Assembly: GCA_020403265.1 (NCBI GenBank)
Contig: JADBXZ010000012.1
Coordinates: 62,001-126,000 of the forward strand
Direction of reading: 5' to 3'
Source: Bacteroidota bacterium
Lineage (GTDB): Bacteria > Bacteroidota > Bacteroidia > B-17B0 > Aurantibacillaceae
Length of the DNA stretch: 64,000 nt
Part shown: piece by piece, positions 1 to 64,000 of the stretch
Layout of the letters: each line of letters begins with the position of its first letter
How positions within the stretch are numbered: position 1 is the first letter of the stretch
The notes under the pieces: model-generated
What the model was told of the DNA's origin: nothing
What the model saw: the letters and a program-made list of their open reading frames with translations, nothing else
The model's database searches: none
Made by a program: the position numbers and the translations under genes

Positions 1-1271
1 CTTGATAAACCTTGCGGAACTTCATTTTGCATGGCAATGGCTTCTTTTAAAGTTTTGTACTTCATGATGTATAAAATCGGCGCAAATGTTTCGTGCTGAA
101 CAATCTGCATATCATTTCTGGCCTCTGCAATGGCAGGTTTTACATAACAACCACTTTCATAGCCTTTCCCCTCCAACACACCACCGGGCACTATAATTTT
201 ACCGCCTTCGCTTATTACACGTTCAAGCGCATTTTGATAGGCTTTTACTGCTTGTTGATCAATTAAAGGTCCAACATGGTTAGCCTCATCTAATGGATTT
301 CCAATTTTTAGTTGAGCATACGCTTTAACTAATTTCTCCTTTACCTTTTCATAAACACTTTCGTGAATAATTAATCTACGCGTGGTTGTACAACGCTGCC
401 CTGCCGTACCAACTGCACCGAATACGGCACCAATTAGTGTGTTGTCAAGGTCTGCACTTTCTGTAATAATGATGGCATTATTTCCCCCAAGTTCTAAAAT
501 ACTTTTTCCAAAACGTTCGGCTACTTTTGCGCCAACGATTTTGCCCATTCTGGTTGAGCCGGTAGCAGAAATTAAAGGCACATGCACATCTGCAGTTAAC
601 CATTCTCCAACTTCGTAATTACCGTTGATGATGCAACTGATCCCCTCAGGTAAATTATTTTCTTTAGCTACTTCGTTCCAAATATTTTGACAAGCTACCG
701 AACAAAGCGGTGTTTTTTCTGATGGTTTCCAAATGCAAACATCGCCGCAAATCCATGCTAATGCTGTATTCCAGCTCCATACAGCAACAGGAAAATTAAA
801 TGCAGATATAATACCCACAATGCCTAACGGATGCCATTGCTCCATCATACGGTGATTTGCTCTTTCGCTTTGAATGGTTAAGCCATATAACTGACGTGAT
901 AAGCCAACTGCAAAATCACAGATATCAATCATTTCCTGTACTTCTCCTAAACCCTCTTGGTAAGATTTCCCCATTTCGTATGACACAAGTTTGCCTAAAT
1001 CAGCTTTTTTTGCTCTTAACTTTTCGCCAAACTGTCTTACATATTCCCCGCGTTTTGGCGCCGGTATTGCTCTCCAAAATAAAAATGCTTCGCTTGCTGC
1101 GCCAATCACCTTGTTATAATCTGCTTTTGTTGCAGTTTTAATTTTTCCAATTAACTTTCCATCCACCGGGCTGTGCGACTCAATTACTTCGCCACTCGAG
1201 AACCAATTTAAACCGGTGCTGCAACCCTCGTTAACTTCCTTAATTCCTAATGATTTTAAAAAATTTTCCAT
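1..1271 (-). CDS. ALDH7-type aldehyde dehydrogenase (3' end beyond window)
   Basis: NAD(P)-dependent oxidation of an aldehyde to an acid. The ALDH7/antiquitin family acts on alpha-aminoadipate semialdehyde in lysine breakdown and on related aldehydes. The ATG is at 1269-1271 and the frame stays open to the window edge for 423 codons, so about the last 80-90 residues of a usual 510-residue enzyme are missing. Visible motifs are the cofactor-binding run ISAFNFPVAVWSWN, the catalytic-glutamate motif ELGGNNA typical of ALDH7, and the nucleophile motif GTAGQRCTTTRR. ALDH7 is preferred over other ALDH classes because of the ELGGNN and GQRCTTTRR forms. It is cytosolic with no signal peptide. The next gene leftward is unknown, so the substrate cannot be fixed from context. 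Confidence 0.9.
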   Translation of the reverse strand, partial: MENFLKSLGIKEVNEGCSTGLNWFSSGEVIESHSPVDGKLIGKIKTATKADYNKVIGAASEAFLFWRAIPAPKRGEYVRQFGEKLRAKKADLGKLVSYEMGKSYQEGLGEVQEMIDICDFAVGLSRQLYGLTIQSERANHRMMEQWHPLGIVGIISAFNFPVAVWSWNTALAWICGDVCIWKPSEKTPLCSVACQNIWNEVAKENNLPEGISCIINGNYEVGEWLTADVHVPLISATGSTRMGKIVGAKVAERFGKSILELGGNNAIIITESADLDNTLIGAVFGAVGTAGQRCTTTRRLIIHESVYEKVKEKLVKAYAQLKIGNPLDEANHVGPLIDQQAVKAYQNALERVISEGGKIIVPGGVLEGKGYESGCYVKPAIAEARNDMQIVQHETFAPILYIMKYKTLKEAIAMQNEVPQGLS

Positions 1272-1316
1272 AGTAAAAATAAGTGTCTAATTTACGATTT
1301 ATTTGTTTATCAGTGC

Positions 1317-2006
1317 CTATAATAGTCCCTTAAGTTCTATTAAATCAGAAACTGTTTGATAATCACGATGCTGTATTGGCGTGTACCAAACTGCACGCCA
1401 TCCGGCACTGATGGCACCCAACACATCATTCTCAAAATTATCGCCAATCATCAAACATTCTTCCGGATTGGCGTTGGTTAATTGTTGAGCGATTTCGAAT
1501 AACTTCCTATCCGGTTTATTGGTTTGATAATCTTCACTGATAATAATTTGATCGAAGAATGGCGTTAAATTACAATTGTTGAGTTTAATGGTTTGAACTT
1601 CTTTAAACCCGTTTGTAATAACGTGTAGCGCATATTTTTCCTTTAAATACATTAATATCTCCAGCGAATTTGGCTTTAGCAACTTGCCCTGAGGAGAATG
1701 CGAAATATAGTCCTCACTAAATGCTAATCCCATTTCGTAATTAGAATAATTTAAGGTGTTAAAACTCAATTCAAAACGGTGATTTCTTAAATAGTCTTTC
1801 GAAATTAACTTGGCAGAATATTGCTGCCAAAGGCCGGCATTAATTTGTTTGTAGTTCTCAAAAAAGGTCTCAAACGAGGTGTTTAAATGATATTCTAATT
1901 GATAATTGTTAAATAACAACCGCATGACATTGCTGCTGTTGCCCTCAAAATCCCATAAGGTATCATCTAAGTCAAAAAAAAGGTGTTTTAGCCGGTTAGT
2001 AGCCAT
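1317..2006 (-). CDS. yjjG: YjjG family noncanonical pyrimidine nucleotidase (HAD superfamily)
   Basis: Cytosolic HAD phosphatase of 229 residues. YjjG-type enzymes dephosphorylate pyrimidine nucleoside monophosphates and help clear noncanonical ones. All four HAD motifs are visible: FFDLDDTLWDF near residue 10 (nucleophile Asp and acid/base Asp), VITNG near 130, the lysine in NKPDRKLFEIA near 163, and MIGDNFENDVLGA near 187. The helical cap lies between motifs I and II. TLWDF after the DxD and the overall length match the YjjG subfamily. It is divergent from gldF, with about 90 bp between them. Substrate assignment rests on family similarity only, and another small phosphate ester remains possible. 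Confidence 0.85.
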   Translation of the reverse strand: MATNRLKHLFFDLDDTLWDFEGNSSNVMRLLFNNYQLEYHLNTSFETFFENYKQINAGLWQQYSAKLISKDYLRNHRFELSFNTLNYSNYEMGLAFSEDYISHSPQGKLLKPNSLEILMYLKEKYALHVITNGFKEVQTIKLNNCNLTPFFDQIIISEDYQTNKPDRKLFEIAQQLTNANPEECLMIGDNFENDVLGAISAGWRAVWYTPIQHRDYQTVSDLIELKGLL

Positions 2007-2080
2007 TTACATTTATACTTATAGAATTTTATCAAAAATACAATCTTTATAACTAGTTACATTCGTTATCTATTAACAAT

Positions 2081-2088
2081 TAAATTTG
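2081..2088 (+). promoter_or_regulatory. Bacteroidota -7 box upstream of gldF
   Basis: TAAATTTG is an exact match to the phylum's TAnnTTTG element. It ends 7 nt before the gldF ATG, so a transcript would start almost at the start codon. There is no good TTTG at the -33 position, so this is a tentative call. Confidence 0.35.
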
Positions 2089-2095
2089 CAATTGC

Positions 2096-2842
2096 ATGTT
2101 AACACTTTATGTTAAAGAAATAAGAAGCTTTTTAAGTTCACTCATTGGATACATTGCCATTGGCGTTTTTGTTACGTTAATTGGTGTGTTCATGTGGATT
2201 ATCCCAAGCGAAGGAGGCGGCTCCAACATTCTTGATAATGGTTTTGCCAACATCGATCCTTTGTTTGCTATTGGTCCATGGGTTTATTTATTTTTAATTC
2301 CGGCTATTACAATGCGTACATTTTCCGAAGAAAAGAAAACAGGTACCATCGAATTATTACTTACCCGCCCTTTAACTGATTTGCAAATTGTACTGGCAAA
2401 ATATTTAGCAGGCTTTACATTGGTGATTATTTCTCTTTTACCAACTTTAATTTATTATTACAGCGTTCAAAAACTAAGTGTGAATAAAGAAATTGCCGGA
2501 ATAGACATTGGTGGCATGTGGGGCTCCTACATTGGCTTACTTTTTTTAGGCGCCGGCTTCGTAGCCATTGGCACCTTTGCCAGTGCCATTGCCGAAAACC
2601 AGGTAATTGCTTTTATCATTGCCTTGTTGCTTTGTTTTTTAAGTTACATTGGATTTGATTTTGTAGCTCAAAGCGGTTTTTTTGGCAAGCATGACGCATT
2701 TGTTAAATCGCTGGGAATTAACGAGCACTATGTAAGTATGAGCCGCGGCGTGTTAGACACCAGAGACATTGTTTACTTTTTATCGGTTATTGTAGTGTTT
2801 AATTTATTTACCAAACTAGTTTTAGAGAGCAGAAAATGGTAA
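2096..2842 (+). CDS. gldF: Gliding motility-associated ABC transporter permease GldF
   Basis: Inner-membrane permease of the GldA/F/G ABC transporter, which is associated with gliding and T9SS function in Bacteroidota. The protein has 248 residues, about six hydrophobic segments, and the ABC-2 permease motif FSEEKKTGTIELLLTRP near residue 76, followed by LTDLQIVLAKYLAG. The start MLTLYVKEIRSF resembles the usual GldF opening. gldG follows with a 7-bp overlap, the usual gldFG arrangement. The ATPase GldA is not in the window. Confidence 0.92.
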   Translation: MLTLYVKEIRSFLSSLIGYIAIGVFVTLIGVFMWIIPSEGGGSNILDNGFANIDPLFAIGPWVYLFLIPAITMRTFSEEKKTGTIELLLTRPLTDLQIVLAKYLAGFTLVIISLLPTLIYYYSVQKLSVNKEIAGIDIGGMWGSYIGLLFLGAGFVAIGTFASAIAENQVIAFIIALLLCFLSYIGFDFVAQSGFFGKHDAFVKSLGINEHYVSMSRGVLDTRDIVYFLSVIVVFNLFTKLVLESRKW

Positions 2843-4548
2843 AAGCAAAACAACAACTCAACCAAAGTAGTAGTAAACGACGAAACATTTTAGTGTTAAT
2901 TGTTTTATTAGTCATTGTCATTGTTTTTAATTACGTGAGTTCATTACTATTTAAACGTTTTGATTTAACTACCGAAAAAAGATATACACTAGCTTCAACT
3001 ACTAAAGATCTTCTAAAGAATATCAATGATGAAGTATATTTAAAAGTTTATCTGCAAGGTAATTTCAATCCGAGTTTTACACGTTTAAGAAATGAAGCGA
3101 AAGAACTTTTAGATGAATTCAGAGCCTACTCCAATAATCAATTGCAATACGAATTCATTGTTCCGGGCGAAGGACTCAACGAAACAGAAAAAGCTAATTT
3201 AGAAAAGCAGTTGTATGAAAAAGGATTAACCCCTGAGCAAGTGGTTGAAAACAAACAAGAAAAAAAATTAGAAACCCTCATTTGGCCGGGTGCCATAGTA
3301 ACTTATAAAGGCAAGGAAACTGTTTGGCAGATTTTTAAACGTCAGGTGGGCATTCCTCCTGAAGAGTGCATTAATAACAGCGTGCAGGAACTTGAGTATA
3401 GTTTAAGTAATGCCATTCGTAAACTCCAACGCACTAAAGAAAAAGAAGTTACATTTATTGAAGGGCATGGTGAATTAGATACATTACAAAATTACGATTT
3501 CGCAAGAGCCTTAAGTGAATATTACGAAGTAAACCGTACGCCCATCATGGGAAAACTGGGAACTTTAAAAGAAAGTGACTGTATCATTATTGCTCAACCT
3601 GATAGCGCATTTACCGATAAGGATAAATTCATCATTGATCAATACATCATGAATGGCGGTAAAGTTTTATGGCTGATTGACCCTGTGGACGTGAATCGTG
3701 ATACACTTTATTTGAAAGGCTACAGCATTGGTCTTCCAAAAAACTTACGTTTGGAAGACATGCTTTTTAAATATGGCGTTAGGTTAAATAATGTGTTGGT
3801 TCAGGATTTGCAATGTGCAACCGTTCCAATTAATGTTGGATTTAAAAACGGACAACCAAATTTTAAACAATTTCCTTGGGTTTATAATCCATTAATATTA
3901 CCTGAGGTTGCACACCCTATTGTGAAAAATCTGGATTTGATTCGCATGGATTATAGCAGCACCATTGATACAATTCGTGCAAAAGATATCAAAAAAACAA
4001 TCCTTTTAAAAACATCCCGTTACACCAAAACACAGCCAACACCCGCTCGCCTCTCTTTAGCCAGTGTGCAGTATAAACCAAAACCTAAACTGTTTAATAA
4101 TCCCTACCAGCCGGTTGCTGTTTTATTGGAAGGCAGCTTTAATAGTTTTGTAGAATACCGTTTACCATCTGCTTTGTTAACAGACTCCACTTTTAAATAC
4201 ATTGATAAAGGTAAAGTGACCAAACAAATTGTTGTGGCCAATGGTGATATTGCCCGTAACGATGTGAGCAGAAGCACCGGACAGTTGTTTCCGCTGGGTT
4301 ATGATAAATACAGCCGCCAAACTTTTGCCAATAAAACGTTTTTGGTTAATTGTGTAAATTATTTGCTGGATGATGATGGCATGTTGCAATTACGCACCCG
4401 CGAAGTAAAACTCCGTTTATTGGACAAGAAAAAAATTGATGAGCAGCGCAGCTATTGGCAGCGTTTAAATGTACTTGCGCCATTAATTTTAATTGCGCTT
4501 GCAGCATTTATACAATTTTACTGGCGCAAACGTAAATTTGCCCGCTAA
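2836..4548 (+). CDS. gldG: Gliding motility-associated ABC transporter substrate-binding protein GldG
   Basis: The 570-residue partner of GldF. It has an N-terminal membrane anchor (about 17-39), then a large extracytoplasmic region with the GldG/ABC_transp_aux architecture. Examples are FDLTTEKRYTLA near 47, KVTFIEGHGEL-like sequence near 205, and GGKVLWLIDPVD near 275. A C-terminal membrane helix (about 545-562) ends in a basic RKRKFAR tail. Length and two-anchor topology match GldG. It overlaps gldF, implying coupled translation. A frame-shadow ORF on the opposite strand at 4177-4389 has no independent support. Confidence 0.92.
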   Translation: MVKAKQQLNQSSSKRRNILVLIVLLVIVIVFNYVSSLLFKRFDLTTEKRYTLASTTKDLLKNINDEVYLKVYLQGNFNPSFTRLRNEAKELLDEFRAYSNNQLQYEFIVPGEGLNETEKANLEKQLYEKGLTPEQVVENKQEKKLETLIWPGAIVTYKGKETVWQIFKRQVGIPPEECINNSVQELEYSLSNAIRKLQRTKEKEVTFIEGHGELDTLQNYDFARALSEYYEVNRTPIMGKLGTLKESDCIIIAQPDSAFTDKDKFIIDQYIMNGGKVLWLIDPVDVNRDTLYLKGYSIGLPKNLRLEDMLFKYGVRLNNVLVQDLQCATVPINVGFKNGQPNFKQFPWVYNPLILPEVAHPIVKNLDLIRMDYSSTIDTIRAKDIKKTILLKTSRYTKTQPTPARLSLASVQYKPKPKLFNNPYQPVAVLLEGSFNSFVEYRLPSALLTDSTFKYIDKGKVTKQIVVANGDIARNDVSRSTGQLFPLGYDKYSRQTFANKTFLVNCVNYLLDDDGMLQLRTREVKLRLLDKKKIDEQRSYWQRLNVLAPLILIALAAFIQFYWRKRKFAR

Positions 4549-4553
4549 ACATT

Positions 4554-4976
4554 ATGTTTATGAAAATAGTATCTCTTAAAATTATATGTTTCATTTTATT
4601 CATCTCTTTTACAAACCGCATGATGGCACAAACTGCATTACCTGAAAGCATAGTTCAAAAAAATTTAGATTGCTACAACAACCGAGATTTGGAAGGTTTT
4701 ATGAGTTATTTTGCCGATAGTATTTCTTTAGTTAATTTTTCGGATCAAAAAATAGTTGCAAAAGGTAAAGAAGAAATTAAAGCCCTTTACAAAGGTTTAT
4801 TTGAAAGCTCTCCAACATTACATTCTACAATTTTAAAGCGCATGGTGCTTGGTAATAAAGTAATAGACCATGAAAGCATTGTTGGGCGCAAAGGATCTGC
4901 CGATACACTAGAAATAGTGCTAATTTATGAAGTTGAAGGAGGTAAAATTATAAAAATGACAACGGTGAGGAAGTAA
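4554..4976 (+). CDS. Secreted SnoaL/NTF2-like small protein
   Basis: A 140-residue protein with a signal peptide ending in MMAQ (about residue 25) and one NTF2/SnoaL-like cone domain. The opening helix LDCYNNRDLEGFMSYFADS, the following DSISL strand and the closing beta strands match this fold. Members may be isomerases, hydrolases or plain ligand-binding proteins, so no reaction is assigned. It starts 5 bp after gldG and probably shares its transcript. A second ATG at 4560 (MKIVSLK) is equally possible and leaves the signal peptide intact. Confidence 0.7.
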   Translation: MFMKIVSLKIICFILFISFTNRMMAQTALPESIVQKNLDCYNNRDLEGFMSYFADSISLVNFSDQKIVAKGKEEIKALYKGLFESSPTLHSTILKRMVLGNKVIDHESIVGRKGSADTLEIVLIYEVEGGKIIKMTTVRK

Positions 4977-5054
4977 GAATTTTAGAAAATTTCTCAAGCT
5001 ATCTAACAAAATTAAATTAACACCTTTTGGCATGTTTTTTGCATTTAACTGCTC

Positions 5055-6284
5055 ATGAGAGTAATTATTTTATTTTTCTTTTTACTAATTGTACTTAAAA
5101 TCTCTTCCCAAACAACCTGTCAATCAGCAATACCTTTTTGTGCAAATCCAGGTTACTATAATTATACAGCAAGTACTAATAATGGTGCAGCACCCACAGG
5201 TCCCTCATACGGTTGTTTAGGAAGTCAGCCTAATCCAGCATGGTTTTACCTGGAGGTAACCTCGACCGGTTCATTAGGAATTCAAATGTCAGCGAACCAA
5301 GATATTGATTTCATTTGTTGGGGACCTTTTACTAATCTAAGCAGTATGTGCAATAATTTAAACGCATCAATGATTGTTCCGAATTCGGGAGGAAATAATG
5401 GTTGTAGCTTTTCTGGTTCAGCCACTGAAACACTATCTATTGCCAATGTGCAAGCCGGTCAATTTTACATGCTGATGGTAACAAATTTTTCTAATAGCAA
5501 TCAATCAATTAGTTTGACAAACTTAAGCAGTACAAATGTGTTGAGCTGCTCATCGGTTAGTTTAACGGGTAATCAACAAATCTGTTTTGGTGAGACAATT
5601 AATTTGAATTTTGTTACAAGTAATTTATCTAACATAAGCAGCACAATTGTCCCGGGTTCAATTACATTCATTGGTTCTGTTTATTCTTTTACACCTGTCG
5701 CTTCTGGAAATTATAGCGTAATAACCTCTGGTTTAAATACTATTAATAATACCTACACTACTTTAAATACTTTTATAGTTAATCCTACACCAACATTATC
5801 ACTTGGGGCAAATAGTCCTAGTATTTGTCTCGGCGATTCTTTAGTGATCTATTACGGTGGCGCACCAAATATTTTTTGGACCGATGGCATAATAACAGGA
5901 GGTTTTGGTGTAACAGTTACACCATCTGTTTCCACAACTTATACTTTTGTTGGCATTAATAGTTACAGTTGTCAATCAAGTGTTACAGCTTTTAGTGTGG
6001 ACGTTTACAATTGTTTCACTTCTCTTACAAAAAACATAAATTCAAATGATTTAGTTAGTTTTTATCCTAATCCCACACAGAATGAATTAATAATTTTTAG
6101 TGATCATAAAATGCATTCCATAAATGTCTTTGATAAAATTGGGAATTTGGTTAAGGTATTTATCTTAACTGGTTTGTCGAACAAAGAGCAAATAGAAATA
6201 GGTTTTCTAACAGACGGCATTTATTTCCTTGAAGTTAATTTACAAAGTGGTTTTAAAACAACTAAGAAGTTAATCAGACTTTGA
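5055..6284 (+). CDS. T9SS type A sorting domain-containing secreted protein
   Basis: A 409-residue cell-surface or secreted protein. It has an N-terminal signal peptide (residues 1-18, ending SSQ), a Cys-rich N-terminal domain with paired cysteines (CQSAIPFCANPGYYNY; CLGSQPNPAWFYLEV) that is often found in Bacteroidota surface proteins, then an Ig-like region. The C-terminal type A sorting domain of about 75 residues includes FYPNPTQNEL and ends KTTKKLIRL. The sorting domain directs it through T9SS. No catalytic motif is seen, so its role (adhesin or matrix) is not known. It is tail-to-tail with lptD. Confidence 0.85.
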   Translation: MRVIILFFFLLIVLKISSQTTCQSAIPFCANPGYYNYTASTNNGAAPTGPSYGCLGSQPNPAWFYLEVTSTGSLGIQMSANQDIDFICWGPFTNLSSMCNNLNASMIVPNSGGNNGCSFSGSATETLSIANVQAGQFYMLMVTNFSNSNQSISLTNLSSTNVLSCSSVSLTGNQQICFGETINLNFVTSNLSNISSTIVPGSITFIGSVYSFTPVASGNYSVITSGLNTINNTYTTLNTFIVNPTPTLSLGANSPSICLGDSLVIYYGGAPNIFWTDGIITGGFGVTVTPSVSTTYTFVGINSYSCQSSVTAFSVDVYNCFTSLTKNINSNDLVSFYPNPTQNELIIFSDHKMHSINVFDKIGNLVKVFILTGLSNKEQIEIGFLTDGIYFLEVNLQSGFKTTKKLIRL

Positions 6285-6312
6285 AAACTCTCTTCCGAAT
6301 AAAGCTGATAGT

Positions 6313-8895
6313 TTACAAATTATTCACCGGTGGTTTTTGCACAGGAATTTTAAATTCGCTGAGCATACTTGTTTTAATGTTAATGGTTAAAAAATAACTT
6401 TTTCGTACACCAAAAGGCACCCAGTCAATCCGCGCTTCCCAGCATTTTAAATCACGGTAAATGTTTACACTGGTGTAACTTAATTTTTGAGTAGCAAAGT
6501 CAAAACCACTTGTAATGCCTATTTTCCAAAATTTGGTTGGTTGAATGTTTGCGCGCCAGTTCAAGGCATGCGTTGGCAAAATTACAGCACGTTGGTGATT
6601 TTGAATTAAACTTAAATTATAATTAAATGTAATATCCCAAGGCAATTTTTCTTCAGTTTCCTTTTTCTTGATTGCTCCGGCTTCCGCCGAATTATTTTGA
6701 TCCGGTGATTTACGCAAATTCTGCAAAGCCAATAGTTTATCGCTCCCAAAACTGGTGTTTACGGCCACATTTGCCGAATTAAACTGCGCCAGTGTTCCGT
6801 TATTCTCCAACAGTAATTCATTAACCCGGCCGCCGGTGATGCGATTGCGTTTATAAGGGTCAAAATCTGCACTGGCTACCACATCAAAATTTTTAAACAA
6901 AACCGTTCGTGCACTTAAACCGATATTGCTCATACGAAAACTATCGGCAGCAAAATTATAGGCGCCACTGGCACTTAAGTTTTGTAACAAAGTCACCTTT
7001 CTGTAGGTTATTCCGGTGTCGGTTTTTTGTTTGAATTTAGCTTCAATATTGTTATTTAAGTTCAAACTCAAAGCATTTTGCTCTCCCTGCGCGGGACCAC
7101 CAAAAATAGAATTCTGAAAAATAGAATAGCGTGTGGTAGCTCCCAAACTGTTAGTCTGCACACTTTTCCAAAAACCAACATTATCTGCGCCTAAATCAGG
7201 CCGGTAAGTATAAGCCAAAGTTGGAATCATTAAATGTCTGATTTGTTTCAAATTTCCTTTTTTATACGCGTAGTCAAAAAAGACTTTAGTGTTTAAACTG
7301 GTGGTAAAATTGGCGTCATAGCCCCCAACAAACCCATTCACTGTGTCGGTTTCGATGCGGCCTCCGTTAATCAGTGCATTGTCTGAAATAAAATTCTGAC
7401 GAATGGTTTTGGTGTACATTACTGAATTAAAATTTAAAGCCGGTGTAACTGTAATGTATTTTGCAATGTTAAAATTTGTACTGATAGGTAACGAATGCCT
7501 TACGCCATAGGCCAAGCGGTTTTCAAAATCAGACGTTCTAAAAATGGTGCTGTCATAGCCTTTTAATGTGTTGCGTGCTTCAAATAAATAACTGATACCA
7601 ATTTTATCAAATACGTTTTGTTTAACGGCATTTTCGCGCTTAAACGGGAAAAAACGATTGACGTTATAGGTTAGCTGCGGAAATGAAATTTCAACCGGTT
7701 TTAAATTGTTGACAGAACTTTGATTATGCGTTGCATTGATGCCCAGCGACGAATTTTTAAAACTTTTACTAAAACTTATGTTCGACTGAAAATTGTTCTG
7801 TAAGAATTGCGCAGAGTTTTGTGCGTTGATTCGGTTAAACTGCTGGTTCTTTACAAAATTAACGTTTGCACTAAAACGAACAGTTGGGTTGTTTTTATTA
7901 TCCATACTGTGTTGCCAGCCCACACTGTAACCTTTTTGTCTAGAAAACTGAGCAGGTATATCTTTATCACCAACATTTAAACTGTTATAGGCTAAATTTA
8001 CGACACCAACTGATTTATAAAGAATGTTGTAATTGTTAACTGTTCTTATTGCAAAACTCCCGTTTGTGTAAATATCTGCATAGGCAATAAAATCTGTTTT
8101 ATCATTAATGCCCCAATAAAAACCGGCATTCCTCAAGTTAAATCCTTGGGATGCGTTGTTGCCAAAAGTTGGCATTAAAATGCCATTTTTTTGTTTTTTA
8201 GAGTTTGGAAAATAACCAAACGGCAAGCCTAATGGTGTTGGCACTCCTCCAATTTCCAAATACATAGGCCCGGTTACAATTTTATCATTTGGAATAATTT
8301 TAGCCTTGCCCGCTCTAAAACGTGTCCGCGCATCTTTCTCCAAACAAGGAATGCAGGTCATGTTTTGCATGTAAATAATATTGCTGCTGTCTTTTTTAAT
8401 CTGTTCCCCAATTACTAAGAGCTCACCCTGCTTAGTCATGGCCTGGTAAATTTTCCCTTTTTTGGTTTTTAGGTTATAGAGTATTTTTTCGGCCTCCATG
8501 GTTTGTTCACCATCTTTGAACACGGGATTATCAACTAACTTGCCCGTACTATCTTTCTTACCATAGGCACCTATAACATTTTTTTTGATGTCTATTTCAA
8601 TACGATCGGCTGTAATATCCATTTCACCATAAAGCACATTGGCTTTCCCATAAAGAATAACACGGCTGCTGTCATTTAAAAACACAATACTGTCTTTGGC
8701 AGTATATTTAATGGTTTCATTTAAAAGCGCCCCATCCTCTTCTTCCTCTTCAATTGATTTTGTATTAATGGCAGTGCTGCTTGGCGTGGACTTTATACTA
8801 TCACTCACCGTTTGAGCCGTTAAAGAAGGTGTAACACTCAAAGATATTAACATTATAAAGAAGAAAACTACTTTGCTATGTTTAGTGATAATCAA
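6313..8895 (-). CDS. lptD: LptD-like LPS-assembly outer-membrane protein
   Basis: Outer-membrane translocon that inserts lipopolysaccharide into the outer leaflet. It has 860 residues: a signal peptide ending in LTAQ, an OstA-like periplasmic domain (about 60-180), and a long beta-barrel region ending near the C-terminus. The plug/barrel junction shows KIVTGPMYLEIGGVPTPLG followed by LPFGYFP, characteristic of the Bacteroidota LptD family, next to a Cys pair (CIPCLEKD). The start is a TTG at 8893-8895, giving MIITKHSK and a normal signal peptide. The only early in-frame ATG (residue 15) would leave a signal peptide without its basic N-terminus. It is divergent from the amidase gene by 70 bp, a neighbour pair I recall from other Bacteroidota. 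Confidence 0.88.
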   Translation of the reverse strand: MIITKHSKVVFFFIMLISLSVTPSLTAQTVSDSIKSTPSSTAINTKSIEEEEEDGALLNETIKYTAKDSIVFLNDSSRVILYGKANVLYGEMDITADRIEIDIKKNVIGAYGKKDSTGKLVDNPVFKDGEQTMEAEKILYNLKTKKGKIYQAMTKQGELLVIGEQIKKDSSNIIYMQNMTCIPCLEKDARTRFRAGKAKIIPNDKIVTGPMYLEIGGVPTPLGLPFGYFPNSKKQKNGILMPTFGNNASQGFNLRNAGFYWGINDKTDFIAYADIYTNGSFAIRTVNNYNILYKSVGVVNLAYNSLNVGDKDIPAQFSRQKGYSVGWQHSMDNKNNPTVRFSANVNFVKNQQFNRINAQNSAQFLQNNFQSNISFSKSFKNSSLGINATHNQSSVNNLKPVEISFPQLTYNVNRFFPFKRENAVKQNVFDKIGISYLFEARNTLKGYDSTIFRTSDFENRLAYGVRHSLPISTNFNIAKYITVTPALNFNSVMYTKTIRQNFISDNALINGGRIETDTVNGFVGGYDANFTTSLNTKVFFDYAYKKGNLKQIRHLMIPTLAYTYRPDLGADNVGFWKSVQTNSLGATTRYSIFQNSIFGGPAQGEQNALSLNLNNNIEAKFKQKTDTGITYRKVTLLQNLSASGAYNFAADSFRMSNIGLSARTVLFKNFDVVASADFDPYKRNRITGGRVNELLLENNGTLAQFNSANVAVNTSFGSDKLLALQNLRKSPDQNNSAEAGAIKKKETEEKLPWDITFNYNLSLIQNHQRAVILPTHALNWRANIQPTKFWKIGITSGFDFATQKLSYTSVNIYRDLKCWEARIDWVPFGVRKSYFLTINIKTSMLSEFKIPVQKPPVNNL

Positions 8896-8924
8896 CTGAT
8901 TAGTAATAATTTTAATGCAATGTA

Positions 8925-8932
8925 CAAAGCTA
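8925..8932 (-). promoter_or_regulatory. -7 promoter box for lptD
   Basis: TAGCTTTG on the minus strand is an exact TAnnTTTG match. It would put the transcript start about 20 nt before the TTG start of lptD, which supports that non-ATG start. No clear TTTG -33 partner is present. Confidence 0.4.
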
Positions 8933-8965
8933 CAATAGTTTATTAATTGTTTTGAGTTTTAAGTA

Positions 8966-10537
8966 ATGCAGAGCGTTAAAAAATATAAATATTTGCTAGT
9001 TAGTGCCTTGTGCATTTGCACTTTAGTTTTTTCGTCATTTATTCTAAAAACAAGCACTAAAACCCACAAACCCGGTCAAATCAAAACCATTGTAATTGAT
9101 GCAGGCCATGGTGGTAAAGACCCCGGTTGTAATGGTTTAAATCACAAAGAAAAAGAAGTGGCACTTGCCGTTGCACTTGAACTAGGTAAATTAATTGAAG
9201 AAAACTATAAAGACATTAAAGTCATTTATACACGTACTACAGACGTTTTTGTTGAATTAGAAGAGCGAGCGCAAATTGCCAACAAGGCCAAAGCCGACTT
9301 ATTTATTAGTATTCATTGTAATGCTGCGGGTAAGCCTGTTTATATAAAGGACCCCAAAACCGGAAAAAAGAAAAAGAAAACTTACAAGAATAAAAAAGGA
9401 AAAATTGTAGTAGTTGAAAAACCCAACCCTGAGCCATTTGGGACAGAAACCTATGTAATGGGATTAAAAAACGAAGAGGGGAAAATGAAAGTAGCAACCC
9501 GCGAAAACTCTGCCATTTTTTATGAAGATGATTACGAAAAAAAATACGATGGTTTTGATCCTGACAGTCCGGAAAGCTACATTATCATGAGCAATTACAC
9601 AAGTGCTTACGTGATTCAAAGCGCTAATTTAGCCATGAAAATTCAGGAGGAATACACTAAAAAAGCCGGTCGAATAGATAAAGGTGTTCACCGTCAGAGT
9701 ATTTGGGTATTATGGCGAACCGCCATGCCAAGCATTTTAACAGAAATTGGTTACTTAACTAACCCCTTAGAAGAACAATTTCTTGGAAGTAAAGAAGGCC
9801 AAAGTTACCTGGCTAAAGCGATTTTTAGAGGGTTTAGAAAATATAAAGATGAGCTGGAGGGAAATAAAAAAGACTACAACGATGAAATCGAAAATCAAAA
9901 ACCACTCGAAAATGAAAATATTAAAGCGGGCAATATACCCGGACAACGGAAGCTAATTGATGAGGAGGATGAAGAGGATGAGGATGAGAAAAAAACGACA
10001 ACTATAAAGGATACTACCAAAGTTAAAACAACGCAGGCACCAAAAACAGAAACGATTACACCTGTTAAAGCCGTTGAAACAACTACTACATCAACTCAGG
10101 CTGCAGAAACTAAAGAACCCGTTAAAGAAGACAGCATCGTAAATGCCAACAGTATCATTGAAAAATTCAAAGAAAAAAACAAAGAGACCACAACGACTAA
10201 TACTATTGCGGCTGTTCAGAGTAAAACGGTTTCAACACAACAAAAAAATAATGAGCCAGTAGCAGCATCTAACGACATTAAATTTAAAGTTCAATTTGCC
10301 AGCAGTGGTGTAGAGCTTAATTTAAAGCAAGAAAAGTTTGCAGCAATTATAGAAGGGGCTTATTACAAATCTGGAAATACGCTGAAATATACCTCCGGTA
10401 ATTTTTCTGATTTTAAAGAAGCCGTGAAACACCAAAACAGCCTCCGCGAAAAAGGTTTTAAAGATTGTTTTGTGATTGCTATGCAAAGCAACACAAGGTT
10501 AGATGTGAATGAGGCGAGAAAAAAAACCGGCCAGTAG
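8966..10537 (+). CDS. N-acetylmuramoyl-L-alanine amidase with C-terminal SPOR-like domain
   Basis: Zinc peptidoglycan amidase (Amidase_3) that cleaves the bond between MurNAc and the stem peptide, probably during division. It has 523 residues with an N-terminal membrane anchor/signal (about 8-27). The catalytic domain has zinc ligands in IDAGHGGKDPG (near 45), the glutamate in NHKEKEVALAVA, SIHCNAA (near 115) and the catalytic glutamate in PSILTEIGYLTNP (near 260). A low-complexity linker rich in Thr, Lys and Glu (about 310-440) follows, with a C-terminal SPOR-like region from VQFASSG onwards that would bind septal glycan. A basic KKKKKTYKNKKGK insertion lies inside the catalytic domain (about 125-150). 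The stop codon directly abuts the stop of the next, convergent gene. Confidence 0.9.
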   Translation: MQSVKKYKYLLVSALCICTLVFSSFILKTSTKTHKPGQIKTIVIDAGHGGKDPGCNGLNHKEKEVALAVALELGKLIEENYKDIKVIYTRTTDVFVELEERAQIANKAKADLFISIHCNAAGKPVYIKDPKTGKKKKKTYKNKKGKIVVVEKPNPEPFGTETYVMGLKNEEGKMKVATRENSAIFYEDDYEKKYDGFDPDSPESYIIMSNYTSAYVIQSANLAMKIQEEYTKKAGRIDKGVHRQSIWVLWRTAMPSILTEIGYLTNPLEEQFLGSKEGQSYLAKAIFRGFRKYKDELEGNKKDYNDEIENQKPLENENIKAGNIPGQRKLIDEEDEEDEDEKKTTTIKDTTKVKTTQAPKTETITPVKAVETTTTSTQAAETKEPVKEDSIVNANSIIEKFKEKNKETTTTNTIAAVQSKTVSTQQKNNEPVAASNDIKFKVQFASSGVELNLKQEKFAAIIEGAYYKSGNTLKYTSGNFSDFKEAVKHQNSLREKGFKDCFVIAMQSNTRLDVNEARKKTGQ

Positions 10538-10921
10538 CTACTCTTTCGTTTTTTGTTCTTCTTGAACTAAAGGCTTGGTGTAAATGATATCTACCCTACT
10601 TCTTCTTGATTTATCTGATTTCTTAGGTCCTTGAAAAGTAATGTTAGAATAGTCTCTTGCTTTACGCACAACCACCAAAGCAATATCATCAATTCGTTGC
10701 TTTGCAATATCCTTAAATTCACTTTTATCATAGTAGGCGTGTATTTCTACATCAGATTTGGAACCTTTTAAAGTAGCCGCCCAGTTACCTATTTTAACTT
10801 CGTTGCTATCTAAAAGTTTAGTTGCAAGCCCACTGTAATATAAACGAAGTGTATCTTTTTGTCCAATTAATTTAGCCGAACAAATTACCAAAGCCAAAAG
10901 TGTTACTTTTCTGATAAACAT
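10538..10921 (-). CDS. Small exported protein with degenerate OmpA-like fold
   Basis: A 127-residue protein of unknown function with an N-terminal signal peptide (about 1-20, ending in GQ). The remainder loosely follows an OmpA C-terminal domain. DVEIHAYYDKSEF takes the place of the beta strand, QRIDDIALVVVRK that of the helix with paired basic residues, and GPKKSDKSRRSRVDIIY that of the closing strand with its NRRV-type motif. The usual peptidoglycan-binding Asp/Arg pair is not clearly conserved. It lies 5 bp downstream of sdhB and could be the last gene of the sdh transcript. OmpA-like identity is inference from spacing and the final motif. Confidence 0.55.
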   Translation of the reverse strand: MFIRKVTLLALVICSAKLIGQKDTLRLYYSGLATKLLDSNEVKIGNWAATLKGSKSDVEIHAYYDKSEFKDIAKQRIDDIALVVVRKARDYSNITFQGPKKSDKSRRSRVDIIYTKPLVQEEQKTKE

Positions 10922-10926
10922 ATAAA

Positions 10927-11688
10927 CTACTTGTTCTGCGTAAAGCTTGCGCTCATGTATTCTCTGTTCATGCGTGCAATGTTTTCCAAACTAATTTCTT
11001 TAGGGCATTCGGCTTCACAAGCGCCTGTATTTGTACAATTTCCAAAACCCTCTTCGTCCATTTGCTTAACCATGTTTAATACACGATCTTGTTTTTCTAC
11101 TTGGCCTTGAGGTAATAATGCTAACTGACTAACTTTAGCACTTACAAATAACATTGCGCTACTATTTTTACAAGCCGCCACGCAAGCGCCGCAGCCTATA
11201 CAAGCCGCTGCTGCAAAAGCAGTATCAGCATCGTCTTTTGGAATTAAAATGTTGTTTGCATCCTTAACATTACCGGTATTCACGCTAATAAAACCACCCG
11301 CAGCCATGATTCGATCAAAGCTGCTTCTATCAACAGCTAAATCTTTGATTACAGGAAATGCGGCACTTCGCCATGGCTCCACTACAATAGTATCGCCATC
11401 TTTAAAACTACGCATATGCAATTGGCAAGTGGTTACGCCTTGCTTTGGTCCATGTGGTCGGCCATTAATATACATACTGCACATACCACAAATACCTTCA
11501 CGGCAATCATGATCAAAAGCAATAGGCTCTTTACCATCGTTAATTAATTTTTCATTAACAACATCAAACATTTCCAAGAAGCTCATATCCGGGCTAATGC
11601 CTTTGGCTTCAATGGTTTCAAAACGACCTTTTTCGTTCTTGTTTTTCTGTTTCCAAACCTTTAAGGTTAAGTTCATGTTTCCGCTCAT
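10927..11688 (-). CDS. sdhB: Succinate dehydrogenase/fumarate reductase iron-sulfur subunit
   Basis: Complex II iron-sulfur subunit (253 residues) that carries electrons from the flavin in SdhA to the quinone. The [2Fe-2S] ligands are in CREGICGMC (near 62) with a further Cys in TTCQLHM. The [4Fe-4S]/[3Fe-4S] ligands are in [15 protein letters not shown] (near 163) and [15 protein letters not shown] (near 218). It belongs to the sdhC-sdhA-sdhB operon but is separated from sdhA by a four-helix-bundle gene. Succinate oxidation versus fumarate reduction cannot be decided from sequence. With aerobic complex I nearby, oxidation is more likely. Confidence 0.95.
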
Positions 11689-11709
11689 AATAGTTATTGG
11701 TTAATTGGG

Positions 11710-11726
11710 AATAGTAATTAGCCTAC
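11710..11726. repeat. Downstream arm of 17-bp imperfect inverted repeat around four-helix-bundle gene
   Basis: AATAGTAATTAGCCTAC matches the reverse complement of 12116-12132 at 15 of 17 positions. It spans the stop codon of the four-helix-bundle gene (11723-11725). The pair delimits a 423-bp unit inserted between sdhA and sdhB. Confidence 0.5.
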
Positions 11727-12112
11727 GCCACATTTAAATTTCTTATTTTTTGATTAATACTTTTAATTAGCCCTTGAAGAATTTTACCAACTTCTTCTAT
11801 TTTATTTTGTGTTTCAATAAACTCCTTTTCACTTATAAAATTTAGGTTTTTAGAAATTAAAACCATTGTTTCTACTTCCATCAAAGAACCCCTCGCAATT
11901 CTCAAAAATTGCAAGTAGTTTTTAGATAACTCCCTCCCCCAACCCTCTGCAATATTGGATGGTACAGAAATTACTGCTTTATTCAATTGACTTACTAAAC
12001 CATAACGTTCATCAATAGGGAATTTTTTAGTTAAGGAATAAACATCAGTTACCAAAGCAATTGATTTTTGCCAGGCAATTAAATCTTTGTATGTGCTGCT
12101 TTTTAATTCCAC
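11723..12112 (-). CDS. Four helix bundle protein (S23/23S rRNA intervening-sequence family)
   Basis: A 129-residue member of the four-helix-bundle family first noticed in 23S rRNA intervening sequences (TIGR02436 type). Its biochemical role is unknown. Typical signatures are LIAWQKSIALVTDVY at the N-terminus, ISVPSNIAEGWGRELSKNY in the centre, and FLRIARGSLMEVETMVL. The start is GTG at 12110-12112, as no nearby ATG fits. It sits between sdhA and sdhB in the same orientation, with only about 35 bp on each side, and is framed by an imperfect 17-bp inverted repeat. No rRNA gene is near. It is unlikely to be a complex II subunit, and I read it as a small insertion tolerated in the operon. Confidence 0.85.
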   Translation of the reverse strand: MELKSSTYKDLIAWQKSIALVTDVYSLTKKFPIDERYGLVSQLNKAVISVPSNIAEGWGRELSKNYLQFLRIARGSLMEVETMVLISKNLNFISEKEFIETQNKIEEVGKILQGLIKSINQKIRNLNVA

Positions 12113-12115
12113 TTC

Positions 12116-12132
12116 GTAGTCTAATTCCTATT
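12116..12132. repeat. Upstream arm of 17-bp imperfect inverted repeat around four-helix-bundle gene
   Basis: GTAGTCTAATTCCTATT is the inverted partner of 11710-11726 (15/17). It lies 4 nt upstream of the GTG start of the four-helix-bundle gene, within the sdhA-side spacer. Confidence 0.5.
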
Positions 12133-12148
12133 TACTAGTTGCTAATAT

Positions 12149-14137
12149 CTACTTATAAGACCTCTGTGCAATTTTAATATTCTCGTATTTCAACTCTTCT
12201 TTATGTAACTCAAATTGGCTTTCTCCTTTGTATTCCCATGCAGCTACGTATGCGTAATTTTCATCATCGCGTAAAGCTTCGCCTTCTTCGGTTTGATATT
12301 CTTCACGGAAATGCCCTCCACAACTTTCGTTACGGTTTAGTGCATCAATACACATTAATTCGCCTAACTCAATAAAATCTGCCACACGGCCTGCTTTTTC
12401 AAGCTCCGGATTAAACTCATTAGCATCTCCGGGAACACGCACGTCACTCCAGAATTCTTTACGCAATTTTTGAATTTCGGCAATAGCCCAGGTTAAACCT
12501 TCCTTATTACGGGCCATCCCGCATTTATCCCACATGATTTTTCCTAAACGTTTATGAAAATAATCTACAGACTTGCTACCTTTAATTGATAAAAACTTAT
12601 TAATCTGATCCTGAACATTTTTTTCTGCCTCCACAAATGCAGGATGATCTGTAGGAATTGCTTTCGTGCGAATTTCCTCACTTAAATAAGCTCCAATAGT
12701 ATAAGGAATTACAAAATAACCATCTGCCAAACCTTGCATTAAGGCACTAGCACCTAGACGGTTTGCGCCATGGTCGCTAAAGTTAGCTTCGCCCAAAGCA
12801 TACATGCCCGGTACTGTTGTCATCAAATTATAATCTACCCATAAGCCGCCCATGGTGTAGTGAACAGCAGGATAAATACGCATTGGAGTTTCGTAAGGAT
12901 TTTCTCCGGTAATTTGCGCATACATATCAAATAAATTACCGTATTTCTCTTTTACAACTTCCTTACCCAATCGCATAATCTCTTCTTTAGTTGGGTTTTG
13001 AATGTTCTTTTTTGTCGCTTCTGTTTTACCGTAACGTTCCGTGTTGGCCGCAAAATCTAAATAAACAGCTAACTTACTTGAACCAACGCCATAACCTGCG
13101 TCGCAGCGCTCTTTAGCAGCACGACTGGCTACATCGCGAGGCACCAAGTTACCAAAAGCCGGGTATCTTCTTTCTAAATAATAATCTCTCTCATCTTCCG
13201 GAATATCGGTAGGCTTCCGGTTATCATCTTTCTTTTTTGGAACCCAAATACGCCCGTCGTTACGCAATGACTCGCTCATCAATGTTAGCTTGGATTGATG
13301 ATCTCCACTTACCGGTATACATGTTGGGTGAATCTGTGTATAACAAGGATTCCCGAAAAATGCGCCTTTTTTATGTGCTTTCCATGCTGCAGTAACGTTA
13401 CTACCCATAGCGTTAGTGCTCAAAAAGAATACGTTTCCATAACCACCTGTACATAATAAAACGGCATGTCCAAAATGTCTTTCTAACTTGCCGGAAATTA
13501 AATCCCTTGCAATTATTCCACGTGCTTTTCCATCAATTGTTACAACGTCTAACATTTCGTGACGAGCCAACAAAGTAACTGCTCCCATACCAACTTGACG
13601 CTGTAGGGCAGAATATGCGCCTAACAATAATTGTTGTCCGGTTTGGCCTGCGGCGTAAAACGTACGTTGAACTTGTGTTCCACCAAATGAACGATTACTT
13701 AAAGTTCCGCCATATTCTCGGGCAAAAGGAACACCTTGACCAACACATTGGTCAATGATGTTTCCGCTCACCTCAGCTAAACGATGTACATTCGCTTCTC
13801 TAGCTCTGTAATCTCCACCTTTAATTGTATCATAAAATAATCGGTAAATGCTGTCGCCATCATTTTGATAATTTTTAGCAGCATTAACACCACCTTGAGC
13901 GGCAATACTATGGGCTCTACGAGGAGAATCTTGAAAACAAAATACTTTTACTTTATAACCCATTTCGGCTAAGGTAGCAGCCGCAGAAGCGCCAGCCAAA
14001 CCAGAACCAACCACAAGAACCTCTAAGCTGCGTTTGTTAGCAGGATTAACGAGCGGTACAGTTGAACGATACTTTGTCCATTTATTTTCTAAAGTACCTT
14101 CTGGGATTCGGGAATTTAATTTAGGAGAACTTGCCAT
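12149..14137 (-). CDS. sdhA: Succinate dehydrogenase/fumarate reductase flavoprotein subunit
   Basis: Catalytic flavoprotein of complex II, 662 residues, oxidising succinate to fumarate with covalently bound FAD. It shows the Rossmann FAD motif [20 protein letters not shown] (about 42-61), the flavin-linking region [15 protein letters not shown] with the histidine (near 76), and the substrate-binding runs [20 protein letters not shown] and [12 protein letters not shown]. The C-terminal helical domain contains [13 protein letters not shown]. It lies 21 bp after sdhC. The usual close coupling to sdhB is broken by a four-helix-bundle gene. Confidence 0.95.
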
Positions 14138-14158
14138 ATAATTGAATTATTTTATTTA

Positions 14159-14827
14159 TTACATTGATCTTACAAACATTAAAACAGGCATTGCTGCAAA
14201 TAATAAGCACACAATAATGCTGAACCAAATACCGGTTTTCTTAATAATTGGCGTGTATTTTTTGTGATTGATTCCAAGAGTTTGAAAAGCAGACTGAAAG
14301 CCATGTAATAAATGATAGAGTAAACTGATAACTCCCACCAAATAAATAGCAACAACCCACCAATGAGAAAAAACCTCTAACATTTCGTTATATGTGTTGT
14401 GTTGGTCTGCTGTGCCAGAAAAAACAGCAACCTTAGTGTCAACCCAAAAATGAGCCAAATGAACAACCAAAAACAATAACAACAAGGAGCCTAATACTCC
14501 CATACTTCTGCTATACCAAGAACTGTTGGCGGCTCCATTGATTTGCGCGTAGGCAACCGGACGAGCCTTTTTATTTTCGAGTGTTAAAATTAAAGCTTGA
14601 TAAATATGCAATAATAAACCTGCAAACAAACCAATTTCCATAATGCGAATTACAGGATTGGTTGCCATGAAATGGGCGGCAGCATTAAAGGTTTCACCAT
14701 TATCCGGAATAAAAATACAAGCATTAATACTTACATGGACGATTAAGAATGAGATTAAAAATAACCCCGTTAAACCCATTACTAATTTTTTGCCAATTGA
14801 CGAATTAAGAAAACCTTTTTTACTCAT
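14159..14827 (-). CDS. sdhC: Succinate dehydrogenase cytochrome b subunit
   Basis: Membrane anchor of type B complex II (222 residues, about five transmembrane helices), binding heme b and the quinone. It has the single-subunit form typical of Bacteroidota and epsilon-type enzymes, with no SdhD. Helix starts are visible at GLFLISFLIVHVSINA, IGLFAGLLLHIYQALIL, LGSLLLLFLVVHLAHFW, YLVGVISLLYHLLHGFQSAF and FSIIVCLLFAAMP. Candidate heme histidines are in IVHVS, LLHIY, VVHLAHF and LYHLLHG. It is the first gene of the sdh operon and has a strong promoter match upstream. Confidence 0.93.
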   Translation of the reverse strand: MSKKGFLNSSIGKKLVMGLTGLFLISFLIVHVSINACIFIPDNGETFNAAAHFMATNPVIRIMEIGLFAGLLLHIYQALILTLENKKARPVAYAQINGAANSSWYSRSMGVLGSLLLLFLVVHLAHFWVDTKVAVFSGTADQHNTYNEMLEVFSHWWVVAIYLVGVISLLYHLLHGFQSAFQTLGINHKKYTPIIKKTGIWFSIIVCLLFAAMPVLMFVRSM

Positions 14828-14864
14828 AACTAATTTAAACTAAAGCTTGTTAATTAAAGCTTTG

Positions 14865-14895
14865 CAAATTTAGTAGTTTAACAATCATTGCCAAA
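14865..14895 (-). promoter_or_regulatory. Bacteroidota promoter of sdhCAB
   Basis: On the minus strand, TTTG (14892-14895) is followed after 19 nt by TAAATTTG (14865-14872). Both elements and the spacing match the phylum's -33/-7 consensus exactly. The transcript would begin about 30 nt before the sdhC ATG. Confidence 0.7.
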
Positions 14896-15165
14896 TGCTT
14901 GTTTATATATCTGGTGGTTTTTTTTTAGTTGATTAATTGTTTTTCAAAATTTAAAACTAAAGAATCCTGTAAATCATAGCCTAGCATTGATCCGTATTGG
15001 TTATTTAGAACTGTTTTAAATAAAATTTTGGCTGTAAATTATAACGTTATTCGTTTGAATTTATGCACTAATAATTAATTTCAAGGAGATTAACTATAAA
15101 CTCTTCTCGTTCGTCTAAATAACATGCGTTCCAAAAAATTAATCATGTGATGTTTCTTTTTTACT

Positions 15166-15173
15166 TAATTTTG
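15166..15173 (+). promoter_or_regulatory. -7 promoter box for kup
   Basis: TAATTTTG is an exact TAnnTTTG match 25 nt before the kup ATG. The -33 position has only ATGTG/TTTC-like sequence, so the promoter may be weak or need an activator. Confidence 0.4.
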
Positions 15174-15198
15174 AACCTTGTTTTAAACAACACCCAAA

Positions 15199-17154
15199 AT
15201 GGGAAATCATCAACATGGCTCGCTCAACAAAATCACCTTTGGCGGCCTACTGGTTACACTCGGTATAATTTATGGTGATATTGGAACTTCTCCATTATAT
15301 GTTTTAAAAGCCATAGTTGGCGATGGGCCAATAAACCCTGATTTAGTTAAAGGAGCTATTAGTGCCATTTTTTGGACTTTAACGCTTCAAACAACAATTA
15401 AATACGTTGTGCTTACATTGCGTGCTGATAACAAAGGTGAAGGTGGTATTTTTTCATTGTACACACTGGTTAAACGAAGTAAATACAAATGGTTAATAGT
15501 TCCAGCCATTATTGGCGGGAGTGCATTACTTGCCGACGGCATTATCACGCCTCCTATATCTGTTAGCTCTGCCATTGAAGGTTTGAAAAAAAATTATCCA
15601 ACACTCAACACTGTTCCATACGTTATTGCTATCATTACGGCGCTCTTTTTTATACAACGTTTTGGAACCAAGTTCATCGGACGTGCCTTCGGACCTATTA
15701 TGTTTATTTGGTTCACCATGTTAGGCATTCTTGGTATAAGTAAAATGGTATGTAACTTATCAATTTTCTCTGCATTAAATCCATATTACACATACAAATT
15801 ACTTCAAACTCACCCAAGCGGTATGCTAATTTTAGGAGCAGTGTTTTTATGTACAACCGGAGCAGAAGCTTTGTACAGTGATTTGGGGCATTGTGGGAAA
15901 AAGAATATACGAGTTAGCTGGTTTTATGTAAAAACAATGTTGGTTTTAAATTATTTTGGACAAGGAGCTTGGTTAATTAGTAACGAAGGCAAATCCTTAA
16001 ATGGCGCAAATCCTTTTTATGAAATAATGCCTCATTGGTTTATCATTCCGGGAATTATTATTGCAACTAGTGCCGCTGTTATTGCTTCGCAAGCTTTAAT
16101 TTCTGGTTCATTTACCTTAATCAATGAGGCGATGCGACTTAACCTATGGCCCAAAGTGCGAGTAAAATACCCAAGTGATGAAAAAGGGCAACTTTACATT
16201 CCCTCGTTAAATACTATGCTCTTGCTCGGCTGTATTGGCGTTGTGCTCTATTTCAGGGAATCCGGAGCTATGGAAGCTGCGTATGGCCTTGCAATTGTAT
16301 TGTGTATGATGATGACAACTGTTTTGTTGAATTTCTACATGCACATTAAGCGATATAATTATATTTTCATCGTAACAATAATTACCATTTATGCAATTAT
16401 TGAACTATCCTTCTTCTACGCCAATATGGATAAATTTACACACGGCGGATGGATAACCCTAGTCATTGCAGGTACGCTCATGTTAGTTATGACCGTTTGG
16501 TTTTTAGCCAAAAAAATTAGAATGAAATATACTGATGTAGTAGCTTTAAATGATTACAAACAATTTTTAATTGATTTAAGTAGAGATGAATCCATCCCGA
16601 AATATGCCACACACTTAGTTTATTTAACCTCAGTAAATGATACTAAACTTATAGAACAAAAAATCATTCACTCTATCCTTCAAAGACGACCAAAACGTGC
16701 AGATATATATTGGTTCGTACATGTAGATGTGATGGATGAGCCATATCGAATGGAATATAAAGTAGATCATATTGCTGAAGATGATATCATTAGGGTTGAT
16801 TTTAAATTAGGTTTTAGAGTGGCACCAAAAATCAATTTAATGTTTAGAAAAGTAGTTGAAGATTTAGTAGAAAACAAAGAAGTTGACATCCGAAGCCGTT
16901 ATGAATCTTTGCAGAAAAATAACATCAGCGGCGATTTTAAATTTGTAGTGGTAGAAAAATATTTAAGCTACGATAATGATATGCCTTTTTTCAGAAAAGT
17001 TATTTTAGAGATTTATTACTTCTTAAAGCATTTGAGTTTAAGTGAAGCAAAAGCTTTTGGTTTAGATAGTAGTAGTGTTAAGGTAGAAAGATTCCCAATG
17101 ATCTTTAAAGTGCCTGAATCTATAAAAAATCTTAAAAGGATTTCAACTAAATAG
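15199..17154 (+). CDS. kup: KUP/HAK family potassium uptake transporter
   Basis: Inner-membrane K+ uptake protein of 651 residues, a K+/H+ symporter in the studied members. The family signature GIIYGDIGTSPLYVLKAI lies at about 21-38, followed by some twelve hydrophobic segments up to about residue 440 and a hydrophilic C-terminal cytosolic domain (about 450-651). The conserved GALLADGIITPPISVSSAIEG-type region is seen as DGIITPPISVSSAIEG. It is a single gene divergent from sdh and convergent with rnhA, 6 bp apart. A Kir-type K+ channel is also in the window at 25419-26369, but the two are not co-transcribed. Confidence 0.93.
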   Translation: MGNHQHGSLNKITFGGLLVTLGIIYGDIGTSPLYVLKAIVGDGPINPDLVKGAISAIFWTLTLQTTIKYVVLTLRADNKGEGGIFSLYTLVKRSKYKWLIVPAIIGGSALLADGIITPPISVSSAIEGLKKNYPTLNTVPYVIAIITALFFIQRFGTKFIGRAFGPIMFIWFTMLGILGISKMVCNLSIFSALNPYYTYKLLQTHPSGMLILGAVFLCTTGAEALYSDLGHCGKKNIRVSWFYVKTMLVLNYFGQGAWLISNEGKSLNGANPFYEIMPHWFIIPGIIIATSAAVIASQALISGSFTLINEAMRLNLWPKVRVKYPSDEKGQLYIPSLNTMLLLGCIGVVLYFRESGAMEAAYGLAIVLCMMMTTVLLNFYMHIKRYNYIFIVTIITIYAIIELSFFYANMDKFTHGGWITLVIAGTLMLVMTVWFLAKKIRMKYTDVVALNDYKQFLIDLSRDESIPKYATHLVYLTSVNDTKLIEQKIIHSILQRRPKRADIYWFVHVDVMDEPYRMEYKVDHIAEDDIIRVDFKLGFRVAPKINLMFRKVVEDLVENKEVDIRSRYESLQKNNISGDFKFVVVEKYLSYDNDMPFFRKVILEIYYFLKHLSLSEAKAFGLDSSSVKVERFPMIFKVPESIKNLKRISTK

Positions 17155-17160
17155 TTTAAG

Positions 17161-17628
17161 TCAGCCCTCCTTGTTTTGTTCGTACCATTCGTCGACAGAT
17201 AATTGCGCCGATTTACTGGCAGCTACCGCCAATTCATCGCAGCGGTTATTTTCAATATTAGTGGCATGACCTTTGACCCAGATAAATTGATGTTTATTTT
17301 GATTATAAATTTTTAAAAAACGCACCCACAAATCTGCATTGGCCTTACCTTTAAATTCCTTTTTAACCCAACCAAATACCCATTTTTGATTAATAGCCTC
17401 TACCACGTATTTGCTATCTGAGTATATAAGCACACTTAATTCTTTTTGCTTTATTGTTTCCAAACCAACAATTACCGACAACAATTCCATGCGATTATTT
17501 GTTGTTTTTCGGAAACCTTGACTCATTTCCTTCCTATGGCCATTAAAAAGTAAAACTAATCCGTAACCACCGGGACCGGGATTACCCGAACAAGCTCCAT
17601 CCGTATATAAACTTATCGTGTTATGCAA
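17161..17628 (-). CDS. rnhA: Ribonuclease HI
   Basis: Cytosolic endonuclease (155 residues) cleaving the RNA strand of RNA-DNA hybrids. The catalytic carboxylates are all visible: Asp in YTDGACSGNPGPGGYG (near 9), Glu in NNRMELLSVI (near 48), Asp in IYSDSKYVVEAI (near 70) and Asp in NNRCDELAVAAS (near 133). The assisting His is in WVKGHATN (near 123). The length is normal and there is no hybrid-binding N-terminal domain. It lies between kup (convergent) and a secreted-protein gene (divergent). Confidence 0.95.
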   Translation of the reverse strand: MHNTISLYTDGACSGNPGPGGYGLVLLFNGHRKEMSQGFRKTTNNRMELLSVIVGLETIKQKELSVLIYSDSKYVVEAINQKWVFGWVKKEFKGKANADLWVRFLKIYNQNKHQFIWVKGHATNIENNRCDELAVAASKSAQLSVDEWYEQNKEG

Positions 17629-17687
17629 ATGCCATAAAAATAGCTAAAATGTTGCCATGTATAAAAAAATGTCGTAATTTTATTGAA

Positions 17688-20429
17688 ATGAAACCTCACA
17701 AAGCCTTACTCATACTGTTGCTAATTATGCCTTTGGCGTTTTTAAAGGCAACCCATAATAGAGCAGGAGAGATTTTATACAAACGAATTGCTCCTTACAC
17801 TTCGCAAGTTGGTGGCGTAACAGTGCAAGTTTATACTTATTCATTTACTATAATTAAGTATACCAATGATGGGTCAAATATTGCCGACAGATGTGTAGAT
17901 ACTCTTGATTTTGGGGATGGCACTAAGGGTGTTGCGCCAAGAATTAACGGCGGCTCAGCGCTATGCGGCAACAGCTGTGCTAATTGTGGAGAAATCATAT
18001 TAAACGACCCCGGTTTTATAGTTAAAAGAAATATTTATACAATTATTCACACATACCCCGGCCCCGGAAATTATTTAGTTAAATCATATGACCCAAATAG
18101 AAATGGTGGTGTTATAAACATACCAAATTCAATAGATAAACCTTTTTATATTGAGTCCTTACTAATTATTACACCTTTCAGAGGTGCGAATTCCTCTCCG
18201 GTTTTTAATTTTCCACCAATCGATAAAGCATGTACGAATGTCTGTTTTTATCATAACCCCGGTGCTTTTGATCCGGACGGAGATAGCTTAAGTTATGAAA
18301 TTACAACCAGCAGAGGTCAGGATGGAAACACCGTTCAGGGGTATACGTTTCCTGCAACAGGGGGCGGTTTTTATGGCATAGACGCAGTTGGTGGTACTTT
18401 AAGTTGGTGCACGCCTCAACTTCAAGGTGAATATAACTTAGCTTTCATTGTAAGAGAGTGGCGAAAAACAACTGACAATAAAACCTATGAACTAGTAGGC
18501 TACGTGATGAGAGACATGCAAGTGGTTGTTGGAAATTGTGTTTCCAATCAACCACCCTTGATAAGTATAAGCACCGAAACCTGCGTTGAAGCCGGTATTC
18601 AAGTTGAAGAACCCTTTACGGTTACTGACCCCAATAATGGCCAAATAATAAAATTAGAAGGACAAGGAGGGGCATTTTCATCTGTTTCTCCTATTGCTAA
18701 TTTAAGTAGTACTTCATTTACAGCTAATACTGTTATAAATGGGATTTTTAATTGGCAAACTACTTGTAATCACATAAGACAGCAGCCTTACTTAAGCACT
18801 CTAAAAGCAACTGATAATGGTACACCAATTAAATTAGTACATTTTACTACCTTTGGAGTTAAAGTGGTTCCGCCAAGACTAACAGGCCTATCTGCACTGC
18901 CATTAGGTTCTGCCATCACTCTCACATGGCAACCAAGTCCTTGTAATCCGCAATCTAATCCTTTAATTCAATATAAAATTTATAGAAAAAATGAGTGCGG
19001 TACTTTTACTTATACACCATGTAAAATGGGAGTAGAGCCAACAAGTGGTTACGTTCAAATTGGCACAACAAATTCTGGAATTACAACATTTTTAGATAAT
19101 AATAATGGCAATGGTTTAGTTGTTGGTCAGGATTACAGTTACATAGTTATTGCATTATATACCGATGGCTCTCAGAGTTTTGCAAGCACTGAATCATGTA
19201 CCAGGTTAAAAAAAGATGTTCCAATTATTACACATGTTGATGTTGGAACTACTTCAACAACAACCGGTGTTATGAATGTAAAGTGGGTAAAACCGCTCGC
19301 AAACGCTGCCAATTTTGACACATTGATTTATCCGGGCCCATACACCTTCAATCTAAAGCATCGTTATAATTCTCAATCAGTATTTACAACAATCTATACT
19401 GTTACACAACCAAGCTTTCACTTATTACCAACAACCGGCACTACAACAAGTGCATATACGCATAGCAACATTAATACAGTTGGAGAAGGCAGTTCATATT
19501 TGATTGAATTTGTTGCCGGAACAGTTACTGTTGGGAATTCACAAAGAGCCACCTCTGTTTTCCTCACTTTAAGTCCTAACGACAGGAGAATGGACTTAAG
19601 TTGGCAGAGCACAACACCGTGGATAAATTATAAATATACCATCTATAAGCGCAAACCGGCACAGAGTACATTTAGTATTATTGCCACTACTACTTTAACA
19701 AGCTATTCCGATAATATTGACGTTAAGAATGACAGCACATATTGTTATAAAATCTTAGCTGAAGGTCAATATTCAGATGTTTCTTTACCTCGTCCATTAC
19801 TTAATTTTTCTCAGGAGGTTTGTGCAACAGCAATAGATTTAACACCACCATGTACCCCAACTATCTCACCTACAGTTGATTGTGATAAAGGTTTTTTGCG
19901 TATCGATTGGACAGATGTTATAACCCAATGTCCTGGAAGTGATGATATTTATAAATATTTGTTGTACTACAAAGAAACAAAAGATGCAGACTATGCCCTC
20001 GTTGATTCATTTCCGTTCAATACCACTGCGTATGTAAACGATAATAATGGTTTTATTTCTGGCTGTTATAAAGTAGCGGCGGTTGATAAACGGTTAAATG
20101 TTAGCCCATCCGGTACTGAGTTTTGCACTGATAACTGCCCTATTTTTGAGTTACCAAACATCGTAACCGTAAATGGTGATGGCGTTAATGATTTTTACAA
20201 GGCTGTTAGAGTAAGGCAAATTAAGGAAATTAATTTACAAATTTGGGATAGATGGGGAGGCTTGGTTTACGAAACAAAAGACCCTTACTTTAAATGGGAT
20301 TGTGTAAGTCAATTAAGTAATCAACGCGTTAGTCAAGGTGCATTTTTTTACGTTTGCGAAGTATTTGAACCAAGGCTAGATGGTGTAAAGAAACGCTTGT
20401 TAAAGGGTTATTTACATGTGGTTGAATAA
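17688..20429 (+). CDS. T9SS type B (gliding motility-associated C-terminal domain) surface protein
   Basis: A 913-residue secreted protein. From ATG 17688 it reads MKPHKALLILLLIMPLAFL, a clean signal peptide. The ATG at 17649 would prepend 13 charged/Cys residues, so the later start is chosen. The ectodomain has Cys-rich Ig/cadherin-like modules. One contains the ACTNVCFYHNPGAFDPDGDS calcium-binding-like loop (near 185). Fibronectin-like modules follow (about 405-520, 640-720, 740-820). The C-terminal 85 residues are the CHU_C domain (NIVTVNGDGVNDF, then INLQIWDRWGGLVYE), a type B sorting signal usually tied to SprF-like T9SS partners. The function is probably adhesion or surface structure. 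No enzyme motif is seen. Confidence 0.87.
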   Translation: MKPHKALLILLLIMPLAFLKATHNRAGEILYKRIAPYTSQVGGVTVQVYTYSFTIIKYTNDGSNIADRCVDTLDFGDGTKGVAPRINGGSALCGNSCANCGEIILNDPGFIVKRNIYTIIHTYPGPGNYLVKSYDPNRNGGVINIPNSIDKPFYIESLLIITPFRGANSSPVFNFPPIDKACTNVCFYHNPGAFDPDGDSLSYEITTSRGQDGNTVQGYTFPATGGGFYGIDAVGGTLSWCTPQLQGEYNLAFIVREWRKTTDNKTYELVGYVMRDMQVVVGNCVSNQPPLISISTETCVEAGIQVEEPFTVTDPNNGQIIKLEGQGGAFSSVSPIANLSSTSFTANTVINGIFNWQTTCNHIRQQPYLSTLKATDNGTPIKLVHFTTFGVKVVPPRLTGLSALPLGSAITLTWQPSPCNPQSNPLIQYKIYRKNECGTFTYTPCKMGVEPTSGYVQIGTTNSGITTFLDNNNGNGLVVGQDYSYIVIALYTDGSQSFASTESCTRLKKDVPIITHVDVGTTSTTTGVMNVKWVKPLANAANFDTLIYPGPYTFNLKHRYNSQSVFTTIYTVTQPSFHLLPTTGTTTSAYTHSNINTVGEGSSYLIEFVAGTVTVGNSQRATSVFLTLSPNDRRMDLSWQSTTPWINYKYTIYKRKPAQSTFSIIATTTLTSYSDNIDVKNDSTYCYKILAEGQYSDVSLPRPLLNFSQEVCATAIDLTPPCTPTISPTVDCDKGFLRIDWTDVITQCPGSDDIYKYLLYYKETKDADYALVDSFPFNTTAYVNDNNGFISGCYKVAAVDKRLNVSPSGTEFCTDNCPIFELPNIVTVNGDGVNDFYKAVRVRQIKEINLQIWDRWGGLVYETKDPYFKWDCVSQLSNQRVSQGAFFYVCEVFEPRLDGVKKRLLKGYLHVVE

Positions 20430-20514
20430 CAGATTTTAAAGTTAAATCTTTCCTTAATTCTTAAATCAATTATCTCACTTTTTTTTTGTTTCTTTACGTT
20501 TTAAAATTTTAAAC

Positions 20515-21525
20515 ATGGAATTGTATTTAGATAGTGCCAACCTGAAAGAAATTGAAGAAGGATTTAAACTCGGATTTTTGAATGGTTTAACAACTACACC
20601 AACCTTCATGCAGAAGGAAGGTATTACGGATATTGATGGCACCATTGTGAAACTTAGCAAAATAGTGCCGGTTTTACAAATTGAGGCATTAGGGAATACA
20701 GCAGAAGAAGTATTAGCAGAAGCGGAAAGACAAATTAAACTTGGGCTTGACCCAACCAAAACCGTTTTCAAAATACCGGTTAGCTTAGAAGGCGTTAGAG
20801 CTTGTAAATTATTAAGAGACAAAGGATATCTTGTTAATGTTCACTTAGTTTACACTTTACAACAAGCCTACATGGCTATGCAGGCGGGGGCTACATATGT
20901 TTGTCCGCTTGTTGGCAGATTGCAAGACCAAGGGCATGACGCGTTAGCACTTGTTCAACAAATTGTAGATGCAGTTGATTTATATGGATATGATACAAAA
21001 GTAATGTTCTCATCTGTTAGAACAACCGAACATGTTAGAAATGCTATTAATATTGGAGTTCACACGATTACAGTTCCATTAAAAATTTTAAAACAATTAA
21101 CTGAAAATAATTTTACTACTGTTGGTACCGATCAGTTCATTATGGATACCCGTTTAATGATGGTTAAAGTAAAAGAAGCTATAAATGGCGTTAATCCAAT
21201 TGTTTCGGAAGACACAAACATTACCGATGCGCTTGTTAAACTAACTGAATTTAATTTTGGTGCAATTACAGTTGTTAAAAACGACGGTAGCATTAAAGGT
21301 GTTTTTACTGATGGAAGTTTGCGTAAATTATTAAGTGATAAAGGAAAAGATATTCTAAACAAAAAATTATCTGATCTTGAATACAGAGAACCAATTACAA
21401 TTGAGGGCAATGTATTGTTAAACGAAGCAAATAGTTTGTTTAAAAAAACTAACGTTGACACGATTGTTGTGACTGATAATGGTAAACCGGTTGGCATGTT
21501 GGATATTCAAGATCTTAAATCGTAA
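20515..21525 (+). CDS. Transaldolase/fructose-6-phosphate aldolase-like protein fused to a CBS pair
   Basis: A 336-residue two-part protein. Residues 1-218 follow the small TalC/FSA fold: MELYLDSANL with the Asp (D6), the Schiff-base lysine in FKIPVSLEG (K86), and VTVPLKIL-like IHTITVPLKIL (near 180). Two usually conserved active-site positions differ. The TTNPS motif is TTTPT (Asn28 to Thr), and the Tyr/Phe of the PYVNR/PFVGR loop is Leu132 (PLVGR). Residues 225-336 form two CBS motifs with GVFTDGSLRK, like the C-terminus of arabinose-5-phosphate isomerase KdsD. The next gene, 2 bp on, is KdsC-like. The reaction is unknown: probably a Schiff-base aldolase or transaldolase on a sugar phosphate, with CBS control by a nucleotide. 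Confidence 0.8.
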   Translation: MELYLDSANLKEIEEGFKLGFLNGLTTTPTFMQKEGITDIDGTIVKLSKIVPVLQIEALGNTAEEVLAEAERQIKLGLDPTKTVFKIPVSLEGVRACKLLRDKGYLVNVHLVYTLQQAYMAMQAGATYVCPLVGRLQDQGHDALALVQQIVDAVDLYGYDTKVMFSSVRTTEHVRNAINIGVHTITVPLKILKQLTENNFTTVGTDQFIMDTRLMMVKVKEAINGVNPIVSEDTNITDALVKLTEFNFGAITVVKNDGSIKGVFTDGSLRKLLSDKGKDILNKKLSDLEYREPITIEGNVLLNEANSLFKKTNVDTIVVTDNGKPVGMLDIQDLKS

Positions 21526-21527
21526 GG

Positions 21528-22232
21528 ATGGGCGGCGTCACCGAAAAGTATACAACTATTGGTGGAAAATTTCTGACCTCAGAAGATTTATTGCAACAAA
21601 AATTAAGGGATGTTAAAGCTTTTGTTTTTGACTGGGACGGTGTATTTAATTCCGGTGAAAAATCAGGCGGCGGAAGCAGTAATTTTAACGAAATTGATAG
21701 CATGGGAACAAACCTCCTTCGCTTTAGTCATTTCTTAAACAAAAAACAACTACCCATTACTGCTATCATTAGTGGTGAAAAAAACGAAAGTGCTTTTTGG
21801 TTTTGTAATAGAGAACACTTTAATTACTCTTTTTACAAATTTGCTAATAAGTTAAATGCCATTAACTACATTTGTCAACAAAACAACATTCAACCTCAGC
21901 AAATTGCCTATTTTTTTGATGATGTTTTAGACTTAAGCGTTGCTCGTATTTGCGGTATTAGAATTTTTATCCCACGTAAAAACAATCCTTCTTTTAATCA
22001 ATTTGTATTTCAAAATCAATTGGCAGACTACGTTACAGCTGGAATTAGTGGTGAGTTTGCAATTAGAGAATCCTGTGAATTGTTAATGGAATTATATTCC
22101 AATTACACACTAACGATAAAGCACAGAATGGATTTTACAGAAGATTATACACAATATCTTAATACGAGAAACACAACAGTGACATCATTCTTTACTTTCG
22201 TTAACGGCGAAATTATTAAAATGGAGAACTAA
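21528..22232 (+). CDS. KdsC-like HAD phosphatase
   Basis: A 234-residue HAD phosphatase of the KdsC (KDO-8-phosphate phosphatase) type, lacking a large cap. Visible parts are FVFDWDGVFNSG with D35 and D37, the motif II region AIISGEKNES, the lysine in FANKLNAINYI, and the motif IV region AYFFDDVLDLSVARICGI, where GDD is FDD. The C-terminus ADYVTAGISGEFAIRESCE aligns with the ADYVT-GG-GAVRE tail of KdsC. An extra N-terminal stretch (about 25 residues) and the aromatic Trp in the DxD are unusual. It is coupled to the transaldolase-CBS gene (2-bp gap). It presumably dephosphorylates that enzyme's product. The substrate is not known. Confidence 0.78.
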   Translation: MGGVTEKYTTIGGKFLTSEDLLQQKLRDVKAFVFDWDGVFNSGEKSGGGSSNFNEIDSMGTNLLRFSHFLNKKQLPITAIISGEKNESAFWFCNREHFNYSFYKFANKLNAINYICQQNNIQPQQIAYFFDDVLDLSVARICGIRIFIPRKNNPSFNQFVFQNQLADYVTAGISGEFAIRESCELLMELYSNYTLTIKHRMDFTEDYTQYLNTRNTTVTSFFTFVNGEIIKMEN

Positions 22233-22786
22233 TCTCGCTTTAAACTGAATAAACTTTTGACGTCGACTAAGAACTTCTTTTGACTTAGTAAAATAACCAA
22301 CACTTCGATTTGACTAATTAAACCCCAATAAAAGGCGAAATCAAATATCAATTGCGTTTTATATTTAGCAATTACACATAATACACTAAAGAATAAAAGC
22401 ACAGCCCAAAGTTTAGCACTATACGTATGCAGAGCTAAACTTTTTCCATACTTCAGGTAAGCAAACACCTGAATTGCTATTTCAGAACAAATCAATATAA
22501 AAAGTTTTAACTTATTGTGCGAAATAAACTCCGGATAAAACCTAATAAGCACTATACAAACACTCAACCAAAAAAAACTGTCTGCGCGACTATCCATTTG
22601 ACGAAGTTTTTCGGTGCTACAATTATATTTTCTAGCAACAATACCATCAAAAACATCGCTTAAAAATGCAACGCAAATAAGGCCCATCAGTACTTTAGGA
22701 GATTCATAATTTAAAAAGCTAGCCAGTATTAAAACAACACTAATCACAACTCTTAAATAAACTAATTGTTTTGGTAATTTGTTCAT
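22229..22786 (-). CDS. CDP-alcohol phosphatidyltransferase family protein
   Basis: A 185-residue polytopic membrane enzyme (about six hydrophobic segments) that transfers a phosphatidyl or phospho-alcohol group from a CDP-linked donor. The family motif DxxDGxxARx8Gx3Dx3D is seen at SDVFDGIVARKYNCSTEKLR-QMDSRAD, with D44, D47, G48, A51, R52, D65 and D69 present. The second conserved Gly is Leu61. All four metal/catalytic Asp are kept, so activity is likely, with an altered CDP-binding loop. It is convergent with the KdsC-like gene, overlapping by 4 bp. The acceptor alcohol cannot be told. Phosphatidylglycerol- or inositol-type products are only possibilities. Confidence 0.8.
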   Translation of the reverse strand: MNKLPKQLVYLRVVISVVLILASFLNYESPKVLMGLICVAFLSDVFDGIVARKYNCSTEKLRQMDSRADSFFWLSVCIVLIRFYPEFISHNKLKLFILICSEIAIQVFAYLKYGKSLALHTYSAKLWAVLLFFSVLCVIAKYKTQLIFDFAFYWGLISQIEVLVILLSQKKFLVDVKSLFSLKRD

Positions 22787-22980
22787 CGTGTTTTTTTAGC
22801 AAAACTAAGAAGTAAAAATTGAAGTAACTTATTGAAATTTGATTACTAAAGTTTAATCGTTGTGATTTTCGATTTTAATCAACTCTACCATTTAATTTGA
22901 TTACCAAATTATTATTTTTTGCAACAAGCCGCTGCGTTTTTTGGAGTTTTTGCAATTAAACAGTAAATTTACTTTGAAAT
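22787..22980. promoter_or_regulatory. Divergent spacer with a direct repeat upstream of the HTH-phaC pair
   Basis: This is 194 bp of AT-rich sequence without an ORF. TTTGATTAC occurs twice in direct orientation, at 22838-22846 and 22896-22904 (58 bp apart), a possible binding site for the HTH protein encoded downstream. Near the gene, TTTG then 17 nt then TACTTTG ends 4 nt before the ATG at 22981, a near-consensus promoter that would give an almost leaderless mRNA. Confidence 0.3.
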
Positions 22981-23994
22981 ATGCAAAAGAAAACCAGCCC
23001 TACTCCAACTGCAACCAAGCTTAAGATTCAGAATCTTTTTTTTACAAAGTTAAAAGAAGTTTTGCCCGAAAGCCTTGCCATTGCCGACGAGATTGCTGAT
23101 TTACTTGGAGTGAGCATTGATAGTGCGTACAGGCGCATGCGCGGTGAAACTGAATTAACGATAGAAGAAGTTTATACCATCACTCAAAAATATCCCATAA
23201 GTGTTGATGAAGTATTTGGTAACTTAAATAACAGAGTTACATTTAGCTACACAAAATTGACAGACAGTAAAGAAAACTTTAAAAAGTATCTTGAAGACTT
23301 ATTAGGTCAGTTAAGGATTTTATCTAAAGCTCAAAACAAAAAGCTCTACTATGTTGCCGAAGAAATGCCGATTTTTTATTCGTTCTTTTCAAAAAAATTA
23401 ACTGAATTCAAATTGTTTTATTGGCAACGCAGCGTATTAAATTTACAAGAATTCCAAAATGAAAAATTCAAATTTAATTTAGTTGATGAAGATATTGTAA
23501 AAATAGCTCGCGATTGTTTTGAAGAATATTTAAACATACCAAGTGTTGAGATTTGGACCAATGAAACCATTCAAACAGGCATTAAACAAATCCAGTTTTA
23601 CTTCGAAAGCGGCATTATCACCAAAACACAAGCTTTTGAAATACTTACCGAGTACAAACTAATGATTGAACTTATTTTTGCGAATGCAACAGATGCGCGC
23701 AAAAATAAAAGCGACAAAGAAGAGACCTTTTACTTCTATTGCAGTGAAGTGGTGCTGGGCACAAATTGTATTTATGTGCTATATGATAATTCTAAAATAT
23801 CATATATTTCATTTAACACGATGAACTCACTTGCAACAGCCAATCCACAGTTTTGTGAAGAAACAGAACATTGGCTAAAAAATCTTGAGAAAAAAAGTAC
23901 TTTAATAAGCGGAGTAAGTGAAAAATTAAGATATAAATTTTTCACAACCATGCTTAATACAATCAATGAACAATTAGAACAATTTAAATTATAA
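22981..23994 (+). CDS. HTH-domain protein of unknown function, paired with phaC
   Basis: A 337-residue protein. The N-terminal region (about 20-75) reads as a Cro/XRE-type helix-turn-helix: IADEIADLLGVSIDSAYRRM is the recognition part and LTIEEVYTITQKY the following helix. Residues 80-337 are mostly helical, rich in Lys, Glu and Phe, and match no domain I recognise. There is no signal peptide or membrane segment. It lies 10 bp upstream of phaC in the same direction, so it is probably its regulator or a partner protein. A PhaE/PhaR-like role is only inference from position. I do not assign a symbol. Confidence 0.75.
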   Translation: MQKKTSPTPTATKLKIQNLFFTKLKEVLPESLAIADEIADLLGVSIDSAYRRMRGETELTIEEVYTITQKYPISVDEVFGNLNNRVTFSYTKLTDSKENFKKYLEDLLGQLRILSKAQNKKLYYVAEEMPIFYSFFSKKLTEFKLFYWQRSVLNLQEFQNEKFKFNLVDEDIVKIARDCFEEYLNIPSVEIWTNETIQTGIKQIQFYFESGIITKTQAFEILTEYKLMIELIFANATDARKNKSDKEETFYFYCSEVVLGTNCIYVLYDNSKISYISFNTMNSLATANPQFCEETEHWLKNLEKKSTLISGVSEKLRYKFFTTMLNTINEQLEQFKL

Positions 23995-24004
23995 ATTACA
24001 TGCT

Positions 24005-25054
24005 ATGGAAATAAATATCTTAAAGGAAATGGCTGACATGAGCCATAAAATAATCAAAAGTTATGAAACACTAAATGAAATAAATGAAATAGACATTGCT
24101 ACAAGTCCAAAAACAGAAGTATACGCTGAGGATAAGTTAAAACTTTATCGTTATGATAGAGATACAGAAGCTACATATAAAACACCCGTTTTGATAGTAT
24201 ACGCACTAGTTAATACTTACAAAATGTTAGATATTCAGCCAGACAGGAGTTATATCAAAAATTTATTGAATGCGGGTTTGGATGTTTATCTGATAGACTG
24301 GGGTTATCCTTCAAAAAGCGATAAATATCTTTCAATTGATGATTATGTTAGCGGCTACATCAATAATTGCGTAGATTTTATCCGCAAAAAACACCGCATT
24401 GAAAAACTAAACATTTTAAGTATTTGCCAAGGCGGAACACTCAGTGTAATTTATGCGTCGTTATACCCCGGCAAGGTAAAAAATTTGGTTACTCATGTAA
24501 CCCCCATTGATTTTAGCACCAATGACGGATTACTTTTTAAATGGAGCAAAGACATGGACTTTGATAAGCTGGTTGAAGCAAATGACGGCTTAATTCCTGG
24601 TGATTTTTTAAATCAAGGCTTCGACATGTTGAAACCGATGATGAAAGTTCAAAAACAACAAGCCCTTAGCGCCAGTATTGATGATAAAGATAAATTGTTG
24701 AATTTTCTCCGAATGGAAAAATGGATCTCTGAAAGCCCTGATCAGGCAGGAGAGTGCTATAGGCAATTCATGAAAGATTTATATCAACAAAATAAATTAG
24801 TAAAAGGTGAATTAGAAGTTGGAGGGAAAAAAGTGAATTTAAAAAACTTAACCGCAAACTTACTTAACATCTATGCAACAGAAGATCACTTGGTTCCTCC
24901 GGCAGCTACAACTCCTTTAAATGACCTAGTTGGTAGTAAAGACAAAGAGTTGTACAGTTTTAAAGGTGGGCATATTGGTGTTTTTGTGGGAAGTAAGTCG
25001 CAAAAAGAGCTAGCTCCAGCCGTTACTACTTGGCTGAAAAAAAGAGACGCTTAG
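24005..25054 (+). CDS. phaC: Class III-type poly(3-hydroxyalkanoate) synthase catalytic subunit
   Basis: Cytosolic alpha/beta-hydrolase-fold enzyme polymerising (R)-3-hydroxyacyl-CoA into polyester granules. The 349-residue length fits class III/IV rather than class I/II (about 560-590). The catalytic triad is visible: Cys141 in SICQGGT, Asp294 in YATEDHLVPP and His323 in GGHIGVFVG. The spacings (153 and 29 residues) are those of the Allochromatium enzyme as I recall it. The first lipase-box residue is Ser instead of Gly. VYLIDWGYP near 96 is also typical. Class III enzymes need PhaE, and none is adjacent. The gene upstream encodes an HTH protein instead. Confidence 0.88.
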   Translation: MEINILKEMADMSHKIIKSYETLNEINEIDIATSPKTEVYAEDKLKLYRYDRDTEATYKTPVLIVYALVNTYKMLDIQPDRSYIKNLLNAGLDVYLIDWGYPSKSDKYLSIDDYVSGYINNCVDFIRKKHRIEKLNILSICQGGTLSVIYASLYPGKVKNLVTHVTPIDFSTNDGLLFKWSKDMDFDKLVEANDGLIPGDFLNQGFDMLKPMMKVQKQQALSASIDDKDKLLNFLRMEKWISESPDQAGECYRQFMKDLYQQNKLVKGELEVGGKKVNLKNLTANLLNIYATEDHLVPPAATTPLNDLVGSKDKELYSFKGGHIGVFVGSKSQKELAPAVTTWLKKRDA

Positions 25055-25075
25055 GTTTCAAACCGTTGTAACTTA

Positions 25076-25432
25076 CTATTTATAAATCCACAGCAAAGTA
25101 GGCAGCTTTGATTTTTTTAAAAGTGAGTCAACTTTAAACATGCTCTTGTTGGAAACAACCGGGCAACCCATACTCCACCCTAAGGGTAAATGCGAAGGGT
25201 AAATTGCTGATTCCGGAACTTAACCGTAGTTATGTAGGACGATTAAACGTTTATAAGCGTTTGTAAAATCTATGCTTGCCGGGATGTTCCGAAAATCAAT
25301 TTAAAAACAATAATCTGTGTTTAATTTTTCTTTAATGTAAAATGTTTTTACTTGCGCAAAAGTATTTTGAGCCACATTAATATTAGTGACATTAATTAAA
25401 GTTCCTAATAGAAAAAGTTTATACAACTTCAT
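25076..25432 (-). pseudogene. Degraded L,D-transpeptidase (YkuD-like, PF13645 type) with two in-frame TAA codons
   Basis: Reading the minus strand from ATG 25430-25432 gives one continuous frame of 119 codons ending in TAG at 25076-25078. It is broken only by TAA at codon 44 (25301-25303) and codon 71 (25220-25222). The first part is a signal peptide (MKLYKLFLLGTLINV...VAQ) and KLNTDYCF. The middle reads YKRLIVLHNYG. The last part contains LGWSMGCPVVSNKSMFKVD and ends LPTLLWIYK. These resemble the N-terminal, VLHG and GRS-GCPAV active-site blocks of the Bacteroidota murein L,D-transpeptidase catalytic family. Total length is well below the family's usual 200 or so, so a central block is also lost. 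The start overlaps the end of the Kir channel gene by 14 bp. Confidence 0.7.
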
Positions 25433-26369
25433 TTAATTTTACAATATCATATTTATGTATATCCGTCACAGAAACTCTTATTTTCCCCTGTTTATTTTGA
25501 TTTGTTGGTAAAGGATTAAATTTTGCACCAAATATAAGTTCATGCGCCTTATAGGATTTTCTGCTGTATACCGTTTGAGAAAATGTATCATTAATCGCTC
25601 TTATCAAAATAATTACCTCAGCGTGATTCCTAGAATAATCTTCTTCCCTCCAGCCAAACACAGGACTATTATTGTCAATCGGATGAACAATTGTCCAACT
25701 TAGAGGGATAAAATTAATCCGGCTTACCTCAAGGTTCAGGCGCTCAAACTCCCTTTTACCACTGATTGGATTAATAAAGGAAATGACAATATTCGCCTCT
25801 AATTCGATTAGTTCATATTGTTTTTTGTTCGCGATTCTAAACATTAAACCATTAATATCATCATATGGCGCAACAACAATTTTTTCACTATAAAGCAAGT
25901 CAGCCTTTGGTCTTGAAAATCGCCCATACAAAACGCCTGTGGCCAATGCAAAACTCATTAAGCCCAAAAGAGATTCTAAAGCTGCTATAACACTTGCAGA
26001 ATTACTTATAGGATGCATGTGCCCATAACCTAAAGTTGTTAATGTTTGGGCGCTGAAAAAGAATAAATTAAAAAACTTACCCATTTCAGTAACAGCAGTA
26101 ATCCCGCCGAAGTTTTCCGGACCAACCAAATAATATCCTACAGCAAATACAAAATTAACCAAAATGTATCCGGTTAAAATTACAACTGCTAAATTAAAAC
26201 TTGATGTAGTAATTAACCAGTTATAAAAATCTATATTTTCCATTCCCATACCGGTTCTTTTAATGTTAACAGAACCATCTTCATTTAGGAAACGACTGTT
26301 ACTAGAATAAGCCTTTTTGCCAAAACCTAATTCTAATTCGCCTGTTGCTTTTTTAGTAAAGAATGCCAT
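25419..26369 (-). CDS. Inward-rectifier (KirBac-like) potassium channel
   Basis: Tetrameric inner-membrane K+ channel (316 residues). It has two transmembrane helices (about 58-82 and 128-150) around a pore with the selectivity filter TTLGYG (111-116) followed by HMHP, as in KirBac proteins. The C-terminal half is the immunoglobulin-like cytoplasmic IRK domain, including PYDDINGLMFRIANKKQYEL and FGWREEDY. Its 3' end overlaps the start of the dead L,D-transpeptidase gene. It is divergent from the SCO gene with about 10 bp between starts, so the two promoters must lie inside each other's coding region or be very short. Confidence 0.9.
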   Translation of the reverse strand: MAFFTKKATGELELGFGKKAYSSNSRFLNEDGSVNIKRTGMGMENIDFYNWLITTSSFNLAVVILTGYILVNFVFAVGYYLVGPENFGGITAVTEMGKFFNLFFFSAQTLTTLGYGHMHPISNSASVIAALESLLGLMSFALATGVLYGRFSRPKADLLYSEKIVVAPYDDINGLMFRIANKKQYELIELEANIVISFINPISGKREFERLNLEVSRINFIPLSWTIVHPIDNNSPVFGWREEDYSRNHAEVIILIRAINDTFSQTVYSRKSYKAHELIFGAKFNPLPTNQNKQGKIRVSVTDIHKYDIVKLNEVV

Positions 26370-26378
26370 ATTATTTTT

Positions 26379-27059
26379 ATGATTAAATTTGCTAACTATA
26401 TGATAAACAAAATTAAGTATTCTTTCTTACTCTTGATCTTTCCTCTAGCCTTAGTTTTGTTTTATTTTATTCAAAAAAAACAAAATCAGCCTTTACGTGA
26501 ATTGGCTGTGTTTGGGCCAAAAAATTATTCAACCAAAAAAGATACTATTTTCCATACAGTGTCGGCATTTAGCTTTACAAATCAAAATAATCAGATAATA
26601 ACAGACAAATATTTACAAAATAAAATTTATGTAACTGAGTTTTTTTTCACAACCTGTCAATCTATATGCCCCATAATGAATAAGAATTTAGAAAAAGTGT
26701 ATAATACTTTTTTGAATGATACTTCAGTTTTTATCGTCTCGCACACTGTCGATCCTGAAGTAGATTCAAGCAAAGTCTTGAAAGCGTATGCTGATTTGCA
26801 TGGCGTAAAAAACAATCAATGGCAATTTTTAACAGGAAGTAAAAGGGAACTTTATAAAATGGCGCGACAATCTTATTTGTTGAATAACGAAACCGGAGAC
26901 GGTAGTGATGAAGATTTTATTCATACCCAAAACTTTGCCTTAGTTGACAGAGAAAAAAGAATAAGAGGATTTTACGACGGCACCGATACTGCTGAAATCA
27001 ACCGGTTAATTATAGACATTAATTTATTAAAACAATATTATGAGTTTACAAAAAAGTAA
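26379..27059 (+). CDS. SCO1/SenC family protein
   Basis: Membrane-anchored thioredoxin-fold copper chaperone (226 residues), helping CuA-centre assembly of cytochrome oxidase or acting as a thiol reductase. An N-terminal hydrophobic anchor (about 15-33) is followed by the CxxxC copper motif in FFTTCQSICPIMNKNL (near 91) and the distal histidine in DFIHTQNFALVDREKRIRG (near 187). The second Met (residue 8, MINKIKYSF) is an alternative start. It overlaps the next thioredoxin-like gene by 20 bp, so the two are made together. No cytochrome oxidase genes are in the window. Confidence 0.88.
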   Translation: MIKFANYMINKIKYSFLLLIFPLALVLFYFIQKKQNQPLRELAVFGPKNYSTKKDTIFHTVSAFSFTNQNNQIITDKYLQNKIYVTEFFFTTCQSICPIMNKNLEKVYNTFLNDTSVFIVSHTVDPEVDSSKVLKAYADLHGVKNNQWQFLTGSKRELYKMARQSYLLNNETGDGSDEDFIHTQNFALVDREKRIRGFYDGTDTAEINRLIIDINLLKQYYEFTKK

Positions 27060-27528
27060 TTATAGGTTAGTATTAATTATCATTTTAATTGCCCAAATTA
27101 CTTTTGCTCAAAAAGTTGCAGGTGTTTATAAAATTAATGACTTATTAAACCGCCTAAAAAACAAAGATACTACCTATGTTGTTAATTTTTGGGCAACATG
27201 GTGTAAGCCTTGCGTCAAAGAACTTCCGGCTTTTGACAGCCTTCTAAAACAAGACAGAAATTTGGTAAAAGTTATTTTAGTCTCTCTTGACTTTAAAGAG
27301 GACATCGAAAAAAAAGTAAATCCGTTTCTTATAAAAAACAAAGTGAAATGTGAGGTAGTTGTTTTAGATGAGGTAAACGGGAATGATTATATTAACAAAA
27401 TTAGTACTGAATGGACAGGAGCCATTCCGGCAACCTATTTCAAAAACAAAAAGAAGGAAATTTTTGCAGAACAACAAGTTAATTTAAATGAGTTAGTTCT
27501 TAACTTAGAAGAATTAATGAAGAAATAA
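27040..27528 (+). CDS. TlpA-like exported thioredoxin-fold protein
   Basis: A 162-residue thiol-disulfide protein. An N-terminal signal peptide (about 1-23, ending FAQ) is followed by the thioredoxin motif VVNFWATWCKPCVKELPAF, with the active Cys pair WCKPC near 55-59. The usual cis-Pro region is IPATYFKNKKKE. It acts in the periplasm, probably as a reductase keeping the neighbouring SCO protein's cysteines reduced. That link is inferred from the 20-bp gene overlap. The length fits the TlpA/ResA group. Confidence 0.87.
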   Translation: MSLQKSNYRLVLIIILIAQITFAQKVAGVYKINDLLNRLKNKDTTYVVNFWATWCKPCVKELPAFDSLLKQDRNLVKVILVSLDFKEDIEKKVNPFLIKNKVKCEVVVLDEVNGNDYINKISTEWTGAIPATYFKNKKKEIFAEQQVNLNELVLNLEELMKK

Positions 27529-27712
27529 CTTAATTATCGCGCTCATTTAGTTTTATTTTTAATTATAGTAATCATAAACTTGTTTAACGATGAATATTTA
27601 AACTCGTTGATTTTGTTTAATTTAGTTATCATTCTATAGATTATTTTTTTGATAAACGGTAAGTTATAACGCTTGTAAATGACTAAATTTGTACTAATAA
27701 GCATACTATAAA
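27529..27712. other. Spacer upstream of the BNR-repeat T9SS gene
   Basis: This is 184 bp, very AT-rich, with no credible gene. TAAATTTG at 27684-27691 is an exact -7 box lying 21 nt before the downstream ATG, without a well-placed -33 element. The minus-strand ORF across this spacer has no recognisable features. Confidence 0.4.
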
Positions 27713-30700
27713 ATGAAAAAAAGTTGGTTACTTGGGATATTAGTGTCATTTACACTTAACTCAAACGCACAAAAATGGGTGGATATGATGACTGATTCCA
27801 CGGCAAATTTCTACGACATCGTTGCTGAATTTGATAATTATTGGAAGGATCGCCCATATGAAAGAGGAAAGGGTTATAAAGCTTTTAAGCGCTGGCAATG
27901 GTTTATGGAACCACGAGTTTATCCAAGCGGCAACATGAAATTAGCAACGCGTGGTTTAGCTTATCAAAATTATATTGCCGAGATTGGTGTAAATCAAATA
28001 GGAAAAACCAATAATAATAGCTCTGCGGTTGTAATTGCTACCACTGCAAACTGGACACCCTTAGGCCCATTTGGCTCTCCGACAGGTGGAGATGCCGGCA
28101 GAATACAATGTGTTAGAGTTGTTCCTACAAATACCAATCTAATTTATGCAGGAGCGGCTGCGGGTGGCTTCTGGATGAGCAACAACGGTGGCGTATCATA
28201 TACAACTACAACAGATTACTTTGCGTCTTGTGGAGTTTCAGACATTGCCATACACCCTAGTTCAACGAACACACTATTTATTTCAACTGGTGATAAAGAT
28301 GCAGGTGATACACATTCAACAGGAGTTTTTAAATCGACTGATGGTGGTTTAACCTGGGCGGTTACAGGCTTAACGTGGACACCATCTCAACAAAGAAGAA
28401 TCTATCGTTTACTAATTAATCCTTCAAATCCTGATATAATGATAGCCGCTACAAGTGTAGGAATGTATTATACCAGCGATGGTGCAGTAACTTGGAGTAT
28501 AACCGGCAGCGGTAGTTTTGTTGATGCAGAGTACAAGCCTGGAGACCCAAATACAGTTTATGCTGCTACAGCTGCTGGCGTGAGGGTTTCAACCAATGGC
28601 GGTTTAACTTATACAAATACAACATTTAATCCAGCTACTGCAGCAAATAGATTAAGTTTAGCTGTTACACCAGCTAATCCTAATGTACTTTATGTATTGG
28701 CCAGCCGCAGTAGTGATAATGGTTTTGGTGGCCTTTATCGCTCAGTTAATTCCGCTTCTTCATTTACAACTATGAGTACAAGTCCTAATATTTTTGATTG
28801 GAGTACAAATGGAAGTGGTTCCGGTGGTCAAGGTTGGTATGATATTGCTATTGATGCTTCCCCAACCAACTCCAACGAAATAATAGTTGGTGGTGTTAAC
28901 ACATGGAAATCAACCAATGGTGGAAGCACATGGGTACTAAATACTCATTGGTATGGTGGCGGCGGCAAACCATATGTGCATGCTGATTTACATAGCGTTA
29001 AATACTTAAGCGGAACTGTTTGTTACCTTGGAACTGATGGTGGAATAGCAAGAACCACAAATAGCGGAGCAACCTGGACAACCATTAATGGTAATATGAA
29101 TATTGCTCAAATTTATGAGTTAGGATTATCAGCTTCCTCAGCCAGTAGGATTGTTACAGGACATCAAGACAATGGCACCAATTTACTAAACGGTACCAGT
29201 TGGAGTCAAATTTATGGAGGTGATGGTGCTGCTTGTTTTATTGACTGGGGAAATAACAATACTATTATCGCATCATATATTTATGGTGATTTTCAGCGTT
29301 CTACAAATGGAGGAAGCTCCTGGACTAACATTGTAAGCGGTTTGCCGGCGCAAACTTCTGCTAACGCGCCTTGGATAGCGCCAATAGTGCAACACCCGAC
29401 TCAACAAAATACTTACTATTGCGGGTACAAACAAATTTATCGCTCTACGAATCAAGGCTCAAGTTGGACACAATTAGGGAACATTGGAACCAACATCGAT
29501 CGAATTAAAATCGCACCAAGTAATACAAATGTAATTTACGTCACTTCTAACAGTGGTGTATACAAAACTATTAATGGTGGAACAACCTGGAGTAATGTTG
29601 TTGGCTCAATCCCTGTAAGTTCTGGTAATATATCTGATGTAACCGTTAGCAACTTAAATGAAAATACTGTTTTTGTTACCTTATCAGGCTATTCGTCCGG
29701 CAATAAAGTGTTTCGCTCAATAGATGGCGGTGCTACTTGGTCTAATTATTCATCCGGTATTCCGAATCTCCCGGTTCAATCAATAGTTCATACAAATAAC
29801 TCAAATGATGCCCTCTATGTTGGAACAGATAACGGCGTATTTTATCGCGATGGAAGCATGTTAAGCTGGATGCCATACAATCAAGGCTTACCAAACATAG
29901 AAGTTAGTGATTTAGAGATTTATTATCCTACCGGTAAATTAAGAGCAGCAACTTATTCAAGAGGCGTTTGGGAAACTAATTTGTATTCAAATCCAACTGC
30001 TGTGCCTGTAGCTGCATTTAATACAGCATTTAGCAGTGGTTGTGTAGGCACACCACTCCAGTTTAATGATATGTCCGGGAATACACCTAATTCATGGAGT
30101 TGGACATTTAGCGGAGGTACGCCATCCGTATCTACCAATCAAAATCCAAGTGTAACTTTTCCATCAACAGGCATTTATACGGTAAGTTTAATTTCTACCA
30201 ATGTTAACGGACCAAGCACACCATATACTACTACTGTTTCAGTTGTCAGCCCGGCAACCATATCACCAATAAATGCCTCTGTATGTGCCGGATTTAACGC
30301 TAACATAGGCGTTATTACTAATGGAAGTTTAGTACAATGGCAAACAGGACAATTAGGCATAAATATTACAGTTTTAACACCAACCAACGCATCATACAAC
30401 TTTACTGTTTATAACGGCGCATGTGTTACAACGGGTTCATCAAGTGTTACAATAAATTCAATGCCATCTACACCAACTATTGTGTTGGTTGGTAACGCAT
30501 TAACAACAACTGTAATTGCAAGTGGTTACCAATGGTATTTAAATGGCAGTCCTATTCCCGGCGAAACTGCCAGCACCTTAACGCCAACAGTTGATGGCTT
30601 TTATAGTGTTTGGGTTAACAATGGAGGTTGTGTTAGTTCCTCTTCTTCGTTTGAATACATTGCAGCCTCAGTTGTTCAAAATTCAGGTAATTTTATTAAT

Positions 30701-30934
30701 TCACAGGTAAGCCCAATTCCTAGCAAGGATAAATTACAAATTAAATTGGATAAAAATTACCAGAATATCAATTACTCAATTACTGCTGTAAATGGCCAAA
30801 CTATTAAAATGGGAACATTGAAATTGATTGGCAATACAGCCCAGTTAAATATTGAAGATCTTGCTTCAGGTGTTTATTTCTTAAAGATTAATTCAGAAAA
30901 TAAAACCGGAATTTATAAGGTCATCAAATCTTAA
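27713..30934 (+). CDS. Large T9SS type A secreted protein with BNR/sortilin-like repeats and a PKD domain
   Basis: A 1073-residue exported protein. It has a signal peptide (1-19, ending NAQ), then a beta-propeller region (about 110-760) with repeated Asp-box/BNR motifs such as STDGGLTWAV, STNGGSTWVL, STNQGSSWTQL, TINGGTTWSNV and SIDGGATWSNY. These resemble sortilin/VPS10-type or glycosidase-like propellers. A PKD domain follows (about 765-850, containing PNSWSWTFSGG), then an Ig-like region, and a C-terminal type A sorting domain starting near NSQVSPIPSKDKLQI. Asp-boxes are structural, so no sialidase activity is implied. It is likely a surface or secreted binding or hydrolytic protein. It stands alone between thiol-protein genes and the nuo operon. 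Confidence 0.86.
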   Translation: MKKSWLLGILVSFTLNSNAQKWVDMMTDSTANFYDIVAEFDNYWKDRPYERGKGYKAFKRWQWFMEPRVYPSGNMKLATRGLAYQNYIAEIGVNQIGKTNNNSSAVVIATTANWTPLGPFGSPTGGDAGRIQCVRVVPTNTNLIYAGAAAGGFWMSNNGGVSYTTTTDYFASCGVSDIAIHPSSTNTLFISTGDKDAGDTHSTGVFKSTDGGLTWAVTGLTWTPSQQRRIYRLLINPSNPDIMIAATSVGMYYTSDGAVTWSITGSGSFVDAEYKPGDPNTVYAATAAGVRVSTNGGLTYTNTTFNPATAANRLSLAVTPANPNVLYVLASRSSDNGFGGLYRSVNSASSFTTMSTSPNIFDWSTNGSGSGGQGWYDIAIDASPTNSNEIIVGGVNTWKSTNGGSTWVLNTHWYGGGGKPYVHADLHSVKYLSGTVCYLGTDGGIARTTNSGATWTTINGNMNIAQIYELGLSASSASRIVTGHQDNGTNLLNGTSWSQIYGGDGAACFIDWGNNNTIIASYIYGDFQRSTNGGSSWTNIVSGLPAQTSANAPWIAPIVQHPTQQNTYYCGYKQIYRSTNQGSSWTQLGNIGTNIDRIKIAPSNTNVIYVTSNSGVYKTINGGTTWSNVVGSIPVSSGNISDVTVSNLNENTVFVTLSGYSSGNKVFRSIDGGATWSNYSSGIPNLPVQSIVHTNNSNDALYVGTDNGVFYRDGSMLSWMPYNQGLPNIEVSDLEIYYPTGKLRAATYSRGVWETNLYSNPTAVPVAAFNTAFSSGCVGTPLQFNDMSGNTPNSWSWTFSGGTPSVSTNQNPSVTFPSTGIYTVSLISTNVNGPSTPYTTTVSVVSPATISPINASVCAGFNANIGVITNGSLVQWQTGQLGINITVLTPTNASYNFTVYNGACVTTGSSSVTINSMPSTPTIVLVGNALTTTVIASGYQWYLNGSPIPGETASTLTPTVDGFYSVWVNNGGCVSSSSSFEYIAASVVQNSGNFINSQVSPIPSKDKLQIKLDKNYQNINYSITAVNGQTIKMGTLKLIGNTAQLNIEDLASGVYFLKINSENKTGIYKVIKS

Positions 30935-30966
30935 TTTAGAATTATTCTAAATAATATACTTCCATT

Positions 30967-31049
30967 AAAACTGTTGTATTTTTTAGTCTGTTTTGTTTGA
31001 AGATTCGTTTAAAAATCGCTAATCTTACAGTCTAAACTACAACAGTTTT
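30967..31049. repeat. 12-bp perfect inverted repeat upstream of nuoA
   Basis: AAAACTGTTGTA (30967-30978) and TACAACAGTTTT (31038-31049) are perfect reverse complements, separated by 59 bp. The right arm ends 3 nt before the nuoA ATG. Between them lie TTTG (30996-30999) and, 20 nt on, TAATCTTA (31020-31027), a weak promoter match. If that promoter is real, the arms flank it like an operator pair. If transcription comes from upstream, they could form a long hairpin hiding the nuoA start. Confidence 0.45.
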
Positions 31050-31052
31050 TTT

Positions 31053-31427
31053 ATGGATACTTTTTCATCACCTTCGCAGTTTTTACCAATTTTACTAATG
31101 TTTCTTGTGGCGCTTGGCTTTGTTGTAACAACCATGGTTGCCTCTCATGCATTAGGTCCCAAAAAAAAATCTAAAATAAAGCTTGACACCTTTGAGTGCG
31201 GTATCGAAAGCCAGGGTAACGCCCGCGTTCCTTTTGCCATTAAATACTTTTTAGTGGCCATCATTTTCGTGTTATTCGATATCGAAGTTATTTTTATGTA
31301 CCCATGGGCTGTTAATTTTAAAGAATTAGGCATGGTGGGAGTTGTAGAGGTTTTTTCATTCATTATTTTACTACTTGTAGGTTTTTATTACATGCTATCT
31401 AAAAAGGCAATTAAACATGAAGAGTAA
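31053..31427 (+). CDS. nuoA: NADH-quinone oxidoreductase subunit A
   Basis: Small membrane subunit of complex I (124 residues, three transmembrane helices), at the interface of the membrane arm and the quinone site. The conserved loop reads [19 protein letters not shown] (near 43), and [16 protein letters not shown] (near 74) is the diagnostic second-helix motif. It is the first gene of a 14-subunit nuo operon running to 46353. Confidence 0.95.
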
Positions 31428-31459
31428 AACATTGTTTATTTAGAAAACACATTATTCAA

Positions 31460-32020
31460 ATGAAAGATTTAACAAAGAGAACAAAACTAGAAATGGCCAA
31501 AAGCCCTCAGGGAATTGAAGGTCCTGGTTTTTTCGCAACCAAATTAGAAGACGTTATAGGTTTAGCTCGAGCCAACTCACTATGGCCTCTGCCATTTGCC
31601 ACTTCGTGTTGTGGTATAGAGTTCATGGCTACTATGGCCAGTAATTATGATTTAGCAAGATTTGGGAGTGAAAGATTAAGTTTTAGTCCAAGACAAGCTG
31701 ATATGCTGATGGTAATGGGTACCATAGCTAAAAAAATGGGGCCAACATTACGTCAGGTTTATGAGCAAATGGCTGAGCCAAAGTGGGTACTATCGGTTGG
31801 TGCTTGCGCCAGCAGTGGTGGTATTTTTGACACTTACTCCGTTTTACAAGGAATCGACAGAATCATTCCGGTGGATGTTTATGTGCCGGGCTGTCCGCCA
31901 CGTCCTGAACAAATAATTGATGGTGTTTTAAAAATTCAAGAACTTGCTAAAAATGAAAGTTTAAGAAGAAGAGATTCCCCTGAATATAAAAAATTGTTGA
32001 ATAGCTACGGAATGGAATAA
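31460..32020 (+). CDS. nuoB: NADH-quinone oxidoreductase subunit B
   Basis: Peripheral complex I subunit (186 residues) carrying cluster N2, the last [4Fe-4S] centre before quinone. The ligands are in [11 protein letters not shown] (near 49), VGACASSGG (near 113) and [10 protein letters not shown] (near 143). It starts 32 bp after nuoA. The core sequence is normal in length with no extra domain. Confidence 0.95.
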
Positions 32021-32037
32021 ATAATAAGTCAGAATTC

Positions 32038-32060
32038 AGATTTTAGAAATGAGAAGTAAA
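32038..32060 (+). repeat. Short AT-rich intercistronic repeat between nuoB and nuoC
   Basis: AGATTTTAGAAATGAGAAGTAAA resembles the TTAGATTTTAGAAGT element found around the four-helix-bundle gene at 40803. It is followed by the tandem-like run AAATCTTAAATCTTAAATTTTAAATC up to nuoC. This is one of at least four related copies in nuo spacers. Confidence 0.35.
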
Positions 32061-32095
32061 AATCTTAAATCTTAAATTTTAAATCCTAAATTAAA

Positions 32096-32590
32096 ATGGA
32101 ATTATTAGAAAAAGTTAAAATAGCAATAACAGCAAAGTTTCCGGAGGCTATTGAAAAATCAGAATTGAGTTACGATTTTCCAGTATTTTATATTAAAAAA
32201 GAAGAAATTCATCAGGTACTTGAATTTTTAAAGCAAGATCCCGAGTTAAATTTTCATTTTTTAACCGACTTAACCGGTATTCAATCAGAGGATGAAAAAC
32301 AATTAGGTGTTATTTATCACTTACACAATATGTTACTAAACACACGCATTCGTGTTAAAACCTATTTTGATATCAATAAACCTGAAATCCCAACAGCTAC
32401 TGATTTATGGCCTGCAGCTAATTGGATGGAACGTGAAACTTATGATTTTTTTGGTGTTCGATTTAAAGGACATCCTAAATTAAAACGAATATTGAATGTT
32501 GATGAAATGGATATTTTTCCATTGAGAAAGGAATTCCCGTTGGAAGACCAAACTAGAGATGATAAAGACGATAAAATGTTTGGACGCTAA
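32096..32590 (+). CDS. nuoC: NADH-quinone oxidoreductase subunit C
   Basis: Complex I 30-kDa-type subunit (164 residues), a separate gene not fused to nuoD. The family signature lies at ETYDFFGVRFKGHPKLKRIL (near 130), followed by PLRKEFPLEDQ. It supports the quinone-binding module with NuoD and NuoB. The preceding 75-bp spacer carries short AT-rich repeats. Confidence 0.93.
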   Translation: MELLEKVKIAITAKFPEAIEKSELSYDFPVFYIKKEEIHQVLEFLKQDPELNFHFLTDLTGIQSEDEKQLGVIYHLHNMLLNTRIRVKTYFDINKPEIPTATDLWPAANWMERETYDFFGVRFKGHPKLKRILNVDEMDIFPLRKEFPLEDQTRDDKDDKMFGR

Positions 32591-32635
32591 AACAGTTTTT
32601 GTGTTGAACCATTAAAAACTAAAAACATATTTAAA

Positions 32636-33856
32636 ATGAGTAAAAAAGAAAATAATTCTAACCATTCAAATAACGACTTTGTTGAAGAAAAGGAGTACTC
32701 TACCCTTAATCTTGGCCCTACTCACCCGGCAACACACGGGATTTTTCAAAACATCCTTAAAATGGATGGTGAAATTATTCATGAAGCTGAGCCTACTGTT
32801 GGTTATATTCACCGTGCATTTGAAAAACTCTCAGAGCGCAGGCCTTATAACCAAATCAGACCCATTACCGATCGCTTAAATTACTGTTCATCACCAATCA
32901 ATAACATGGGTTGGGATATGACTGTTGAAAAATTAATTGCTTGCAAGGTTCCCAAAAGAGTAGACTACATGCGTGTTATCATCATGGAGTTGGCGCGTAT
33001 TGCCGATCACTTAATCTGTAATTCAGTTATTGGTGTTGATACCGGTGCTATGACAGGGTTTCTTTACATTTTTCAATGGAGAGAAAAGATTTATGAAATA
33101 TATGAAAGTATTTGTGGAGCACGCTTAACAACTAATATCGGACGTATTGGAGGTTTCGAAAAAGAATGGTCAAAAGAAACGTGGGATAGAATAAATCATT
33201 TTGTAGAAAATTATCCAAAAGCACTTAAAGAATTTGCCAATTTATTGGAACGAAATAAAATCTTTATGGATCGCACCATTAATTGTGGACCAATTAGTGC
33301 AGAGATGGCTTTAAGTTATAGTTTCACCGGGCCAAATTTAAGAGCTGCCGGAGTTGATTATGACGTACGTGTAATGAATCCATATTCATCTTACCAAGAT
33401 TTTATATTTGACGTACCTATTGGTCAAAGTGGTGACACTTACGATCGTTTTATGGTTCGTCAGCACGAAATGTGGAACTCATTGGAGATCATCAGACAGG
33501 CCATCAAGAATATGCCAAAAGATGAACCAATTAAAGCTGATGTGCCTGATTTCTTCTTGCCACCAAAAGAGGAAGTTTACAATAACATGGAAGCATTAAT
33601 TTACCATTTTAAAATTATAATGGGTGAAATGGATGTTCCTAAAGGTGAAGTATACCACTGCGTAGAAGGCGGTAATGGAGAACTTGGATTTTACTTGGTA
33701 AGTGACGGAGGAAGAACACCTTTCAGATTGCACTACCGCCGCCCTTGCTTTATTTATTACCAGGCATATCCTGAAATGGTAAAAGGCATTATGTTATCAG
33801 ACGCTATTATTACCATGAGTAGTATGAATGTAATTGCAGGAGAGTTAGACGCATAA
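32636..33856 (+). CDS. nuoD: NADH-quinone oxidoreductase subunit D
   Basis: Complex I 49-kDa-type subunit (406 residues), derived from the hydrogenase large subunit and forming the quinone pocket with NuoB. The family motifs are NLGPTHPATHGIFQ (near 26, with the quinone-binding His), GYIHRAFEK (near 62), and the C-terminal MSSMNVIAGELDA end. The N-terminal 17 residues are a polar extension (rich in Lys, Asn and His). A 109-bp spacer with a long hairpin follows before nuoE. Confidence 0.95.
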   Translation: MSKKENNSNHSNNDFVEEKEYSTLNLGPTHPATHGIFQNILKMDGEIIHEAEPTVGYIHRAFEKLSERRPYNQIRPITDRLNYCSSPINNMGWDMTVEKLIACKVPKRVDYMRVIIMELARIADHLICNSVIGVDTGAMTGFLYIFQWREKIYEIYESICGARLTTNIGRIGGFEKEWSKETWDRINHFVENYPKALKEFANLLERNKIFMDRTINCGPISAEMALSYSFTGPNLRAAGVDYDVRVMNPYSSYQDFIFDVPIGQSGDTYDRFMVRQHEMWNSLEIIRQAIKNMPKDEPIKADVPDFFLPPKEEVYNNMEALIYHFKIIMGEMDVPKGEVYHCVEGGNGELGFYLVSDGGRTPFRLHYRRPCFIYYQAYPEMVKGIMLSDAIITMSSMNVIAGELDA

Positions 33857-33858
33857 TA

Positions 33859-33946
33859 AAATGATAAATGATAAATTTTAAATTAAATTGAAAATGAAAC
33901 TATTTTAGATGAGAAACTGATATCCTACATTTATCATTTATCATTT
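33859..33946. repeat. 17-bp perfect inverted repeat in the nuoD-nuoE spacer
   Basis: AAATGATAAATGATAAA (33859-33875) and TTTATCATTTATCATTT (33930-33946) are perfect reverse complements around a 54-bp loop. Each arm is itself a doubled AAATGAT unit. In mRNA they would form an AT-only stem between the two cistrons. It lacks a GC core or T-run, so it is not a normal terminator. Confidence 0.55.
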
Positions 33947-33965
33947 AAAATTTAAATTTTACAAA

Positions 33966-34547
33966 ATGGGAAGTCAAGTACACGGAACACAAGAGTTTAA
34001 TAAAGCAAAACGCGCTGAAATAAAGTTTAGCGATGAGGCCATGAAAATAGTGCAAACTATTATTAGCCATTACCCACAAGGTAAACAAAAATCTGCTTTA
34101 CTGCCTGTATTACATGTTGCACAAGCTGAATTTGGCGGCTGGTTGAGTCCTGAAGTTATGGATTATGTTGCATCAATTTTAAACATCAAACCAATTGAGG
34201 TATTTGAAGTAGCTTCGTTTTATACAATGTATAATTTAAAACCTGTTGGGAAATGTGTGTTAGAGGTTTGTCAAACATCATCATGCTGGCTAAGTGGTGC
34301 TGAAGATATTGTAAAATACATTGAGAAAAAATTAAGTATAAAAGTTGGAGAAACTACTAAAGATGGCATGTTTACTTTAAAAGTAGCTGAGTGTTTAGGT
34401 AGTTGTGGTACGGCGCCAATGCTACAATGTGGTGCTAGTTTTCATGAAAACTTAACATACGAAAAAGTAGATAAAATTTTGGACGAGTATAAAACTGTTG
34501 GCAAACAAAGAAGTTATACTGATTTAGATTATAAAAATACATTGTAA
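33966..34547 (+). CDS. nuoE: NADH-quinone oxidoreductase subunit E
   Basis: Thioredoxin-like [2Fe-2S] subunit (N1a) of the NADH-oxidising module (193 residues). Cluster ligands are in EVCQTSSCW (near 97) and AECLGSCGTAPML (near 138). It is followed by nuoF after 3 bp. The C-terminus SYTDLDYKNTL is a short extension common in the family. Confidence 0.94.
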   Translation: MGSQVHGTQEFNKAKRAEIKFSDEAMKIVQTIISHYPQGKQKSALLPVLHVAQAEFGGWLSPEVMDYVASILNIKPIEVFEVASFYTMYNLKPVGKCVLEVCQTSSCWLSGAEDIVKYIEKKLSIKVGETTKDGMFTLKVAECLGSCGTAPMLQCGASFHENLTYEKVDKILDEYKTVGKQRSYTDLDYKNTL

Positions 34548-34550
34548 CAA

Positions 34551-35888
34551 ATGGGCAAAAAATTATTAATACATAACGATAAAGTCCCGGGCATCGAAAC
34601 ACTGAATGTGTATCTTGCTCACGGCGGTTATGCTTCTGTTGAAAAAGCTTTAAAAACAATGACACCGGACCAGGTTACCGAAGAGGTTAAAAAATCTGGC
34701 TTACGTGGTAGAGGTGGCGCAGGATTTCCAACAGGGATGAAATGGAGTTTTCTTGCTAAACCTGAAGGCGTTCCACGTTACTTGGTTTGTAATGCAGATG
34801 AGTCTGAACCGGGCACATTTAAAGATCGTTACTTAATGGAAAAGATTCCACATGCCTTAATTGAGGGCATGATTACGTCCTCTTATGCACTTGGAGCAAA
34901 TCTTTCTTACATATACATCAGAGGTGAGTATTTTTATGTTGCACGCATTTTAGAAACTGCCATAGCCGAAGCTTATGCTGCAGGATGGTTGGGTAAAAAT
35001 ATATTAGGTACCAATTATAGTTTAGATTTACATGTACAAGTAGGTGGTGGCGCTTACATATGTGGCGAAGAAACTGCTCTATTAGAATCTCTAGAAGGTA
35101 AGCGCGGAAATCCACGCATTAAACCACCTTTTCCTGCCGTTGCAGGTTTATGGGGATGCCCAACAGTTGTAAACAATGTAGAAACCATAGCAGCTGTATG
35201 CCCAATTGTGATGATGGGCGGCGAAGAATATGCGAAAATTGGAATTGGTAAATCAACCGGAACAAAATTAATTTCAGCCTCAGGACATATTAATAAACCG
35301 GGTGTTTATGAAATTGAATTAGGTGTGCCTGTAGAAGAATTCATTTACAGTGAAGAGTATTGCGGTGGTATTCGTAATGGTAAAAAATTAAAAGCCGTTG
35401 TAGCCGGTGGTTCATCAGTACCTATTTTACCAACCGAGTTAATTTTGAAAACAGCAAAAGGCGAGCCTCGCTTAATGACCTACGAAAGCCTTGCTGACGG
35501 TGGTTTTCAAACAGGCACCATGTTAGGTTCAGGCGGATTTATTGTAATGGACGAAGACACCAGTATTGTTAAAAATTTATTTACGTTTACGCGTTTTTAT
35601 CATCACGAAAGTTGCGGACAATGTTCGCCATGTCGTGAAGGAACAGGCTGGATGGAAAAAATATTAAAGAAATTTTTAAACGGTACTGCTAATGAAAGCG
35701 ACGTAGAATTATTGTGGGACATTCAAAGCAAAATTGAGGGCAAAACTATTTGCCCTTTAGGTGAGGCTGCTGCCTGGCCTGTTGCTGCAGCTATTCGTCA
35801 CTTTAAACATGAGTTTTTAGAAATAGCGAAAAGCAAAAAGTTTGTGGACATTAGCCATTACGAAAGATTAAATAAAATTAGAGTTTAA
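34551..35888 (+). CDS. nuoF: NADH-quinone oxidoreductase subunit F
   Basis: NADH- and FMN-binding subunit (445 residues) with cluster N3. The FMN/NADH site is seen in GLRGRGGAGFPTGMKWSF (near 52) and NADESEPGTFKDR (near 83). The glycine-rich YICGEETALLESLEG follows near 170. The [4Fe-4S] ligands are in ESCGQCSPCREGTGW (near 353) with the last Cys in KTICPLGEAAAW (near 397). It would normally be followed directly by nuoG, but here two unrelated genes intervene. Confidence 0.95.
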   Translation: MGKKLLIHNDKVPGIETLNVYLAHGGYASVEKALKTMTPDQVTEEVKKSGLRGRGGAGFPTGMKWSFLAKPEGVPRYLVCNADESEPGTFKDRYLMEKIPHALIEGMITSSYALGANLSYIYIRGEYFYVARILETAIAEAYAAGWLGKNILGTNYSLDLHVQVGGGAYICGEETALLESLEGKRGNPRIKPPFPAVAGLWGCPTVVNNVETIAAVCPIVMMGGEEYAKIGIGKSTGTKLISASGHINKPGVYEIELGVPVEEFIYSEEYCGGIRNGKKLKAVVAGGSSVPILPTELILKTAKGEPRLMTYESLADGGFQTGTMLGSGGFIVMDEDTSIVKNLFTFTRFYHHESCGQCSPCREGTGWMEKILKKFLNGTANESDVELLWDIQSKIEGKTICPLGEAAAWPVAAAIRHFKHEFLEIAKSKKFVDISHYERLNKIRV

Positions 35889-35897
35889 ATTTTGAGG

Positions 35898-35909
35898 TCA
35901 CAAATTGTG
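35898..35909. promoter_or_regulatory. TCACAA-N-TTGTG palindrome before the ORF6N gene
   Basis: TCACAAATTGTG lies 16 nt upstream of the ORF6N start codon. Two longer copies of the same palindrome occur inside that gene (36114-36128 and 36148-36172). The position suggests an operator, but no binding protein is known. Confidence 0.4.
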
Positions 35910-35925
35910 TCTTTAAAAAGAATAA

Positions 35926-36474
35926 ATGATAGTAAAAAACATACATAGTAAAATTCACGAAATCCGTCATCAAAAAGTGATGTTAGATTTTGATTTGGCT
36001 GCTTTGTATGAAGTTGAGACCAGGGTTTTAAACCAAGCAGTTAAACGAAATATTGATTTATTCCCAGTGGATTTTATGTTTCAACTTACATTAGAAGAAT
36101 CGGAAAGTCTGAAATCACAAATTGTGATATCAAAAACTAATGTGAGTATGTCATCACAAATTGTGATGACATCAAAAAGCAAGAGACCCAAAGCTTCTTT
36201 ACCATTCGCATTTACAGAACACGGAGTAAGCATGTTGGCAAATGTTTTAAAAAGTAAAAAAGCACGCCAAACCAGTATTGCTATTGTAAGAGCATTTATT
36301 GCTTTGAAACAATATATCGTAAATTATAATGAATTACAACAAAAACTAGAGGAGCTAGAAACCAAATACAACAAACGTTTTAGCGATGTTTACGAAGCAT
36401 TAAATTATTTAATGGGAATTAAAAAGGTAGAGGCAAAAACAAAAAAAAGAACTAAAATTGGGTATAAAAATTGA
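35926..36474 (+). CDS. ORF6N domain-containing protein
   Basis: A 182-residue protein of the ORF6N family, a DNA-binding-type domain known from phage and mobile-element antirepressor-like proteins. The domain covers about residues 5-115: IHEIRHQKVMLDFDLAALYE, VKRNIDLFPVDFMFQLT and LPFAFTEHGVSMLANVL. A coiled-coil C-terminus (about 125-165) ends in a Lys-rich tail. Between the two conserved blocks is a duplicated SQIV-S/T-K stretch (residues about 65-85), encoded by the palindromic DNA repeats. It is inserted between nuoF and nuoG in operon orientation, 37 bp after nuoF. Its stop overlaps the next gene's start (TTGA). It is not a complex I subunit. It could be a regulator or a captured mobile gene. 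Confidence 0.85.
   Translation: MIVKNIHSKIHEIRHQKVMLDFDLAALYEVETRVLNQAVKRNIDLFPVDFMFQLTLEESESLKSQIVISKTNVSMSSQIVMTSKSKRPKASLPFAFTEHGVSMLANVLKSKKARQTSIAIVRAFIALKQYIVNYNELQQKLEELETKYNKRFSDVYEALNYLMGIKKVEAKTKKRTKIGYKN
36114..36172. repeat. Two TCACAA-N-TTGTGA palindromes inside the ORF6N gene
   Basis: ATCACAAATTGTGAT (36114-36128, 7-bp arms) and the 25-bp palindrome 36148-36172 (12-bp perfect arms around one base, ATGTCATCACAA-A-TTGTGATGACAT) share the core seen upstream at 35898. They encode the doubled SQIV segment of the protein. Confidence 0.65.
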
Positions 36475-37496
36475 AGTTGATTCTTTACATATTTATTTTT
36501 GTTAACCTTTACAGGGTTCATAGCCAAACAACTATAGCTGATACTAATTGGTTCAATGACAAATGGGAAATTTGTAATAAACAAAACGCTAAATATTTTA
36601 GAATCTATAAAAAATTGAACTATAACTATATGGTTTACGATTATTTTTTGAATGGAAAAGTTCAAATGGTTTCAGGGGCAAGGGAAGTAACACCACTTTT
36701 AAAGCAAGGTTATGCAGTATATTATAACGAACAAGGTTATAGGACATCAAGGGGGTATTACGATGATAACAAACAATCAGGTAATTGGGTTCACTACTTT
36801 GATAATGAAAAAGATTCATCATTGTACTCAATTAATAATGAAGGAAAATGGGTTTATTCACGAAAATGTAAAGCAGAGGAAGAAGAAGAAAAAAGAAATC
36901 AAAAAGACATTATATACACTATCACTGAGGTTAACGCAGAATTTCCTGGCGGAATAACTCAAATGGCAAAGTACATTCAAACAAATTTAATTTATCCTAA
37001 AAACGCACGCAATAATAGCTATGGAGGCAAGTGTTTCCTAAAATTTGTTGTTAACATCGATGGAACAATTTCTGAATCATCAATTATTAAAACCACTGGT
37101 TTTGAAGAACTAGATAAAGAAGCCATGCGTGTTGTGAATGAGATGCCAATATGGAAACCTGCGGAAATGTCTGGAAAAAAAGTAAGATGTTATTTTAACC
37201 TTCCTATAAACTTTGCAATGGATACTCCTTATTTTATTTTTAACCCATTCAACAAAAATGAAAAGTACATCATTGCAAATAAAAAAGTTTTAGAAAATAA
37301 TCTTAATGAAGCATTAAATTATTATTACGAAGATTTTGGTGATATTGAGGCATGGTATAATATAGGTGTCATACATTATTTAAAAAAGAATAAAAAAGAA
37401 TCGAAAAATCATTTTGAAAATATTTTAAACAATATAAATGATTCCAAGAATCAATATTATGTTGCATCTTCAAGATTTTTACAAAATAATTTTTAG
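36471..37496 (+). CDS. Exported TonB C-terminal domain protein with MORN/YwqK-like N-terminus
   Basis: A 341-residue exported protein. The start is TTG at 36471, overlapping the ORF6N stop (TTGA). It gives MKLILYIFIFVNLYRVHSQ, a clear signal peptide, and no other early start would keep it. Residues about 50-110 contain repeated Y-NEQGYRTSRGYYDDNKQ and GNWVHYFDN motifs of the YwqK/MORN kind. Residues about 150-250 are a TonB C-terminal domain (FPGGITQMAKYIQTN, YPKNARNN, GTISESSIIKTTG, WKPAEMSGKKV). The last 80 residues look like a TPR pair (YYEDFGDIEAWYNIGVIHYL). It lacks the usual N-terminal TonB membrane anchor and is inserted in the nuo operon. Its function is unknown. Confidence 0.75.
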   Translation: MKLILYIFIFVNLYRVHSQTTIADTNWFNDKWEICNKQNAKYFRIYKKLNYNYMVYDYFLNGKVQMVSGAREVTPLLKQGYAVYYNEQGYRTSRGYYDDNKQSGNWVHYFDNEKDSSLYSINNEGKWVYSRKCKAEEEEEKRNQKDIIYTITEVNAEFPGGITQMAKYIQTNLIYPKNARNNSYGGKCFLKFVVNIDGTISESSIIKTTGFEELDKEAMRVVNEMPIWKPAEMSGKKVRCYFNLPINFAMDTPYFIFNPFNKNEKYIIANKKVLENNLNEALNYYYEDFGDIEAWYNIGVIHYLKKNKKESKNHFENILNNINDSKNQYYVASSRFLQNNF

Positions 37497-37516
37497 TAAA
37501 AAAACAAAAATTAAAA

Positions 37517-38500
37517 ATGAAAGTAACAATAGACGGAATAGAAATTGACGTGCCAAAAGGAACAACTATCCTTCAAGCCGCACGTATGATTGGTCCGGAG
37601 GTAGCTCCTCCTGCCATGTGTTATTATTCTAAACTAAAAACCAGTGGTGGTTATTGCCGCACTTGTATTGTAAAAGTTACACAAGGCAGTGCAGCTAACC
37701 CTAATCCAATGCCTAAGCCGGTAGCAAGTTGCCGTACCGAAGTGATGGATGGTATGGTTGTAGAAAATTACATTAATAAAGATATTGTAGAAGCACGCAA
37801 AGGCGTTGTAGAATTTTTATTAATGAACCACCCCTTAGACTGCCCTGTTTGCGACCAGGCCGGTGAATGTAAGCTACAGGATTTAGGTTACCAAAATGGC
37901 TCTGAAAAAACACGTTATGAATTTAAGCGCCGCGAATACGAAGTAATTGATATTGGTGATAAAATAAAATTACACATGAATCGCTGTATCTTATGTTACC
38001 GCTGTGTTAAAACAGCCGAACAAATCACAGATGGTCGCGTACATGGTGTAATTCACCGTGGTGATGCTGCAGAAATTTCTACTTATATCGAAAATGTAAT
38101 TGACAACGACTTTAGCGGAAATGTTATAGATGTATGTCCTGTTGGTGCATTAACTGACAGAACGTTCCGTTTTAAACAACGTGTTTGGTTTACTAAACCG
38201 GTAGACGCTCATCGAAACTGCACTAAATGTAGTGGTAAAACCCGCGTTTGGCTAAAAGGAGAAGAGGTTGTGCGTGTTACTGCTCGCAAAGACCAATGGG
38301 ATGAGGTAGAAGAATTTATCTGTAATTCTTGCCGTTACGATCACAAAAAGAAAAGTGATTGGGTTATAGAAGGGCCTTCGCCAATTCATAGAAATTCTGT
38401 TATTTCACAAAATCATTACGAGAATTTAAATGAATTAAAAGTTAACTTATTAAAACAACAAAAAGCCTTAGGTTTTATGCCTATTGATAAAAAACCATAA
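37517..38500 (+). CDS. nuoG: NADH-quinone oxidoreductase subunit G, short form
   Basis: Iron-sulfur subunit of the NADH module (327 residues). It has an N-terminal ferredoxin [2Fe-2S] domain with ligands in CYYSKLKTSGGYCRTC and SCRTE (near 34-74). The His/Cys [4Fe-4S] site is MNHPLDCPVCDQAGECKLQD (near 97-116), and a further centre is MNRCILCYRCVKTAEQ with DVCPVGAL (near 153-210). It stops after the CxxC zinc-like NCTKCSGKTRVW and CNSCRY segments and lacks the large molybdopterin-oxidoreductase domain of E. coli NuoG (about 900 residues). As I recall, this short form is normal in Bacteroidota. It directly precedes nuoH. Confidence 0.9.
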   Translation: MKVTIDGIEIDVPKGTTILQAARMIGPEVAPPAMCYYSKLKTSGGYCRTCIVKVTQGSAANPNPMPKPVASCRTEVMDGMVVENYINKDIVEARKGVVEFLLMNHPLDCPVCDQAGECKLQDLGYQNGSEKTRYEFKRREYEVIDIGDKIKLHMNRCILCYRCVKTAEQITDGRVHGVIHRGDAAEISTYIENVIDNDFSGNVIDVCPVGALTDRTFRFKQRVWFTKPVDAHRNCTKCSGKTRVWLKGEEVVRVTARKDQWDEVEEFICNSCRYDHKKKSDWVIEGPSPIHRNSVISQNHYENLNELKVNLLKQQKALGFMPIDKKP

Positions 38501-38504
38501 TCGT

Positions 38505-39563
38505 ATGCTAACAGTTATTTTAGTTAAACTCATCACCTGCGTCATTGTATTTGCAATTTCTTTGGGCGTTGCTGCTTACGCTACCTTATGGGAGCGTAAA
38601 TTTTCGGCTTTATTGCAAGATCGTGTAGGACCTGACAGAGCCGGACCAAAAGGCTTACTTCAACCCTTAGCCGACGGTGGAAAGATGTTCTTCAAAGAAG
38701 AAATTATTCCGAATGTATCCAACAAATTTTTATTCATTCTTGGCCCTAGCTTATTCATGATTACGGCCTTAATGACCGGTACTGTAATTCCTTGGGGCAA
38801 AGATTTTACAACAGCAAACGGCACCACCTACTCTTTTCAAATTACCGATATCAATATTGGTGTTTTGTATTTACTCGGTGTTGTTTCGATTGGTGTATAT
38901 GGCATTATGATTGGAGGATGGGCATCTAATAATAAATACGCATTACTTGGTGCTATTCGCTCTTCAAGCCAAATGATTAGCTATGAAATTGCAATGGGTA
39001 TCAGTGTTATTGCTTTAGTCATTACCGCAGGTGGTACTTTAAGTTTAAGAGAAATTGTTGGGCAACAAGATGCCGGCTGGGCTAACATCGTGTATCAACC
39101 GTTGGGGTTTTTAATTTTCTTCGTTTGTGCTTTGGCAGAAACCAACCGTGCTCCTTTTGATTTACCTGAGTGTGAAGCGGAGCTGGTGGGTGGTTATCAT
39201 ACCGAATACTCCTCTATGAAATTAGGATTATTTTTATTTGCAGAATACATTAATATGTTTATTTCATCCGCTGTAATGAGTGCTTTTTATTTTGGCGGTT
39301 ACAACTTCCCGTTTGCACAAGAACTCTATCATGCAATGGGTTTACAAGATGGCAGTATTTGGATTTCAATTATTGGTTTTGGTGCTTTCTTTACTAAGAT
39401 AGTTATTTTTATTTGCGTGTTCATGTGGATTCGCTGGACCCTACCACGTTTCCGTTATGACCAGTTAATGAACTTAGGATGGAAAATCTTATTACCACTA
39501 TCGTTGTTAAACCTTGCAATTACAGTAGGGGTAGAATTTTTAAGAGGAAATTTGCATTTTTAA
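38505..39563 (+). CDS. nuoH: NADH-quinone oxidoreductase subunit H
   Basis: Membrane subunit (352 residues, about eight helices) forming the quinone entry channel. It shows WERKFSALLQDRVGPDRAGP (near 28) and ETNRAPFDLPECEAELVGGY (near 210), both diagnostic. ATG 38505, 4 bp after the nuoG stop, is chosen. A TTG at 38484 in the same frame would overlap nuoG by 17 bp and add seven polar residues before the first helix. Confidence 0.94.
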   Translation: MLTVILVKLITCVIVFAISLGVAAYATLWERKFSALLQDRVGPDRAGPKGLLQPLADGGKMFFKEEIIPNVSNKFLFILGPSLFMITALMTGTVIPWGKDFTTANGTTYSFQITDINIGVLYLLGVVSIGVYGIMIGGWASNNKYALLGAIRSSSQMISYEIAMGISVIALVITAGGTLSLREIVGQQDAGWANIVYQPLGFLIFFVCALAETNRAPFDLPECEAELVGGYHTEYSSMKLGLFLFAEYINMFISSAVMSAFYFGGYNFPFAQELYHAMGLQDGSIWISIIGFGAFFTKIVIFICVFMWIRWTLPRFRYDQLMNLGWKILLPLSLLNLAITVGVEFLRGNLHF

Positions 39564-39581
39564 TTTTAAAAAATTAGTAAA

Positions 39582-40172
39582 ATGAAACTTACAAATAGAA
39601 GCAAAGTCGTATCGAATAAAGAACAAAGCTTTACCGAACGTTTATATTTACCGGGCATTATTAAAGGGATGGCCATTACAGGCAGTCACTTATTTAAGCG
39701 CAGGGCAACTGTAAAATATCCTGACGAATTAAGACCAATAGCTGCTGTTTACCGAGGCCAACACGTGCTCAAACGCGACGAAAATGGCGCTGAGCGCTGT
39801 ACAGCTTGTGGCTTATGTGCTGTTGCTTGCCCGGCCGAAGCCATTACAATGGAAAGTGCAGAGCGCAAAAAAGGGGAGGAAGGACTATACCGTGAAGAAA
39901 AATATGCGAAAACATATGAAATTAATATGTTGCGTTGCATCTTTTGTGGTTTATGTGAAGAGGCTTGCCCTAAAGAAGCTATCTTTTTAACAGATAGAAT
40001 TGTTGACACAGAATATGAAAGAGAAGATTTTGTTTATGGTAAAGATAAATTAGTAGAAAAGGTTGACAAGAGAATTGATGTAAGCAAACGTCAAACTTTG
40101 GAAGTAGCAGAATTCAAAAAAATACCTGGATTAAAACACAACGAAGTTTGGAAAGGAAATAAATTAAAATAA
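39582..40172 (+). CDS. nuoI: NADH-quinone oxidoreductase subunit I
   Basis: Complex I subunit with two [4Fe-4S] clusters (N6a/N6b), 196 residues. The ligands are in CTACGLCAVACPAEAI (near 73) and CIFCGLCEEACPKEAI (near 113). A C-terminal extension rich in charged residues (about 140-196) goes beyond the ferredoxin core. It lies 18 bp after nuoH. Confidence 0.95.
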   Translation: MKLTNRSKVVSNKEQSFTERLYLPGIIKGMAITGSHLFKRRATVKYPDELRPIAAVYRGQHVLKRDENGAERCTACGLCAVACPAEAITMESAERKKGEEGLYREEKYAKTYEINMLRCIFCGLCEEACPKEAIFLTDRIVDTEYEREDFVYGKDKLVEKVDKRIDVSKRQTLEVAEFKKIPGLKHNEVWKGNKLK

Positions 40173-40180
40173 AAACATAA

Positions 40181-40204
40181 GAAGTTCGATTTAAGAAGTA
40201 ATTA
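40181..40204 (+). repeat. Intercistronic repeat between nuoI and nuoJ
   Basis: GAAGTTCGATTTAAGAAGTAATTA closely matches the reverse complement of 41170-41190 (GAAGTTAGATTTAAGAAGTT). The copies lie on opposite strands and bracket nuoJ plus the four-helix-bundle gene. Confidence 0.4.
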
Positions 40205-40239
40205 CTTTTTATTTCCAATTTCTAAAATCTAAATAGAAT

Positions 40240-40752
40240 ATGTTAGGATATACGATAACTCAGTGGATTTTTGGAATACTTTCTTTCTTGGCAATCATGT
40301 TTGCTTTAATGGTGGTATTTAGCCGCAATCCCATAAACAGCGTACTTTACCTGGTGCTCACCTTTTTTTGTGTGGCCGGTCACTATTTACTTATGAATGC
40401 TCAATTTTTGGCTGTCGTTCACATCGTTGTATACTCAGGTGCAATCATGGTATTGTTTTTATTTGTGATCATGTTAATGAACTTAAATGAAAATACCGAA
40501 CCACAGCGTACATGGTTAACCAAAATCATAGCCGGCGTTGCAGGTGGTTTACTTTTAGTTGTGTTAGTTGGTTCCTTAAAAGGGGCAGAACAATTACAAC
40601 TAGCAAGTTATGGTGCCAGTCAAATAGGATTAGTTAAAAACCTCGGAAAAGTATTGTTTAGTGAGTTTTTATTCCCTTTTGAAATTGTAAGTGTATTATT
40701 ATTGGCAGCTTTAGTTGGTGCTATTATGATAGGAAAGAAGGAAATTAAATAA
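40240..40752 (+). CDS. nuoJ: NADH-quinone oxidoreductase subunit J
   Basis: Membrane subunit (170 residues, five helices) next to NuoK and NuoA. The conserved helix MNAQFLAVVHIVVYSGAIMV (near 48-67) contains the pi-bulge region of helix 3, and FLFVIMLMNLN follows. The next complex I gene (nuoK) is displaced by a four-helix-bundle gene. Confidence 0.94.
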   Translation: MLGYTITQWIFGILSFLAIMFALMVVFSRNPINSVLYLVLTFFCVAGHYLLMNAQFLAVVHIVVYSGAIMVLFLFVIMLMNLNENTEPQRTWLTKIIAGVAGGLLLVVLVGSLKGAEQLQLASYGASQIGLVKNLGKVLFSEFLFPFEIVSVLLLAALVGAIMIGKKEIK

Positions 40753-40766
40753 TTAAAATTAAGATT

Positions 40767-40781
40767 TTAGATTTTAGAAGT
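40767..40781. repeat. Upstream arm of 15-bp imperfect inverted repeat around four-helix-bundle gene
   Basis: TTAGATTTTAGAAGT matches the reverse complement of 41172-41186 at 14 of 15 positions. It lies 21 nt before the ATG at 40803. The pair delimits a 420-bp unit inserted between nuoJ and nuoK. Confidence 0.5.
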
Positions 40782-40802
40782 AAATGAATTACTAATATTT
40801 AA

Positions 40803-41180
40803 ATGGAAAAATCAGATTTAAAAATAAGAACTAAAGCTTTTGCTATTGAAACGATTAGGTTTTTAAATACAATTCCTAAATCAAAAGCAAACGATGTATT
40901 AACTTATCAGTTGGTTAAATCGGCAACCTCTGTAGCTGCCAACTATCGTTCTGCCTTAAGAGGAAGATCAACTGCAGAGTTTATATCTAAATTAAATATA
41001 GTGCTTGAAGAATCTGACGAATCTCATTTGTGGTTCGAAATAATAGAAGAAACTAACTCATCAGTTAATATTCAGAAATTAAAAACATTAAAAAATGAAA
41101 GTCACGAACTTACCGCTATTTTTACTTCATCTTTAAAAACTGCGAGAAATAATTATAAATCTAAAAATCTAACTTCTTAA
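40803..41180 (+). CDS. Four helix bundle protein (second copy, different subfamily)
   Basis: A 125-residue four-helix-bundle family protein: [40 protein letters not shown], then [20 protein letters not shown]. It keeps the SATSVAANY / EESDES-type core of the S23-related group but is only distantly similar to the copy at 11723-12112 (IAEGWGR subtype). It sits between nuoJ and nuoK in operon orientation, 50 bp after nuoJ and 14 bp before nuoK. It is framed by an imperfect inverted repeat whose right arm covers its stop codon. It is not a known complex I subunit. The biochemical role of the family is unknown. Confidence 0.85.
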
Positions 41181-41186
41181 ATCTAA
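41172..41186. repeat. Downstream arm of 15-bp imperfect inverted repeat around four-helix-bundle gene
   Basis: ACTTCTTAAATCTAA is the inverted partner of 40767-40781 (14/15). It spans the TAA stop at 41178-41180. A further AAATCTAACTTC unit continues to 41190, just before nuoK. Confidence 0.5.
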
Positions 41187-41194
41187 CTTCAAAA

Positions 41195-41506
41195 ATGATA
41201 AACGGAATCTCTATAAACTATTATTTATTATTAAGCACCGTGCTTTTTATAATTGGTGCAGTTGGTGTAATGGCTCGCCGAAACTCAATTATTATTTTTA
41301 TGTGCGTTGAGTTGATGTTAAATGCAGTTAACCTACTACTAGTTAGCTTTAGCACTTTGCATAACGATGCAACCGGACAGGTATTTGTGTTTTTTATTAT
41401 GGCCGTTGCTGCCGCTGAGGTTGCAGTAGGACTTGCAATTTTAAGTATGATCTACAGAAATTTAAAAACCATTGATACTGACATTTTAAGTAATCTAAAA
41501 CATTAA
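41195..41506 (+). CDS. nuoK: NADH-quinone oxidoreductase subunit K
   Basis: Three-helix membrane subunit (103 residues) in the proton-translocating chain. Conserved glutamates lie in [15 protein letters not shown] (near 38) and [11 protein letters not shown] (near 72). It lies 14 bp downstream of the four-helix-bundle gene, so its translation may depend on that insert's 3' end. Confidence 0.95.
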
Positions 41507-41535
41507 TATAATATACCAATTAAGAACGTTTTTCT

Positions 41536-43431
41536 ATGATAAAATTAATCCCATTAGTTCCTTTGTTTCCCTTACTAGGCTTCCTGGTTAATGGCTTCTT
41601 CGGCAAAAAACTATCTAAGTCTCTAAGCGGCAGCATAGCCTCTATTGCTGTATTGGCCTCCTTTATTATTTCAGTTCTTGCTTTTATTGAATTAAATGGT
41701 TCAACAAACAAAAGCAATGTAATCGACGTGTTTTCCTGGATTAATGCTGGAGACTTAAAAATTCCTTTTCAGTTTTTATATGATAATTTATCATCCTTGT
41801 TTTTGTTAATCATTACGGGAATTGGTTTTTTAATCCATGTTTATTCAACCGGATACATGCATGATGATGAAGGCTTCTCGCGCTTTTTCACCTATTTGAA
41901 TTTGTTTGTATTCTTTATGTTACTGTTAGTTTTAGGTAACAATTATTTAATCACCTTTGTTGGCTGGGAAGGTGTTGGTTTGTGTTCTTATTTACTTATT
42001 GGTTTTTGGTTCAAAAACACCGCCTACAACAACGCAGCCAAAAAAGCTTTTATCATGAATCGTATTGGTGATTTAGGTTTTTTATTAGGCATATTTTTAA
42101 TTTACATCACATTTGGCAGTATAACCTACACAGATATTTTCGATAAAGCGGGTTCTGTTCCTACTTCTACCATTACCGCAATTGCACTTTTATTATTTGT
42201 AGGCGCCATGGGTAAATCGGCACAATTACCATTATACACTTGGTTACCGGATGCCATGGCTGGTCCAACCCCGGTATCTGCATTAATACATGCTGCAACC
42301 ATGGTAACGGCTGGTATTTTTATGGTAGTACGTTCTAATATATTCTATTCTATAAGCGATGTGGCCAGTGAAACTGTAGCAATAGTTGGTGGAATAACTG
42401 CATTATTTGCAGCTTGCATTGGTTTATTGCAAAATGATATTAAAAAAATATTGGCGTATTCAACCGTATCTCAATTAGGTTTAATGTTTTTGGGATTGGG
42501 TGTAGGTGCCTATAGCAGCGCCGTATTTCACGTAACAACGCACGCATTTTTCAAAGCATTATTATTCTTAGGAGCCGGCTCCGTAATTCATGCCATGGGT
42601 GGCGAACAAGATATCCGTAAAATGGGAGGACTAAAAGGTAAAATCAAAATTACTTTCCTTACAATGTTTATAGCAACCATTGCAATTAGTGGTCTACCTC
42701 CATTTAGCGGATTTTTTAGTAAAGACGAATTATTAGCGCATGTTTATGAACATAGTAAGGCTTTATGGTTGGTGGGGATGCTTACTTCTATTCTCACTGC
42801 ATTTTATATGTTTAGAATGTTGTACTTAACTTTTTATGGTAAATTCAGAGGCACACATGAGCAGGAACATCATTTACATGAATCTCCGCCTAGTATGACC
42901 TTTCCTTTGATTATTTTAGCCATTCTTTCTGCATTAGGCGGATTGCTTGGTTTACCGGAGTTTTTACATTTACCAAACTGGATGCATCATCAAATTGGAG
43001 AAGTCATCATCATGAAAGGGAAATCTTTAATAACCCTTAGCCATGAAGTCGAGTTGATTTTAATGTGCTTGGCTGTAGCTGCTGCTGCCGCTAGTATCTT
43101 TTTTGCTTACAATTTATATTTAAAAAACAAAGTGTTGCCGGTAGCTAACGAAAGTGAATTAAAAAGCTGGCAACGTTTAATCTACAACAAATTTTATGTT
43201 GATGAGATTTATGAAGCTTTAATACGTAAGCCAATTGATGCTGTATCTGATGTATTATATAAGTATGTGGATGTTGCGATAATTGATGGCGTGGTGAATG
43301 GTGTTGGCTCAGCTGTAAAAGGTGTAGGAAGTGTTGTAAGATTAGCTCAAAATGGTAATATTGGCTTTTATATTATTAGCATGATAATGGGTATTGTATT
43401 TATTGTGTTATTTACATTGTTATATAGATAA
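41536..43431 (+). CDS. nuoL: NADH-quinone oxidoreductase subunit L
   Basis: Largest antiporter-like proton-pumping subunit (631 residues, about 16 helices including the long lateral helix at the C-terminus). Family motifs are FVGWEGVGLCSYLLIGFW (near 136), GKSAQLPLYTWLPDAMAGPT (near 230), ALIHAATMVTAGIFM, and LAYSTVSQLGLMFLGLG (near 310). It lies 29 bp after nuoK. Confidence 0.95.
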   Translation: MIKLIPLVPLFPLLGFLVNGFFGKKLSKSLSGSIASIAVLASFIISVLAFIELNGSTNKSNVIDVFSWINAGDLKIPFQFLYDNLSSLFLLIITGIGFLIHVYSTGYMHDDEGFSRFFTYLNLFVFFMLLLVLGNNYLITFVGWEGVGLCSYLLIGFWFKNTAYNNAAKKAFIMNRIGDLGFLLGIFLIYITFGSITYTDIFDKAGSVPTSTITAIALLLFVGAMGKSAQLPLYTWLPDAMAGPTPVSALIHAATMVTAGIFMVVRSNIFYSISDVASETVAIVGGITALFAACIGLLQNDIKKILAYSTVSQLGLMFLGLGVGAYSSAVFHVTTHAFFKALLFLGAGSVIHAMGGEQDIRKMGGLKGKIKITFLTMFIATIAISGLPPFSGFFSKDELLAHVYEHSKALWLVGMLTSILTAFYMFRMLYLTFYGKFRGTHEQEHHLHESPPSMTFPLIILAILSALGGLLGLPEFLHLPNWMHHQIGEVIIMKGKSLITLSHEVELILMCLAVAAAAASIFFAYNLYLKNKVLPVANESELKSWQRLIYNKFYVDEIYEALIRKPIDAVSDVLYKYVDVAIIDGVVNGVGSAVKGVGSVVRLAQNGNIGFYIISMIMGIVFIVLFTLLYR

Positions 43432-43461
43432 ATTAAAATTATAGAATAAAGAATTTCAGAT

Positions 43462-44928
43462 ATGTTATCACTTTTATTAATAGTTGTTCCGTTTTTAAGT
43501 GCATTGCTTTTATTTGTAAGCAAAAGTAAATCAACCAAACAAATTTCATTGTTTTCAACCATTATTACGTTTGGTATTGCAGTGGCAGCCATGTTTATGG
43601 TTAAACACAATCCTAATACAAATCTACTTCAGCTTGACCTTAATTGGATTCCGAGCTTGGGCATTCATTTTAATATAGAAATTAATATGCTAAGCTCTTT
43701 GCTGGTTTTGTTAACAGCATTCCTTCTGCCGCTAATTGTTTTAAGTGCTTTTAAAAACGAATACGCTAACGAGCATCAGTTTTATGGGTTAATGTTAATG
43801 ATGCAAAGCGCCCTAATGGGTGTATTTATGACCAATGATGGATTTTTATTTTATGTGTTCTGGGAGTTGGCATTAATTCCAATTTACTTTATTTGTTTAT
43901 TATGGGGTGGCGAAAACAGAGCGGCTATTACTTTCAAATTCTTTGTTTATACCTTATTAGGTTCGTTGTTTATGTTGGTTGGATTAATTTACGTTTACAA
44001 TCATACCAATATAGATGGCATGAAGTCTTGGAACATCAATGCATTATATGAAGCAGGCCGTTCACTGAATGCCGATCAACAAGGAGTGGTGTTTTGGTTA
44101 ATATTTATTGCATTTGCCATAAAAATGCCAATTTTTCCTTTTCATACCTGGCAACCTAACACTTACGTTAACGCACCAACACAAGGCACTATGCTCCTTT
44201 CGGGTATTATGTTAAAGATGGGAACTTTTGCTTTAATAAAATGGTTACTGCCACTTACACCAATTGGATTGCAAGATTGTGGTCATACAGCCATTATTTT
44301 ATCTGTAATTGGAATTGTATATGCTTCATGTATTGCAATTGTACAAAAGGATTACAAACGATTAATAGCTTATTCGTCAATTGCCCACGTGGGATTAATT
44401 TCTGCAGGTATTCTAACTGCTAATCAACAAGGCCTGCAAGGTGCTATCATGCAGATGTTAGCTCACGGTGTTAATGTAGTTGCTTTGTTTTTAATCGCAG
44501 ATATTTTATTACGCCATACAGGTACCAGAGAATTAGATAAGCTTGGGGGAATACGCAATATGAATGGAAATTTTGCTGTGCTTTTCCTTATCGTAGTTCT
44601 GGGTTCAGTTGCCTTACCGCTTACCAATGGTTTTGTTGGTGAATTTTTATTGCTAAGCGGCGTTTACAAATATAATGCGGCGATTGCCGGCTTTGCAGGA
44701 CTGTCGGTGATTTTAGGTGCTGTTTACATGCTTAGAAGTTATCAGCACATCATGCTCGGAGAACGTATAGATAATCACAACACCTTTGGCGCATTAGCCA
44801 CATCAGACAAAGCTGTTCTTATCATTGCATGTATTGCGATTGTAGCTTTTGGTATTTATCCGGCACCACTAAACAGCATGGCCGAGCAAGGAATCAAAGA
44901 ACTATTAGCAATTATTAAACCTAACTAG
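43462..44928 (+). CDS. nuoM: NADH-quinone oxidoreductase subunit M
   Basis: Antiporter-like proton-pumping subunit (488 residues, about 14 helices). Key Glu and Lys sites lie in FYVFWELALIPIYFICLLWG (near 130) and AIKMPIFPFHTWQPNTYVNA (near 217). LIAYSSIAHVGLISAGIL follows near 300. It lies 30 bp after nuoL. Confidence 0.95.
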   Translation: MLSLLLIVVPFLSALLLFVSKSKSTKQISLFSTIITFGIAVAAMFMVKHNPNTNLLQLDLNWIPSLGIHFNIEINMLSSLLVLLTAFLLPLIVLSAFKNEYANEHQFYGLMLMMQSALMGVFMTNDGFLFYVFWELALIPIYFICLLWGGENRAAITFKFFVYTLLGSLFMLVGLIYVYNHTNIDGMKSWNINALYEAGRSLNADQQGVVFWLIFIAFAIKMPIFPFHTWQPNTYVNAPTQGTMLLSGIMLKMGTFALIKWLLPLTPIGLQDCGHTAIILSVIGIVYASCIAIVQKDYKRLIAYSSIAHVGLISAGILTANQQGLQGAIMQMLAHGVNVVALFLIADILLRHTGTRELDKLGGIRNMNGNFAVLFLIVVLGSVALPLTNGFVGEFLLLSGVYKYNAAIAGFAGLSVILGAVYMLRSYQHIMLGERIDNHNTFGALATSDKAVLIIACIAIVAFGIYPAPLNSMAEQGIKELLAIIKPN

Positions 44929-44958
44929 TAATAAATCATCATCTAAATATAAAGTAAC

Positions 44959-46353
44959 ATGAAGGGACTATTAATTATCAGCGGATTGGGAATTGTAGCG
45001 ATGCTGGCTGAAATATTTAAATTCAAAAAAGCCTTACTTCCAATTGTTCTATTAGGAATTGTTGCAGCCTATGCTACTAATTTCATAGAATGGAATTCGC
45101 CGCAAAGTATTGTATACTTTGACAACATGATTGCATTTGATAAATTAGGCATTGCTTTTTCCGGCATAATTATAGCCACAGCTTTTCTTTGGTTTATTTT
45201 AGCAAACGATTATTTTGAAGATACTAATAACTCAGTTGATCATTTTGCGCTTGTATTATTTGCGTTGGTTGGTGCACTCATGTTAACCGCCTATAAAAAC
45301 ATGACCACCCTATTCCTTGGCATTGAAATCATGAGTATTCCAATGTATGTATTAGCCGCAAGTAAAAAGAATAATATAAAAAGTAATGAGGCCGGATTTA
45401 AATACTTAATCATGGGTTCATTTGCAAGTGGTTTTCTTTTGTTTGGAATTGCTTTGGTTTATGGTGCCTGTGGCTCGTTTGATTTATTCATGATTAAGAG
45501 TTACATCACCATTAATAGTGCCACCCTGCCATCTTTCTTTTATGTTGGTGTTCTAATGATTTTGATTGCCATGTGCTTCAAAGTAAGCGCAGCTCCTTTT
45601 CATTTTTGGGCTCCGGATGTTTATGAAGGCTCACCTACACTTATTACAGCTTTAATGAGCACTGTTGTTAAAACTGCTGCTTTTGCTGCATTCTTAAGAT
45701 TGTTTATGATTAGCTTTAGTGGTGTTAGCGAATTATGGACCATGGTATTGGCAGTAGTTGTTGCTTTATCTTTAATTGTAGCTAATTTATCGGCGGCCAT
45801 GCAAAGTAATGTCAAAAGAATGCTTGCGTTTTCAAGCATTAGCCATGCAGCTTTTATGTTAATGGTTATTTTAGCCAATGTAAGAAGTAACCTTTCCGTA
45901 AGTGCATTGATTTATTATTCTTTAGCTTACAGTATTGGCAGCATTGCGGCGTTTGGCGTTGTTTATAATGTTGCACTTAAAGCTAACGAAGACATTACTT
46001 CGTTTAACGGTTTATCTAAAAGGCATCCGTTACTTGCTTTTTGCATGACAGTATCTATGTTATCGTTAGCCGGTATTCCGGTTACCTCCGGTTTTTTCGC
46101 AAAGTATTTCGTGTTTACGGCAATGATAGGAACCCACTACAAATGGTTATTAATCATAGCTGTATTGACATCCGCAGTAGGTGTGTATTATTACCTTAAA
46201 GTTGTGATCGCCATGTATTTTAAAGGTAACGAATCAGATAATGAAAAACTAATCGTCGAAAAATCCCAAGCAATTGTAATTGTTTTAAGTACCATTATTA
46301 CTCTGGTAATTGGAATTGTACCTAATTTGGTTGCAGATATTTTTAGTTTTTAA
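44959..46353 (+). CDS. nuoN: NADH-quinone oxidoreductase subunit N
   Basis: Third antiporter-like subunit (464 residues, about 14 helices) and last gene of the nuo operon. Motifs are FLGIEIMSIPMYVLAASKK (near 116), FKVSAAPFHFWAPDVYEGSP (near 197) and MLAFSSISHAAFMLMVIL (near 290). It is convergent with a T9SS cargo gene after only 17 bp, with no obvious terminator hairpin. Confidence 0.95.
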   Translation: MKGLLIISGLGIVAMLAEIFKFKKALLPIVLLGIVAAYATNFIEWNSPQSIVYFDNMIAFDKLGIAFSGIIIATAFLWFILANDYFEDTNNSVDHFALVLFALVGALMLTAYKNMTTLFLGIEIMSIPMYVLAASKKNNIKSNEAGFKYLIMGSFASGFLLFGIALVYGACGSFDLFMIKSYITINSATLPSFFYVGVLMILIAMCFKVSAAPFHFWAPDVYEGSPTLITALMSTVVKTAAFAAFLRLFMISFSGVSELWTMVLAVVVALSLIVANLSAAMQSNVKRMLAFSSISHAAFMLMVILANVRSNLSVSALIYYSLAYSIGSIAAFGVVYNVALKANEDITSFNGLSKRHPLLAFCMTVSMLSLAGIPVTSGFFAKYFVFTAMIGTHYKWLLIIAVLTSAVGVYYYLKVVIAMYFKGNESDNEKLIVEKSQAIVIVLSTIITLVIGIVPNLVADIFSF

Positions 46354-46370
46354 GGATTAATTAAATTTAT

Positions 46371-47354
46371 CTATTCCTTAATTATTTTTTCCTGAAGAAT
46401 GGTTTTGTTATCCAATTCTAGGTTCAAGAAATAAACACCTTTATCAAGGTTGTTTAAATCTACATTTACCTGTTCGGTTGTTTGAATATAATTTTGTATG
46501 TCAACCATTTCACCTATTAAGTTGAACAACTTTACATTAATATTTTTTCCTTTTAATGCTGGATGATAAATATTAATAAAACTTTGACTTGGGTTTGGCG
46601 CAATGATAAAATTATTTTTGTCAAAAACATTTTCAAAGATATCTGTCACTGTATAATCACATGCTAAACTATATGTGGGCGACTGGAATGTTGAAAAATT
46701 ATCATCTTTGTAACACCTAAAACCACCAAAGGGATTTTCATTATGTGTAATAACTGTAACTTGTGTAATTGCTTCGCAATAAGATGGATCAAAACGGCCA
46801 AATATATCTCCGATCTTTTGGTAAGCAATTGTGGTACTTGTGCTCGCCGTATTGGTTAATGTTTCAACAGCTTGAAACTCATAAGATAATTTTAACCACT
46901 TTAAATTTACAGAATTAATAATTGAATGACCGGTATCCAATACGGTAACCGTTCTGCGAGAGGTTGCACATTGTGACGGTATGCCAGAAAAGCCGTGACC
47001 TGGTCTAACACGCAGCCATTTATCACCAACATTAGCATTAAAATTATACAATGTATCTAAACCCATGTATACAACATTGTTTTGTTCGCGGGTTAAATAG
47101 TAACCTTGATTAGTTGTATGTATGCCTGCTCCAGTCATTGGATTATACCCAGTGAAATTACTTTCAATCATTTGATATGTTTGCCCATCAACTATTGTGT
47201 TTCCTTTAAAGCTAAGTTTATAATAACCCTTCACCGGCGTGTAAAAACGGTAAGCCGTAAAATACCACTCCGCGCCCGCTGGACACCAACTTTGTGCGCA
47301 AGTGTTGGAAATGATAAAAACGGGTAAAGCAATTATGAATAAAAGCTTTTTCAT
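46371..47354 (-). CDS. T9SS type A sorting domain-containing secreted protein
   Basis: A 327-residue exported protein with a signal peptide (1-20, ending CAQ) and an uncharacterised ectodomain with AEWYFTAYRFYTPVKGYYK and repeated aromatic strands. The C-terminal type A sorting domain contains IIAPNPSQSFINIYHP and DLNNLDKGVYFLNLEL. It is the last gene of a three-gene cluster of T9SS cargo. Its ATG overlaps the preceding gene's stop (ATGA). The function is unknown. Confidence 0.83.
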   Translation of the reverse strand: MKKLLFIIALPVFIISNTCAQSWCPAGAEWYFTAYRFYTPVKGYYKLSFKGNTIVDGQTYQMIESNFTGYNPMTGAGIHTTNQGYYLTREQNNVVYMGLDTLYNFNANVGDKWLRVRPGHGFSGIPSQCATSRRTVTVLDTGHSIINSVNLKWLKLSYEFQAVETLTNTASTSTTIAYQKIGDIFGRFDPSYCEAITQVTVITHNENPFGGFRCYKDDNFSTFQSPTYSLACDYTVTDIFENVFDKNNFIIAPNPSQSFINIYHPALKGKNINVKLFNLIGEMVDIQNYIQTTEQVNVDLNNLDKGVYFLNLELDNKTILQEKIIKE

Positions 47355-48889
47355 TCTTTGATGATTTTTGTAGTGTAGGTTTTATTATCCTCATCAACTA
47401 ATTTTAATAAGTAAACCCCTTTTGGTAAAGTAGCTAAATTAATTTGGGTTATGCCATTTGTAAATTGAGCCGATGTGTTTAATACTGTTTGTCCTAAAAT
47501 ATTGTTTAATGTTAGTTGTGATTTTTTATTACCAAACAGGCTTGAATTTAAATTTAAAAGTTGTTGGGCGGGTTGCGGAAAAATATTTATCTCGCTACGA
47601 TTGTATTGTTGGTTATTAAAACCCACACCAATACTATTACAAAAAGCCTGGGTACTATCGCACAAGGTACTATCCACAACTGTAAATGAAAATGGCATGC
47701 CACCGGGCTTTTGAAACAACCAATAGCTAATTATTGCACCTTTATTGCTTAACAAATTTAAACTTTTTGTAAACTTTGAATTAGCAGATGCAGTATCGTA
47801 ACTGTAGTACCTTCGTTTTTTTAAGTAACCGTTTTTATCGGTTTTTATTAATCGTAAACCATATTTAGAAATCAAGTTGTAGTTATTCAAGGTATCATAA
47901 TGCCCTGATATTAAAAGATCACCATTTGAATACTCTTGTATACTACTGAATTGATTGTAAATGGAAAGGGTATCGTACTCTTTGGTAAAAATAGTATTTA
48001 AGTTGTTGGCTCCAAATTTAACCAAGTAACTTTTATTACGTCTACTTCCTAAATCGTTACATTGATCTTTATCTCCTATAGCAATAAAATGTTTGTCTTT
48101 TGTTTGAAGACCATCAATAAATGTACTACCACATCCACCGCCAAATGCTTTAGACGCTATAAAATTACATAAACTATCAAATAAAAAAATAGTGCCGTAA
48201 TTACTGTACCCCTGATTAGGGTGGCCGTCATAGATAAACTGATTTCCAATAACATAAATCCTCTTTGTTAAGCTATCTTGAATAATTTTTTTAGGCTCAA
48301 TAAAATAAGGCGCAACGGGTTTGCTATAAAATTTGCGCCATTGCTCATTACCATTAGCATCTGTTTTAATATTAATTATCGCATGATAAGTGTTGCTGTT
48401 ATAACAAACACCGGATAAAATAAAGCCACCATCTATTGATTTTGTCGCTGCTTGTAGTGTTATAAATTTATTATTCTCATAGTATTTTTTTTGCCATAAG
48501 GTGTCGCCGTTGTAGTTAAATTTAATAAAAACCCCTAATTGATTGTTACTACTATCTTTTACATGGCGGTACAAGTAAAAAGCATCACTATCTATAATTC
48601 CTGCCCTACTATCTAATAACTCAAGTAAATACATAAATTTACTATTACCATAATTTTTTTCCCACAATTTATTCCCATTAGCATCTGTGCCTATGATTTT
48701 TAAAACATTAAAAATACCATTTGTTCCCAACCCTACGGTAATTATATTGCCGTTGGGAGCTTCAAATGCATCTAGGCATTGCGATGTTATAACATTATTT
48801 AAAAAATAGTTTTTACTAAAACCACCTTGGGCAAAGCTTAATTGCCTTGCCCATAGTAGTAAAATGTATATTATCAAATTAAACTTCAA
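47351..48889 (-). CDS. T9SS type A sorting domain-containing secreted protein (repeat-bearing)
   Basis: An exported protein of about 512 residues. It contains repeated segments of the type KTDANGNEQWRKFYS, GTDANGNKLWEKNYG and KFNYNGDTLWQKKYY, spaced like blades of a beta-propeller. It ends in a type A sorting domain with IFPQPAQQLLNLNS and KTYTTKIIKE. There is no early ATG. TTG at 48887-48889 gives MKFNLIIYILLLWARQLSFAQ, a good signal peptide. TTG at 48905-48907 would add six residues and remains possible. It lies just downstream of the metzincin-like gene and overlaps the next gene by 4 bp, so the three form one transcript. The ligand is unknown. Confidence 0.8.
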   Translation of the reverse strand: MKFNLIIYILLLWARQLSFAQGGFSKNYFLNNVITSQCLDAFEAPNGNIITVGLGTNGIFNVLKIIGTDANGNKLWEKNYGNSKFMYLLELLDSRAGIIDSDAFYLYRHVKDSSNNQLGVFIKFNYNGDTLWQKKYYENNKFITLQAATKSIDGGFILSGVCYNSNTYHAIINIKTDANGNEQWRKFYSKPVAPYFIEPKKIIQDSLTKRIYVIGNQFIYDGHPNQGYSNYGTIFLFDSLCNFIASKAFGGGCGSTFIDGLQTKDKHFIAIGDKDQCNDLGSRRNKSYLVKFGANNLNTIFTKEYDTLSIYNQFSSIQEYSNGDLLISGHYDTLNNYNLISKYGLRLIKTDKNGYLKKRRYYSYDTASANSKFTKSLNLLSNKGAIISYWLFQKPGGMPFSFTVVDSTLCDSTQAFCNSIGVGFNNQQYNRSEINIFPQPAQQLLNLNSSLFGNKKSQLTLNNILGQTVLNTSAQFTNGITQINLATLPKGVYLLKLVDEDNKTYTTKIIKE

Positions 48890-48910
48890 GGTATCACTAA
48901 GGTACAAAAA

Positions 48911-51900
48911 TTAATTGATTTTAACTAATTTTTGCTGATCAACTACTGTTTTGCCATTTTTGCAAACTAGGTGGTAAACTCCTGCTGGTAATTCTTGCAT
49001 GGATATTTGAATCATTTCGCCGTTTTTAGATTTTGTTTCGTAAACTAATTTTCCTAAAGTGTCAAAAACATTTACTTCTAAAACGCCAATGGCCTCACTT
49101 GTGAATTGATAATTAATGAAAGTGTTGGACGGATTAGGGTAAACAATCACATCATACTTACCCATCAAGTTATATGCGGCTATGCTTTCTAAATTACTTA
49201 AATTATCAGAACCGTTTTCTAATTTTGGCAACTCTCGCGGAATGTAATAGTCAATTTTATTTACGAGTTTATTTAGCACCTTAACACCCGGCAAATCGCT
49301 GTTAAAATTAGCAGCCATCATTTTTGAACTGTTCGATTGATTTGACCCAATTCCTGAATAAGTTTTATTTGATGTTAAATCAATTAAAGCATTTTGAAAG
49401 TTGGATAAATCAGGGTTATTACTGGCGATTTTATTTGATTGCTGCCTTGCCTTAGCAATCTGTCCATTATTTAAATAAGCGTAAGTTAATAGTTCATCTT
49501 TGTCGGGCATAGGGTTATTAACGTCTAACAAAACAGCAATTACACTATCATTGTTGGCCTCAAGAGAGTCTGTTAAGTAATAGTTGAGTTTTTCAGCATA
49601 ATAACCTTGCAAATCAGGGTTGTTATATATAAACCTACCGGCAACATTCTTCTCATTTGTCGCTAAATTAGTAATTGAATTGTTAATGTTGATAATTCGT
49701 GAACTGCCTCCTCCACCACCGCCACCGCCGGAGCTTTGCGTTTCTGGGCAATGATTTGGGCTATACACACCCCCGCCGTTCAAAACATTCAACAATGGAT
49801 CTTTACAAGTAGAGTTTGGTAAGTCCGGCCTTGATTGGGCATCTCCAGTCGTTGGATGATTGTATGATTTTATGCTTATGCCTTGTACACCCCATTTTTG
49901 TTCGCCACCACAACTTGCAGCATAACGGTTTCTCACAAATGTTAAGAAATTCCCAGTCATGCCTTGATTTGTCATAACCGTTGGGGCTACACCTCCTGTT
50001 GAACTTTGCGTTAAACTTATATCAAATGCGTTGTTAACTACAGTAAAAACATTACAATTCATTCTTAAACCATCAGTATTGTTTGTACTGCCACTGTTGT
50101 TATTCATTGCCAAAATCCCGGTGAATAAATTAGAGAAGGTGTTTCTGTAAATTTGATGTAAACCATTTGTACTATTGTTGCTGGCAACTCCTACATTAAA
50201 AAAACTTCCAACACTATTATTAAAAATATTGTTTCGTACATTATATAGTTTACATTGATTTAAATACAATCCGGTAGCGCTACCTATACCAGGACCGTTA
50301 ATGTTATTTTTTTCATAAATAAATGAATTGATATTCATAGCATAGGTACTATTGTAAATGATATTGTTGAAATCTGTATTTGCGATTACCGGCACCCTTA
50401 ATGGGTTTGTGTTTTCAATGTAAATACCATTACTTAATCCATTAAATATATTTTTTGTGAAACCGCCAGAACAAGGTGTTATGTTATTATTACAAACATG
50501 GTCTACTCTAAAAGTCGCATCACTTGCATAAATTCCTGTTCTTCTTTGATTAATGTTGAATGTATTACCAGCTAAATATTCAAATTTACATCGGGTAAAG
50601 TTAATACCGGTAACCTGTGCAAGATTCACGTGTTCAAGCGGCAATGCATTTGCTTTTAAAACACCGGTTGTTCTAAAATTACAATTATTAAAATATGATT
50701 TGTCCGTAAATGAATAACTAACCATTACTACATCTCGTACATTATTTATAAAATTAGCATTATCAGCCAAAATTACACCACCTGTAGTACCGCCTATTAC
50801 AAAGAAAGGGCTACCAATAGAACTTAAACCATTAAAAACTCCTATTTCAGCATCTCTAATAGTTCCCCCATTGATAATATTTATCATACCTTGATTGATG
50901 GCATATCCTCCACTGTAATTTTGGTTTAAGGAACTAGTGCCGTGTAGCTGAACACCTTGCCATCTTCCGGATTTACTCCAAGTTGTTACCTCACCACCAT
51001 CAATCACTAGTTTTGCACCTTTTTCTACTTTTATAACGCCTTCTTTCGCCATGTTTACCCTACATTTTATTGTTAAAGTGTTGCCAGTTTTAACAACTAT
51101 GTCTTCATACATTTGAATGTCAAAATCCCATGTTTCATTAGCAGTGATATTCCAAGTGTTTGTATGATCGCTAGGCAAATCAGCTGCAAAGCTTCTAAGG
51201 GGGTTTACGGGCAAACCTAAATCAACAGGATTAAGACGCATAGCTCGAATTCTTCTCCCCATTTGTAGTGGAGAGAACCAATCCATATTACCTGCTGACA
51301 TAACATTATTACTTAAATTAATCCCTGCTATTTTCTCATAACATGAATTGCATGGGGAATTAGAAGGAGGAGCTGTTCCATAAATAGGAGAACCATCATT
51401 AGCACAGTTACCTGTCCATACTTCGCATGTTGTCTGTCCGGGAACAAACACATCACTTAGATAGTCATTCGTTCCACAAGGAGAGGCAAAAGCAGCCCAG
51501 TCAGCACCTCCATTTCCACCACCGCAACCATGATCTTGATAGATATGTCCAAGCCCAAAACAATGCAAGATTTCATGTCGCAAAGCTGCTCTGAAAAATA
51601 GAGGGTCATAGTAGGTAACTGAAGTTTCGATTGCGGGTTTATTATTCCAACCACTCAATTGGTTTTTACCATTCATTGAAATGATTATTGGAAGGCCTTC
51701 TTCTAGTCTCCCTGATGGATAATAAGTTTCGATGAAACTAAACTGATTGAATCCAGTAGCGTTAATACCATAATACAAGCTTGTATTTGGGTAATAGTAT
51801 ACGTTCGTAACGCTGTATTGTATTTTTGAATCTAAATATTGGCTAGTCATAAAACTAGGGGCATAGTTTGCGCTTCTCAATACTGAGAATCTGTCTGAAT

Positions 51901-52258
51901 TTCCATTAATCATAGGAGCTAAATATGAATTCAATAATGCAGGATTACCAACCGCGGAAGGGTTGCTTTCCCAACCACCCGGCAGCGCAGTACCATCACT
52001 ATTTGTAAATATATGGAGGGTTATATTTAATGTTATTAATGCTGTATTTGCGTTAGGAATGTATGAAGATTGATTCCTATATTTGTTTGTCCATGTACTT
52101 GAGCTGGGTTGGCAATTTACATTTTGGTTCTGAACCGCAGTAACTGCTGCTAAGGGAGAAATTCCTGTACATTGTGTTGCAATGTTTTGCGAGTTTAGTA
52201 AACTCACACCAATTATAAACATTGGAAAAACGATTTTTTTTGTAAATGATAAATTCAT
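48911..52258 (-). CDS. Metzincin-type metalloprotease with parallel beta-helix and T9SS type A domain
   Basis: A 1115-residue secreted zinc protease. It has a signal peptide (about 1-24), then a catalytic domain with the extended zinc motif RHEILHCFGLGH (His228, Glu229, His232, Gly235, His238) and a Met-turn at NNVMSAG (near 319), as in pappalysin/M43-like metzincins. Residues about 370-800 form a right-handed parallel beta-helix (repeated short strands with N/G turns such as NANFINNVRDVVMVS). A Gly/Ser linker (SSGGGGGGGGSS, near 850), a helical region and the sorting domain (IVYPNPSNTFINYQF) close it. It is the first of three cargo genes in tandem. The substrate is unknown. Confidence 0.85.
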   Translation of the reverse strand: MNLSFTKKIVFPMFIIGVSLLNSQNIATQCTGISPLAAVTAVQNQNVNCQPSSSTWTNKYRNQSSYIPNANTALITLNITLHIFTNSDGTALPGGWESNPSAVGNPALLNSYLAPMINGNSDRFSVLRSANYAPSFMTSQYLDSKIQYSVTNVYYYPNTSLYYGINATGFNQFSFIETYYPSGRLEEGLPIIISMNGKNQLSGWNNKPAIETSVTYYDPLFFRAALRHEILHCFGLGHIYQDHGCGGGNGGADWAAFASPCGTNDYLSDVFVPGQTTCEVWTGNCANDGSPIYGTAPPSNSPCNSCYEKIAGINLSNNVMSAGNMDWFSPLQMGRRIRAMRLNPVDLGLPVNPLRSFAADLPSDHTNTWNITANETWDFDIQMYEDIVVKTGNTLTIKCRVNMAKEGVIKVEKGAKLVIDGGEVTTWSKSGRWQGVQLHGTSSLNQNYSGGYAINQGMINIINGGTIRDAEIGVFNGLSSIGSPFFVIGGTTGGVILADNANFINNVRDVVMVSYSFTDKSYFNNCNFRTTGVLKANALPLEHVNLAQVTGINFTRCKFEYLAGNTFNINQRRTGIYASDATFRVDHVCNNNITPCSGGFTKNIFNGLSNGIYIENTNPLRVPVIANTDFNNIIYNSTYAMNINSFIYEKNNINGPGIGSATGLYLNQCKLYNVRNNIFNNSVGSFFNVGVASNNSTNGLHQIYRNTFSNLFTGILAMNNNSGSTNNTDGLRMNCNVFTVVNNAFDISLTQSSTGGVAPTVMTNQGMTGNFLTFVRNRYAASCGGEQKWGVQGISIKSYNHPTTGDAQSRPDLPNSTCKDPLLNVLNGGGVYSPNHCPETQSSGGGGGGGGSSRIININNSITNLATNEKNVAGRFIYNNPDLQGYYAEKLNYYLTDSLEANNDSVIAVLLDVNNPMPDKDELLTYAYLNNGQIAKARQQSNKIASNNPDLSNFQNALIDLTSNKTYSGIGSNQSNSSKMMAANFNSDLPGVKVLNKLVNKIDYYIPRELPKLENGSDNLSNLESIAAYNLMGKYDVIVYPNPSNTFINYQFTSEAIGVLEVNVFDTLGKLVYETKSKNGEMIQISMQELPAGVYHLVCKNGKTVVDQQKLVKIN

Positions 52259-52277
52259 ATATTTTTTAAGCTAAATT

Positions 52278-52309
52278 AATTTGCCTAGACTATTTATTTT
52301 AGGCGAATT
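52278..52309. promoter_or_regulatory. Operator-like inverted repeat upstream of the XRE gene
   Basis: AATTTGCCTA (52278-52287) and TAGGCGAATT (52300-52309) form a 10-bp inverted repeat with one mismatch and a 12-bp centre. It lies where the -33 region of the XRE promoter should be, in the spacer shared with the divergent protease gene. Confidence 0.5.
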
Positions 52310-52314
52310 TTGCT

Positions 52315-52322
52315 TAAATTTG
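52315..52322 (+). promoter_or_regulatory. -7 promoter box of the XRE gene
   Basis: TAAATTTG is an exact -7 box, 16 nt before the ATG at 52339 and 5 nt after the inverted repeat. Repressor bound at that repeat would block it. Confidence 0.45.
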
Positions 52323-52338
52323 GATTAAAACGAAAAAA

Positions 52339-52698
52339 ATGATAGGTCATCAAATAAGAAAATTAAGAGAAGATAGAAAAATCAAGAGAAATGATTTAGC
52401 TGACAGGCTTAATATTGATGAATCTACCTTGGGAAAAATTGAAAACAATCAAATTAAAGTTTCGGCTGATCGTTTGTTGGAAATTGCAAAAATTTTAGAA
52501 GTACCTATTAATGATTTTTTCGTATCAATGCCATCTGTAAACTTTAATAATAATCACATTAATATTGCTTATATCAATCAATTCATAGAGGCTCAAAAAG
52601 AAAATACAGAACAACAAAATAAATTCATTGAAGAGTTAATCTCCCAAAATAAAATTCTGACAGATAAAATTGATTTTTTAGTTGCTAAAATTAAATAA
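52339..52698 (+). CDS. XRE-family helix-turn-helix regulator with coiled-coil tail
   Basis: A 119-residue cytosolic DNA-binding protein. The HTH_3 domain spans about residues 5-60 (IRKLREDRKIKRNDLADRLN, then TLGKIENNQIKVSADRLLEI), typical of Cro/C1 proteins. A C-terminal coiled coil of about 40 residues (EAQKENTEQQNKFIEELISQ) probably makes it a dimer or oligomer. It is divergent from the T9SS protease cluster, with an operator-like inverted repeat between, so it may control itself and perhaps that cluster. No toxin gene is adjacent. Confidence 0.88.
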   Translation: MIGHQIRKLREDRKIKRNDLADRLNIDESTLGKIENNQIKVSADRLLEIAKILEVPINDFFVSMPSVNFNNNHINIAYINQFIEAQKENTEQQNKFIEELISQNKILTDKIDFLVAKIK

Positions 52699-52740
52699 AC
52701 AATTCTGATTATTGATGTTTTCCATTTAATAAATAAAAAT

Positions 52741-54072
52741 TTAATCGTTTCCGGTTAAATAATCATCTAACCTTATAGGTTGAATCGCTTTAAATTTTGT
52801 TGGATTACTTTTGTGTTCCTTTTTTTCTGGAACCACCTTTTCAGTTGGATTCTTGAATTTGTTTACACCAACCAATACTCGCTTTTCTTGCTTGAAGTCA
52901 GATATCAATTGTTCTCTATCTGAATCGATGATGGATTGTATTAATCCACTCTCTATGCCTTTAATAAATCCACCGTTTGATTCTAGCGTTTTAAAAGTGT
53001 TCCAGGCTTTTTCAGCTAGTTGCTCCGTGAGTGTTTCAATAAAGTAAGATCCTTTAGAAATGTCATTAACCTTATCCAAATAACTTTCTTCTTTTAATAA
53101 ATGTTGCTGATTTCGTGCAATTCTTTCAGAAAAACTGTTTGATTCTTCAAAACCAATATTATATGGTAACACAGTCAAACTGTTACATCCGCCAATAACC
53201 GCACTCATACTTTCAGTGGTGCTTCTTAACAGGTTTGTATAAGCGTCCCTTTTACTTTTATTAAGCTGAGCGGTATTTGCATGAATATGTAAGTCGAAAT
53301 TACAATCGTACTGTTTTAACAACAAAGCGATCAAACTTCTATAAGCCCGCAACTTGGCTACTTCCATAAAAAAATCACCACTAACAGCGCAAGAGAGGTG
53401 AATAGTTTTTGGATTGTCTAATTGGTTATTTATGTTAAAATAATGGAGATATTCATTCAGATGCGTTAGAGTTATTGCCAATTCATTTATAGTATTTGCA
53501 CCGCTGTTTCTATAGAGATCTGCATTAATGTTGATAGATGTAAGATTCAAAGTGCTCCCCAAATCAGCTTCTTGATTAGCATGCCACTCTCCGTAAAAAG
53601 CAAATAAACCAAGCACATCCAAAAGAACAAAACATTTTTGCTTACCGTCGTATATATTAGTCTTACCCAACCATGGTTTTAAATCCTCTATAACATTTAT
53701 AGCATCACTTGTTATAAAAAATTGACTGTAAATGTGCTCAAGCGAAATGTTCGCTATCAATTTCTTTATGTCGATTTTATGATGGATATAAAAACACAGG
53801 CCTGTTGCACCTCCCTTTAGTGCTTCCAACGCTTTTAGATTGGCTGTTTTTTCATCTTTCACAACGATATGTTCGCATAATTCCCATCCATTGTGATTAA
53901 AATAGTTAGAGGGTTTCCCTGAATTTTCCTTTACATAGTAAGGTTCAATAACAACCCCCTCTAATGAAGTTTTGATTAACTGATCAACACTAATTCCTTT
54001 AAGGTCTTTTGATAATTGAAGTTTCCACGATTCGTAAGTTGTTTCAGGGAAATTAGAAAACATGTTATCCAT
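52741..54072 (-). CDS. mutA: Methylmalonyl-CoA mutase small (beta) subunit
   Basis: The 443-residue non-catalytic subunit of the B12-dependent mutase, which interconverts (R)-methylmalonyl-CoA and succinyl-CoA in propionyl-CoA metabolism. It begins FPETTYESWKLQLSKDLKG and carries the TIM-barrel-like mutase region (SAVIGGCNSLTVLPYN near 315). ERIARNQQHLLKEESYLDKV (near 335) is strongly typical of the mutase family. There is no cobalamin-binding domain (DxHxxG), as expected for MutA. mutB, which usually follows, is absent, and the next gene is a convergent XRE regulator. Upstream is a small membrane protein gene 2 bp away. Confidence 0.88.
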   Translation of the reverse strand: MDNMFSNFPETTYESWKLQLSKDLKGISVDQLIKTSLEGVVIEPYYVKENSGKPSNYFNHNGWELCEHIVVKDEKTANLKALEALKGGATGLCFYIHHKIDIKKLIANISLEHIYSQFFITSDAINVIEDLKPWLGKTNIYDGKQKCFVLLDVLGLFAFYGEWHANQEADLGSTLNLTSININADLYRNSGANTINELAITLTHLNEYLHYFNINNQLDNPKTIHLSCAVSGDFFMEVAKLRAYRSLIALLLKQYDCNFDLHIHANTAQLNKSKRDAYTNLLRSTTESMSAVIGGCNSLTVLPYNIGFEESNSFSERIARNQQHLLKEESYLDKVNDISKGSYFIETLTEQLAEKAWNTFKTLESNGGFIKGIESGLIQSIIDSDREQLISDFKQEKRVLVGVNKFKNPTEKVVPEKKEHKSNPTKFKAIQPIRLDDYLTGND

Positions 54073-54074
54073 TA

Positions 54075-54599
54075 TTAAAATGCTTGAGCGATTTCTTTTT
54101 TAATATATTCCAAAGCAATTTGATTTGGCATTTTCTTATCAAGGTTAGCAACCAAATTTAATATCATCATCGCAAGTTCGTTACTGCTGGTATCATGCGG
54201 CACTTTTGTAGAACTAATGTTGATGGCTTTAATTATTTCCTCCTTAGCATTTTTAACTAACTCCCAGGCACCATAACTTATATAAATTTGTTGTGATAAA
54301 TTATGCTCATACTCACTTTTAATGGCCTTAATTAACTCCTGGTGTAATTGATGGGCATTCATGCCATGTTTATTAACCCTAACTACCAAACTATTAGGAT
54401 CTATACGCTCCAAAAAAATAACAACACGTTCATATGCCTGCAATTTTAAAGGGGTAAATACTGATTGAGCTGATTTTTTTAACTCATGTTCTCGTCTTTT
54501 TTGATCATTGTCCAAAAAACGATTGACTAAGAAAAAAGTCGCTAAAAAAACAACAGCGGCCGGCAAAAGGATTTTCAAAATGTCTATCAAAGCTTCCAT
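54075..54599 (-). CDS. Uncharacterised membrane-anchored protein upstream of mutA
   Basis: A 174-residue protein with one N-terminal transmembrane helix (about 8-27, LLPAAVVFLATFFLV) and a helical cytosolic part rich in Lys, Glu and Leu (FTPLKLQAYERVVIFLERI; GMNAHQLHQELIKAIKSEY). I recall similar proteins of unknown function next to mutA in other Bacteroidota, but cannot confirm a family here. The 2-bp spacing to mutA suggests co-translation and perhaps a link to B12-mutase localisation or assembly. That is inference only. Confidence 0.7.
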   Translation of the reverse strand: MEALIDILKILLPAAVVFLATFFLVNRFLDNDQKRREHELKKSAQSVFTPLKLQAYERVVIFLERIDPNSLVVRVNKHGMNAHQLHQELIKAIKSEYEHNLSQQIYISYGAWELVKNAKEEIIKAINISSTKVPHDTSSNELAMMILNLVANLDKKMPNQIALEYIKKEIAQAF

Positions 54600-54768
54600 A
54601 TCTTCTTAATAATTGCGTTTTTACGAATTGGTAACAAATTGCCTTAAATTTCGCTATTTATTCCCAATTCTTCAACTTTAAATAGCATTAAATCACTATT
54701 TACATGTATTTTTTATGTTACTTTTATGGAAAAGCCAATTTTGTTACATCTCAAAAATAAAAATTTAT

Positions 54769-57700
54769 ATGTTATCCAAAAAACTGATCTTAATTTATTT
54801 GATTGTTATTTCAACAACCGTTTTAAGTTTAAATTTTATAATAAAGAAAAAAGTGAAATCAACAAATAACACTGAAATTGGGCCCTATGATACTTACGAG
54901 GGTCTTTGGAAACAATTGCAAGCCTTTGAAGATAAAGGACTGCCCGAAAGTGCCTTAAAAATAATCTTACAAATTTATGACAAAGCTAAAAAAGATGAAA
55001 ATGCCCCTCAATTCGTTAAAGCTGTTATTTACAAGCTCAAATACAATCAAACTAAAGAGGAATTTAGTCAACAAAAAAATATCGATGAACTAAAAGCCGA
55101 AATTAAAGTTGCAAAGTTTCCTATAAAACCCATTTTACAAAGTTTATTGGCCGAAAATTACTGGCAGTATTATCAAATGAACCGTTGGCAGTTTTATAAC
55201 CGCAGCCAAACCGTTTCATTTAATAACGACGATGTGGCTACTTGGGACTTAAAAAACATCATCAATGCATCCATACTTTTGCATAAGTCCTCCTTATCGG
55301 AAGCTAAACAACTTAAGGAAGTAAAATTAGATTTGTTTGATGAAATAGTTGCAAAAGGAACTGCAGAGACTCGTCAATGGCGCCCGACACTCTATCATTT
55401 TATAGCACACAGAGCACTTGATTTTTTCAAAAACAGCGAAGCTGATGTTACCAAGGCAGCTGCTCAGTTTGCAATCAACGAAGAGGAGTACTTAATGCCT
55501 TATACAAACTTCATAAATTTTAAGGTTAATCAACCAACAGATAGTTTGGAACTAAAATACTACGCCGTAAACTTATTTAAAGATCTGTACGACTTCAACT
55601 TAAAAACAAATAATCTAGGAGCTATTGTTGACTTAGAGTTTGAGCGATTGGATTTCTCCTATATGTATTCAAGAAATGAAAACAAAGATTCAATTTATCT
55701 TAAAACTTTAAATCAATTGCAAACTGAGTTTGCAAGTAGCAAGCGTGTTGCGGAAATTAAGCATAGAGTTGCCATTTGGTATTATAAAAAATCTTCATTG
55801 TATAAACCACTTGAGTCAGATCAGTATAAGGACTACAAACAAATTGCGCACCGTATTTGTAAGGATATCATCACTAATCATCCTAATACCCGCGGGGCAC
55901 AATTGGCCAATAATAGCATTAATGATATTGAATCAAAAGTATTGCAATTAACTGCCGAGCAAAGTAATGATGTTGATTTACCAAATCGTTTATTGGTAAA
56001 TTACACCAACCTCACAAAAATTTATTTTAAGTTGGTGAAAACAGATTACTTCAGTTACACAAAACTTCAAAATAATCACTATGGAGAAAAATTATTTGAG
56101 AAACTTTTAAATTTACCAACTGTTGCCACCTTTGATCAAATGCTACCTAGCGATAAAGATTTTAATAATCATAGCGTTGAGATTAAAGTACCAGAAATAA
56201 ACGCCGGATACTATTTGTTATTAGCTTGCAACAATGCTGATTTTAAAACAAGCAAAAGTGTGTTTGCCTATCAAACTTATATTGTAACTGACATTGCGAC
56301 AGCCTACAAACGCAAAAAAGGAGGCGAAATTGACTTTTTTGTTTTAAACAGAAACAGTGGTCAACCGATTGAGAATGCAACAATTCAAACCTACTACAAT
56401 AAATACAATAGTGCCACTTATAACTATGAAGTAAAAAAAGGAGCTGCTTTTAAGACCAATCTAAATGGTAAAGCAACCATCAACGAAAAAGGAACTGAAT
56501 ACTACAACAGTTTTTTTGTTGAGGTTATAACCGAGAAGGAAAAACTTGTTTCAAATTCGGGGTTATACAATTACCGAGATTACGAGCAGACAGCGGGCAA
56601 TATCACTACGCATATTTTTACAGACAGAGCAATTTATAGGCCCGGACAAACAATTTATTTTAAAGCACTGATGATGCAAAACAACACCAAGAATGATTAT
56701 CAGTTGCTAACTAATAGAGCCACCACTTTAACGTTTTATGATGTAAATCATCAAAAGATAAGCGAACAAAAACTTACGACAAATGAATATGGAACTGTGG
56801 CCGGATCATTTATTGCGCCAAATGGTGTAATCACAGGCCAAATGTATATTTCAGACGGATATGGCTCCACTTACATTTCAGTTGAAGAATACAAGCGACC
56901 TAAATTTGAAACTTATTTTGATACACTTAAAGGCAGCTATCGTTTAAATGATATAGTTAAAGTTAAAGGTCTTGCAAAAGCATACGCAGGTAATTGGATT
57001 GACGGCGCCTCCGTTAAATTCCGTGTTGAAAGAAACGTAAGTTATCCTTATTGGTGGTATTGGTACAGGCCATATTATAGCCAAAGCACATCGGTTGAAA
57101 TTACAAATGGCATTACGCAAACCAATCAAAATGGTGAATTCATGATTGAATTTAAAGCATTACCAGATCCAACAGTTTCCAACAAAGATAACCCAACCTA
57201 TAATTTTACAATAATTGCCGATGTTACAGATAGCAATGGCGAAACGCGCAGCACCAACACCTATTTCAGAGTTGGAAATCAAGCACTGGAACTAAGTTTG
57301 AACGTGCCTGAGATAATGAATACAACAAAAAATTTGGAAGTTAACGTTCGTGCACAAAATTTAAACGGCATTGAAGAATTTACTAAGGGTGTAATGAACG
57401 TATATTCCTTAAAGCAAAACAATAAAGTTTTCAGAAAACGTTTATGGAGTCAGCCTGATAAACACATTTTTAGCAAAGAGGAATACTATAAATTATTCCC
57501 AAATGATTTATATGCTGATGAAACAAATCATTATAAATGGGAAAAATTAAAACTCGCATTCTCAAAAAGCTTCGATACTAAAATTAGTAAAATAATAAAT
57601 TGTTCAGAGTTTAAAACCCTCGAACAAGGCATGTACCTGATAGAATCAATCTGTAAGGACAAAAACGGACAGGAAGTAAAAGCACTTAATTATGTTACCA

Positions 57701-60700
57701 TTTACAATCCTTCAAAAAATGAATTACCGGCTTCTAAACCATTTTGGACCTTATCGATTCAATCAACATGTGAGCCTGGAGATACAGCTAAAATGATAAT
57801 TGCATCTTCATATAAAGATGTTTATTTACTTAATTCTATTGAAAGTGATGAAATAGATGAATTTAAATTAACAACCACTTCACTAAAACCTATTTTAATT
57901 CCAATTGCTGAAAAAAACAGAGGAGGCTTAGTTAGTCATTATACGTTCATTAAAAACGGTAGATACTATAGTTATACGGATTATATAAATGTTCCTTTTA
58001 CTAACAAATCCTTAGATATCGAATATGCCACATTCAGAGACAAGCTATTACCGGGTCAGCAGGAACAATGGCAGCTCATCATCAAAAACAAGAAAGGTGA
58101 AAAAGTTGCAGCGGAAATGTTAGCAAGCATGTACGATGCAAGTTTAGATGCTTTTAGGCCTAATAATTGGTACCTTAATCCTTATCATTCTTATTATGCC
58201 AGATACAATTGGGTTAATGAAATAGAGCGCGTTAGTTCTGCTGCTGTTTATAATAACACCGGAAATACCTATGTGAATGTAGACTACCTTTATTATGATC
58301 ACTTAAACACGTTCGGTTTAAGTTACTATAATAACTACTATGGCTATTATGGTGATGATGACTATAGAAATGAAGGCGTTTTAGCTGAAGCTCCAATGGA
58401 GGCCGAAGAAAAATCAAAAGATAAAGAATCTGCTCCTAGAGCGAAAAAATCTGCTGCACCTATGGGTAAAGCAGATGCACTCGGTGGACTCGCTAAAAGT
58501 GAAGTTAGCGCATCAACAACAAAAGGTGGTGAACAAAATGAGTTTCGTAATGATGAAAATAATGGAGACAACCACTCTTCTAATGCTAAACTATCAGAAA
58601 TAGTACCACGTAAAAATTTTAATGAAACTGCATTCTTTTATCCTCAACTACAAACAAATGAAAAAGGAGAAATCATTATTAAGTTTACCATACCTGAAAG
58701 CTTAACTAAATGGAAGTTGATGACCATGGCTCATACAAAAGACTTAAGTATTGGTCAATCTTACCGTGAAATCATAACACAGAAAGAATTAATGGTGCAG
58801 CCAAACCCACCTCGCTTTTTCAGAGAGTTTGATACTTTAACTTTTGTTAGCAAAGTGGTTAACTTAAATAAAAATCAGGCAAAAGGTGTTGCTGAATTAA
58901 GATTGTTTGACGCCATTACGGAAGAAGACATCACTACAAAAATCTTAAACAAACCTTCTAAAGAATTTGTTGCAGAAGGAGGCCAAAGCACTACACTTAA
59001 TTGGTCGCTTATTATTCCAACAGACTATCAGGCAGTGAAATACAAACTTATTGCTAAAGCCGGAAACTTCAGCGATGGCGAAGAAATGGTGGTTCCTGTT
59101 TTAACCAACAGAATGTTGGTAACGGAAAGCATGCCATTACCGATTAGAGGATTCCAAACCAAAGAATTTACGTTTGCTAAATTTATCAATCAAAATAATA
59201 ATTCTAATACTTTAAAAAATCATGCCTACACTTTAGAATTTACGGCTAATCCCGCATGGTATGCCGTGCAAAGCCTACCCTACTTAATGGAATACCCTTA
59301 TGAGTGCAGCGAACAAACTTTTGCTCGCTATTATGCAAATTCATTGGCATCTCACATCGCTAATTCTAAACCAAAAATTAAAGAAATTTTTGAAAGTTGG
59401 AAAACAAACAGTCCTGAAACTTTTTATTCTAACCTTCAAAAAAACGAAGAATTAAAAGCAGTGCTCTTACAAGAAACGCCTTGGGTGCTTGACAGTAAAA
59501 ATGAAAGTGAAAATAAAAAACGTGTTGCTTTATTATTTGATCTTAATAAAATGAGTAACGAATTAAACAACGCCTTGCTTAAACTTCAGAAAGCACAATC
59601 ATCAAACGGTGGCTGGCCATGGTTCAAAAATTGCCCTGAAGACTGGTATATTACGCAATACATTGCCACCGGCTTTGCGCATTTACAAAAACTTGGTGTG
59701 ATTGATTTCAACAAAAACTACCAGATAAAACAAATGGTTGATAAAGCTGTCTTATTCTGTGATCGCAAAATTAAGGAAGACTATGATTACATTAAAAAAC
59801 ATTACAAAGTATACTTAACAGAAAATCATTTAGGATACATGCACATTCAGTATTTATATATGCGCAGTTATTTTACTTCAAACCAACTTCCAATCAGCAA
59901 AAATAATACAGAAGCAGTTGAGTACTTTAAAAAACAAGCTAAAACCTACTGGCTACAAAACAGTCGCTATATGCAAGGAATGATTGCTTTAAGTTTAAAC
60001 AGATATGGTGACAAGAAAACGGCTACTGTCATAATGAAATCTTTAAAAGAGAATTCTCTTAACAAGGAAGAAATGGGTATGTACTGGAAAGATAATTATG
60101 CCGGCTACTATTGGTATCAGGCGCCTATAGAAATGCAGGCGCTAATGATTGAAGCTTTTGATGAAGTAAGTAATGATTTAAAATCGGTTGATGATTTAAA
60201 AACCTGGTTAATTAAAAGCAAACAAACACAAAACTGGGGAACTACGCGCGCTACCTCTGAAGCAATATATGCCATGTTGTTACGAGGCTCTGACTGGTTA
60301 GCAACAGAACCAAATGTGGAAATCAACTTAGGTAATATTAAAATTGATACTAAAACTGATAAAAGTTTAAAGGTTGAGGCTGGCACAGGTTATTTCAAAA
60401 AAGTATTTACCGGCACTGAAATTCAACCTCAAATGGGCAAAGTAAAAGTAGTGAAAAAAGATGCAGGCGTTAGCTGGGGAAGTGTATATTGGCAATACTT
60501 TGAACAGCTTGATAAAATTACACCTCATGAAACGCCTCTAAAACTTACTAAAAAATTGTTTATTGAAAAAAATACAGCCAGTGGTCCGGTAATTGAGCCA
60601 ATTGATAAAAATAAATTAAAAGTTGGCGATAAAATTATTGTAAGAATTGAATTAAGAGTTGACCGATCAATGGAATATGTGCATTTAAAAGATATGCGCG

Positions 60701-60951
60701 CAAGTGGTTTTGAACCGATTAACGTGATAAGCACCTACAAATATCAGGATGGATTAGGTTATTACGAGGCTACAAAGGATGCCAGCACTAACTTTTTTAT
60801 ATCGTATCTACCAAAAGGCACCTTTGTTTTTGAATACCCCTTGTTGGTAAGTCACAGCGGTAATTTCAGCAATGGCATAAGCAGTATCCAATGCATGTAC
60901 GCGCCTGAATTTACAAGCCACAGCGAAGGATTGAGAGTTAAGATTGACTAA
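54769..60951 (+). CDS. Alpha-2-macroglobulin family protein with intact thioester motif
   Basis: A 2060-residue exported protein, a bacterial alpha-2-macroglobulin thought to trap proteases in the periplasm or at the surface. ATG 54769 gives MLSKKLILIYLIVISTTVLS, a signal/anchor. An ATG at 54715 would add 18 residues and spoil it. MG domains follow, including the MG2-type THIFTDRAIYRPGQTIYFKA (near 620) and YISVEEYKRPKFE. A low-complexity, Tyr-rich then Lys/Ala-rich bait-like stretch lies at about 1150-1280. Next comes the NFNETAFFYPQLQT block and the thioester motif CSEQ at residue 1513 (DNA 59305-59316) in EYPYECSEQTFARYYAN, and then the alpha-toroid domain with SNGGWPWF. The PbpC partner seen in many Proteobacteria is not adjacent. 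Confidence 0.88.
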   Translation: MLSKKLILIYLIVISTTVLSLNFIIKKKVKSTNNTEIGPYDTYEGLWKQLQAFEDKGLPESALKIILQIYDKAKKDENAPQFVKAVIYKLKYNQTKEEFSQQKNIDELKAEIKVAKFPIKPILQSLLAENYWQYYQMNRWQFYNRSQTVSFNNDDVATWDLKNIINASILLHKSSLSEAKQLKEVKLDLFDEIVAKGTAETRQWRPTLYHFIAHRALDFFKNSEADVTKAAAQFAINEEEYLMPYTNFINFKVNQPTDSLELKYYAVNLFKDLYDFNLKTNNLGAIVDLEFERLDFSYMYSRNENKDSIYLKTLNQLQTEFASSKRVAEIKHRVAIWYYKKSSLYKPLESDQYKDYKQIAHRICKDIITNHPNTRGAQLANNSINDIESKVLQLTAEQSNDVDLPNRLLVNYTNLTKIYFKLVKTDYFSYTKLQNNHYGEKLFEKLLNLPTVATFDQMLPSDKDFNNHSVEIKVPEINAGYYLLLACNNADFKTSKSVFAYQTYIVTDIATAYKRKKGGEIDFFVLNRNSGQPIENATIQTYYNKYNSATYNYEVKKGAAFKTNLNGKATINEKGTEYYNSFFVEVITEKEKLVSNSGLYNYRDYEQTAGNITTHIFTDRAIYRPGQTIYFKALMMQNNTKNDYQLLTNRATTLTFYDVNHQKISEQKLTTNEYGTVAGSFIAPNGVITGQMYISDGYGSTYISVEEYKRPKFETYFDTLKGSYRLNDIVKVKGLAKAYAGNWIDGASVKFRVERNVSYPYWWYWYRPYYSQSTSVEITNGITQTNQNGEFMIEFKALPDPTVSNKDNPTYNFTIIADVTDSNGETRSTNTYFRVGNQALELSLNVPEIMNTTKNLEVNVRAQNLNGIEEFTKGVMNVYSLKQNNKVFRKRLWSQPDKHIFSKEEYYKLFPNDLYADETNHYKWEKLKLAFSKSFDTKISKIINCSEFKTLEQGMYLIESICKDKNGQEVKALNYVTIYNPSKNELPASKPFWTLSIQSTCEPGDTAKMIIASSYKDVYLLNSIESDEIDEFKLTTTSLKPILIPIAEKNRGGLVSHYTFIKNGRYYSYTDYINVPFTNKSLDIEYATFRDKLLPGQQEQWQLIIKNKKGEKVAAEMLASMYDASLDAFRPNNWYLNPYHSYYARYNWVNEIERVSSAAVYNNTGNTYVNVDYLYYDHLNTFGLSYYNNYYGYYGDDDYRNEGVLAEAPMEAEEKSKDKESAPRAKKSAAPMGKADALGGLAKSEVSASTTKGGEQNEFRNDENNGDNHSSNAKLSEIVPRKNFNETAFFYPQLQTNEKGEIIIKFTIPESLTKWKLMTMAHTKDLSIGQSYREIITQKELMVQPNPPRFFREFDTLTFVSKVVNLNKNQAKGVAELRLFDAITEEDITTKILNKPSKEFVAEGGQSTTLNWSLIIPTDYQAVKYKLIAKAGNFSDGEEMVVPVLTNRMLVTESMPLPIRGFQTKEFTFAKFINQNNNSNTLKNHAYTLEFTANPAWYAVQSLPYLMEYPYECSEQTFARYYANSLASHIANSKPKIKEIFESWKTNSPETFYSNLQKNEELKAVLLQETPWVLDSKNESENKKRVALLFDLNKMSNELNNALLKLQKAQSSNGGWPWFKNCPEDWYITQYIATGFAHLQKLGVIDFNKNYQIKQMVDKAVLFCDRKIKEDYDYIKKHYKVYLTENHLGYMHIQYLYMRSYFTSNQLPISKNNTEAVEYFKKQAKTYWLQNSRYMQGMIALSLNRYGDKKTATVIMKSLKENSLNKEEMGMYWKDNYAGYYWYQAPIEMQALMIEAFDEVSNDLKSVDDLKTWLIKSKQTQNWGTTRATSEAIYAMLLRGSDWLATEPNVEINLGNIKIDTKTDKSLKVEAGTGYFKKVFTGTEIQPQMGKVKVVKKDAGVSWGSVYWQYFEQLDKITPHETPLKLTKKLFIEKNTASGPVIEPIDKNKLKVGDKIIVRIELRVDRSMEYVHLKDMRASGFEPINVISTYKYQDGLGYYEATKDASTNFFISYLPKGTFVFEYPLLVSHSGNFSNGISSIQCMYAPEFTSHSEGLRVKID

Positions 60952-60981
60952 AAACAAACAAGATAGGTAAAGACGTATTGG

Positions 60982-61013
60982 TTTGGGTAAAACTAAAATA
61001 AATTCTACTTTTG
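60982..61013 (+). promoter_or_regulatory. Bacteroidota promoter of glyS-purD
   Basis: TTTG (60982-60985), 20 nt, then TACTTTTG (61006-61013) is a full consensus match. It overlaps the upstream ATG at 61011, which therefore cannot be the start of glyS, and supports ATG 61038. Confidence 0.7.
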
Positions 61014-61037
61014 TGGCTTCATTTAAAGTTGTTAATT

Positions 61038-62579
61038 ATGTCAGTGAAGCCCGAAGATTTTTTTAAAAACATCATCTCGCATTCTAAAGAATACGGTTAT
61101 ATTTTTCAAAGTTCAGAAATTTATGATGGCTTAAGTGCTGTATACGATTATGGACAAAATGGTGCCGAACTCAAAAAAAATATCAGAGAGTATTGGTGGA
61201 AAGCCATGGTTCAGTTACACGATAATATTGTGGGGATTGATGCTGCTATTTTTATGCACCCAACTGTTTGGAAAGCCAGCGGACACGTGGATGCTTTTAA
61301 CGACCCTTTAATCGATAATAAAGACAGCAAAAAACGCTACCGCGCAGACGTTCTCATTGAAGAACATGTTGCTAAAATTGAAGATAAAATCAAAAAAGAA
61401 GTAGAAAAAGCAGCAAAGCGTTTCGAGAACTTTGATGAAGCCATGTTTAGAAGCACCAATGCTCGTGTTGTTGAATATCAAAACAAAATAAACGAAATTA
61501 ATAATCGCTTTAAAACCGCGTTAAACGAAAACAATTTAGCAGAAGTTCGTCAAATAATTATTGATTGTGAAATTGTTTGCCCGATTAGTGGTAGCAGAAA
61601 CTGGACGGATGTTCGCCAGTTTAACTTAATGTTTAGCACCGCGATGGGAAGCGTTAGCGAAGAAGCCAGCACCATCTATTTAAGGCCTGAAACTGCACAA
61701 GGTATTTTTGTAAATTATTTAAATGTGCAAAAAACCGGGCGAATGAAAATACCTTTTGGTATTGCACAAACAGGAAAAGCATTCAGAAATGAAATTGTAG
61801 CACGTCAGTTTATTTTCAGAATGCGTGAGTTTGAGCAAATGGAAATGCAGTTTTTTGTGAAACCAGGCACAGAAAATCATTGGTACGATTACTGGAAAGA
61901 AAATCGTTTAAAATGGCATTTAAGTTTAGGACTTGGCAAAGAAAATTATAAATACCACGATCATTTAAAACTAGCGCATTACGCTAAGGCTGCTTGTGAC
62001 ATTGAGTTTCAATTTCCATTTGGCTTTAAAGAATTAGAAGGTATCCATTCCCGCTCAGATTTTGATTTAAAGCAACACGAAGAACACAGCGGTAAAAAAT
62101 TACAATACTTTGATGTTGAAGAAAATAAATCTTATGTGCCGTATGTAGTAGAAACAAGTGTTGGTTTAGATAGATTGTTCCTGTCAATTTTAAGCGCTGC
62201 ATACAAAGAAGAGCTATTAGAAAATGGTGAAACACGCGTCGTGTTGAGTTTACCACCTGCATTAGCGCCAACTAAAGTGGCCATCTTTCCGTTAGTTAAA
62301 AAAGACGGATTACCTGAGTTAGCTGAAAAAATTGTTAGCAAACTTAAGTTTGATTTTAATGTTGCTTACGATGAAAAAGACACTGTTGGTAAACGTTACC
62401 GTAGACAGGATGCTATTGGCACACCATATTGCATTACTGTTGATCATCAGAGTTTAGAAGATAATTGTGTTACCATTCGAAATAGAGATACCATGCAACA
62501 AGAGCGCATAAACATTGATGCATTGCATGCGTATTTAGAAGATAGAGTGACTTTAAAAAGTTTATTGAAACAATTATAA
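61038..62579 (+). CDS. glyS: Glycine--tRNA ligase (dimeric, single-chain type)
   Basis: Charges tRNA-Gly with glycine (513 residues, class II synthetase of the eukaryote-like alpha2 type). It begins MSVKPEDFFKN. Motif 2 lies at FRNEIVARQFIFRMREFEQM (near 255), with the Glu/Gly specificity loop YLRPETAQGIFVNY (near 215). Motif 3 is PYVVETSVGLDRL (near 375), and the anticodon-binding domain starts at APTKVAIFPLVKKDGLPEL (near 410). ATG 61038 is chosen because the upstream in-frame ATG lies inside the promoter. purD follows after 3 bp. Confidence 0.95.
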   Translation: MSVKPEDFFKNIISHSKEYGYIFQSSEIYDGLSAVYDYGQNGAELKKNIREYWWKAMVQLHDNIVGIDAAIFMHPTVWKASGHVDAFNDPLIDNKDSKKRYRADVLIEEHVAKIEDKIKKEVEKAAKRFENFDEAMFRSTNARVVEYQNKINEINNRFKTALNENNLAEVRQIIIDCEIVCPISGSRNWTDVRQFNLMFSTAMGSVSEEASTIYLRPETAQGIFVNYLNVQKTGRMKIPFGIAQTGKAFRNEIVARQFIFRMREFEQMEMQFFVKPGTENHWYDYWKENRLKWHLSLGLGKENYKYHDHLKLAHYAKAACDIEFQFPFGFKELEGIHSRSDFDLKQHEEHSGKKLQYFDVEENKSYVPYVVETSVGLDRLFLSILSAAYKEELLENGETRVVLSLPPALAPTKVAIFPLVKKDGLPELAEKIVSKLKFDFNVAYDEKDTVGKRYRRQDAIGTPYCITVDHQSLEDNCVTIRNRDTMQQERINIDALHAYLEDRVTLKSLLKQL

Positions 62580-62582
62580 ACC

Positions 62583-63866
62583 ATGAACGTTTTAATTTTA
62601 GGCTCAGGTGGCCGCGAACACGCCTTTGCATGGAAAATTGCTCAAAGTAAATTGTTGAATAATTTATACATCGCGCCGGGTAATGCAGGTACTGCCAACT
62701 GCGGTACCAATGTAAATATTGCCGTTACAGATTTTGAAGCCATCAAAAATTTAGTTTGGGAAAAAGATATTAATTTAGTTTTAGTTGGCCCCGAAGATCC
62801 TTTAGTTAAAGGCGTTCACGATTTCTTTTTAAACGATGATGTATTAAAAGACATTCCCGTTATTGGTCCTAAAAAAGATGGTGCACAATTAGAGGGAAGC
62901 AAAGATTTCAGCAAACAGTTTATGCAGCGCTATAAAGTGCCAACAGCACAATATGCAACGTTTACTAAAGAAACACTTGAACAAGGTTGTCAGTTTTTAG
63001 AATCCTTAAAACCACCTTATGTTCTTAAAGCAGATGGCTTAGCTGCGGGAAAAGGTGTCCTAATTTTGAATCAATTGCAGGAGGCTAAAGAAGAATTAAA
63101 GTCAATGCTGCTTGAAGCTAAATTCGGAAATGCAAGTTCGAAAGTTGTGATTGAAGAATTTTTGCACGGCATTGAACTATCGGTATTTGTTTTAACTGAT
63201 GGCATTAGCTATAAATTATTACCTTCTGCTAAAGATTATAAAAGGATCGGTGAAGGCGATACCGGGCTTAATACCGGCGGAATGGGCGCTGTCAGTCCGG
63301 TGCCTTTTGCAGACAATACTTTTCTTTCTAAAGTTGAAGAAAGAATTGTAAAACCAACCATCGAAGGTTTAAACAAAGAAGGAATTGATTACAGAGGATT
63401 TATTTTTATTGGCTTAATGAATTGTGGTGGGGAACCATATGTAATTGAATACAATTGCCGAATGGGCGACCCAGAAACAGAAGTTGTTATTCCAAGAATA
63501 GAAAGTGATTTCTTAGATTTATTGGTTGGTGTTGGGAATCAATGTTTGGAAGAAAAAGTTTATAAAACGTCAGAAAACACTGCTACAACCGTTGTACTAG
63601 TAAGTGGTGGTTATCCTGAGGATTTTAGTAAAGGTTACGAAATATCAGGTTTAAATGAGGTGAAAGAATCGCTTGTTTTTCACTCAGGCACTAAGTTTGA
63701 AGGTGAAAAAGTGGTTACAAACGGAGGAAGAGTTTTTGCGCTTACCAGTTTTGGAAACACAATTGAATCTGCGGCAAAAAAGTCTTTCAGTTCGGCAGAA
63801 AAAATTCATTACACAAATAAATATTACAGGAGAGATATCGGAAGAGACCTGATTAACTTCTTCTAG
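62583..63866 (+). CDS. purD: Phosphoribosylamine--glycine ligase
   Basis: Purine biosynthesis enzyme (427 residues, ATP-grasp fold) joining 5-phosphoribosylamine and glycine to GAR. It shows NVLILGSGGREHAFAWKI (N-terminal), the VGPEDPLVKGV loop, ATP-grasp motifs YVLKADGLAAGKGVLI (near 142) and IEEFLHGIELSVFVLTDG (near 192), and GDTGLNTGGMGAVSP (near 225). EYNCRMGDPETEVVIPRI follows near 285. It is co-transcribed with glyS, both using glycine. It ends close to a convergent gene at the window edge. Confidence 0.96.
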   Translation: MNVLILGSGGREHAFAWKIAQSKLLNNLYIAPGNAGTANCGTNVNIAVTDFEAIKNLVWEKDINLVLVGPEDPLVKGVHDFFLNDDVLKDIPVIGPKKDGAQLEGSKDFSKQFMQRYKVPTAQYATFTKETLEQGCQFLESLKPPYVLKADGLAAGKGVLILNQLQEAKEELKSMLLEAKFGNASSKVVIEEFLHGIELSVFVLTDGISYKLLPSAKDYKRIGEGDTGLNTGGMGAVSPVPFADNTFLSKVEERIVKPTIEGLNKEGIDYRGFIFIGLMNCGGEPYVIEYNCRMGDPETEVVIPRIESDFLDLLVGVGNQCLEEKVYKTSENTATTVVLVSGGYPEDFSKGYEISGLNEVKESLVFHSGTKFEGEKVVTNGGRVFALTSFGNTIESAAKKSFSSAEKIHYTNKYYRRDIGRDLINFF

Positions 63867-63923
63867 AAATTTGAGATTTTGTACTTTAAGGTTTTCAATA
63901 AATGCAAATTTTTTTAAGACAAA

Positions 63924-64000
63924 CTATAAATCAACGATTGTATCATTTTTGTAGTAAACACTGTCTTTAACGTTGCCTTTATCATCGTAATTTTTCCAAA
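63924..64000 (-). CDS. C-terminal end of a YwqK/MORN-like protein (5' part beyond window)
   Basis: The minus-strand frame from the window edge reads WKNYDDKGNVKDSVYYKNDT followed by IVDL and a TAG at 63924-63926. The pattern W-YDDKGN--DSVYY-ND is the repeat of the YwqK-like MORN-variant family common in Bacteroidota. Only 25 codons are visible, so the call is tentative. It is convergent with purD, and the 57-bp gap holds no clear terminator. Confidence 0.5.
   Translation of the reverse strand, partial: WKNYDDKGNVKDSVYYKNDTIVDL

Follow-up and report, generated by a model that had tools for sequence, protein, structure and literature searches.

A four-helix-bundle gene between tandem-heptamer inverted arms in the nuoJ–nuoK junction: a candidate minimal mobile element related to 23S rRNA IVSs

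The window analyzed here, a stretch of 64,000 nucleotides, contains a nuo operon of the 14-gene type in which the nuoJ–nuoK spacer measures 442 nt and holds a 125-aa four-helix-bundle (4HB) ORF on the same strand as its neighbors (Table 1). An earlier note on this DNA had placed a 4HB gene in operon orientation at this junction, and the ORF was indeed recovered as a member of the S23/23S rRNA IVP family. A sister element lies between sdhA and sdhB. The nuo and sdh copies have arms of different sequence, and their proteins fall in different major clades of the 4HB tree, in agreement with the distant relationship that had been described.

The unit had been reported to be framed by a 14/15 inverted repeat (40767–40781 and 41172–41186) with the downstream arm spanning the stop codon. 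These arms exist, are 93% complementary, and include the stop codon in the downstream one, but they are only one register of longer tandem-heptamer arms that fill the spacers; taken alone, the 15-nt pair is weak, ranking no. 22 among 63 inverted pairs in the 1.9 kb searched. Heptamer repeats of the TAGATTT type make up the upstream spacer as well as the end of the unit, and the fuller arms reach a complementarity score of 18, as do 1–2% of permuted or shuffled flank pairs. The arm evidence at the nuoJ–nuoK locus by itself stays at this level against controls, and the case rests on the family.

Table 1. Coordinates of the nuoJ–nuoK element, its host genes and related features in the window.
Feature	Position	Strand	Basis or remark
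Sister element, sdhA–sdhB	11689..12148	−	Arms 12113–12148 and 11689–11722 flanking a 4HB ORF
Hairpin-only heptameric spacer, nuoB–nuoC by gene order	32021..32095	+	nuoJ–nuoK arm family
Hairpin-only heptameric spacer, TGATAAA units, nuoD–nuoE by gene order	33857..33965	+	
Hairpin-only heptameric element, nuoI–nuoJ spacer	40173..40239	+	Arms match the nuoJ–nuoK element
nuoJ, upstream host gene	40240..40752	+	ORF and congeneric alignment
Upstream arm	40753..40790	+	Flank complementarity score 18; lag-7 tract; inverted pairs I3, I22
Heptamer tract TTAAGATTTTAGATTTTAGA within upstream arm	about 40759–40778	+	Lag-7 signal
4HB ORF, 125 aa	40803..41180	+	TIGR02436/PF05635 (S23/23S rRNA IVP family)
Downstream arm, covering the 3′ end of the 4HB ORF with its stop codon	41147..41186	+	Flank complementarity
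Repeat AAATCTAACTTCTTAAATCTAACTTC of the downstream arm	extends to 41190	+	
nuoK, downstream host gene	41195..41506	+	Begins 8 nt past the outer end of the downstream arm

The ORF matches PF05635 (E 1.4e-11; 44.9 bits, cut-off 33.8) and TIGR02436 (E 2.4e-20). The AlphaFold model of the protein (pLDDT 94) matches 2rld and 2gsc, both of which have five chains as deposited, and Foldseek gave a weaker match to Avd (4dwl and 8ub7, TM about 0.77 by target length); for the sdh copy, there is also a match to the PHROG Avd profile (E 8e-11). The S23/IVP family, annotated as of "function unknown" and familiar mainly from split rRNAs, is present in 58 of 80 sampled genomes of the phylum. The unit encodes this single ORF, with the S23 fold only and no transposase. 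The copies in the window's own genome (G000; other G numbers denote congeners) carry a net charge of +4 to +5. Median dN/dS is about 0.13–0.34 at sites with at least nine usable pairs, values that are rough because synonymous sites are near saturation, and the ORF is under purifying selection. An identity as an anti-phage defense gene was dropped, as the PADLOC models gave no match to the 4HB gene.

A search of 40 congeneric genomes yielded 109 usable 4HB copies in 32 genomes, and 99 of them lie in sense between two co-directional genes. By their neighbors, the copies occupy about 35 sites, 29 of which have a copy in sense between same-strand genes. The sites are mostly core operons (nuo, sdh, suf, pdh, miaB) and include miaB–sigma54 regulator, pdhA–pdhC, nuoJ–nuoK, AIM24-like–parE-like and sdhA–sdhB, as well as sufA–sufB, sufB–sufC, sufC–sufD, sufE–sufT, nuoD–nuoE, nuoF–nuoG and etfB–etfA; the gene names are our reading of the protein sequences, and a few neighbor assignments may be wrong because the gene calls are simple ORF calls. 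The median spacer with an element is 465 nt in the genus. One copy (L127, in G010) neighbors two same-strand tRNA genes and groups with L110 and L053 in a long-branch 4HB clade. A 23S rRNA location was ruled out for the odd copies: no rRNA family matched any of the six odd genus loci that were scanned, and L127 adjoins the two tRNAs.

Across 99 genus loci, the complementarity of a locus's own 5′ and 3′ flanks had a median score of 16, compared with 8 for permuted and 9 for shuffled flanks, and 75% of the loci scored at least 14, compared with 8% and 6%. An ordinary control of 68 co-directional genes of G000, a set that still contained the window's own 4HB copy, gave a median of 10.5, with 15% at 14 or more. 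The earlier note had proposed such a comparison of arm-pair frequency with matched controls, and the arms exceed all three. The genus arms are about 30 nt long, with a median start 2 nt past the upstream stop and a median end 9 nt ahead of the downstream start, and they often run a few bases into the neighboring genes when the alignment is allowed to. Of the genus loci with clear arms, 55% have a downstream arm that extends over the 4HB stop codon; the overlap noted at nuoJ–nuoK is common, then, but not universal.

The autocorrelation of both arms is strong at 7, 14 and 21 nt (0.475 at lag 7, compared with 0.335 when shuffled), and no lag-7 periodicity was found in the 4HB coding sequence. G is enriched in upstream arms and C in downstream ones. 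Arm sequence differs from site to site, yet both arms within a site match, and the arms co-diverge with the 4HB gene across sites. Arrays range from about 4 to 12 tandem units, and a fixed count of five heptamers matching a pentamer is therefore unsupported. These results indicate that heptameric, matching arms exceed chance at the family level.

Furthermore, the arms extend beyond the genus. Phylum-wide, 69 loci gave an arm score of 18 versus 8, with lag 7 at 0.42, and crude ORF calls put 46 of them in sense, with both neighbors on the same strand. By the same kind of calls, orthologous copies in three genomes of one genus (L152, L153 and L170) lie antisense between two genes; these copies may truly break the sense rule, or the ORFs may be spurious. 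Among 80 loci from 17 phyla, drawn from a GTDB set that includes Flavobacterium and Polaribacter isolates, the arm score was 19 versus 10, and the lag-7 identity of non-Bacteroidota arms was 0.62, compared with 0.21–0.39 at neighboring lags. The strong arms of other phyla include G/C-containing heptamers; examples of arms are GGTTCAAGGTTCA.../...TGAACCTTGAACC in Chlorobiota (L309) and AGTCGAAAGTCGAA/TTCGACTTTCGACT in Armatimonadota (L311). The 17-phylum query came from the suf/sdh-like clade, so the second clade, which includes the nuo copy, was tested in Bacteroidota only. A scan of 20 non-Bacteroidota loci gave no match to an rRNA family. The setting in core respiratory operons that had been proposed thus holds for nuo and sdh but is too narrow: the pattern is limited neither to respiratory operons nor to Bacteroidota.

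Is the nuoJ–nuoK junction found without the insert? In the 24 congeners whose nuoJ and nuoK lie on a single contig, it mostly measures 4–22 nt, and it is empty (6–7 nt) in G015 and G014, the closest relatives of G000. The gene-less exceptions are a 67-nt hairpin in G022, a 52-nt spacer in G023 and a 4-nt overlap in G024, and G013 retains a 182-nt remnant with ATTTACA arms. The sdhA–sdhB junction likewise has empty sites, together with gene-less hairpins in five genomes. Precise empty sites, which the earlier note had proposed to look for at nuoJ–nuoK, exist at both junctions. A target duplication is unrecognizable at either one, where the empty spacers of 4–7 nt are too short and diverged. At sdhA–sdhB of G016 (L135), the 4HB gene is decayed (a 63-residue match) and clear arms, TTAGTTAATAGTTATTTGTTAG / CTATTAACAAATAACT, persist; here, the arms outlive the ORF. 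Larger spacers of other content occur at sdhA–sdhB in G020 (L235, 1186 nt) and at nuoI–nuoJ in G047 (L123, 451 nt), and these junctions also take up unrelated sequence.

On a 35-genome species tree, the patchy distribution requires seven changes at nuoJ–nuoK and seven at sdhA–sdhB. The 4HB tree groups the window's copy with those of G051 and G011, which have its arm type. By the AU test, the nuoI–nuoL flanks rule out a G000+G051(+G011) clade (p 6e-36 and 1.6e-49), whereas the 4HB data reject the flank-supported grouping of G051+G003+G016 (p 5.5e-8), and the two arm types track the 4HB clades, not the species tree. Given the conflict between the 4HB and flank trees, the unit reached the same junction without the flanking genes, entering it independently of them. 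Simple vertical conservation, which the earlier note had named as an outcome that would speak against insertion, is contradicted by this conflict and by the empty sites, and its suggestion of independent insertions by a mechanism rather than by coincidence is borne out by the controls exceeded, the empty sites and the discordant trees. Copies also cluster by site (36 label changes, compared with 85 when shuffled), those at nuoJ–nuoK form one 4HB clade (support 99/99 in a reduced set), and copies in neighboring junctions of one operon, such as suf, are related. Consequently, the element is site-attached and seems to spread locally; the same-site clustering means that much of its history is old and makes it less like a free transposon.

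Heptameric hairpins of 50–130 nt that have no ORF are frequent in the nuoI–nuoJ, nuoJ–nuoK, nuoK–nuoL and sdhA–sdhB spacers. Within the window, the nuoJ–nuoK arm family recurs only in the nuoB–nuoC and nuoI–nuoJ hairpins, both in the nuo operon, when 0.04–0.22 matches per arm pattern are expected in the whole window, and positions 40220–40233 of the nuoI–nuoJ hairpin match 40766–40779 of the nuoJ–nuoK arm at 14/14. Three congeners carry a 4HB gene between the genes homologous to those around the window's nuoD–nuoE hairpin. The heptamers of such hairpins belong to families that also occur in 4HB arms at other sites: the sdhA–sdhB hairpin of G048 resembles the arms of a degT–ugd element in the same genome (0.85), and the nuoJ–nuoK hairpin of G022 resembles those of its pdhA–pdhC element (0.53). 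For 29 hairpin-only spacers, picked by length and eye and with genome relatedness partly controlled, the best same-genome similarity to 4HB arms was 0.184, compared with 0.092 expected, and none of 5000 permutations was as high; some such spacers are found in genomes with no cognate 4HB gene. Among 108 spacers of 40–140 nt in 464 kb of G000, clear heptameric hairpins were confined to the nuo operon and one low-complexity spacer (a stricter first filter returned one only), and because of this confinement, the arms are not a generic intergenic repeat.

Other junctions of the window's operon also hold inserts or possible hairpins. The spacer 32591–32635 (AACAGTTTTTGTGTTGAACCATTAAAAACTAAAAACAT; nuoC–nuoD by gene order) shows a further weak hairpin of similar style (z 2.6). 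Between nuoF (34551–35888) and nuoG (37517–38500) lie an ORF6N-domain gene (PF10543; 35926–36474) and a 341-aa ORF (36471–37496). This stretch, 35926–37496, is a further insert at a junction of a core operon, and clear heptamer arms are lacking in its short spacers. Two congeners have a 4HB gene between the homologous nuoF and nuoG genes.

Could the unit be an IVS proper that is carried in mRNA? RNase III would then excise the hairpin from the polycistronic message, as it does in 23S rRNA, which would release the 4HB message and conceal the insert from the host. The gene family is the same, and the Coxiella burnetii 23S rRNA IVS is of similar size (428–444 nt); it carries an S23p ORF whose start is directly preceded by tandem GACAGAT heptamers, and RNase III cuts its terminal stem of 28 bp (PMC4990558). 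In addition, in 72% of 74 loci, RNA folding paired half or more of the upstream arm with its downstream counterpart. However, selection at the RNA level should give an excess of G:U over A:C mismatches, and the counts in three data sets (75/96, 62/72 and 87/91) are equal within error, with isolated mismatches at 37/28 and 25/18. Wobble asymmetry thus gives no signal of RNA-level covariation, and the copies of G000 itself pair only 17–47% of the arm in the predicted minimum fold. We therefore regard an IVS proper carried in mRNA as the less likely account. A still less probable account is that the hairpins belong to the host, regulating or stabilizing core operons, and that 4HB genes were captured in their loops or domesticated. 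The concentration of hairpin-only spacers in nuo junctions, which is also seen across the G000 spacers, fits this account; on the other hand, close relatives have nothing inserted at these junctions, the hairpin families differ from species to species and correspond to 4HB arms at other sites, and 4HB genes with arms occur at dozens of unrelated sites and in 17 phyla.

An old, vertically inherited insert that was lost many times, its arm types shifted by compensatory drift, would agree with the single clade of nuoJ–nuoK copies and with remnants such as that of G013, which show decay in place. Nevertheless, we consider it improbable, because the flank and 4HB data each reject the grouping of the other and the arm types follow the 4HB clades. 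Chance, by which AT-rich spacers would yield such arms accidentally, could account for the unremarkable 15-nt pair, but it is refuted at the family level: the permuted, shuffled and ordinary-gene controls are all far lower, and arms are strong in other phyla with heptamers that contain G and C.

The explanation that we prefer, with a probability of roughly 60%, is a minimal mobile element, known here from genome sequence alone, that consists of one 4HB gene between tandem-heptamer inverted arms. Insertion would take place, in sense, in the short gap that separates the stop codon of one operon gene from the start codon of the following gene; both neighbors would thereby remain intact, and the host would co-transcribe the 4HB gene. 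The 4HB protein is probably oligomeric, being pentameric in solved homologues (Xanthomonas S23p is reported to be a toroidal homopentamer; PMC4990558), and it may recognize the heptamer array at both ends, with the repeat reflecting an oligomer that reads one unit per subunit. Such recognition would keep the two arms alike while leaving each 4HB lineage free to have its own heptamer; as with transposon ends, binding of both ends by the same protein would make them alike without a constraint on pairing. The hairpin might bring the neighbors' stop and start close together, and by analogy with 23S rRNA IVSs, it may be cut by RNase III.

Several parts of this explanation are directly supported, namely, the homology to IVS proteins, the heptameric inverted arms, the sense orientation, the empty sites, the flank-independent entry, the hairpin-only derivatives of the same arm families and the purifying selection on the ORF. 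It is also conceivable, at slightly less than even odds in our estimation, that such elements (a pentameric 4HB gene, inverted heptamer-array ends with a code particular to each lineage, spread from one operon junction to another and hairpin-only offshoots) are minimal mobile elements found bacteria-wide, of which the 23S rRNA IVSs are the rRNA-dwelling members. A heptamer-armed cassette in operon junctions as the usual setting of the S23/IVP family would give that family a testable biology: the nucleic acid bound, the likeness of the arms, movement without a recognizable transposase and the tolerance by core operons. The cassette would also explain the puzzling heptameric hairpins in operon spacers.

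Among known systems, pairs of TIR transposons and MITEs are similar in that gene-bearing and short gene-less copies share inverted ends and leave empty sites; in contrast, the 4HB element has no transposase, its heptamer-array ends differ between families, and it keeps to operon junctions, in sense. REP/RAYT systems likewise combine short palindromes in spacers with a linked protein family, but the protein and the repeat logic are different, and Y1_Tnp (RAYT) was not found in many carriers. At E 1e-10, neither Y1_Tnp nor RVT_1 matched in G000 (99.96% complete), and a RAYT or reverse transcriptase was rejected as the mobilizer; among the congeners, Y1_Tnp occurs in 21 of 40 and RVT_1 in 11 of 40. 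DGR Avd, which is matched by the sdh copy, has the same four-helix-bundle fold, whereas no reverse transcriptase partner of the 4HB gene was found in G000. The TAACTGA repeats of Beggiatoaceae, Cyanobacteria and some Bacteroidetes are also tandem heptamers in spacers near start codons, but they use one fixed heptamer in direct repeats, with no 4HB gene mentioned (PMC4679880). No description of operon-junction 4HB elements was found in the open-license literature, where absence is weak evidence.

A 23S rRNA IVS lies within the 23S rRNA gene and is excised by RNase III without ligation, leaving the rRNA split. The nuoJ–nuoK element has the S23p-family ORF and the terminal stem around it and lies between nuoJ and nuoK rather than in rRNA; because of this location, it is not a 23S rRNA IVS. 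The two share a homologous ORF family, a unit of about 430–460 nt, a patchy distribution, and terminal inverted repeats that enclose the ORF in a loop, with tandem heptamers by the ORF start, and rRNA insertions of CPR likewise encode an S23-family protein (PMC11270868). They differ in that the element lies between protein genes of operons, forms many families with their own heptamer, has hairpin-only derivatives and carries an ORF under purifying selection. By homology and layout, the nuoJ–nuoK element is akin to 23S rRNA IVSs, its nearest known relatives, but free-standing, and it looks like an undescribed relative of the inserts in rRNA genes. The GACAGAT repeats of Coxiella make heptamers a feature common to the element and the classical IVS, a link that has apparently not been made before, and there is a fair chance that the operon-junction element is the general form of the IVS kind.
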